From the NCBI GenBank assembly GCA_029239455.1, contig JAQZAX010000003.1, positions 1 to 40,196 on the forward strand: a stretch of 40,196 bases of DNA, written 5' to 3'. Origin of the DNA: Anaerocolumna sp. Lineage in GTDB: Bacteria; Bacillota; Clostridia; Lachnospirales; Lachnospiraceae. This document shows positions 1 through 40,196 of the stretch, in pieces; positions within the stretch are counted from its first letter, which is position 1, and each line of letters starts with the position of its first letter. The notes under the pieces were generated by a model, which saw only the letters and a program-made list of their open reading frames with translations, searched no databases and was not told the origin of the DNA. The position numbers and the translations under genes are program-made.

Positions 1-1
1 A

Positions 2-850
2 ATGATTTATAATGTGTATTTAGTGGCCTTTTCGGCGAGTATTGCCTGTATTATTGTCATGGGTTACGGTATCGGTTATATTAAAAAGCATTTAAAGTGG
101 ATGGAAGAGGAAAAAGATAAGGCAACTACGGAAGGCAGAAAAAAGCAGTTAGTAAATTTAAAAAATCAAAGTACGGAAAATACATATAAATTTTCCATTA
201 TTGTTTTCACTTTTTTATGTGTGGAAGCAACCTGTCTGATCGATATCATAGTGAAAAGTTTAATACTGAAAAGATTAATGCCGAATTGTTTACTAACGAA
301 TAAGGAGCTATATGCTATAATAGAAGATGTAATTAACGGCGGATTTATAATATTGGTTGGTATGATAGTTTCAAGCTTTCTGATGAAGAAAGTGATAAGA
401 AGAATAAATATAATACCGGATACGGACCCGGTTAGTATAACAAACAATTCAATGAAAAATAACCTGTATAATAAAAGAGAAAGATTGGTTAACCAGCTTA
501 CCTTCTCTTATTCCCTGGCTAATTGTGTAATAATTATCGGATTAATTATAATACAGTTATATGATTATGCGGTCACCTGGGGATTTGTATTAGCAGGTAA
601 ATTTATATGGTTTGGAATCTATGATGTATCAAATGCGGATGATAGAAAAGAAAAAAATAAATATTCCCCGTTATTGTATGAGAAGATAATCTATATTGCA
701 ATTTCAGCTTATTTTCTTGTATATATGATAAGTCTGCAGTATAAACTTGAAATTGTGAGCGATATTATTATGGGGTCGGGGATAGCATTTATACTGTCAG
801 GTCTTATAATATATACCGCTGATATGATAATTAGGAAAATACATAAGTAA
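2..850 (+). CDS. hypothetical multi-pass membrane protein (possibly 5'-incomplete at window edge)
   Basis: ORF of 282 aa with several hydrophobic segments; no recognised family motif; starts at base 2 so the true start may lie outside. Confidence 0.55.
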   Translation: MIYNVYLVAFSASIACIIVMGYGIGYIKKHLKWMEEEKDKATTEGRKKQLVNLKNQSTENTYKFSIIVFTFLCVEATCLIDIIVKSLILKRLMPNCLLTNKELYAIIEDVINGGFIILVGMIVSSFLMKKVIRRINIIPDTDPVSITNNSMKNNLYNKRERLVNQLTFSYSLANCVIIIGLIIIQLYDYAVTWGFVLAGKFIWFGIYDVSNADDRKEKNKYSPLLYEKIIYIAISAYFLVYMISLQYKLEIVSDIIMGSGIAFILSGLIIYTADMIIRKIHK

Positions 851-950
851 TAAACCATTATCTATGATAAGAAATACCTCTCTTTATGGTGCATCAAAGG
901 AGAGGATTATTTTAAGAATCTGCTTTATAGTAAGGGTAGGAGATGACAAG

Positions 951-1790
951 ATGGATTGGATAAAACGTTTCAATAGTGCAATAAATTATATGGAAGAACA
1001 CATGAGAGATGAGATTAATTATGAAGAGGCTGCGAAAATTGCCTGCTGCTCTCTTTACCATTTTCAAAGAATGTTTTCATACATGGCAGGCATACCGCTT
1101 TCAGATTATATACGGCGAAGAAGAATGTCGTTAGCAGCAGTAGATTTGCAAAGTGGAGGCAAGGTCATAGAGATTGCCTACAAATATGGCTATGATTCAC
1201 CGACTGCATTTAACCGGGCTTTTCAGTCGGTTCATGGAATCGCACCTTCTAAGGCTAAGTCAGCCGGTACTATATTAAAGGCCTATCCTCCTGTCAGCTT
1301 CAAGCTTATAATAAAAGGAGATGTATCGATGGATTACAGAATTGAAAAGAAAGGGGCTTTTCGTATTATCGGAGTATCTATGCCCCTGGAGAAAGAGATT
1401 GAGAAAAACTTTGAAGCAGTGCCAAAAATGTGGCAGACTGCGGCTATGGATGGAACAATACCAAAGCTGATGTCTAAGATGAATGGAACTCCCATGGGGG
1501 TATTAGGTGTCAGCGCATGCAATGATACCAACGACTGGAGGTATTTTATTGCCGTAGCAAGTACCCATCCAACCGAGGACACTCTGGAGGAATACCAGAT
1601 ACCTGCATCCACCTGGGCAATATTTACGGGAGAGGGTACAGGCATCTCCATTCAGGAACTGGAAAAAAGAATCGTTACTGAGTGGCTCCCTACCTCCGGA
1701 TATGAATATGCCAATGCACCTGATATAGAAGTATATTTGACGCCGGATCCTGTAAATCAAAAATACGAAGTATGGATACCGGTAAAGTAA
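951..1790 (+). CDS. AraC-family transcriptional regulator with C-terminal GyrI-like effector domain
   Basis: N-terminal AraC HTH (NYEEAAKIACCSLYHFQRMFSYMAGIPLSDYIRRRRMSLAA...AFNRAFQSVHGIAPSKAK) and GyrI-like C-terminus (YRIEKKGAFRIIGVSMPL...EVWIPVK); ORF opens at 864, but AGGAG lies upstream of ATG 951. Confidence 0.85.
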   Translation: MDWIKRFNSAINYMEEHMRDEINYEEAAKIACCSLYHFQRMFSYMAGIPLSDYIRRRRMSLAAVDLQSGGKVIEIAYKYGYDSPTAFNRAFQSVHGIAPSKAKSAGTILKAYPPVSFKLIIKGDVSMDYRIEKKGAFRIIGVSMPLEKEIEKNFEAVPKMWQTAAMDGTIPKLMSKMNGTPMGVLGVSACNDTNDWRYFIAVASTHPTEDTLEEYQIPASTWAIFTGEGTGISIQELEKRIVTEWLPTSGYEYANAPDIEVYLTPDPVNQKYEVWIPVK

Positions 1791-1795
1791 AAACT

Positions 1796-1869
1796 GGTGT
1801 CAGGCACCCTTACAAATTTCTTACGAAATCTTTGGATTTCGTAAGAAAAACGTAAGGGTGCCTGACACC
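1796..1869. repeat. palindromic hairpin element, copy 1 (type A: CCCTTACAAATTTCTTACGAAA core)
   Basis: GGTGTCAGGCACCC...GGGTGCCTGACACC inverted repeat, 5 nt after the stop of the AraC gene; flanks aaaaac/gttttt extend the stem. Confidence 0.95.
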
Positions 1870-1939
1870 GTTTTTATTGTATACTAAACCAATAACTTAC
1901 CAAACCACTACAATAGTATTTGCACATAGGAGGAAAGAA

Positions 1940-3241
1940 ATGTTAATACGAAAGAATGCGTGCAGCAAAATAATCCTGGGGTTGATAATATTTAGTGTTA
2001 TGCTTTTCAGTCATTACAGGACGATCCAAGTTAAGGCATCAAGTAGCAACAATTATCTTGTACTTGTTCAAAATAGTGATAAGACCTGGACAGCATATGA
2101 AGATGTGATGGAACAATCTTCAGGAGGCAACCTGATGATTCAGGCTAAACCCATAGCTCTGGCACTTAATATGAAATATATCGAACGCAGTGATGGCACA
2201 TTTAGAATCAAGCGAAGTACCTATAGATATAATACTTATACCATAGGGGAAAGAAAATATTCCTTTAAAAGCAGCAGCACTTTAAGTACTGTTCGGACAG
2301 CAGTTTATGCCCCATATATTAGCCATGTGAGCGGAAAAGCATTGATCCACTCAAGTACCATAAATTCCATGGTTTATAATAAATATTTTAGTATTGCTAA
2401 CGCAGCTGAGTTTAGAGCGAAAGGGTACCGTGGCGTGGCATGTTTTAGTATCTATGGGGAGATAACGGAAGTTCCTTCCATAGATGAAGTTGTAAATTCA
2501 TTTGGTGAGAAGTATTTTGAAGGCACCGATCTGGTAGAAGTAGTTCCTATAGATCAGGAGACAGAGAACCAAGGCTCAGGTAGTTCAGGTAGTGAGTGGC
2601 AGCAGGAAGTTGAAAAACTCACTTACCAGACAGAGAATAAACTCATATTCGTTGGAGACTCAAGATTCAACAATATGAGCCGGTGGGTGCAGCCAAGTGT
2701 AAATTCTGAGTTTATTGCCAAGAATGGAATCGGTTATGAATGGTTTTTGAATGTTGCAATTGATGAAGTGACGGAATTGATAAAACCGGGTGATGTTATT
2801 ATTGTGTGGTTAGGGGTAAATGACTATTATTCCACCAGCTATGGCAGTGATTCCTGGCTGGCTTACGCTGAAACCATTAATAATTTGGCTAACGAAGAGT
2901 GGGCGGACTGCAAGGTGTATGTTTCAGAAGTAGGCTATGTGGATTCTAATCGTATCTATGATTATTACGGTAAATACAAAATGATGAATGTTTCCCAGTT
3001 GGGTTACGAATATGAGATAAACGGAATTCAGGAGTTCAATGAAATGCTAAAGAGTAATCTAAATGAGAATATAACCTGGATTGACACCAATGCGGTAATT
3101 GGCATAAATAGTAATGACTATGAATTGACCCCGGTATCGTATTGGCTTACCAGAGGTAATGGCAAGAAGGATGGTATACACTACGGGAAAGACGTAAGTG
3201 TTGCGTTATATAACCATTTTGTAGATGCGATATTTAAATAG
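1940..3241 (+). CDS. secreted SGNH/GDSL-like hydrolase with N-terminal signal peptide
   Basis: AGGAGG before ATG 1940; hydrophobic N-terminus; LIFVGDSRFNNM and VIIVWLGVNDYY SGNH-like blocks, GIHYGKD near the C-terminus; stop TAG uses the first G of repeat copy 2. Confidence 0.65.
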   Translation: MLIRKNACSKIILGLIIFSVMLFSHYRTIQVKASSSNNYLVLVQNSDKTWTAYEDVMEQSSGGNLMIQAKPIALALNMKYIERSDGTFRIKRSTYRYNTYTIGERKYSFKSSSTLSTVRTAVYAPYISHVSGKALIHSSTINSMVYNKYFSIANAAEFRAKGYRGVACFSIYGEITEVPSIDEVVNSFGEKYFEGTDLVEVVPIDQETENQGSGSSGSEWQQEVEKLTYQTENKLIFVGDSRFNNMSRWVQPSVNSEFIAKNGIGYEWFLNVAIDEVTELIKPGDVIIVWLGVNDYYSTSYGSDSWLAYAETINNLANEEWADCKVYVSEVGYVDSNRIYDYYGKYKMMNVSQLGYEYEINGIQEFNEMLKSNLNENITWIDTNAVIGINSNDYELTPVSYWLTRGNGKKDGIHYGKDVSVALYNHFVDAIFK

Positions 3242-3315
3242 GTGTCAGGCACCGTGAACAAAGTGTGAACAAATGTACTGTATTTGTTCACACTTTGTTC
3301 ATGGTGCCTGACACC
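3241..3315. repeat. palindromic hairpin element, copy 2 (type B)
   Basis: GGTGTCAGGCACCGTGAACAAAGTGTGAACAAATGTACTGTATTTGTTCACACTTTGTTCATGGTGCCTGACACC. Confidence 0.95.
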
Positions 3316-3321
3316 TTTTAG

Positions 3322-3350
3322 TTGATAAAACCATAGAAAACCCTTATAAT
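3322..3350 (+). promoter_or_regulatory. candidate sigma-A promoter for the jet operon
   Basis: TTGATA (3322-3327), 17-nt spacer, TATAAT (3345-3350), 6 nt after repeat copy 2. Confidence 0.6.
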
Positions 3351-3432
3351 GTTTAATAACTTAACTACCAGCTAAACCACCAACCGAAACCCAGCAGAAC
3401 TAACCGAAACCAGACGAAGCAAGGAGATTTTA

Positions 3433-4914
3433 ATGAACCTATCAGAGAAACAAGTAAAGCCTATAATTGAGACCAAGTATCTGACTGCAGATAATGTGTC
3501 CAGGTACCGTGCTATCCTGCGTTTCTTTTATCTTCAGTATGAGAAGATAAAATACTGGCTCTACCAGGAAGATGTTTTTGAGGAAATGATATCCCATGAC
3601 ATATTTCGGGACTATACCATGGAACAGTGCAGGCAGGATTTGGATGCATTAGTTGGCTGGAACAATCTGTCTCCCATGCAGGATACCAAAAAAGTTACAT
3701 CCATAGAAGCCTTTAAGAATAAAAAGTTTCGCTATCAGCTTACAGAATATACAGTGGAAATAGAGAGAATGGCCATCAAACTGGAGAATCTGTTTGTAGA
3801 GGGAGCCTCTTTAGAACCAACCTTGTTAGAGAGAATACGAAAGAATCTGTCTCAGATTACTTCTATTAAAAATGAAGAAGATTCAAAGATTTATACCTGG
3901 TGGAGCGATTTAAGTAATGACTTTATCAGACTGAATCAAAATTATCAGGATTACATCAGGGACTTAAGCAGCCTGCGAGCGGAAGAGATGATGAAATCAA
4001 GAGAATTCTTAATTTTTAAAGATAAGTTAATAGAATATTTAAGAACATTTGTAAAAAGTTTGCAAATGAACTCTGGAACCATAGAAAAGCACCTCCTTGA
4101 CGTTACGGGGGAGGAATGGGAAATAATAGCGGGCAAAATAACTGCTTACGAAATGTCGATTCCCAGATTAGAGATTGAACGTAAAGAGAGCGACATCAGA
4201 GAGAAAATTGATGGGCGATTTGAAAGCATTAAGGAATGGTTTATCGGAAAAGATGCAGACTCCAATGAGGCAAGTCATTTGTTTGATACCACCAACGAAA
4301 TCATCCGCAAGATTACCAGATATGCGGCACAGATAGCGCAAATGTACGGAAGTGGGGCAAACCGTAAGGAAGAATATCAAAAACTATGTCAGATATTTTC
4401 CAGATGTTGTGATATCAATGAAGCCCATAAACTTTCCGCTTATGTTTTTGGAATAGAAAGACCAATCCATCTAAAGGGCGACTTTATTCGTGAAACAGAT
4501 AGTATCAATAGTGGTGTGTACGAAGAAAATCCATTTTCACTGACCGTAGTGCCAAGAGTTAGAAACTACAGGGAGAAGTCGAACCGAAGCCATATCAGGG
4601 AACATACTGCAGAGAAAGAGGAAGTCAAACAGAATATGTTGTTAACCATCGAAAAGGAGCGCCAACTAGTAAATAGCTATATTATAGATAACCAGATTGT
4701 ATTTGCGAAACTGCCGGTGATTGAGCCGGAGGTCAGGAATGTTTTACTACGGTGGTTGTCAAAAGCATTGGAACATAAGAGTAAATCTGCCAAAACAGAG
4801 GATGGAAGACAATACAAAATAGAGCTGGATGATTCGGAGAAACAGTGCGAATTAAGATGTAGGGACGGAATTTTTAATATGCCTGCTTACAAGCTGATAT
4901 TTACTGAGGGGTAA
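3433..4914 (+). CDS. jetA: Wadjet type II JetA-like protein (TIGR02677/DUF2397 family)
   Basis: SRYRAILRFFYLQYEKIKYWLYQEDVFEEM... and LVGWNNLSPMQDTKKVTSIEAFKNKKFRYQLTEYTVEIERM resemble the DUF2397 N-terminal pattern; first gene of a four-gene tandem. Confidence 0.8.
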   Translation: MNLSEKQVKPIIETKYLTADNVSRYRAILRFFYLQYEKIKYWLYQEDVFEEMISHDIFRDYTMEQCRQDLDALVGWNNLSPMQDTKKVTSIEAFKNKKFRYQLTEYTVEIERMAIKLENLFVEGASLEPTLLERIRKNLSQITSIKNEEDSKIYTWWSDLSNDFIRLNQNYQDYIRDLSSLRAEEMMKSREFLIFKDKLIEYLRTFVKSLQMNSGTIEKHLLDVTGEEWEIIAGKITAYEMSIPRLEIERKESDIREKIDGRFESIKEWFIGKDADSNEASHLFDTTNEIIRKITRYAAQIAQMYGSGANRKEEYQKLCQIFSRCCDINEAHKLSAYVFGIERPIHLKGDFIRETDSINSGVYEENPFSLTVVPRVRNYREKSNRSHIREHTAEKEEVKQNMLLTIEKERQLVNSYIIDNQIVFAKLPVIEPEVRNVLLRWLSKALEHKSKSAKTEDGRQYKIELDDSEKQCELRCRDGIFNMPAYKLIFTEG

Positions 4915-4917
4915 GTC

Positions 4918-6066
4918 ATGAATATACTAGAAGAGCTAATGAATGAGCGCTGGATTGTTAAAGCGAAGGATAAAGATAAATACTATTATATTAAGGATAA
5001 CATTGGAGAGCTAAAGAAGTTTCTTGCAGAAAAACTAGGATATCATATATTTGTGACTCCGGCAATGATTAAGCTTGAGAAGATTCCAGGAAAAGCAGAG
5101 AACTGGATGGGAGTGGAGGATTTTACGGATCCCATAGAATATGGATTTCTTTGTATCATTCTTATGTTTTTAGAAGATAAAGAGGCGGAGGAACAATTTG
5201 TATTGTCTCAGCTTACAGAATATATTTCATCTAAATACCAGGATGCAGAAATTGATTGGACAAAATACCACACCAGAAGGCAACTAATTCATGTAATAAA
5301 ATTTTGCTTAAAGAATTCTTTATTTACTATTGATGATGGCACAGAAGAAGAATTCTCCTCCAACTATGAGGCAGAAGCGCTTTATGCCAATACAGGATTA
5401 TCAAGGTATTTTATGAGAAATTTTACAACTGATATTATGGGTTACTCAAAACCTAAGGACTTTGAGAATAGTGAATGGATGGATATGAATCAGGACCGCG
5501 GATTTGCCAGACGCCACAGAGTTTACCGTAGAATACTAATGTCTATGGGTGTTTATAGTGAAGGTACAGAGGATGAAGATTTTGTATATATCAAACACTA
5601 CCGTAATATGATTGAAAATGATTTGGAGCAATATCTAGATTGCAATCTTCAGGTTCATAAAACCAGCGCTTATCTAGTGATTGGGAAAGATGGAGAATTA
5701 GGAAGAACATTTCCGGAGAATAACACACTTTCAGATATTATTCTGTTATTTCATAATATGATTCGCCAGAAGGTGACACAGGGAATTCTAAATGCCTCAG
5801 TTGATGAAAACATGGATATGTCCCTTGCCGGATTTGAACAGCTCATAAATGAATTCAGACAAAAATACCGAAGTGGATTTATTAAGACATATCGGGATAA
5901 AACCAGCGGAGAATTTACAGAATTGCTTAAAAAATATATGATATTTATGGAAATGATACAAATAGACTTGATACACAACCAGGTTACCATTCGACCAATT
6001 GTGGGGAAAATAACAGGCCAGTATCCAGAGGATTACAAGATGGAGGAAAGTAACGATGCAGAATAG
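4918..6066 (+). CDS. jetB: Wadjet type II JetB-like protein (TIGR02678/DUF2398 family)
   Basis: LMNERWIVKAKDKDKYYYIKDNIGELKKFLAEKLGYHIFVTPAMIKLEKIP... and YHTRRQLIHVIKFCLKN; 3-nt gap from jetA, overlaps jetC. Confidence 0.8.
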   Translation: MNILEELMNERWIVKAKDKDKYYYIKDNIGELKKFLAEKLGYHIFVTPAMIKLEKIPGKAENWMGVEDFTDPIEYGFLCIILMFLEDKEAEEQFVLSQLTEYISSKYQDAEIDWTKYHTRRQLIHVIKFCLKNSLFTIDDGTEEEFSSNYEAEALYANTGLSRYFMRNFTTDIMGYSKPKDFENSEWMDMNQDRGFARRHRVYRRILMSMGVYSEGTEDEDFVYIKHYRNMIENDLEQYLDCNLQVHKTSAYLVIGKDGELGRTFPENNTLSDIILLFHNMIRQKVTQGILNASVDENMDMSLAGFEQLINEFRQKYRSGFIKTYRDKTSGEFTELLKKYMIFMEMIQIDLIHNQVTIRPIVGKITGQYPEDYKMEESNDAE

Positions 6067-9000
6067 CAAATGGGTGATTCACAGAATCGGACTGATTGAT
6101 TTCTGGTATTATGACGAGGAAGAATTTCATTTTCTGGATGGAAGATTATTACTCCGAGGAGCCAATGGTTCTGGTAAGTCAGTTACCATGCAAAGTTTTA
6201 TTCCCCTTCTTTTGGATGGAAACAAAGCCTCTGAGCGATTGGACCCATTTGGCTCTAAAGCTAGAAAGATTGAAAATTATCTGTTAGAGGAAAATGATGA
6301 CAGGGAAGAGAGAACCGGATATCTCTACATGGAATTCAAACGAAAAGAAAATGACACCTTTCTGACCATTGGAATCGGTCTTCGCGGACGAAAATATAAA
6401 AAGCTTGAATCCTGGTATTTTTTCTTATCAGATGGAAGAAGAGTAGGAAAAGACTTCTTCCTGTATAAGGATATGGACCACAAAATAACCCTTAGCAAGG
6501 TTGAACTAAAGAACCGCATTGGTGAGGGCGGTAAAGTTTTTGAGAGCCAGAAGGAATACATGGAATATGTAAATGAACAACTCTTTGGATTTGATTCCGC
6601 AGAAGAATATAAGGAACTGATTAATTTATTGATTCAGCTAAGAACACCTAAGCTTTCTAAGGAATTTAGACCAACGGTAATCAATGAGATTCTGAGTAAT
6701 TCCCTGCAGACACTATCGGAGGATGACCTGCGTCCCTTGTCAGAAGCCATTGAAAATATGGATGCACAGAAGACAAGTCTTGACAATCTGCTAGATGGCA
6801 AAAAAGCAGCGGACAGAATTAAATTCATATATGATGACTATAATAAAGCGGTTCTTGTTGAAAAGGCATCGAAATACAAAAGCTGTAAGGATAATAAATT
6901 GCAGCTGGAAAGACAGCTTGCCGATGGCAAGGCAAATTTAAATGCAAAAAGTGAACAGCTAGAACAAACGAATTTAAAAGGACAGGCTCTGGAAGAAGAG
7001 CAGAAAATCTTAGAGGAACAAAAGAAGAACCTTGAGAAAAACGATGCCCTTTTATTAAGGGAACAACAACTGGCACTGCAACAGGAGATAGAAGAGCGAA
7101 CAAAGAATCTGGCGGTAAAGGAGAAGAACCTGGAAGAAAAAGAAATCAGGCAGAAAACCTTGGAAGTGGATGCTAAGAAAAAGCAGCAAACAGCAGAAAT
7201 TCTCGGGAATGATATTCATCAGAAACTAAGTGAAATGAGGGAAGACCTACAGGGAGTAACCTTTGATGAACATGAATTTATGGTTTCTGAATTAAAGGAA
7301 GAGATGAAAAAGCCCTACGGATTTGCTACCATTGAAGCCATGGCAGGAAAGCTCCTAGACCGGATTAGCACTGCCATTGATAAATGGAAAGACCAGGAAC
7401 GCCTCAGTGAAATATACGACATCCAGTTAAAGGAGTTAGAGGATAAGAAAAAGGAACGGGACACCCTTGAAAGAGAGGAAGCCCAGGCCCAAACTCAGCT
7501 GACGGAAGTAAAAAATGAGCTGATTGAGAACCTATATGGCTGGGAGAAAAACAATGAAGAACTAAAACTTTCAAGAGAACGGTTACAATTATGTACGGGT
7601 CTTATTGACCGTTTTGATGAATCTGCAGATTATGCTGTAATCAGGGAAGAAATCAGGGATGCGAAAACAGAATATAGTTCGGGATATCAGGAAGCAATTG
7701 TTAAGAGTGAGCATGATCTGAAATTACAGATTCAGGAGGAAGAGGAGAAAAAGTCACTCCTTAATGATTGGATGAACCGTAAGGACCCGGAACCTGAGAA
7801 ATCAAATGCAGTTACGAGAAACCGTGATAAATTAAGGGGTCTAAATATACCATTCTATCCCTTTTACAAAGTTGTGGATTTTGCAACTGGGATTGACAGC
7901 GAGAAAGCGGACAGGCTGGAAGAAGCATTATTAGAAATGGGTATTTTAGATGCCATAATTGTACCTGGGCATTATAAAGAAAAAGTATACCAGTGTGACT
8001 TAGGGTTTTGTGACAAATATATTTTTGCTGATATCAGCCAGGTAAAAGAGAATATTAGCAGTGTGCTTGAGCTAGATAATGAGATTGATAATATTATATT
8101 ATTTCAGGAGTTGTCCGCTGTTTTAAGAGGAATCGGGGTAGTTAGCGGTGAAAGTACCTTTATTAGGGAAGACGGCACCTATGGAATCGGAATCCTAAAA
8201 GGAACGGTAACAGGCCAATATAAAGCAAAATATATCGGTGTAAAGGCAAGGGAAAAATACCGTCTGGAAATGATAGCTTCCTTGGAAATGCAGGTAAATG
8301 AGGCATTTGCAAAGAGGCAAGAAATCGAAGTGAAAATTAAGAAATTACATTTATCCAAAGAACAGTTAGAAATGGAATTTCAACAATTTCCCTCAGGTGA
8401 AGACCTAAAGGTTGCAGCAAAAGAATGCGCTGATATCAAAGCAAAATTAGGATATATCGGTGATGAAATTAAAAAACGAGAAGAAAGAGCCCAGGAAATA
8501 TATCTAAAACTTACCCAGATAAAGCAGGAAGTTGTTACTTTATGCAGTGAAATCTATATTAAACCGGGGCTTACAGCATTAACGGAGGCTTTTAGCTCCA
8601 TAAAACAGTATCTCTCAAATCTATATTCACTTCATAGAATGCATTTAAATTATATTCATGAAGAAGAATTGCACCTCTCCCTTTGTAATCAGATTGAGGA
8701 TTTGGAAGCAGATTTAGATGATATTCGTTACGAACTAAATATGCAGCAGCGTAAGATACGAGAAACCGGAGGAAAATTGGAGGCATGTACAAAACAGCTG
8801 GAATTAACCAATTATAGTCAGATAAAGGATCAATTAGACTTTTGTATTATGCGGTTACTCGCACTGCCAAAAGAAAAAGAGGAAACGATTGTCCTGGCAA
8901 CGAATCTCAAAAGCGAAATTGCAACAGGGGAATTGCAGAATAAACGCCTGATAGAAGAAGGGAAGCGTGCAGAACAACTGCTAGCACTTCTTAACAGGGT

Positions 9001-10276
9001 TTTACAGGAGGAATATGAACTTCATTACGTGTATTCTGAGGAAAAAGTGGATCATGAGGGCACTGAGGAAATAGTGGATCATGAGGGTACTGAGGATAAA
9101 GTGGATCATGAGGGCACTGAGAAACAATTACGCTCCACTGTATACAAAGAAAGCAGGATGTCGTCAGAAGCCCCTAGAATAGATGCAGATAAAATCGCCA
9201 GGGAAATTCTAAAAGAATATGCCTATATTCTGGAAGGTAAACGAATCAACGAACTAGAAAGCACTTTGCAGGAACGTGTATTTCAAAATGCAGCTGCACT
9301 GGTTGAATACAATGTCACCAGAAACTTTATTTTTACAGCAGAAGATTATAAAGATGAGGAAGCAGATTATGATAAGAGCAATTTTCGAAGAATTGACCTA
9401 CTGGGAAAATATCAGGGAAAATCCGTTACCTTTAATCAATTAATTTATCATATGCAAACAGATATTGAGACTCAGAAAAACCTGTTAAAAGATAGTGACA
9501 GAGAGTTGTTTGAAGAGATTCTTACCAATACCATAAGCAAAAAAATTCGCAGCCGAATCTTTATGAGTGAAGACTGGGTGAATAAAATGAATGCCCTGAT
9601 GAATTCCATGAATACATCAAGTGGTTTAAAATTAAGCCTAAAATGGAAGCAGAAAAAGGGAGAAACAGAAGAACAGTTAGATACTGGGGAGCTGGTGGAG
9701 TTATTAAAAAAGGATACAGAGTTAATGCGGGAAGAGGAATTTGTGAAATTATCGAAGCATTTTCGTTCAAAAATTGCAGAAGCAAGAAGAATTCTAGAAG
9801 ACACCGGAAGCGTGCAAAGTTTTTACGGCATTATTAAGGAAGTTCTGGATTATAGAAAGTGGTTTGAATTCCAGCTATATTTCCAAAAAACCGGAGAAAA
9901 AACAAAAGAACTTACCAATAGTGCATTCTTTACCTTTAGTGGTGGTGAAAAGGCTATGGCTATGTATGTTCCGCTATTTTCTGCAGTTGTGGCTAAATAC
10001 CAGGGAGCAAGGGCAGATGCACCAAGGTTAATATCCTTAGACGAAGCATTTGCTGGTGTTGACGAAACTAATATTCGGGACATGTTCCGCCTGATGATTG
10101 AATTTGACTTTGAATTTATTATTAACTCTCAGATACTGTGGGGCGATTATGACACTATGCCAAATCTTGCGATTTATCAGCTGTTGCGCCCTGAAAATGC
10201 TAAATTTGTGACTACCATTCCTTATATATGGAATGGTCATCAGAAGCTGGTGGTAGATAAAATTGGTGATGAATGA
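6056..10276 (+). CDS. jetC: Wadjet type II JetC-like SMC/SbcC-type ATPase (TIGR02680 family)
   Basis: KWVIHRIGLIDFWYYDEEEFHFLDGRLLLRGANGSGKSVTMQSFIPLLLDG (Walker A); long coiled coils; FSGGEKAMAMYVPLFSAV (signature); LISLDEAFAGVDE (Walker B). Confidence 0.92.
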   Translation: MQNSKWVIHRIGLIDFWYYDEEEFHFLDGRLLLRGANGSGKSVTMQSFIPLLLDGNKASERLDPFGSKARKIENYLLEENDDREERTGYLYMEFKRKENDTFLTIGIGLRGRKYKKLESWYFFLSDGRRVGKDFFLYKDMDHKITLSKVELKNRIGEGGKVFESQKEYMEYVNEQLFGFDSAEEYKELINLLIQLRTPKLSKEFRPTVINEILSNSLQTLSEDDLRPLSEAIENMDAQKTSLDNLLDGKKAADRIKFIYDDYNKAVLVEKASKYKSCKDNKLQLERQLADGKANLNAKSEQLEQTNLKGQALEEEQKILEEQKKNLEKNDALLLREQQLALQQEIEERTKNLAVKEKNLEEKEIRQKTLEVDAKKKQQTAEILGNDIHQKLSEMREDLQGVTFDEHEFMVSELKEEMKKPYGFATIEAMAGKLLDRISTAIDKWKDQERLSEIYDIQLKELEDKKKERDTLEREEAQAQTQLTEVKNELIENLYGWEKNNEELKLSRERLQLCTGLIDRFDESADYAVIREEIRDAKTEYSSGYQEAIVKSEHDLKLQIQEEEEKKSLLNDWMNRKDPEPEKSNAVTRNRDKLRGLNIPFYPFYKVVDFATGIDSEKADRLEEALLEMGILDAIIVPGHYKEKVYQCDLGFCDKYIFADISQVKENISSVLELDNEIDNIILFQELSAVLRGIGVVSGESTFIREDGTYGIGILKGTVTGQYKAKYIGVKAREKYRLEMIASLEMQVNEAFAKRQEIEVKIKKLHLSKEQLEMEFQQFPSGEDLKVAAKECADIKAKLGYIGDEIKKREERAQEIYLKLTQIKQEVVTLCSEIYIKPGLTALTEAFSSIKQYLSNLYSLHRMHLNYIHEEELHLSLCNQIEDLEADLDDIRYELNMQQRKIRETGGKLEACTKQLELTNYSQIKDQLDFCIMRLLALPKEKEETIVLATNLKSEIATGELQNKRLIEEGKRAEQLLALLNRVLQEEYELHYVYSEEKVDHEGTEEIVDHEGTEDKVDHEGTEKQLRSTVYKESRMSSEAPRIDADKIAREILKEYAYILEGKRINELESTLQERVFQNAAALVEYNVTRNFIFTAEDYKDEEADYDKSNFRRIDLLGKYQGKSVTFNQLIYHMQTDIETQKNLLKDSDRELFEEILTNTISKKIRSRIFMSEDWVNKMNALMNSMNTSSGLKLSLKWKQKKGETEEQLDTGELVELLKKDTELMREEEFVKLSKHFRSKIAEARRILEDTGSVQSFYGIIKEVLDYRKWFEFQLYFQKTGEKTKELTNSAFFTFSGGEKAMAMYVPLFSAVVAKYQGARADAPRLISLDEAFAGVDETNIRDMFRLMIEFDFEFIINSQILWGDYDTMPNLAIYQLLRPENAKFVTTIPYIWNGHQKLVVDKIGDE
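9037..9117 (+). repeat. 3 x 27-bp in-frame tandem repeat inside jetC
   Basis: tgaggaaaaagtggatcatgagggcac / tgaggaaatagtggatcatgagggtac / tgaggataaagtggatcatgagggcac, encoding about 3 x EEKVDHEGT. Confidence 0.95.
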
Positions 10277-10299
10277 TTTTTCATATGGGGGCATAATAC

Positions 10300-11571
10300 A
10301 TGGCTACATTACAGGAGGCAGTCAGTTATTTTAAAAACAATAAGGGATATGACCGGCTATTTCTAGGCATTCAGGACAAATATGCTTCTCTTGGATTAAT
10401 GGGAGGAAGTGTAACCTTAGCAGATTTAAGAGCAGAGGAACGTGAAGTCTTAGAAGGTTTATTTCACAGAAGTTTTCGAAGTCAGCAATCAGCTAGTGTT
10501 TCAATTGTCAAACTTGAGAAAGCACTAAAGACCACAAAGTTTGGTGAATTTACCTTAAAGGAGATTGTGGAGGGTTATTTCGTGGGAACTTTATCTGCCA
10601 ATAGGGAGCTACGGGAAAGGGCAAAAGAGCGCCAGGAACATTTTTTTAATTCAGTTATTAGAGAAAGTGGCTCTAGTATTGGAATTAAGTGGCTAAGTGA
10701 TATCTTTCAATCAAGAGAAGTACCCTATAAGACCCTATTGCACAGATATCATACAGACCATTCCTCCCTACGCAGCGATTTACTAAAAGTTATGAAAGCC
10801 CTTGACTGTCTGCCTGTGTATGTGGATAAAGTAAAAAGATTACCTGTATTTGCGGCAGAGATAAGTGGCAACCCTCACTATTTAGATGAAGGTAGCGATG
10901 GGGATAGGCTTTTTACTTACGCTCTATGTAAAATATGGAATGTGCCATATCAAGACGTCAGTATTGCAGAACAAAAAGCGGAATTGCTATATAAAGCCGG
11001 TATCCTAAAAGATGAATTGTCAAATTACACAGTATGCTACAATATCAAGGCATGGAAGAAAGACAATTCTCTCCACGAAGGAATCGAGGGATTTCGTACG
11101 AGTAAGGAAACAGTCATATTTACCATAGAAACCATAAAAAACTTAAGCAAAGTTGAAGGGTTACACAATCTTATTTATGTTGTGGAGAATCCTTCCGTAT
11201 TTGGCAGTATGAAAGACTCACATCAGTTTGAGGATGCCTCACTGATGTGCACTAACGGGAATCTACGGTTAGCTTCCCTGCTTACATTGGATTTGCTGGC
11301 CAAAAGCAACACTAACATATATTATGCGGGAGATTTTGACCCGGAAGGAATCTTAATTGCAGCAAAGTTGAAAAACCGCTATAAGGACCTTCTTACTTTA
11401 TGGCATTACACCGTAGATGATTATAAGCTGGCATTATCAAATGAGCACATCGATGACAAACGTCTACATAAACTAGACAAAGTTGAGTGCGAAGAGTTAA
11501 AAGATACAATAGCGCTGATGAAGGAACTAAAGAGGGCTGGATATCAGGAGAATATGATTTCTTTATTTTAG
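10300..11571 (+). CDS. jetD: Wadjet type II JetD-like Toprim nuclease subunit (TIGR02679/DUF2399 family)
   Basis: IYVVENPSVFG and NIYYAGDFDPEGILIAAKL (Toprim-like acidic motifs); last gene of the operon; stop TAG uses the first G of repeat copy 3. Confidence 0.87.
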   Translation: MATLQEAVSYFKNNKGYDRLFLGIQDKYASLGLMGGSVTLADLRAEEREVLEGLFHRSFRSQQSASVSIVKLEKALKTTKFGEFTLKEIVEGYFVGTLSANRELRERAKERQEHFFNSVIRESGSSIGIKWLSDIFQSREVPYKTLLHRYHTDHSSLRSDLLKVMKALDCLPVYVDKVKRLPVFAAEISGNPHYLDEGSDGDRLFTYALCKIWNVPYQDVSIAEQKAELLYKAGILKDELSNYTVCYNIKAWKKDNSLHEGIEGFRTSKETVIFTIETIKNLSKVEGLHNLIYVVENPSVFGSMKDSHQFEDASLMCTNGNLRLASLLTLDLLAKSNTNIYYAGDFDPEGILIAAKLKNRYKDLLTLWHYTVDDYKLALSNEHIDDKRLHKLDKVECEELKDTIALMKELKRAGYQENMISLF

Positions 11572-11645
11572 GTGTCAGGCACCGTGAACAAAGTATGAAC
11601 AAACACTCCGTGTTTGTTCATACTTTGTTCATGGTGCCTGACACC
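11571..11645. repeat. palindromic hairpin element, copy 3 (type B)
   Basis: GGTGTCAGGCACCGTGAACAAAGTATGAACAAACACTCCGTGTTTGTTCATACTTTGTTCATGGTGCCTGACACC. Confidence 0.95.
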
Positions 11646-11656
11646 TATTGCAGTCT

Positions 11657-11685
11657 TTGCAATTATATGCTAAAGTTACTATTAT
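11657..11685 (+). promoter_or_regulatory. candidate promoter for the GGDEF gene
   Basis: TTGCAA, 17-nt spacer, TATTAT; begins 11 nt after repeat copy 3. Confidence 0.4.
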
Positions 11686-11739
11686 TACTTTAATTTAGTG
11701 CATTAATTTGAAATATCTACCCAGGAGAAATTAGTTAGT

Positions 11740-13395
11740 ATGAATACAAATAAGAAGAAAAGCCTTTTTTTATACATAATGGTGGTGTTCGTAATTGTTA
11801 TTATAGGTATATTTGCCTTCCTAATTCCAACGGAGAATTTAAGAATAGGCAGGGGTCGGGTATATGACTTAAATAGTGGCTGGAGGATAGAGTATCAGGG
11901 AGTGGTCATGAATGATGTAACACTTCCCACCAAAATAGAGGTAGCACCTAAGGAAATATATTTTGCAAGTTATGTATTTGAGGAAGAGCTACCAGAATCT
12001 ACGACTTTGCGGATCCGGTCTTCCATGCAATCAATCAGAATAACTCTTGATGGAGAAGAAATTTTTACTACGGAGAAGCCGGCGGACGGAACTTTACATA
12101 GCCCTGAAGCAAGCGTGTGGTATTTCATCCCACTGCCCTCTGGCGTAAAAGGCGAAACGCTCACCATGGAGATTTCCTCAACGATGGAAGGATTTTCAGG
12201 TATTGTGAACCCAGTGTATTATGGAGAAAGTCAAGCCTTGCATTTTGATTTGTTTAAGACCAATAGAGTAGGCTTCCTGAGTTCCGTAATTATACTGCTC
12301 CTTGGGATACTCTCAATTATTATGTCATTCTTCCTATTTAACATGGGAGACAATCGGCTATTTTATCTGGGGCTATTCGCTGTCACAGTAAGTATCTGGA
12401 TTATGGCGGAAGCGAAGCTATTGCAGTTTTTCACTGGTAATCGGTTTGTGCTTGGCGGTATCAGCTACATGATGGTTGCTCTGATGCCAATACCTTTGTA
12501 CTTATATATCCGAGATGCGGTAATAACCAAAAAGAAAAAATTAATAACTGGTTTTGCCGTAATTTTATTCCTTGATTTTGTGGCAAACATAATTCTTCAA
12601 GTTACTGGTATCGTTGGATTTCTTCCATCACTTTCGGTGACCAATGGAATAATTTTATTGACAGCAGCGGTTGTAGTCTATCTTTTATTTCGGGAAGTAC
12701 ACCGGGATAATAACATAGAAGCAAAACATTTCCTATTAAAACTTTCTTTATTTTTAGTATTAGCTGTATTTGAAATTATACAGTTTTTTAGCCAGAACTA
12801 TGCAGATATATCTAAGTATTCCAGAGTGGGTATTATTGTATTCTATTGTCTTTTAATATACGATACAATACATTATATTGATGAATTAATAGTAAAAGAA
12901 AATGAAGCTAAATTCTATCACAAACTTGCATTTAAAGATATACTTACCGGTAGTGATAACCGAACAAGCTTTAATAAAGATTTAGAAGTACTGCTTTATG
13001 GGAAGGATAAGAAGGCATTTCGCCTGATGTTATTGGACATTAACAATCTGAAAATGATCAATGATCAATTTGGACATCAGGAAGGCGATAGGGCAATCAT
13101 TAAATGTTATCAGAGTTTATCGGATGCTTTTCATAAGATAGGCAGGTGTTATCGGCTGGGTGGAGATGAATATGCCTGCATTATGAAGAACACAGATAGC
13201 AAGACATACGAACAGGCCTATCACCTTATTGGGGAGCAACTCAAACAGGAAAGTATGAGGCTGCCCTACAGCTTAGAGATTGCAGCTGGCAGCGCAATAT
13301 ACTCCCATGATTGTAATTATAATGATTTTTATAACCGTGTAGACCAATTGATGTACGAAGATAAAAGGAATAAAAAAAGGTGTCAGGCACCGTGA
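11740..13395 (+). CDS. membrane diguanylate cyclase (7TM sensor plus GGDEF)
   Basis: extracellular sensor-like N-terminus, multiple TM helices, C-terminal DILTGSDNRTSF...RLGGDEYACIM; terminal RCQAP and stop TGA come from repeat copy 4. Confidence 0.85.
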   Translation: MNTNKKKSLFLYIMVVFVIVIIGIFAFLIPTENLRIGRGRVYDLNSGWRIEYQGVVMNDVTLPTKIEVAPKEIYFASYVFEEELPESTTLRIRSSMQSIRITLDGEEIFTTEKPADGTLHSPEASVWYFIPLPSGVKGETLTMEISSTMEGFSGIVNPVYYGESQALHFDLFKTNRVGFLSSVIILLLGILSIIMSFFLFNMGDNRLFYLGLFAVTVSIWIMAEAKLLQFFTGNRFVLGGISYMMVALMPIPLYLYIRDAVITKKKKLITGFAVILFLDFVANIILQVTGIVGFLPSLSVTNGIILLTAAVVVYLLFREVHRDNNIEAKHFLLKLSLFLVLAVFEIIQFFSQNYADISKYSRVGIIVFYCLLIYDTIHYIDELIVKENEAKFYHKLAFKDILTGSDNRTSFNKDLEVLLYGKDKKAFRLMLLDINNLKMINDQFGHQEGDRAIIKCYQSLSDAFHKIGRCYRLGGDEYACIMKNTDSKTYEQAYHLIGEQLKQESMRLPYSLEIAAGSAIYSHDCNYNDFYNRVDQLMYEDKRNKKRCQAP

Positions 13396-13453
13396 ACAAA
13401 ATATGAACAGATGCATGGCATCTGTTCATATTTTGTTCATGGTGCCTGACACC
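13379..13453. repeat. palindromic hairpin element, copy 4 (type B)
   Basis: GGTGTCAGGCACCGTGAACAAAATATGAACAGATGCATGGCATCTGTTCATATTTTGTTCATGGTGCCTGACACC between convergent genes. Confidence 0.95.
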
Positions 13454-14644
13454 TTATTCTATTATTTCCATTACATCCTGACGCATACTAAGTGGGACAT
13501 CTTTTGTAGGCTGACCTAGTCGGAGCAGCATTTGAATCGTACTTCCATCCATGGCATAATCCTTATGAATGGAGGTGTATGGGAGATTCATTTCTGGATA
13601 TTCTTCCAGTGGCTGGCTAAGGGGCTGCATTACAACTCCAAGTTTGTGCGCAGTTAATACTAAATTACTATAAATCATCCCACTCTCCACCTGACTAATT
13701 CTGCTATTATCCTTAGTAAATATCATTGCATAGGCTGCCGTATTGTCTACAGAGGTCTGCGTAGACTTAATAAAATTAGTAGTAGCTGCCTCACCGGAAT
13801 TCATAGATGGAAACAGAGTGACCAGGCCTTGAATTATGTGGCGCATAATTCCACTCGTCCCCTGCCCTTCTACGGAGAAACCATAACGGTATTGATTTTT
13901 CTTGAATTCATTAGAACGGAATATAACTTCTGTTTCCTCCATTACTCTATCCGTATTCGCCTCAATGGTAACGCTGTCCATAATATATGTCTTAAGTTTT
14001 GCAATATTGGATGAATCTTGAAATATTTTAACTATTATGCCTGTATTTTTGCTTACAGCCTCCAATTCACTTACCTGCTCCATAGTCAATTGCTCGGGTT
14101 TATACGGAGAACGGTTAGTATCGGGCATAAACAGGTAATCATAAAGAGGGTCTTGTTGCGGAGAGGCTTTCGTAAGTGTAACTTTGGCTACTGGTGTGGA
14201 TTGCATGCTTTTTATAAGATCTGTCTCATCAAAAACGCCTTGGGGAAATAATTCCACTGATGCCGGATAACCCAAATAATTTCCTGCAATTTTAACATAT
14301 TCTAAAAATGCACCTTGGGTCACCATCATTTGCCTGGAAAATGGATCCACTTCCCCCGTCATACGATTACTGTCACTATACAGATAGAAAACCATTGGAT
14401 TTTCCTTATCCAGCTTTATCATCCACGGCTGCATATTATGCCCATTTCCCGCCAGCAGACCATGAGCCGCCAACTGAATTCTTGGATCTTCAAATTGTAA
14501 AGCATAATCTTTCTCCCATGGCTCTAAGTATTCCTGTTTCTCAAATACACCACTTATAAGCAGAAGACTTGCAAATGTAAGTATAATTAAAGAACCTATA
14601 CTTAATAAGATAATTAACATAGTTTTTTTCACCACTTTCTTCAT
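13454..14644 (-). CDS. membrane-anchored nitroreductase-like (Acg-type) protein
   Basis: AAHGLLAGNGHNMQPWMIKLDKEN... flavin-binding nitroreductase-like pattern; N-terminal TM; stop TAA directly abuts repeat copy 4. Confidence 0.7.
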   Translation of the reverse strand: MKKVVKKTMLIILLSIGSLIILTFASLLLISGVFEKQEYLEPWEKDYALQFEDPRIQLAAHGLLAGNGHNMQPWMIKLDKENPMVFYLYSDSNRMTGEVDPFSRQMMVTQGAFLEYVKIAGNYLGYPASVELFPQGVFDETDLIKSMQSTPVAKVTLTKASPQQDPLYDYLFMPDTNRSPYKPEQLTMEQVSELEAVSKNTGIIVKIFQDSSNIAKLKTYIMDSVTIEANTDRVMEETEVIFRSNEFKKNQYRYGFSVEGQGTSGIMRHIIQGLVTLFPSMNSGEAATTNFIKSTQTSVDNTAAYAMIFTKDNSRISQVESGMIYSNLVLTAHKLGVVMQPLSQPLEEYPEMNLPYTSIHKDYAMDGSTIQMLLRLGQPTKDVPLSMRQDVMEIIE

Positions 14645-15309
14645 TAATAAATGCCTCCTTTTTTAGTTTGCAATGATTGGATAATCAACTCAAAAGCTCC
14701 TGATATGAAATCTTCCTGATTTATTTCATGATAGCTTTCAAGATAAATCTTCTTTTTCCTTGAAGTATTAAAAACGCCAAGCATACAAGCCCATAAAATT
14801 AAAGCAGTTTTATTTACCGAAATGCTGCTGTTTATTGTGCCTTCTGCAATGCCCCGAGTAAGTGAGCGTTCCAAATACATTAGAATCTCTTCGCCCAAAG
14901 CATAACATTCATCTCGGGATTGGTCCGGAATTGTATTTTGAAAATCATACACACTATTTTCATACTCCATAATAGTCCAAAAATAATCAGAATAATCAAT
15001 ACTAAAATGGTAAAAAGTTAACGCTATCTGTTTTATCTCATCAATAGCGTTATCCTTTGCTTCCATTTCCATATTGGATTTTAGCATAGATAGCAACAAT
15101 CTGTATCCTCGTATCATAATCTCGAAGTAAATCTGTTCTTTACTGCTAAAATACACATAAATTGTTCGCTTACTAAATTCCGCCTTTTTGGCGACATCAT
15201 CCATAGTTGAGTTTCCATACCCCCTTTCAAAGAAAATACTTTCTGCAGCATCTATAATATCATTCCTGCGAATATTCATTTCTTTTTCTTTACGTTCTTT
15301 ACTTCCCAT
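14644..15309 (-). CDS. TetR-family transcriptional regulator
   Basis: NIRRNDIIDAAESIFFERGYGNSTMDDVAKKAEFSKRTIYVYFSSKEQIYFEI; GGAGG upstream of ATG at 15309; ORF track opens at 15363. Confidence 0.88.
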   Translation of the reverse strand: MGSKERKEKEMNIRRNDIIDAAESIFFERGYGNSTMDDVAKKAEFSKRTIYVYFSSKEQIYFEIMIRGYRLLLSMLKSNMEMEAKDNAIDEIKQIALTFYHFSIDYSDYFWTIMEYENSVYDFQNTIPDQSRDECYALGEEILMYLERSLTRGIAEGTINSSISVNKTALILWACMLGVFNTSRKKKIYLESYHEINQEDFISGAFELIIQSLQTKKGGIY

Positions 15310-15334
15310 CCTTTTTACCTCCAAAACACAATGT

Positions 15335-15348
15335 TTCACTATAGTGAA
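15335..15348. promoter_or_regulatory. candidate TetR autoregulatory operator
   Basis: perfect 14-bp palindrome TTCACTATAGTGAA between the minus-strand promoter and the tetR start. Confidence 0.6.
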
Positions 15349-15363
15349 TATGATTACACTCAC

Positions 15364-15392
15364 AGTTTACTATGATGTATTTCGTTTGTCAA
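15364..15392 (-). promoter_or_regulatory. candidate promoter for the tetR/nitroreductase pair
   Basis: minus strand TTGACA, 17-nt spacer, TAAACT. Confidence 0.6.
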
Positions 15393-15400
15393 TATAAAAA

Positions 15401-15475
15401 GGTGTCAGGCACCGTGAACAAAATATGAACAGATGCATGGCATCTGTTCATATTTTGTTCACGGTGCCTGACACC
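15401..15475. repeat. palindromic hairpin element, copy 5 (type B)
   Basis: GGTGTCAGGCACCGTGAACAAAATATGAACAGATGCATGGCATCTGTTCATATTTTGTTCACGGTGCCTGACACC; one base different from copy 4; lies between divergent genes. Confidence 0.95.
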
Positions 15476-15560
15476 CCCCTATATACATATTAGTCAAATT
15501 GTGGTAGAATACATTTATTCAAAAAAATTATACTAAGGAAGTGAATGTGATTACTTTACC

Positions 15561-16685
15561 ATGATAAATAAAATAACAACACAAATGGAACAAAATATGA
15601 CGGAGGAAGAGTTGTTATCTCTAAAGTTTTCTATCATCGCAAATGCATTTGTAGATACAAAGAATCTAAATAAAAATGAATTCTTCAGCCGTGTTTTTGA
15701 AACAGTATTTCTATTAATTCCCGAGGCGCAGAAAGGTTCTTTCTATGAACTGGATGGTGACATTTTTCGACCTGTATTTGGAAAGGGTTATGATATGGAT
15801 TTACTAAGAGAGCTGGCCTTTAGTAAAGATGAAGCCTTTATCGACTATTACAGCCCGTTAACTCAGGAGATTGATGCATATCAGGTAAATATTAATAAGC
15901 GTGATGATAGTTTATTTTCTGAAAGACAAATTACTATATTTAAACAGCTTGACACCTATTCGGACTTCGCTTCTCTTTATGCTCCGATTAAATTAGATGA
16001 TGTAAAAATAGGACTTTTGTGTCTTGAGAATTTTGATAAAAAGATGTTTTCTGAGACTTCGAGACTGGTATTAAAAATATTTGCAAGGTTAATATCAAAC
16101 TTTTACTCTTATAAAGTTTATCAGGAACTAGAAAGTAAAAGGTATAAAGACATCATAGATGCTTTAGTCTCTGCCATAGAAATTAAAGATGTTTATACAG
16201 AAGGACATGCGAAGAGGGTATCTGAAATCAGCATAAAAATTGCCCAAGTCATGGATATTCCGGCGGGCAGATTCAGAACCATTGAGATTGCCGCAATCTT
16301 ACATGACATTGGTAAGATTGGCACACCAACAGAAATACTGAATAAGACTTCAAGTTTGACAGAGGAAGAATTTGAAATTATTAAGAGACACCCTCTAGAT
16401 GCCAAGAAAATCTTAGATAAAATTCAGGGCTTTGAAGAAATTTCTGATTTAACCTATCGACATCACGAGTATTTTGATGGATCCGGTTATCCGGAAGGAC
16501 TGTCCGGTGATCAGATTCCAATAGAAGCTCACATTATCCAAGCAGCAGACGCACTGGATGCAATGACGTCTAAAAGAGCTTATCGTGAAGCAATGAGTAT
16601 TGAAACAGCACTAAATATATTTAAAAAAGAAAAAGGGAAACAATTTCATCCCGAAGTAACGGATGCAGTATTAAAGTTGTTTTAA
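15561..16685 (+). CDS. HD-GYP domain phosphodiesterase with N-terminal GAF-like region
   Basis: AILHDIGKIGTPTEIL...HHEYFDGSGYPEGLSGDQIPIEAHIIQAADALDAMTSKRAYR. Confidence 0.9.
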   Translation: MINKITTQMEQNMTEEELLSLKFSIIANAFVDTKNLNKNEFFSRVFETVFLLIPEAQKGSFYELDGDIFRPVFGKGYDMDLLRELAFSKDEAFIDYYSPLTQEIDAYQVNINKRDDSLFSERQITIFKQLDTYSDFASLYAPIKLDDVKIGLLCLENFDKKMFSETSRLVLKIFARLISNFYSYKVYQELESKRYKDIIDALVSAIEIKDVYTEGHAKRVSEISIKIAQVMDIPAGRFRTIEIAAILHDIGKIGTPTEILNKTSSLTEEEFEIIKRHPLDAKKILDKIQGFEEISDLTYRHHEYFDGSGYPEGLSGDQIPIEAHIIQAADALDAMTSKRAYREAMSIETALNIFKKEKGKQFHPEVTDAVLKLF

Positions 16686-16760
16686 GGTGTCAGGCACCAT
16701 GAACAAATTGTGAACGGATATGTAATATCCGTTCATATTTTGTTCATGGTGCCTGACACC
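16686..16760. repeat. palindromic hairpin element, copy 6 (type B)
   Basis: GGTGTCAGGCACCATGAACAAATTGTGAACGGATATGTAATATCCGTTCATATTTTGTTCATGGTGCCTGACACC directly after TAA of the HD-GYP gene; also ends the convergent ORF. Confidence 0.95.
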
Positions 16761-18372
16761 TTAATATACTTATATAGCTTTGCAAAAAAGCCGTAATCTC
16801 CTTTTTGTCCTTGTCGATAGGTGAAATATGTTCCCAAAGTTCGTTAAAATACTCCATAAAAGCCTTGACAATGACAGGCTCTTCTATAGATAAGCGAATT
16901 TCAGTTGGCTTTTTTAATGGATCAAAAGCATGGAGAAATACAGCCTGCCGATCCTTTATAATGAATTTGATGTCATTGTTGATGTCAAATTTATCATTGG
17001 TATGATTTATGATAGCAACATGATAATTATCATAAGTGTTGATAAAATTTATTATATTTTCATAGTATTCTATTAAATCCATAGTTTCCAGATGAACTTT
17101 TTCTATTCCGGAATAGGTATATAGATATAAGTATCTTGTTTGAAATAGTGAATCCATAGCCTCTACAAAATGTATATTCAGAAACTTTTCTCCCTGCAAA
17201 TTAACAATAATGGCATTTAACTGTCTTTTATAAAAATCTACAGATTTTAAGACATCACAAAAAGACATTCCACTCTTTAATAGTAATTTATGGTATAAAT
17301 CTTCCGTGATTAACTCCATACTAAAGCTGCAATTATAGTTCAATTGACGGCCTATCTTTTCTTTCGCTTTAATTACAGCTTCATAATAATTTTCTTTTAT
17401 ATCCTCTGGATAAAATTTAATCAGGCTCTTAGCATGTTTACCAAGAAGTACATTAAAATAATTGGCGTAGACAGTAACGGCTTCTTTATCTTTTAAATAA
17501 ATGCCGCAATTTATCACAGAATTTAAATCAGTTGGAAAACAGGATAATACACCAACTTCTGATATAATATAGATTTCTCGATCTGTCAGAGTATTGTAGT
17601 TATTTAAGTAGTATAAATGCACATTTCCGGTTTTAATAAGTGGCAGAACATAATGAATGAATTTAATAATTCGATCAATATTATGATCAATTCTAAGTAA
17701 GAATACTACCTTCCAATGATTCTTAATTAGATTTAATAACTCATCTCTTATAGAGAATATATTACACTCAGGTTGAATTACTAAATTATAATTATTTGTA
17801 TAAGTAATATAGACAACGTTATTTTTCCCTTGCTCAACTTCTACCGCTTTTTTTAGCAATGCAATACCTGCATTATAGATATTGTCAATTCCATAAACAA
17901 GACTTGCAGAAAAATCTTTGGAACTAGGAAATGTAATATTACATAGATTACTTTTGGAAGAAGAATCTGAATTATTATTCATTTTATTACTCGGCAATTT
18001 GATTTTGTCTTTCGGCGTCCTATTAGCCAATTTATATTCCTGTTCTCTACATTCTTTTGAGTAACCTTGTGCTTCTAGTAATACTTCAATCATCTTATCT
18101 TTATAATGTGCCGGCATAGGACAATCTCCATATAGATTAGAAAAAAAATCATCTAAGAGTCTAATTTGATATGAATTATAGATATTTTTTGAAAAGAATT
18201 CTGCTATATTTTCAATGTAAGAAGAACCATAAGGAGGTATTCTTTTTCCATGTACCCAGTGGTTAATCAGTGAGTTGTCAACATTAATCGATTTTGACAA
18301 TTGACTCATACGAATGTTTAGAGTAGTAAGAAAGAATTTCAAACATTCACCAAATGCTATTTTCTTTATCAT
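16744..18372 (-). CDS. uncharacterised protein with N-terminal HTH-like (XRE/Cro-type) region
   Basis: FFLTTLNIRMSQLSKSINVDNSLINHWVHGKRIPPYGSSYIENIAEFF resembles an HTH; remainder unrecognised; C-terminal RCQAP and stop come from repeat copy 6. Confidence 0.6.
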   Translation of the reverse strand: MIKKIAFGECLKFFLTTLNIRMSQLSKSINVDNSLINHWVHGKRIPPYGSSYIENIAEFFSKNIYNSYQIRLLDDFFSNLYGDCPMPAHYKDKMIEVLLEAQGYSKECREQEYKLANRTPKDKIKLPSNKMNNNSDSSSKSNLCNITFPSSKDFSASLVYGIDNIYNAGIALLKKAVEVEQGKNNVVYITYTNNYNLVIQPECNIFSIRDELLNLIKNHWKVVFLLRIDHNIDRIIKFIHYVLPLIKTGNVHLYYLNNYNTLTDREIYIISEVGVLSCFPTDLNSVINCGIYLKDKEAVTVYANYFNVLLGKHAKSLIKFYPEDIKENYYEAVIKAKEKIGRQLNYNCSFSMELITEDLYHKLLLKSGMSFCDVLKSVDFYKRQLNAIIVNLQGEKFLNIHFVEAMDSLFQTRYLYLYTYSGIEKVHLETMDLIEYYENIINFINTYDNYHVAIINHTNDKFDINNDIKFIIKDRQAVFLHAFDPLKKPTEIRLSIEEPVIVKAFMEYFNELWEHISPIDKDKKEITAFLQSYISILRCQAP

Positions 18373-18733
18373 AGTTATTTCCTTTCATAAGGAACTATCA
18401 AGCCCGTTTCTAACTGTCGCAAATTTAGACACTATGTTTATGCTAGAACCTATCATACTATTTTTATCTTAATGTTACAACTAGACGAGTCCATAAGGTA
18501 AATTATTCTAGTAAAATGTCATAGACGTGTCATTGACAGTTACAAACGGATAGTATAAATACTCCCGTGATTCATCTATAATTGACATTACATATTATAA
18601 TTTGACACATAAGTAAGAAGGGAGGATCATTCTTTTAACTTAATTTTTATTAATAATTATGAATAAATAATAACAATAGGAAAAGAGATGATTAATGCTG
18701 CTAAAGTATTAATTTCACGTGGGAGGAAGAAAT

Positions 18734-20788
18734 ATGGAGACAAATAACAGCGCGAAGAACAATTTGAAAACCACAAGTATAAAAACCACCAGTATAAAAA
18801 CGAAAAGTATAAAAACCAGACTAATACTCAGTTTCATTGGGTTAATTTTATTATCTTCCATTGCGTTAGGTGTAATTACCAGAAGGGTCGCCAGCAATAT
18901 TATCACCAATGAGGCCAGGAAAACAATCACGGAAATGGCTTTTGAAGCTGCCAGATTGGAAGAAGGACGGTTAGAAACCCAAAAGAAAACTTTGGAGCTA
19001 ATTACTGTCATAGACGGGATGGATGGTATGGATTGGAAAGTACAGCAGCCAATCCTAACGAATATGCTGGAGCATACTGCATTTAAAGAATTAGGGGTAG
19101 TGCAGATGGACGGAACAGTGAGCTATTCTGCAGGCAGTACAATACAAATAGAAAAATCAGATCCTGTAATGCAAGCATTAGTAAGTGGAAATGCTGTTAT
19201 TCACTTTGGTATCAGTCCAAGTTCGGGTGAATTAGTGCTAGTCCAGGCAGTGCCAATCAAAAAGGATGGTCAGATAGTAGGAGGATTACTTGGCCGCAGG
19301 GATGGGGAAGTATTAAGTGTCATGGCTGATGATACGGGCTATGGCGAAGAAGGTTTTGGATATATCATTGACGGAAAAGGTACTATCATTGGTCATAAAG
19401 ACAGGGAATATGTAACCAGCCAGAGTAACATAATAGAACAGGCCAAAAGTGACAATAATATGGCTTCTACTGCGGCAGTTTTGCAGGAAGCCTTAAACAA
19501 CAAAAATGGCACAGGGGAATACAATTATAATGGAAATCAGCGATTTGTAGGTTATTCGGCGATCAATGGAACTGATTGGATCTTCATTTTAGTTGCCAAT
19601 CGAAGCGAGATCTTAGCACCTATTGTAACACTACAAAATTATATCATTTTGATTGTTGTTCTAGTGCTAATTATAAGTATTGTCATTACGTATTTCATAG
19701 GACATTCCATAACCAAGCCGGTGATTGATACGGTAGCCTATGCCAATAAGGTTGCTGGTCTTGATTTAACCGAAAATGTAAAACCAAAATATTTAACAAT
19801 GAAAGATGAAATCGGAGATTTAGCTAAGGCACTTCAAAGCATCACCAATGGTGTCAGAAATATCATCGGAGAAATCAATAATTCCGCAGAACAGATGGCA
19901 GCCTCCTCAGAAGAGTTAACGGCAACTTCGCAGCAGACAGCCACTGCGTCACAGGAAGTAGCAAAAACCGTGGAAGAAATTGCCCAGGGAGCATCGGAAC
20001 AGGCTAAGCATACGGAAATAGGTTCCACGCAAGCTATTCAATTAGGAGCTACCATTGAAAAAGTGCAAGGATATATCAGTAATGTAAATTCATCGTCAAC
20101 AAAAGTAACAGATGTAGTATCCGAGGGGTTAAAAGAAATTGATGCCTTAAGTAAAATAACTGAGGAAAGCACGGAAGCCGTAGAGGAAATTTACCAGGTT
20201 ATTATGAAAACAAATGAAAGCTCCAATAAGATTGGTGAGGCAAGTAGTGTCATTGAATCCATAGCAGCTCAGACTAATTTGTTATCTTTAAATGCAGCCA
20301 TAGAGGCAGCAAGAGCGGGTGATGCCGGCAGGGGATTTGCAGTCGTTGCAGAAGAAATCAGAAAACTTGCAGAGCAGTCTTCCAATTCTACCAAGTTGAT
20401 AAATGAAATTGTAAGCGAGTTACAAGGTAATACAAGTAATGCAGTACAAACTATGCATAGAGTAACGGGCATATCACAAGAGCAATCAAACAGTGTTAAT
20501 AATAGTAAGAATAAATATAAATTAATTGCAGAATCCATGAATGAATCCATAGCGGCAGTAAAACAGCTGATTACCTCAGGAGAAGAGATGGATATGATGC
20601 GGCAGGAAATTCTGGATGTTTTAGAAAGCCTTTCTGCAATTGCAGAAGAAAATGCGGCAGCTGCAGAAGAAGCTTCAGCGTCTACGGAGGAACAAACTGC
20701 ATCCGTAGAAGAAATCGCAGGAGCAAGTGACAGTTTATCTGGTTTGGCACTGAATCTGCACAATTTAGTTGCGAAGTTCAAGCTTTAG
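18734..20788 (+). CDS. methyl-accepting chemotaxis protein (Cache-like sensor, HAMP, MCP signalling domain)
   Basis: [43 protein letters not shown] hairpin tip; two TM segments; GGAGG before ATG 18734. Confidence 0.92.
18770..18814 (+). repeat. 3 x 15-bp tandem repeat in the MCP N-terminus
   Basis: accacaagtataaaa / accaccagtataaaa / acgaaaagtataaaa, encoding [15 protein letters not shown]. Confidence 0.9.
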
Positions 20789-20884
20789 TTGGATATGGGG
20801 ACATCATAGCTTAAACAGAAAGGGAGATGGGGGAAAATAAAGGGACATTTTAGAGTATTCGACGCATTTAAGAAATTACCCATT

Positions 20885-21667
20885 GTGCCGAACAGGAATG
20901 AACTTGAAAACGAGAGGAATCAGCTTAGTGAGATAGCAAAAGATATTGAAAAAGCAATAGTAAAAGAGGAATTTACACTGTATTATCAACCCCAGTTTGA
21001 CTTAAAAACTGGCAAAATTACAGGTATGGAAGCCCTAGTACGATGGATTCATCCGGTACGGGGGATGATTTCCCCGGCAATATTTATCCCATTTGCAGAG
21101 GAATCGAAACAGATCTATGCATTAGAGAAGTGGATATTTAGAAATGCTTTGCAGCAAAAAGCCCAGTGGGAAAAAGATGGTAGGAGGCATTTAGAGCTGG
21201 CAATCAACATATCAAGTAAAACATTGGGAAGCGAAGCAGCTTTTCATGAGATAGAAGAGATAATGCTGCGCTATAAAGTTGATTACACATCGGTGGTAAT
21301 TGAGATAACAGAAACAGCTTTGCTTGTGGATATGGAGCTGGCCGCAAAGCGAGTACATCGTCTTAAGAAGTTTGGGGTTAAAATAGCATTAGACGATTTT
21401 GGAACAGGATATTCCTCTCTGATGCATCTAAAAACATTACCCATAGACATAATCAAAATTGATAGAAGTTTCGTAGCCTTAGTACCGGAAGAGGAAAAAG
21501 ATACAATTATTATCAAAAATATTGTATCCTTTGCCCGTGATTTAAAATACCGCGTCGTAGCAGAAGGAATAGAAAAACAAGAACAGCTAGAGTTTTTAAG
21601 AGAAATCTCCTGTGAATCAGGGCAAGGCTTTTTGCTATGTAAACCAATAAGGTGTCAGGCACCATGA
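20885..21667 (+). CDS. EAL-domain c-di-GMP phosphodiesterase, apparently C-terminally truncated
   Basis: FTLYYQPQFDLKTGKITGMEALVRW...ALDDFGTGYSSLMHLKTLPIDIIKIDRSFV...VVAEGIE...GQGFLLCKPI then RCQAP* from repeat copy 7; start uncertain (GTG, weak RBS). Confidence 0.8.
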   Translation: MPNRNELENERNQLSEIAKDIEKAIVKEEFTLYYQPQFDLKTGKITGMEALVRWIHPVRGMISPAIFIPFAEESKQIYALEKWIFRNALQQKAQWEKDGRRHLELAINISSKTLGSEAAFHEIEEIMLRYKVDYTSVVIEITETALLVDMELAAKRVHRLKKFGVKIALDDFGTGYSSLMHLKTLPIDIIKIDRSFVALVPEEEKDTIIIKNIVSFARDLKYRVVAEGIEKQEQLEFLREISCESGQGFLLCKPIRCQAP

Positions 21668-21725
21668 ACAAAATGTGAACGGATATTACATATCCGTTCA
21701 TATTTTGTTCACGGTGCCTGACACC
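21651..21725. repeat. palindromic hairpin element, copy 7 (type B)
   Basis: GGTGTCAGGCACCATGAACAAAATGTGAACGGATATTACATATCCGTTCATATTTTGTTCACGGTGCCTGACACC; flanks caataa/ttattg extend the stem. Confidence 0.95.
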
Positions 21726-21742
21726 TTATTGTAAAAAAATGA

Positions 21743-21771
21743 TTGATTACAATTTCTTGCTGTGCTATAAT
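21743..21771 (+). promoter_or_regulatory. candidate sigma-A promoter for the second MCP gene
   Basis: TTGATT, 17-nt spacer, TATAAT. Confidence 0.5.
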
Positions 21772-21883
21772 CTACCATTATGCAACCTATACACATAAAT
21801 GGAAAAAAGCAATTTTGAGAGCTTTTTAGTCTCAAATTATTGATTACTTCTACAGGACGGAGAAATAGGAAGGGAGCAGCACG

Positions 21884-24100
21884 GTGAAAAGATTTTTTAT
21901 AAAGATTAAGAATTTTATAAGGAACAAAAGAGCTCATAAAAACATAAGAGTTAAGAGAAGGTTCGGGAAGCGCAGCATTTTTAAAAGTAAAAGATTTCTA
22001 CAAAGTGAAAATATCATGTTAAATGAAAGCACAGTAATAACTGAAAGTGGTAAAATAGGTAAAAGAAATAAAATAGGTAAGAGAAATACAACTAGCAATG
22101 GCAATAAGACAAAGAAGAGCATAAAAATCAGATTAATTCTTAGCTTTATGGGATTAATTTTATTATCGTTACTAGGACTTGGTACCATAGCCATAACCAT
22201 AGCCAGCAATCTTCTAATTGGAGAAGCCAAGATTACAATCACGTCCTTAGCGGAAGAAGCAGCCAGATTAGAAGAAAGCCGTTTGGAAACACAGAAGAAG
22301 GCTTTGGATGTCATAGCATCTATGAACGAAATCCGGGAAATGGACTGGGAAGTTCAAAAAGAATTTCTTAAGAATCTGATTTCTGTTACCGGTTTTTATC
22401 AATTAGGAGTCATGCAGATGGATGGTTCCGTTGCTTATTCCAACGGAAATACATTCCAATATGACCAGACGGATCCTATACTAAAAGCCTTAACAGTTGG
22501 TAAGTCTGCAATCGATTTTAGTATTAATCCAAGTACTAAAAAATTAGTATTACTTCAGGCCGTTCCAATTAAAAAAGAAGGTAAAATTGTTGGTGCATTA
22601 ATAGGAAACAGAGATGGTAATGCCTTAGGTAATATGGCGGCTGATATGGGATATGGTGAAGAAGGATATGGCTTCATTATTGATGGCACTGGAACTATGA
22701 TCGGCCATGAAGACACACAAAAAGTAATGAGCCAATTTAATCCAATCGAAATGGCAAAAACGGATGACAATTATTCTACAATGGCCAAAACTATTAACGA
22801 AGCATTAGAATTAAAACACGGAACTGGCCAGTATACCTATGAAGGAAGAGAAGAATTTGTTGGGTATGCAACCATTGGCGAAACCAATTGGATCTTTGTT
22901 CTGGCAGCCAGTAAAAATGAAATATTAGCATCTATTGCAACCATGCAGAAGTTAATGATATTTATTATTGCCACTGTGTTAGTCATTAGTATAGTGTTAA
23001 CCTATATTCTGGGAGTATCTATTACGAAACCGGTGATTGGCACTGCAAACTATGCCAATAAAATTGCTAACCTTGACTTAACGGAAGATGTTAACCACAA
23101 ATATATGAAAATGGATGATGAAATTGGTCATTTGGCCAAGGCATTGCAAAGCATTACGGATAGTATACGAAATATCATAAGTGAAATTAATAATTCTTCT
23201 GAGCAAATGTCTGCTTCAGCGGAAGAATTAACCGCAACTTCCCAGCAAACAGCCACTGCATCCCAGGAAGTAGCAAGAACGGTCGAAGAAATTGCACAGG
23301 GAGCGTCAGAACAGGCGAAACATACTGAAGAAGGCTCATCCAAGGCTGTTTTATTAGGAACAACCATCGAAAAAGTGCAGGGATACATCGGTAATGTAAA
23401 TTCTTCTTCCCATAAAGTAACCCAAGTAGTATCCGAAGGATTACAAGAAATTGATTCTCTAAGCAAAATTACGGAAGAAAGTACTGCTGCTGTAGAAGAA
23501 ATCTACCAGGTTATTATGAAAACAAATGAAAGTTCTAATAAAATTGGTAAAGCAAGCAGTGTAATTGAATCCATAGCAGAACAGACGAATTTATTATCCT
23601 TAAATGCGGCCATAGAGGCAGCAAGAGCAGGGGATGCAGGCAGGGGATTTGCTGTAGTTGCTGACGAAATCAGAAAGCTGGCAGAGCAGTCTTCTAATTC
23701 TACCAAACTCATAAATGAAATTGTAAGCGAATTGCAAAGCAATACATTCAGTGCAGTAAATACAATGCAAAGAGTAACTGCCATTTCAAATGAGCAGGCA
23801 AGTAGTGTAAATAACAGTAAAGATAAATACAAATTAATTGCAGATTCCATGAAAGAATCCATAGCAGCCGTAGAACAGTTAAGTGCTTCCGGAGAAGAGA
23901 TGGATCAGATGAGACAAGAGATTCTGGATGTCCTTGGAAATCTATCATCCATTGCTGAAGAGAATGCGGCAGCAGCGGAACAAGCATCTGCTACAACGGA
24001 AGAACAGACTGCATCCGTTGAAGAAATTGCAGCGGCAAGCGACAGTTTATCCGAGTTGGCACTTAATTTACATGGGCTAGTTACGAAGTTTAAAATATAG
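21884..24100 (+). CDS. methyl-accepting chemotaxis protein, paralog of 18734-20788
   Basis: same architecture and near-identical signalling domain; 18-bp duplication (aaaataggtaaaagaaat/aaaataggtaagagaaat) at 22052-22087 in the N-terminus. Confidence 0.92.
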
Positions 24101-24103
24101 AGC

Positions 24104-24176
24104 GGTGTCAGGCACCCTTACAATTTTCTTACGAAAGTGAAACTTTCGTAAGAAATTCGTAAGGGTGCCTGACACC
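24104..24176. repeat. palindromic hairpin element, copy 8 (type A)
   Basis: GGTGTCAGGCACCCTTACAATTTTCTTACGAAAGTGAAACTTTCGTAAGAAATTCGTAAGGGTGCCTGACACC between convergent genes. Confidence 0.95.
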
Positions 24177-24181
24177 GTTTT

Positions 24182-25111
24182 TCACACTGTTTTTATTACT
24201 ACTACTTCACCTTCCATCGTATATTCACCATATCCGGCAGGCAATATAAAGTGATCGCCTTTTACAATAGGAGTTCCGTCAATGTTTCCTTCTCCTTCAA
24301 CTACACTTAATATCGTAAAGGGTTCTTTTTGCTTAAAGGATTGGGAACCATTTACCCAAAGCTTGCTTACAGTATAATAGTCGCAGGAGATGAGATGCTC
24401 TACAGTAGCATTTTCAAATTCTATTATATTTCTGTCAGCGATTACTTCTTCATGAGGACAAGTTATCACATCAATGCATTTATTAATATGCAATTCTCTT
24501 GGCTTGCCATCAGACAGACGGTCATAATCATATAAACGATAAGTAATATCGCTGCTTTGCTGCGTTTCTAAGATTAAAGTACCTGTCTTAATTGCATGTA
24601 CGGTGCCAGGTTCAATCTGAAAGAAATCTCCCTTTTTAATAGGCAGTACCCGAATTAGATCGTTCCATTTCTGATTATCAATCATATCTTTTAATTCTGT
24701 TTTATCTTTCGCGTTATGCCCAATTACTATTTTACCGTCCGGGTCACAATCTAAGATATACCAGCACTCTGTTTTACCTAAAGCTCCATTTTCATGTTCT
24801 GCCGCATACCTATCATCCGGGTGTACCTGAATGCTTAAGTCATTTTTGGCATCAATAATTTTTACCAGTAATGGAAACACATCTCCCCTTACATTTCCAA
24901 ATAGTTCCGGGTGATTCTTCCATAAGCTGCTCAGTTTTTCTCCTTTAAACAACCCGTTTTTTACTGTGCAGTCTCCGTTTGCATGAGCACTCACTGCCCA
25001 GCATTCTCCCGTGTGATCACTTGGTATGTCATAGCCAAAATCGGATTTTAAGCGGCTGCCACCCCAAATCATTTCCTTTAGTACAGGTTCTAAAAATAAA
25101 ATATCTTTCAC
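24182..25111 (-). CDS. manA: mannose-6-phosphate isomerase, class I
   Basis: FLEPVLKEMIWGGSRLKSDFGYDIPSDHTGECWAVSAHANGDCTVKNG...LSIQVHPDDRYAAEHENGALGKTECWYIL. Confidence 0.9.
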   Translation of the reverse strand: MKDILFLEPVLKEMIWGGSRLKSDFGYDIPSDHTGECWAVSAHANGDCTVKNGLFKGEKLSSLWKNHPELFGNVRGDVFPLLVKIIDAKNDLSIQVHPDDRYAAEHENGALGKTECWYILDCDPDGKIVIGHNAKDKTELKDMIDNQKWNDLIRVLPIKKGDFFQIEPGTVHAIKTGTLILETQQSSDITYRLYDYDRLSDGKPRELHINKCIDVITCPHEEVIADRNIIEFENATVEHLISCDYYTVSKLWVNGSQSFKQKEPFTILSVVEGEGNIDGTPIVKGDHFILPAGYGEYTMEGEVVVIKTV

Positions 25112-25474
25112 AGTAACCTCCTATTAGTTATAATTCTTACTGATAATTCTTCACTCAATTCTTTAGAGAAACCTTCACTCAATCCTTCACTTAAAACCAC
25201 GCAGAAATGAAAATACCAGATTCAAAAATATAGTATCATATTTGTGATAAGAATGAAACCTTATAAATTTGTTGATGACATTAAAATAATTTGATTGATT
25301 GGAGTAGAACTGATTGAACGGGAATCAGTGAAAAGACTTCATTAAAATCCGAATCAATTAAAACAAGTTAATTATAAGTCTAAAAACCTAAATATATGTA
25401 TATGGACACGTTAAATATAACATGTTAATATAGGTATCAGAAAGGCTATTTTTATTATACGGAGGTAAATTAAC

Positions 25475-26350
25475 ATGTTATTTGGTGCATTAGAAGCAGG
25501 CGGAACTAAGATGGTACTGGCAGTTGGCAACGAATATGGTGAAATAATGGAAGAGATTTCAATTCCTACAAAAGAACCAGACACTACAATTCCATTGATT
25601 ATTGATTACTTTAAAGAGAAAAATATCAGCGCTTTGGGGATTGGTTCCTTTGGACCCATTGATTTAAATGATGAATCAAGTACCTATGGGTATATAACAA
25701 CAACACCAAAACTTGCCTGGGCAAATTATGACATTGTAGGCATTATGAAGAAGGCACTTTCTATTCCCATTGGCTTTGATACGGATGTGAATGGTTCGGC
25801 GTTAGGAGAAGCAACCTGGGGAATTACCAAAGGGCTTTCTTCTAGTGTCTATATTACCGTTGGTACAGGTGTAGGAGTTGGAGTATACATAAATGGAAGT
25901 CTTTTACATGGAATGCTGCATCCGGAGGCTGGTCATATACTGTTACAAAGACATCCGGATGATAATTTTGAAGGAGTTTGCCCTTATCACCCGAATTGTC
26001 TCGAGGGTTTAGCCTCTGGACCAGCCATTGAGAAACGCTGGGGGGAAAAAGCATCTGATTTAGTGGATAAACAAGAAGTGTGGGAGCTGGAAGCTTATTA
26101 TCTTGCACAAGCCATGGTAAACTATATATTAACACTTTCCCCTAAGCGCATTGTTTTAGGCGGTGGTGTAATGCATCAAATGCAATTGTTTCCATTGATT
26201 CGCACCCAGGTAAAAACATTTTTGAACGGTTACGTTAAAACGAAAGAGTTAGATAATCTGGATGAATATATAGTACCCGCCTCACTGGAGGATAAGCAGG
26301 GGATCATGGGTTGTATTCAGTTAGCAAAGCTTAGGTGTCAGGCACCGTGA
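25475..26350 (+). CDS. ROK-family fructokinase/glucokinase-like sugar kinase
   Basis: FGALEAGGTKMVLAVG, ALGIGSFGPIDL, GFDTDVNGSALGEATWG, TVGTGVGVGVYINGSLLHG, HPEAGHILL; terminal RCQAP* from repeat copy 9. Confidence 0.9.
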   Translation: MLFGALEAGGTKMVLAVGNEYGEIMEEISIPTKEPDTTIPLIIDYFKEKNISALGIGSFGPIDLNDESSTYGYITTTPKLAWANYDIVGIMKKALSIPIGFDTDVNGSALGEATWGITKGLSSSVYITVGTGVGVGVYINGSLLHGMLHPEAGHILLQRHPDDNFEGVCPYHPNCLEGLASGPAIEKRWGEKASDLVDKQEVWELEAYYLAQAMVNYILTLSPKRIVLGGGVMHQMQLFPLIRTQVKTFLNGYVKTKELDNLDEYIVPASLEDKQGIMGCIQLAKLRCQAP

Positions 26351-26407
26351 ACAAAATGTGAACGGATATGAACATCTGTTCACATTTTATTCACGGTGCC
26401 TGACACC
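26334..26407. repeat. palindromic hairpin element, copy 9 (type B, 74 bp)
   Basis: GGTGTCAGGCACCGTGAACAAAATGTGAACGGATATGAACATCTGTTCACATTTTATTCACGGTGCCTGACACC. Confidence 0.95.
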
Positions 26408-26460
26408 AAAGTAATGAAACTATGATAATATAATAAAAATAGAATATAAGGAGGTACACT

Positions 26461-26808
26461 ATGAATTTATTTGATACATTAGAAAAGGTAGGCGACACTA
26501 TTACAACACAAGGACAGGAAGTTGTAAAGAAGGCGAAAGAGGTTACAGAGAATGTGAAACTGAATGCCCAGATTCGTGAACAGGAGAACAAGTTAAAAGA
26601 TGCATATGCGGTTATTGGCAAGCTCTATTATGAAGAGAATAGAGATGCACAGGAAGAGAAATATGCGGATGCTTTTAAAACCATAGAACAGATTATTGAG
26701 AAAATAATAGAATTAAAGGGTACACAAACCTGTGAAAACTGTGGTACACAAGTAGATAAGGACGCAGTGTATTGCAGTAAGTGTGGAAGTAGGTGTCAGG
26801 CACCATGA
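26461..26808 (+). CDS. small zinc-ribbon protein
   Basis: CENCGTQVDKDAVYCSKCGSR, then CQAP* from repeat copy 10; AGGAGG RBS. Confidence 0.75.
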   Translation: MNLFDTLEKVGDTITTQGQEVVKKAKEVTENVKLNAQIREQENKLKDAYAVIGKLYYEENRDAQEEKYADAFKTIEQIIEKIIELKGTQTCENCGTQVDKDAVYCSKCGSRCQAP

Positions 26809-26866
26809 ACAAAATGTGAACGGATATGTAATATCCGTTCATTTTTTGTTCATGGTGCCTGACACC
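26792..26866. repeat. palindromic hairpin element, copy 10 (type B)
   Basis: GGTGTCAGGCACCATGAACAAAATGTGAACGGATATGTAATATCCGTTCATTTTTTGTTCATGGTGCCTGACACC. Confidence 0.95.
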
Positions 26867-26879
26867 AATTCTACACATA

Positions 26880-26927
26880 TTTTTCACACATTTTTCATTG
26901 TTTTTCGTTAGAATTATGTAGTAATAT
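26880..26927 (+). promoter_or_regulatory. candidate activator-dependent promoter upstream of the SLH/efflux operon
   Basis: TTTTTC at 26880, 26891, 26901 (period 11/10) overlapping a weak TTGTTT-18-TAATAT. Confidence 0.35.
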
Positions 26928-26977
26928 ATGGGAAGTAGGCGTGGGGCTGTTATAACAATATGAGAAGGAGAAAGAGT

Positions 26978-28861
26978 ATGAAGAGAAAACGTGCATCCCA
27001 ATTAATGGCAATCATGATTGCGCTGTTAGCAGTTTTAGCACCGGCAGAGACCATAATGGCTGCAGATAGTGTAAACACAACCGCACAGATTATTCAGGCT
27101 ATGGGAATTATGAACACAGAGAGAGGCAGCAGTAATAGTGAATCAGCGACGGTTACCAGAGCAGAATTTGCGCAGATGTTGACTAATATGTCAACATTAA
27201 AAGACACAACTGCAGAGAAAAGCAACACATCGTTATTTAAAGATGTCTCCAAGGACTATTGGGCATCGGGTTACATAGAGACGGCGATTACCTGGGGGTG
27301 GATGTCAGGCTATTTAGATGGCACATTTTTGCCAAACAACGCTATTACTCTTCAGGAAGCAGTCAATGGCGTTTTAAAATTATTGGGATACACCAGCGCA
27401 GATTTTACCGGAAGTATTGGTTCGGGGCAGATGGCGCTTTACACTTCTAAGGGCTTAAATGCGAATATTTCGAAAACAGCAAAACAGACCCTTACCAGAA
27501 AAGATATCTCAAATCTATTGTATAACACCCTAACCACCACAGGAAAAGACGGTAAAATATATGCAGAAACCCTGGGATATTCCTTAGATGAAAATGGAGA
27601 GATAAACTATCTTTCTGTCATAAACACGGATATGGAAGGCCCCATTGTTGCTGATGATAACTGGAAGACAGAGATTCCATTTTCCATAACTTCTTCTGTT
27701 ACCTTCTATCGCAACGAAACGAAGAGCAATCTGACCGAAACCCAGGAATACGATGTTTTGTACTATTCTGAGAACATCAATACCATCTGGGCATACGACA
27801 ACAAAGTTACCGGAACGGTAAAAGACATCTATCCCAACCGATTGTCACCGTCTTCAGTAAATATTGGCGGAAATGAATACACAATAGGTACAAATGCAAT
27901 GGCTTATGAGTTCTCCACCCTGGGAAATGTTGATGCAGGAGACACGGTCACCATTTTGCTTGGCAAAGAGGATACCGTTGTGGGAGTACTTAGTTTAGAT
28001 GAATATAACACTACCATAACCGGAATTGTTACAAAGATTGGTGAGCATATGTCAACCGATGAAGAAGGTGATTACATTTACACCAACTACGTGGAGTTTG
28101 TGGATGCTAAAGGAAGTGTATTTCAGCAGGATTATGACATGACGTATCTTTCATTTTCAGAAGGCAACATTGCCCGGGTTACTTATAAAGATGGAGAGGC
28201 GACCGTTAGCAAATATGAAATGGAGAGCAGAAATTTCGGAGATAATACATTTTCAAGTGACGCCAGCATGCTAGGCGGTATTCCCCTTGCGTCAAACGTT
28301 AAGATTTTAGATTATTCTGAGGGTAACTATATCACCATTTATCCGGATAGACTTGCAAATGTAATCTTAGGAGGCAGCACCGTTCTTTATTATGAAATGA
28401 ATTCTATCGGCGAAATTACACAGCTGATTCTAAATAATGTTACCGGAGATTTATATGAGTATGGTGTGATTACAGGAATCACATTTACAGGTTCTGGCAC
28501 TGCCACACTAAATTATATGCTTAATGGCACCTCATACACTACAAACCCACAGCTAGAGAAGGGCTACAATCTTGATGCTGGTCCAAAAGGCTTCTTGTTT
28601 GAGGGCAACATCCTTTCAGACACCCTGACATTGACAGCAGTAGACATAGTATCTGTGGGAACTGCCACGGTTCAATCTTCAGACGGCAAATACCCCATGT
28701 CTGACAACGTTCTAGTATATTACCTTGTAAATGGTAAATATGCAGCAACAACTCTTGATAAAGTATCGGATAAAACAAAATATGAGTTAACCGGATATTA
28801 CGACAAAACCATACTTACCGGCGGACAGGTCAGAGTTATAATAGCAGAGAAGATAAATTAA
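26978..28861 (+). CDS. S-layer homology (SLH) domain protein
   Basis: signal peptide; TRAEFAQMLTNM...SLFKDVSKDYWASGYIETAITWGWMSGYLDGTFLPNNAITLQEAVNGVLKLLGY. Confidence 0.85.
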   Translation: MKRKRASQLMAIMIALLAVLAPAETIMAADSVNTTAQIIQAMGIMNTERGSSNSESATVTRAEFAQMLTNMSTLKDTTAEKSNTSLFKDVSKDYWASGYIETAITWGWMSGYLDGTFLPNNAITLQEAVNGVLKLLGYTSADFTGSIGSGQMALYTSKGLNANISKTAKQTLTRKDISNLLYNTLTTTGKDGKIYAETLGYSLDENGEINYLSVINTDMEGPIVADDNWKTEIPFSITSSVTFYRNETKSNLTETQEYDVLYYSENINTIWAYDNKVTGTVKDIYPNRLSPSSVNIGGNEYTIGTNAMAYEFSTLGNVDAGDTVTILLGKEDTVVGVLSLDEYNTTITGIVTKIGEHMSTDEEGDYIYTNYVEFVDAKGSVFQQDYDMTYLSFSEGNIARVTYKDGEATVSKYEMESRNFGDNTFSSDASMLGGIPLASNVKILDYSEGNYITIYPDRLANVILGGSTVLYYEMNSIGEITQLILNNVTGDLYEYGVITGITFTGSGTATLNYMLNGTSYTTNPQLEKGYNLDAGPKGFLFEGNILSDTLTLTAVDIVSVGTATVQSSDGKYPMSDNVLVYYLVNGKYAATTLDKVSDKTKYELTGYYDKTILTGGQVRVIIAEKIN

Positions 28862-28880
28862 GCATAGAGAGGTAGCAGAT

Positions 28881-30704
28881 ATGAGTTTGTTTAAGAAAAT
28901 TGCCAGTGGAGGGACAAAAAAATCCCAACGTCCCGATGGACCTGGTAAAAGCATAAAAGGCAGAAAATACTTAAAATGGGTAGTTATTGTGATTGTAATT
29001 ATCATAGCAATATTGACTGTTAGAAACTTTATAAGTGGTAGGAGAAATAATAATACAGCAGCAATTACCACTGAAAATGTAAAAGTCGAGACTAGGGATA
29101 TTCAAAAGGTTCTCTCTTCTTCCGGCACAGTAGCACCACTGAGCACCTATGAGGTCAGAACCTTAGTTGAAGGCGAAATCCTTGCCGCAGACTTTGAAGA
29201 AGGTGACCAGGTAGAAGAAGGCGATATTCTATATCAAATAACGACAGATGATTTAGACAGCAAGATTGATTCAGCGAAGACCTCAGTTACAAGAGCCAGT
29301 GATGATTACAACAAGGCAGTGGAAAATTATGAAAAGGCAGCAGAGGACTATCAGGAAGCCTTAGACGATTACAATAAAGCAAAAGAAGATGTAGGAAACC
29401 CAAATGTAACTGCAGATGTTGCTGGAACAATAACAGCCCTTTCTGTGGAAGTGGGGGATACCATACAGGCAGGAACCCAGATTGCCAATGTGTATGATAA
29501 CAGCTCTATGCTACTTGAAGTACCTTTCCTCTCTTCCGAAGTTGATTCCACCCTGGTTGGTGAAGGGGCAGAAGTAGAACTGACCGACAGCTTTGAGGTA
29601 CTGGTTGGAACCGTTACGAAAGTGAGTAGTCTAGAACAGGTACTAAGTGGAAACCGATTGGTTAAGATGGTTACCATAAAGGTTGAAAATCCTGGTGGAT
29701 TAACCACATCAAATACGGCAACGGCGTCCATTGGCAGTCTCTACAGCAGTAGCGATGGCACATTTAAACCATTAGAAGATACCGTAATTCTGGCAGGAAA
29801 AAGTGGGGAAATTACCAGACTAAATATTGAAGAAGGCAGTAAAATAAATATTGGAGATGTACTTTTTGTATTAAGCGAAGATTCTGTAGAATCTTCCCTT
29901 GATAATTATGAGAAGAATTTAGACAGTGCGGATTCTGCTTTAGATAATGCAACATCACAGATGGAAAATGCAAAAGAAGCCATTGAAGATGCAGAAAGCT
30001 CTTTACAAGATCAGATTGATATGAAAACCGATTACAGCGTAACGGCACCAATCTCCGGACAGGTGATTCGCAAAGATGTCTTAGTTGGAGATACTATCAG
30101 TTCTAATTCATCATTATGTGTAATTTATGACCTGTCTGCGTTAACCTTTGAAATGTATATTGATGAACTTGATGTACTAAGCGTTAAAGTTGGCCAGGAA
30201 GTGGATATTACCGCCGATGCATTACAAGGTGTAGAAATAAGCGGTGTTGTCACTAATATCAGCTTGGAAAGCACTAGTAATAATGGAGTAACCCAATACC
30301 CTGTTACGGTTCGTATTGATGAAACAGGTGACCTATTACCGGGAATGAATGTTACAGGTGAGATTATTATTGAAAAAGTGGAAGGTGTTCTTGCAGTACC
30401 GGCAGATGCCTTAATGCGTGGTGATCTTGTATATGTGGCAGATGAATCAGTCACAGAGGCAGTTGGAGATGTACCTGCAGGTTATCGTTCGGTGGAAGTA
30501 GAAACCGGACTTTCCGATGGAGATTATATAGAAATTAAGAGTGGTTTAAACGGAGATGAGGAAGTATACGTGGTTCGGGCTACCGGTACGACAGAAACTA
30601 TTATGATGCCAGGCCAGTTTAATCAAGAGATGCCAAATGGGCAGACGAGACCTAGTGGAAGCGTCTTTGGTGGTGGCGGCGGAACCAGACCACAGTCACA
30701 GTAG
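28881..30704 (+). CDS. HlyD/RND-type periplasmic adaptor (membrane fusion) protein
   Basis: N-terminal TM; VEGEILAADFEEGDQVEEGDILYQI lipoyl-like motif; coiled coil; VLAVPADALMRGDLVYV. Confidence 0.88.
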   Translation: MSLFKKIASGGTKKSQRPDGPGKSIKGRKYLKWVVIVIVIIIAILTVRNFISGRRNNNTAAITTENVKVETRDIQKVLSSSGTVAPLSTYEVRTLVEGEILAADFEEGDQVEEGDILYQITTDDLDSKIDSAKTSVTRASDDYNKAVENYEKAAEDYQEALDDYNKAKEDVGNPNVTADVAGTITALSVEVGDTIQAGTQIANVYDNSSMLLEVPFLSSEVDSTLVGEGAEVELTDSFEVLVGTVTKVSSLEQVLSGNRLVKMVTIKVENPGGLTTSNTATASIGSLYSSSDGTFKPLEDTVILAGKSGEITRLNIEEGSKINIGDVLFVLSEDSVESSLDNYEKNLDSADSALDNATSQMENAKEAIEDAESSLQDQIDMKTDYSVTAPISGQVIRKDVLVGDTISSNSSLCVIYDLSALTFEMYIDELDVLSVKVGQEVDITADALQGVEISGVVTNISLESTSNNGVTQYPVTVRIDETGDLLPGMNVTGEIIIEKVEGVLAVPADALMRGDLVYVADESVTEAVGDVPAGYRSVEVETGLSDGDYIEIKSGLNGDEEVYVVRATGTTETIMMPGQFNQEMPNGQTRPSGSVFGGGGGTRPQSQ

Positions 30705-30721
30705 GAGGTGCATGATATAGA

Positions 30722-31462
30722 ATGATGGAATTAGGAAACGAAGAAAATAATGCACCGCTTATTGACCTTATTAATATTTTTAAAATCTATCAGATGGGAA
30801 CAACGGAGGTTCGTGCCAATGACGGAATCAGTCTTACCATATATGACGGTGAATTTGTGGCTATTGTGGGTAAATCCGGAAGTGGGAAATCAACAATAAT
30901 GAATATCATTGGTGCGCTGGATATTCCAACAGAAGGAAAGTATATCCTTAAGGGCCAGGATGTAAGCAAGATGAAAAGCGACCAACTGGCGACAATTCGC
31001 AATAAAACAATTGGGTTTATTTTTCAGCAGTACAATTTGCTGCCAAGGCAAAACCTCCTGGAAAATGTTGAATTACCCCTATTATATGGCGGCTACGGTG
31101 CGAAAGAGCGAAAGCAGCTGGCAATGGAGGCCTTAGCCCGGGTAGGAATCGAAGATAAATGGAAGAACTACCCTAATCAACTCTCCGGTGGGCAGCAACA
31201 GAGAGGCTCAATTGCAAGAGCTTTAGTAGGAAAGCCGTCCCTGATTCTAGCGGATGAACCTACAGGTGCCCTTGATTCTAAAACGAGCCGCGAGGTATTA
31301 GAGTTTCTTAAACAATTAAATGAAGAGGGAAATACCATAGTTTTAATCACCCATGATCCTACGGTAGCTGCTAAAGCGAATCGAGTTGTAAAAATGCATG
31401 ACGGCAAAATAGTATTCGATGGAACAGCCAGGGAGTATAAGGAACAGGAGGCAGCAGGATGA
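30722..31462 (+). CDS. ABC transporter ATP-binding protein (MacB/LolD-like)
   Basis: GKSGSGKSTIMNIIGALDIPTEG; QLSGGQQQRGSIARALVGKPSLILADEPTGALDSKTS. Confidence 0.95.
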   Translation: MMELGNEENNAPLIDLINIFKIYQMGTTEVRANDGISLTIYDGEFVAIVGKSGSGKSTIMNIIGALDIPTEGKYILKGQDVSKMKSDQLATIRNKTIGFIFQQYNLLPRQNLLENVELPLLYGGYGAKERKQLAMEALARVGIEDKWKNYPNQLSGGQQQRGSIARALVGKPSLILADEPTGALDSKTSREVLEFLKQLNEEGNTIVLITHDPTVAAKANRVVKMHDGKIVFDGTAREYKEQEAAG

Positions 31463-32631
31463 GCATTTTACAGGCATTTAAATTGGCGGGTAAGAGCATC
31501 GTAGGCAGTAAAATGCGTTCCTTTCTTACCATGCTTGGCATGATAATCGGCGTTGCTTCCGTCATTACCCTCATCGGATTAATGGAAGGGGTAACTAATT
31601 ATGTAATTTCTACATTTTCAGATATGGGCACCAATATGATATCCGTAACCGTTACCAATACAGATACCAGAAAGGTTGATGTGGATGCTGTGTATGAATT
31701 TACGGAGGAAAACAGTGATATTTTTCTTGGTGTAACTCCAAAAGTGAGTTCCAGATATACCGTGAAAAATGGAACAGAGTCCCTTACTACTTCCGTAACG
31801 GGTGTGGGCGAAGATTATTTGGAATTAAATAGTTTGGAGTTATCTGCCGGTCGCTTCATTCAGTACGCAGATATTAAAAACCGATACAATGGCGCCGTGA
31901 TTGGATCTTATATTGTAGAGGAACTATTTGACGGTAACGCAGCCTTAGGAGATACCTTTAAAATAAACGGTCAGGTTTATACTATTATTGGGATTCAAAA
32001 AGAGGAGGCGGATTCGGAGGCTAACTCCACGGATGATGTAGTTTATATCCCTTACTCAAACGCAACCAGGCTGGCAGGTTCAAATGACATCGGAAGTTAT
32101 TCCTTTGCAGCCATAGACAGTGAAACAGTGGAGGCCGGGGAAGAGGTTTTAGATAATTATTTGTATGGCATAATGAAAAATGAAGACCTCTATACTATAT
32201 CCAGCATGACCCAGCTACTGGAAACAGTAAATACCATGACCGGCATGTTATCCGCCATACTTGGAGGAATCGCAGGAATTTCCTTGCTGGTAGCAGGTAT
32301 TGGAATCATGAACATCATGCTTGTATCTGTAGTGGAGCGAACAAAGGAGATTGGTATCCGCAAATCCCTGGGAGCCAAAAAGCGTGATATTATGTGGCAG
32401 TTTGTCATAGAAGCCGCCGCTATCAGTACCATCGGCGGCGTCATCGGAATCATCATAGGGTACATTGCTACCAGGACCCTTGGCAGCGCCTTTGGAATTG
32501 AAGCGGCACCCACACTTAATTCTATCCTCTTAGCATTTGGCGTTTCAGCAGGTATCGGCATCGGATTTGGCTACATGCCCGCCAGCAAAGCGGCTAGCCT
32601 AAACCCCATCGATGCATTGCGAACAGAATAG
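31459..32631 (+). CDS. ABC transporter permease (MacB/FtsX-like)
   Basis: GSKMRSFLTMLGMIIGVASVITLIG...GIMNIMLVSVVERTKEIGIRKSLGAKKRDIMWQF; overlaps the ATPase gene. Confidence 0.93.
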   Translation: MSILQAFKLAGKSIVGSKMRSFLTMLGMIIGVASVITLIGLMEGVTNYVISTFSDMGTNMISVTVTNTDTRKVDVDAVYEFTEENSDIFLGVTPKVSSRYTVKNGTESLTTSVTGVGEDYLELNSLELSAGRFIQYADIKNRYNGAVIGSYIVEELFDGNAALGDTFKINGQVYTIIGIQKEEADSEANSTDDVVYIPYSNATRLAGSNDIGSYSFAAIDSETVEAGEEVLDNYLYGIMKNEDLYTISSMTQLLETVNTMTGMLSAILGGIAGISLLVAGIGIMNIMLVSVVERTKEIGIRKSLGAKKRDIMWQFVIEAAAISTIGGVIGIIIGYIATRTLGSAFGIEAAPTLNSILLAFGVSAGIGIGFGYMPASKAASLNPIDALRTE

Positions 32632-32636
32632 TTTAT

Positions 32637-32711
32637 GGTGTCAGGCACCCTTACAAATTTCTTACGAAAACGTTTCGTTTTCGTAAGAAATTCTTAAGGG
32701 TGCCTGACACC
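32637..32711. repeat. palindromic hairpin element, copy 11 (type A)
   Basis: GGTGTCAGGCACCCTTACAAATTTCTTACGAAAACGTTTCGTTTTCGTAAGAAATTCTTAAGGGTGCCTGACACC, 5 nt after the permease stop. Confidence 0.95.
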
Positions 32712-32713
32712 TA

Positions 32714-32742
32714 TTGTAAAAGCACCAACAATATACTATAAT
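32714..32742 (+). promoter_or_regulatory. candidate sigma-A promoter for the vanZ-like gene
   Basis: TTGTAA, 17-nt spacer, TATAAT; begins 2 nt after repeat copy 11. Confidence 0.55.
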
Positions 32743-32778
32743 GTTTGATTAGCAAAGCAAATAAAGGAAGAATTAATT

Positions 32779-33276
32779 TTGGGTAGCATACTGAATAATC
32801 AAAAATCAAATAAAATATATAACGTATTATCAATGATTCCTGCCATAGTTATCATGGTTGGAATATTCTACTTTTCCTCTCAGGATGCATTGGAGTCCTC
32901 AAGCTTAAGCGGTGGAATCGTAGAGAATATATATCAAGTAATTGAGAAGTTTTTTAACTGGGAATTAACAGCTGCCCATAGAATACAGAGACTGGAGTTG
33001 TTTGAAACTGGAATCAGAAAAGCAGCTCATATGACGGAGTATTCATTGTTAGCAGTTACAGTTGCTTATCCCCTATATCTTTATGGCAGCAGAGGGTATA
33101 AACTTGTTCTTCGTACGGAACTTATTAGTATATTGTATGCTGTCACTGATGAAATTCATCAGCTGTATGTACCGGGACGCTCCGGGCAGATATCTGATGT
33201 ACTAATTGATGGCACAGGAGCGCTAATTGGATGTTTGTTATTTGTATTTTTAGGTGTCAGGCACCATAAACTTTAG
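32779..33276 (+). CDS. VanZ-family membrane protein
   Basis: FYFSSQDALESSSLS...IRKAAHMTEYSLLAV...AVTDEIHQLYVPGRSGQISDVLIDGTGALIG; TTG start; last residues GVRHHKL* encoded by repeat copy 12. Confidence 0.85.
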   Translation: MGSILNNQKSNKIYNVLSMIPAIVIMVGIFYFSSQDALESSSLSGGIVENIYQVIEKFFNWELTAAHRIQRLELFETGIRKAAHMTEYSLLAVTVAYPLYLYGSRGYKLVLRTELISILYAVTDEIHQLYVPGRSGQISDVLIDGTGALIGCLLFVFLGVRHHKL

Positions 33277-33294
33277 TTTATGGTGCCTGACACC
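33253..33294. repeat. palindromic hairpin element, copy 12 (42-bp miniature form)
   Basis: GGTGTCAGGCACCATAAACTTTAGTTTATGGTGCCTGACACC. Confidence 0.95.
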
Positions 33295-33295
33295 A

Positions 33296-33323
33296 TTAAA
33301 TTTTTCTTAAATTTTTCTTAAAT
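33296..33323 (+). promoter_or_regulatory. three TTAAAT direct repeats with 11-bp period (candidate response-regulator site)
   Basis: TTAAAT-TTTTC-TTAAAT-TTTTC-TTAAAT. Confidence 0.4.
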
Positions 33324-33462
33324 ATTTACAATAAATGTCGAATACCGCAGATTTAACTCGATATTTTTGGATTGTTTGGGTATTCCTATTTTTTGCGTAG
33401 TATGCTATATTATTTAAGGCTTAATGAATTATACAATTGCATATTGCAGACAGGAGAAGACA

Positions 33463-33708
33463 ATGAACAAAGAACAAAAAAGCAGATTGCTTTTTGATAT
33501 TGAAGTTAGACTATGGCTGGTTGCTCATTATCAGAAAAAAGTTAATCGAATGCTTGAATTTGGCGTGCCTTTAAGCAGCCCAAAATTAATTAATACATAT
33601 CGCAAAATGGAAAGACTTTTAGACCAAATCACCGAAAAACAAACTAAGTTTGAAAAATCTACCGGTGAAAAGGTCTTTATATTATTATCCGGCAGTAATT
33701 GTATTTAG
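33463..33708 (+). CDS. small hypothetical protein
   Basis: AGGAGAAGACA before ATG 33463; followed by an intrinsic terminator. Confidence 0.6.
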   Translation: MNKEQKSRLLFDIEVRLWLVAHYQKKVNRMLEFGVPLSSPKLINTYRKMERLLDQITEKQTKFEKSTGEKVFILLSGSNCI

Positions 33709-33718
33709 ATAGGAATAT

Positions 33719-33754
33719 GTAAAATCAGGCCAGGTTGAACCCGCCTGATTTTAC
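33719..33754 (+). terminator. intrinsic terminator-like hairpin
   Basis: GTAAAATCAGGC...GCCTGATTTTAC 12-bp stem with T-rich right arm. Confidence 0.75.
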
Positions 33755-33988
33755 AATTGCTATTTTATGTGAAATGCGATATGATAATAGTATATTTGCT
33801 TTCATTATATCTTTTTTTCTACAATTCTTTATCATCTAAACTAAATTATAAAATATTTACTTTTTATCTTTAATCTATTACTTTTACCCATGAAATAAAC
33901 CCATTTTCTAATGAATCTATTTGCCATCCAAATCAATTCAAATCAATCCAAATCAATCTAATTTAATCAAGCAAGGAGATGATGTTTT

Positions 33989-34519
33989 ATACCAAGAAAG
34001 AAGAGAATATGGTACCCTGGAGCTGTATATCACGTGATAAACAGGGGAAATCATAAAAGTGATATTTTCCGTGAGGAAGAAGATTACCGAATGTTCCTGA
34101 AATTGTTAGAGAAAGCCCAGAAACAATACACCTTTTTTATTATTTCGTACTGCCTGATGACGAATCACGTACATTTGCAAATTGAAACTTCAACTTTCCC
34201 AATCTGGGATATAACTAAATATCTGTTCTGCACTTATTCTCATTATTTTAATCGAAAATATGATGAATTCGGGCATTTATTCCAGGGCAGATACAATTCT
34301 GAAATAATCGATGATGATGCTTATTATCTGGAAACCAGCAGATATATTCATTTAAATCCCGTGAAAGCCCATATAGTTACAAAGCCCATTGATTATCCCT
34401 GGAGCAGCTACAGCGCATATATGGGTGCAAGCAAATGTAGTCTTGTGAGTGAAGGTAAAATACTGGAATACTTCTCTAAAAATTCACGTTCATATAAGGA
34501 GTTTGTTGAAGCAAGATAA
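33989..34519 (+). CDS. REP-associated/IS200-like Y1 transposase (RAYT, HUH family); canonical start read as ATA
   Basis: I-PRKKRIWYPGAVYHVINRGNHKSDIF...YCLMTNHVHLQIE (HUH) ...YNSEIIDDDAYYLETSRYIHLNPVKAHIV (Tyr region). The ORF track starts at GTG 34034, but homologous-looking residues begin at 33989. Confidence 0.88.
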   Translation: MPRKKRIWYPGAVYHVINRGNHKSDIFREEEDYRMFLKLLEKAQKQYTFFIISYCLMTNHVHLQIETSTFPIWDITKYLFCTYSHYFNRKYDEFGHLFQGRYNSEIIDDDAYYLETSRYIHLNPVKAHIVTKPIDYPWSSYSAYMGASKCSLVSEGKILEYFSKNSRSYKEFVEAR

Positions 34520-34741
34520 GGTGTTAATTAAAAGTTTCATCCGGAGTTCCAAACTTCCAACATACCTTGAACATTTCGGGCAAAAAAAGTATAATGAAAG
34601 CAGTAGAAAAATTATGGAATTAAAATAGTAGAAAAAGTAGAAATAACAGAAATACTATTCTTAGTACAAAAAGGATTAAAAAGTATTCAAATAATAATGT
34701 TACAAATGAAGCGAAAACAACAAATAAGGGAGACACACGAA

Positions 34742-35677
34742 ATGATATTTAATGTTGATGACGGAGAACTCATTGAAAGCGAAGCTTCTTCTTTGCATAT
34801 AAATGAAGCAGAGCCTTATCTATGTATTTTCAATAAGGAAGAACTAAGAGCCAATGCAAAGATGCTAAAGGTAAATGATAGAACTGTAAAAGAATGCATT
34901 GAGGGGAATACTTTTAAGTTTGAAAGCCATGAAGGATTTGACTTTATAGCGCTTAATATTCCCTGGGACAGAGAGTCTTTAATAGCACTAAAGCACATAT
35001 CCATCTATTTTAGACCCAATATGCTTATATTTGTTTCAAATCATCTTGAAGTACTGCCCATTGTTGAAGAAATTCAAACGGAAATAGAAGAAACCAGTGG
35101 AGAAATGAAAGACCTCTCCTTACAAAAAATCTTATACCTGTTTTTAGATAATCTAACAAAATCGGATTCTAACAAATTAGAACTCATGGAAGAAAGAATT
35201 TTAAAATTAGAGGAAGCGATTATAACGTCCCGAAATAAGAACTTCATCGCTGAAATTATTAAGATTCGCAAGAAACTTCTTACTTATAAACGTTACTATG
35301 ACAGGCTTCTTTCTATTTCGGAATCAGTGGAAGAGAATATGAATGGCTTATTAAATAAAAAGGAAATGCGCCATTTTCGTTTATTGACGGATCGTACCAG
35401 ACGATTGCTTGAAAGTACCAGGTATTTGCAGGATTATTTATCCCAGATTCGAGAAGCCTATCAAACACAGGTAGATATAAATCTAAACAGTATTATGAAA
35501 CTCTCGACGGTAATAACCACTATTTTTCTTCCGCTGACCCTGATTGTTGGATGGTATGGCATGAACCTTCAAATGCCGGAATATCAGTGGTCCTTTGGAT
35601 ATCCACTCTTAATTACCCTTAGTTTAATTATATCCGTGTTAATTATAATATATTTTAAGAAACATAAATGGTTTTAA
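34742..35677 (+). CDS. CorA-like divalent cation transporter
   Basis: C-terminal two-TM region with YGMNLQMPEYQW; AGGGAG RBS before ATG 34742. Confidence 0.85.
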   Translation: MIFNVDDGELIESEASSLHINEAEPYLCIFNKEELRANAKMLKVNDRTVKECIEGNTFKFESHEGFDFIALNIPWDRESLIALKHISIYFRPNMLIFVSNHLEVLPIVEEIQTEIEETSGEMKDLSLQKILYLFLDNLTKSDSNKLELMEERILKLEEAIITSRNKNFIAEIIKIRKKLLTYKRYYDRLLSISESVEENMNGLLNKKEMRHFRLLTDRTRRLLESTRYLQDYLSQIREAYQTQVDINLNSIMKLSTVITTIFLPLTLIVGWYGMNLQMPEYQWSFGYPLLITLSLIISVLIIIYFKKHKWF

Positions 35678-35684
35678 AATAATT

Positions 35685-35759
35685 GGTGTCAGGCACCCTT
35701 AAGAATTTCTTACGAAAACGTACTGTTTTCGTAAGAAATTCTTAAGGGTGCCTGACACC
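35685..35759. repeat. palindromic hairpin element, copy 13 (type A)
   Basis: GGTGTCAGGCACCCTTAAGAATTTCTTACGAAAACGTACTGTTTTCGTAAGAAATTCTTAAGGGTGCCTGACACC between convergent genes; flanks taaaataatt/aattatttta extend the palindrome. Confidence 0.95.
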
Positions 35760-35761
35760 AA

Positions 35762-37000
35762 TTATTTTATCACAAACCTGCTTTTTGGAAGAGCTGGTAT
35801 ACGACATAAGCGGTAATGCATATTCTGATGGGGGACTTTATAGCTTAAGTGGCAGGCAATAAAATCGAGACTCGCTTTCATTACCTCGGTGGTGAGCATA
35901 TCACCGGGACAGCGATGCCCATTATTGTAATCACCGCCTCCCTGAGGAATAAATTGATACGGGTTATGATCACTTTTTTTAAAACGCTCAGGCATAAACT
36001 CATAAGGGTGCTTCCATAGCCTGGAATCGTGATTCGTGCCGTAGATATCTAAGAGCACTAAAGTACCTTTCTTAAAATAGTACTTATCCCAAATGAAATT
36101 TTTCTTCACCATAGCTCCAACAAAGGGAGCAAATGGATAATAGCGGCGGACTTCCTGCACAAATTGCTGATTAAAATCAGGGTTTCTAAGCCAAAAACTA
36201 TTTCGGCATTCCGGGTGCTCATATAAAGCTAACGCACCAAAGGTTATATAGGTTGCGATAGCGACAATGGGTCTTAGAATATTAATTAACTCCACGGCAG
36301 CTATCTGGGTGTTTAGGAGCTGACCATAATGATCCCGGTGCCACGAGATAATATAAGCTGCTGAATTATCAAAACAATGCAGTTCCTGTGACCGAATCCG
36401 TTTAATAATTCCCCGAATCCACATTTCCGTATTCTTTCTGGCACGTTTGGCCTGCCAATATCTTGGCCCCACAGCAGCAAACCCATCCACCATTTTGCCT
36501 AAATCCCTTGCTCTTTGGTTTATCTCATAATAATCCAGAGGTACTCCGGCCCACCTGCAGGCCGCCTGACACAGCAGTTTTTGAACCTCATCATACAAAA
36601 CGATTTCTTTTCTATTCCACCGTATTGAATTATAATTCCACTGCTCCCTGATATAGTGAATCAACACTTTCATATTATCAGGTGTCATAATGGATAAAAA
36701 CATCTGCCTTCGATAACGATGTGCCACGCCGTCTAAGCCCTGGATTCCACCTTTACCTAGTAACGTCTTTTGTATCCGCTTAGGTGCAACACCCTGTCTC
36801 TTAAAATATTTATCATTATAGAATATCCTTGCTGCATCTTTCCCACTCATACAGATAACTTTTTTACCCATAAGACGCGTTTGAAACAGATCAGACTGAT
36901 ATTTGCAACATCTTTTTTGAATAAACCGATATCCTTCCATTAATAATAAACAGCTGCTATCCAAAGTTTTTTCCCGAGGCATTTTTCTTAATGAATTCAT
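35762..37000 (-). CDS. cytochrome P450, CYP152-like (fatty-acid peroxygenase type)
   Basis: FIPQGGGDYNNGHRCPGDMLTTEVMK heme-ligand loop; VELINILRPIVAIATY I-helix with the Arg-Pro typical of CYP152; NHDSRLWKHPYEFMPERF. Confidence 0.85.
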   Translation of the reverse strand: MNSLRKMPREKTLDSSCLLLMEGYRFIQKRCCKYQSDLFQTRLMGKKVICMSGKDAARIFYNDKYFKRQGVAPKRIQKTLLGKGGIQGLDGVAHRYRRQMFLSIMTPDNMKVLIHYIREQWNYNSIRWNRKEIVLYDEVQKLLCQAACRWAGVPLDYYEINQRARDLGKMVDGFAAVGPRYWQAKRARKNTEMWIRGIIKRIRSQELHCFDNSAAYIISWHRDHYGQLLNTQIAAVELINILRPIVAIATYITFGALALYEHPECRNSFWLRNPDFNQQFVQEVRRYYPFAPFVGAMVKKNFIWDKYYFKKGTLVLLDIYGTNHDSRLWKHPYEFMPERFKKSDHNPYQFIPQGGGDYNNGHRCPGDMLTTEVMKASLDFIACHLSYKVPHQNMHYRLCRIPALPKSRFVIK

Positions 37001-37166
37001 AATACTTCACTCCTATACAATGTAATACAAAACCTTCCATAAAGGACCATTTCTTGTTGTTATTATGTGTAAATACAGGAATAAAATACAGGAATAAAAT
37101 ACTTGTTAAATAATTTTGGTTAACTTATTTAAAATAAAATACTCTTACATTTGGTTTGCATGGATA

Positions 37167-37850
37167 TTATAATAAATCTTTAAGTTCTGCCAGTCTTGTA
37201 ATTTCATAGGTCGGCCAAATAGCTGCACGATTTTCTTTTTTATTTTGGTTAAACCAGCAGGTATCAATACCAAAATTAATCCCTCCCTGAATATCTGAGG
37301 TCAAACTATCGCCAACCATTAGTATACTGCTCTTATCCATAGATTCTGCCGTAGTAACAGCATATTCAAATATTTTCGGGTCCGGTTTTGATACTTTAAC
37401 TTCTTCCGAAATAACAATATACTCAAAATATTCTGCAATTTCGGATTGTCTGATGCGCTTCCTTTGCACTTTTGTAAGACCATTTGTAACAATAGAGAGC
37501 TTATAATTTTTATGAAGACTTTGAATAAGCGCTAAGCTGTCTTCATATAAAAAGGATGTGCCCCCTAAATGCTCCATATAGGAATCTGAAAATGCTGCCA
37601 CATCAAAATGGATATTAAGTTCCTTGGACAATCTGCGAAAACGTTCTACTTTTAACACTTCCTGCGTAATGAGGCCTTCTTCAAATTCCCGCCAGATAGC
37701 GGAATTAATATTATGATATATGGGTAAATGATAATCTTCGTCGTAATCTACATGAAAATGAATCATAGTGTTTTTAAATGCTTCCCGTTCCGACTTCTTA
37801 AAGTCAAATAATGTATCATCAGCGTCAAATAATATTCTGTTGTATCTCAT
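37167..37850 (-). CDS. HAD-family hydrolase, YjjG-type noncanonical pyrimidine nucleotidase
   Basis: ILFDADDTLFDFKKSEREAF...VTNGLTKVQRKRIRQS...KVSKPDPKIFEYAV...LMVGDSLTSDIQGGINFGIDTCWFN. Confidence 0.9.
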   Translation of the reverse strand: MRYNRILFDADDTLFDFKKSEREAFKNTMIHFHVDYDEDYHLPIYHNINSAIWREFEEGLITQEVLKVERFRRLSKELNIHFDVAAFSDSYMEHLGGTSFLYEDSLALIQSLHKNYKLSIVTNGLTKVQRKRIRQSEIAEYFEYIVISEEVKVSKPDPKIFEYAVTTAESMDKSSILMVGDSLTSDIQGGINFGIDTCWFNQNKKENRAAIWPTYEITRLAELKDLL

Positions 37851-38138
37851 AAATTCCTCCAGGTATATATTTTATTGAACAAAACTAAGACTTAACTTTG
37901 TAACATAGGCCTTTGTAACAAATATCGTTGTGTTGTAAAACATTGTAACAAACAACATTGTAACAAACAATATAATATAGTACATATAACATAGTAACAT
38001 ATAACTTTCTAGCAAATCACATTCTATCATACAGTCATTTAGTATGTAAAGAAAATTAGAATAAAATCCCTTTTTGCAATTACCTTAATACGATTTAAGA
38101 GTTTAATTCCCATGTCAAGTTTTTTTGCGCTACTAGGA

Positions 38139-38206
38139 GTATAAACGGGGCATGGAAATTCGACAGCCTCCGGCGGATGCACACGAGCAAAGCTCCGCGT
38201 TTATAT
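38139..38206. other. unassigned GC-rich, palindrome-bounded intergenic element
   Basis: TATAAACG (38140-38147)...CGTTTATA (38198-38205) with internal GCGGA...TCCGC, embedded in an AT-rich spacer. Confidence 0.4.
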
Positions 38207-38346
38207 ATTAAAAGCCTTAGAAATTATAAATGATAAATAGGGAAAATCCACACCAATTCTATGGGAAATGTTTGCAGATTCTAAATTATATGATAGAATA
38301 ATAATTAATTACCAAAAATATATAATGTTACGAAAGGAGTATTAAC

Positions 38347-39366
38347 ATGTCAAAATTATTTTCCAGTTATAAATTAAAGAATATGGAATTAAAGAACCGT
38401 ATCGTAATGCCGCCTATGTGTATGTATAGTGCGGACAATGATGGTAACCCAAAGGATTGGCATCTTATCCACTACACTACAAGAGCGGTTGGTGGAACAG
38501 GCCTTATTATCCTGGAAGCTACCGGTGTGGAACCTCGCGGACGAATCTCAGAGAATGATCTGGGAATCTGGAAAGACGAACAAATTGACGGATTAAAAAG
38601 AATTGTTGATGCGTGTAAAGTACACGGCGCTAAAGTGGGTGTACAGTTAGGTCACGCAGGAAGAAAATCTGAAGCATTTTCAGAGCCGTCCATTGCACCA
38701 AGTCCTATTGCTTATAGTGATGATTACCGAATGCCCCTGGAGATGACAAAAGAAGATATAAAAACTGTAGTGGCAGCTTTTAAAGAAGCTGCAAGAAGAG
38801 CGGATCTGGCTGGCTTTGACACCATTGAGCTGCATGCTGCCCATGGATACCTCATCAGCGAATTCTTGTCCCCACTGACGAATCATCGAACAGATGAATA
38901 CGGAGGAGAGGATAAGAACCGTGTTCGATTCTTAAAAGAAGTATTACAGGCAGTAAAAAGTGTATGGCCAGTTGAGAAACCAATCATTGTTAGAGTCTCT
39001 TGCGATGATTTTGCAGAGGGCGGAAATCATGATGTGGATATGGCAAATATGCTTAACATGGTCAAGGAAGAAGGTATTGACCTGGTAAATGTAAGCGCAG
39101 GCGGTGTTGTCAATGTTGTACCGAAAGTATATCCGGGTTATATGATTACCTATGCTGAAACCATCAAAAATGTAACGGGACTTCCTGTTATGGCTGGAGG
39201 ACTCATAACATCACCGGCTTTGGCAGAAGAGATTGTGCATAATAATAGAGCAGATCTTGTATTCCTTGGACGTGAACTTCTCAGAAACCCATACTGGCCA
39301 CTTGGGGCGGCGAAGGAATTGAGAGAAGATTACATCTGGCCGAAACAATATCAAAGAGCAAAATAG
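38347..39366 (+). CDS. namA: NADPH dehydrogenase NamA-like old yellow enzyme
   Basis: MSKLFSSYKLKNMELKNRIVMPPMCMYSADNDGNPKDWHLIHYTTRAVGGTGLIILEATGV...DTIELHAAHGYLISEFLSPLTNHRTDEYGG. Confidence 0.93.
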   Translation: MSKLFSSYKLKNMELKNRIVMPPMCMYSADNDGNPKDWHLIHYTTRAVGGTGLIILEATGVEPRGRISENDLGIWKDEQIDGLKRIVDACKVHGAKVGVQLGHAGRKSEAFSEPSIAPSPIAYSDDYRMPLEMTKEDIKTVVAAFKEAARRADLAGFDTIELHAAHGYLISEFLSPLTNHRTDEYGGEDKNRVRFLKEVLQAVKSVWPVEKPIIVRVSCDDFAEGGNHDVDMANMLNMVKEEGIDLVNVSAGGVVNVVPKVYPGYMITYAETIKNVTGLPVMAGGLITSPALAEEIVHNNRADLVFLGRELLRNPYWPLGAAKELREDYIWPKQYQRAK

Positions 39367-39410
39367 GAGTTGCTTAAGAAATAAGGAACCATCGCAGAAA
39401 AATAAAAAAA

Positions 39411-39452
39411 GAATAAACAAAAAAGAAAAAAGAACAAACAAAAAAGAAAAAA
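39411..39452. repeat. 2 x 21-bp A-rich tandem repeat
   Basis: gaataaacaaaaaagaaaaaa / gaacaaacaaaaaagaaaaaa. Confidence 0.85.
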
Positions 39453-39507
39453 GAAAATGTTGCAGTTATCTTGACAGCAGCAAAATAATATGCTACGATT
39501 ACAAAAA

Positions 39508-39615
39508 CTAGGGGTGCCTAATGAATTAGGCTGAGAGTAAACTATTCCAATGTTTAAAACCCTTGAAACAGGAGACTGTTTCGTACCTGATCCGGATAAT
39601 GCCGGCGGAGGGATG
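39508..39615 (+). ncRNA. TPP (thiamine pyrophosphate) riboswitch
   Basis: ctaGGGGTGCCtaatgaattaGGCTGAGAgtaaa...aacCCTTgaa...gtACCTGATCCGGATAATGCCGGCGGAGGGA matches THI-box conserved blocks. Confidence 0.95.
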
Positions 39616-39659
39616 TATATGGAATTATTTGGCCACTTATGTTTAATGCCATAATATAC

Positions 39660-39691
39660 AAGCCTCTCCGTATTGGAGAGGCTTATTTATT
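39660..39691 (+). terminator. intrinsic terminator downstream of the TPP aptamer
   Basis: AAGCCTCTCCgtattGGAGAGGCTT followed by ATTTATTT. Confidence 0.8.
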
Positions 39692-39780
39692 TCATAGGAA
39701 AGTTCGACCAACTTTCCTGCGAACTTAAAATACCATCAGGGCTGGATTTAGCAGTCTCAAAATTAAAAGGAGGAGTAAAA

Positions 39781-40077
39781 ATGAATGCAAATGTTGCTAT
39801 TCAGGTATTACCAAAGGTAGATACCGACGAAGAAGTAGTACGAATTGTTGATGAAGTGATTGCTTACATTGAAAGTACGGGGTTGAATTATTATGTAGGT
39901 CCCAGTGAAACTTCCATAGAAGGTGATTACGAAGAATTAATGGAAATCGTTAAAAACTGCCAGTATATTGCTATTAAGGCTGGCTGTCCTAAAGTTGCAG
40001 CCTATGTGAAAATAAGCTATGCACCGGAGGGTGGTGTACTAACCATTGACCAAAAAGTTACAAAACATCATAAATAA
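39781..40077 (+). CDS. thiamine-binding protein (MTH1187/YkoF-like family)
   Basis: MNANVAIQVLPKVDTDEEVVRIVDEVIAYIESTGLNYYVGPSETSIEGDYEELMEIVK; AGGAGG before ATG 39781; controlled by TPP riboswitch. Confidence 0.85.
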   Translation: MNANVAIQVLPKVDTDEEVVRIVDEVIAYIESTGLNYYVGPSETSIEGDYEELMEIVKNCQYIAIKAGCPKVAAYVKISYAPEGGVLTIDQKVTKHHK

Positions 40078-40196
40078 AATTGCCCCTGCTTTGGCTATCG
40101 TCATTTTACTTACGGTATGGCAGGTATTATCAGCAAGAGGGGTTGTACCCAAATTCATGCTTCCGTCGCCAGCGGATGTAGTGCTTGCATTTATAG
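40046..40196 (+). CDS. ABC transporter permease, probable thiamine-precursor transport (truncated by window end)
   Basis: TTG start overlapping the previous gene; MTKKLQNIINKIAPALAIVILLTVWQVLSARGVVPKFMLPSPADVVLAFI; TauC/SsuC-like N-terminus. Confidence 0.75.
   Translation, partial: MTKKLQNIINKIAPALAIVILLTVWQVLSARGVVPKFMLPSPADVVLAFI

What the first reader, a model, noticed from the sequence alone, without database searches (positions are those of the whole stretch)
3241..11645. Wadjet operon bracketed by two closely related repeat copies
Copies 2 and 3 (both ...ACAAAGT(G/A)TGAACAAA...TTTGTTCA(C/T)ACTTTGTTCATGG...; about 67 of 75 bases alike by eye) flank jetABCD, with copy 3 overlapping the jetD stop codon. 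The 8.4-kb unit 3241-11645 therefore looks like a defence cassette between matched short palindromes. They could serve as homology for acquisition or excision, or be transcription insulation. The functional link is inference.
Basis: partly seen in the sequence, partly recalled or inferred. Interest (0 to 1): 0.72.

Follow-up and report, generated by a model that had tools for sequence, protein, structure and literature searches.

The report
Transposase-linked hairpins flanking a Wadjet operon
The two matched palindromes around this plasmid-defence operon are ordinary members of a transposase-linked hairpin family that sits at the ends of many genes here, but a sister species carries a sugar-uptake operon in the same hairpin-bounded slot, so these hairpins may be joints at which whole operons are exchanged.

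Summary
In detail: copies at 3241-3315 and 11571-11645 match at 67 of 75 bases, bracket a type II Wadjet operon (jetABCD, 3433-11571), and the second supplies the last base of the jetD stop codon. They are 2 of 13 such palindromes in the window. The genome has 87 copies of the core GGTGTCAGGCACC and none of the reversed control. The genome's only detected Y1/RAYT transposase gene lies at 33989-34519. Relatives of that RAYT, in Firmicutes, Actinobacteria and Betaproteobacteria, are flanked by the same or a variant core, so this is a REP/REPIN-like family. Elements hug stop codons (12 of 13 within 7 nt of, or overlapping, one) and can replace native terminators. None of 20 other Wadjet loci in the family carries the core. 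The cassette idea gains partial support: sister genome G003 has an alpha-glucoside PTS operon between the same neighbours, with homology to the window ending at the core on both sides. That operon is 95-99% identical to fragments of one elsewhere in this genome (background 69-87%), where it is also REP-bounded; one G003 junction looks like a REP-by-REP recombinant. A single empty element was not found at this site.

The parts
1796..1869 (.). element 1, B-type arms, 5 nt after the stop of the AraC/GyrI-like gene
3241..3315 (.). copy 2, A-type 75-nt palindrome, left border of the Wadjet slot; a single core stands at this place in G003
3322..3350 (+). promoter-like TTGATA-17-TATAAT for jetA, best of the first 20 kb
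3433..4914 (+). jetA2 (DUF2397)
4918..6066 (+). jetB2 (DUF2398)
6056..10276 (+). jetC2 (SMC/MukB-like, TIGR02680)
10300..11571 (+). jetD2 (DUF3323/DUF2399, Toprim-like, TIGR02679); stop codon completed by copy 3
11571..11645 (.). copy 3, A-type 75-nt palindrome, right border of the slot; a single core stands at this place in G003
11740..13395 (+). GGDEF gene whose last codons read into the next element (RCQAP, stop)
13379..13453 (.). element, A type, between convergent genes; G003 has a native segment of about 41 nt instead
15401..15475 (.). element, A type, between divergent genes; orthologous element in G003
16686..16760 (.). element, A type, between convergent genes; orthologous element in G003 with other arms
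21651..21725 (.). element, A type, overlaps the EAL gene stop
24104..24176 (.). element, B type, between convergent genes
26334..26407 (.). element, A type, overlaps the ROK gene stop
26792..26866 (.). element, A type, overlaps the zinc-ribbon gene stop
32637..32711 (.). element, B type
33253..33294 (.). short 42-nt element overlapping the VanZ-like gene stop, nearest to the RAYT gene
33989..34519 (+). RAYT/Y1 transposase (PF01797; NF047646 at 68.9 bits, below its 80-bit cut-off), HUH motif NHVH; probable ATA start codon
35685..35759 (.). element, B type, between convergent genes, inside a 10-bp flanking palindrome

Best explanation
The two palindromes are copies of a RAYT-associated REP/REPIN-like hairpin family: two inverted 13-nt cores joined by self-complementary arms. 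Shown: the family is dispersed through this genome, sits at gene 3' ends, and has a cognate RAYT clade whose genes are flanked by the same or variant cores in distant bacteria. Inferred: the RAYT copies the hairpins as single strands, as proposed for TnpA-REP; a hairpin at a gene end acts as terminator or 3' stabiliser, so it is tolerated there and can replace the native terminator; and near-identical hairpins at operon ends act as short portable homology (and, as palindromes, as fragile sites), so that operons between them are occasionally exchanged. The Wadjet operon occupies one such REP-bounded slot, which holds an alpha-glucoside PTS operon in the sister genome.
For: 13 elements in the window, 87 cores in the genome, 0 reversed controls. 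The only PF01797 hit of the assembly is in the window. Flanking cores at RAYT genes of Solincola, an actinomycete MAG, Neobacillus, Pseudoduganella, Bordetella and Lachnospiraceae; the window's RAYT clade is 6 of 6 with a core nearby (98/97 support) and the label is clustered on the tree (7 changes against about 13 shuffled, 0 of 500). Both genomes with more than 20 family cores among 250 Lachnospiraceae (G000, G280) have a RAYT of this kind. Stop-codon hugging: 12 of 13 in the window; 11 of 15 measurable ones elsewhere in the genome within 10 nt. Slot swap: G003 has a PTS operon between the same neighbours; outer-flank homology z 12.7 left and 6.3 right of the core, inner flanks z 0.4 and 1.6. 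Parts of that PTS operon at a different REP-bounded place in this genome, 95-99% identical up to the core edge. A native terminator-like hairpin in G003 where this genome has an element, L036:13227.
Against: One sister genome only, both assemblies fragmented, and the two G003 contigs (C92, C83) are joined by inference. The right junction of the PTS insert in G003 lies in a spacer holding about 33 nt resembling the start of a neighbouring gene, not exactly at an element. REPs sit at most operon ends, so a swap by any route would often show REPs at both ends. The RAYT is not directly flanked by cores in the window (nearest about 700-730 nt upstream), and its start codon is non-canonical. No GTAG tag. 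Transposition, termination and recombination are not shown experimentally.
Confidence: 0.68

Rival explanations
1. Coincidence of positions: elements are inserted at, or tolerated at, most operon ends. Wadjet was acquired by an unrelated route and is bracketed only because its neighbour's end and its own end each hold an element.
For: 12 of 13 window elements are at gene 3' ends; none of 20 other Wadjet II loci carries the core; a 9.3-kb difference from G013 has an element at only one border.
Against: Homology to G003 stops at the core on both sides of the slot, and the PTS operon has a core at its borders in two different contexts.
Confidence: 0.4
2. RAYT moves the whole REP-cargo-REP unit as a composite single-strand transposon.
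For: Cores at both ends of Wadjet and near both ends of the PTS operon; a cognate RAYT in the same contig.
Against: No multi-copy cargo seen; the right end of the PTS insert in G003 is not at the element; no precise empty site; I know of no REPtron that moves cargo of 5-8 kb.
Confidence: 0.08
3. The elements are host terminators or insulators maintained by selection, and the RAYT link is incidental.
For: Strong hairpins, A-rich left and T-rich right flanks, a native terminator-like hairpin at one orthologous site.
Against: Same 13-nt core in several phyla next to RAYT genes; patchy presence, 3 of 15 genomes of the genus; one window element lies between divergent genes.
Confidence: 0.15
4. Assembly chimerism at repeated hairpins created the bracket.
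For: Elements are repeats in a fragmented metagenome assembly; one contig (C130) carries two elements of identical 66-nt sequence near the PTS border.
Against: Copies 2 and 3 share at most 34 exact bases with any other element examined; the G003 left junction is a unique single core; conserved order with G003 on both sides of the slot.
Confidence: 0.07

Closest known systems
REP / REPIN with RAYT (TnpA-REP) (PMC3116915, PMC2817692, PMC8266576)
   Same: Short palindromes mostly at gene 3' ends, pairs in inverted orientation forming long hairpins, a low-copy HUH-Y1 transposase in the genome.
   Different: No GTAG tag; the arms between the two cores are themselves complementary and change in step; same core across several phyla.
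TIRtron / TIRYT (PMC3733652)
   Same: RAYT-like genes flanked by inverted repeats unrelated to GTAG REPs, with the repeats also dispersed as dimers.
   Different: Core GGTGTCAGGCACC is not the GGGGWSAS motif described there; I found no paper in the held library that prints this core as a bacterial repeat.
Type II Wadjet (JetABCD)
   Same: All four genes in order with matching PADLOC models.
   Different: Nothing unusual seen except the neighbouring hairpins.
REP-REP recombination at duplication join points in enterobacteria (from memory, not checked here)
   Same: REP copies as short homology for rearrangement.
   Different: Here it would exchange operons, including a defence system, between slots.

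Membership tests
REP/REPIN with RAYT | dispersed extragenic palindromes in many copies | tested here: met
   87 cores, 0 reversed controls
REP/REPIN with RAYT | RAYT-type Y1 gene in the same genome | tested here: met
   (68.9 bits, below the NCBIfam cut-off of 80; over the Pfam cut-off)
REP/REPIN with RAYT | RAYT gene flanked by the repeat | tested here: met
   relatives; in the window itself the nearest core is about 700 nt away
REP/REPIN with RAYT | GTAG (or CGTC) tag beside the palindrome | tested here: not met
   GTAG in 6 of 74 flanks of 20 nt, about the chance level; CGTC in 1
REP/REPIN with RAYT | RAYT cleaves the single-stranded repeat | not testable with these tools
   needs in vitro cleavage
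TIRtron / TIRYT | RAYT-like gene between inverted repeats without GTAG, repeats dispersed | tested here: met
   (in relatives; in the window the RAYT gene is not immediately flanked)
TIRtron / TIRYT | GGGGWSAS motif shared by some described TIRs | tested here: not met
   core is GGTGTCAGGCACC
Type II Wadjet | jetA2, jetB2, jetC2, jetD2 in one operon | tested here: met
Type II Wadjet | anti-plasmid activity | not testable with these tools
   needs a plasmid transformation assay
Intrinsic terminator | GC-rich hairpin followed by a U tract | tested here: inconclusive
   hairpin strong, T tract present at some copies only
Composite transposon or MITE with target duplication | direct target-site duplications at an otherwise empty site | tested here: not met
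   no direct duplication at the orthologous sites compared; native sequence replaced at two of them

The most novel reading that the evidence does not exclude
A transposase-linked hairpin that replaces native terminators lays down a grid of interchangeable joints at operon ends, and operons, defence systems included, are swapped between slots and species at these joints without an integrase.
Probability: 0.27. Interest if true: 0.78.

Novelty: new variant of a known kind. Interest (0 to 1): 0.52.

Why it matters
If REP-like hairpins at operon ends serve as exchange joints, they offer a route by which defence and metabolic operons turn over in genomes without integrases or classical islands, and the route can be tested by counting cargo differences between conserved cores. 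The same core beside related RAYTs in several phyla also gives a transposase-substrate pair whose co-variation can be tested in vitro.

Tried and rejected
Wadjet-specific flanks: 0 of 20 other Wadjet II loci have the core (a few of these loci are cut by contig ends). Rfam: no hit in the window. GTAG/CGTC tag: not enriched. Neighbouring copies being more alike within the window: Mantel r -0.32, p 0.067, not significant. IS200-type Y1 loci: no core near any. Literature search for the core sequence: no bacterial paper in the held library; a search for REP with defence islands gave nothing relevant.

Full report
Observation. The two palindromes are at the stated coordinates and match at 67 of 75 bases. 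They bracket a complete type II Wadjet operon, and the second contributes the G of the jetD TAG stop. Each is a 36-39 bp hairpin of about -64 to -68 kcal/mol. They are however 2 of 13 copies in the window, and other pairs are more alike. The genome assembly (2.46 Mb, 185 contigs, 75% complete) has 87 copies of the core GGTGTCAGGCACC and none of the reversed control.

What the element is. Two inverted 13-nt cores enclose arms of two main types (GTGAACAAA.. and CTTACGAAA..) that differ between copies but stay complementary within a copy: mismatch 0.063 and 0.065 within copies against 0.127 and 0.159 when arms are exchanged between copies. All 26 window cores are intact. The palindrome often runs on outwards: mean immediate run 2.35 against 0.63 for shuffled pairing in this genome, 2.62 against 0.87 in G003. 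Within-strand template switching would explain arms that change in step; that is inference, with published precedent for hairpins in general (PMC8794818, abstract only).

Transposase link. The only PF01797 hit of the assembly lies in the window. It is RAYT-like (NF047646, 68.9 bits, cut-off 80). RAYT-type genes there are often flanked by the exact or a variant core, IS200-type genes are not. Among 250 Lachnospiraceae genomes the nearest RAYTs of G100, G160 and G280 are flanked by variants such as GGTGTCAGGTACC, GGTACCTGACACC and GGTGCCAGGCACC. In the tree the window's clade is 6 of 6 with a core nearby, and the 23 rows of one supported clade have none. Some long branches make deep positions unsure. 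The loci came from genomes chosen for having the core; those did not.

Position. In the window 12 of 13 elements lie within 7 nt of, or overlap, a stop codon; elsewhere in the genome 11 of 15 measurable ones are within 10 nt. ORFs were called mechanically. At L036:13227 G003 has a native terminator-like hairpin where this genome has an element, and at 13379 a native segment of about 41 nt. The elements thus stand in place of native 3' ends rather than being simply added; whether by insertion followed by loss, or by replacement, is open.

The slot. G003 (same genus) is 69-87% identical over most orthologous blocks. Its contig C92 has the SGNH-labelled gene, a single core GGTGCCTAACACC, an RpiR-like regulator, PTS EIICB, a phospho-glucosidase-like gene and the start of what reads as an EIIA gene; contig C83 starts inside an EIIA gene, then a 66-nt element, about 87 nt, a single core and the GGDEF orthologue. 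Only the EIIA part was checked against Pfam; the other PTS names rest on reading the translations. I infer that C92 and C83 are neighbours. Homology to the window ends at the core on both sides. No other genome of the genus has jetC.

A second cassette. Parts of the same PTS operon are in this genome on contigs C130 and C48 (blastn 97% and 95% over 272 and 223 nt), beginning at the right half-core of an element and ending just after a 66-nt element. The C92 junction in G003 looks like SGNH-REP joined to REP-rpiR with the hairpin collapsed to one core. The right border in G003 holds a short stretch like the start of the gene that follows in C48, so that junction is not exactly at an element. 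Both C130 and C48 matches are at contig ends, so mis-assembly is a live caution.

Verdict. The palindromes are a RAYT-associated REP/REPIN-like family, not Wadjet ends. Whether the elements drive the exchange, or merely mark operon ends, is not settled by one sister genome.

Noticed in passing
window 33979-34000; L165, L166, L167, L301, L302, L304: The RAYT gene has no ATG/GTG/TTG at its aligned start; the codon 13 before the YH motif is ATA, ATT or ATC in all 6 members of its clade and in L304, with a GGAG-type Shine-Dalgarno 7-10 nt upstream. Nearly all other RAYTs compared have ATG, GTG or TTG there. Possible conserved weak start codon.
   Followed up: partly
window 13379-13395, 16744-16760, 21651-21667, 26334-26350, 26792-26808: Unrelated genes end inside the element in the same frame, giving a shared tail such as RCQAP.
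   Followed up: partly
window contig C183: 13 of about 37 paired elements found in the assembly lie in this 40-kb contig, far above the density elsewhere; not explained. Identity to G003 is like that of another contig, so misbinning is not indicated.
   Followed up: partly
L040:1167 and L392:5221: Full element here, only the right half plus core in G003, with about 200 nt of adjacent sequence missing there: palindrome-linked deletion.
   Followed up: partly
L041:2375 and L395:2190-10489: G003 has about 8.2 kb more at this place, ending at an element on one side only.
   Followed up: partly
L034:1866 and L231 (G013 C306): In G013 the gene before this element is followed directly by an RNase P RNA-like sequence; in this genome 9.3 kb lie between.
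   Followed up: partly
window 9036-9124: Three copies of a 27-nt in-frame repeat inside jetC.
   Followed up: no
L157: One IMG/VR contig carries the Pseudoduganella form of the element.
   Followed up: no
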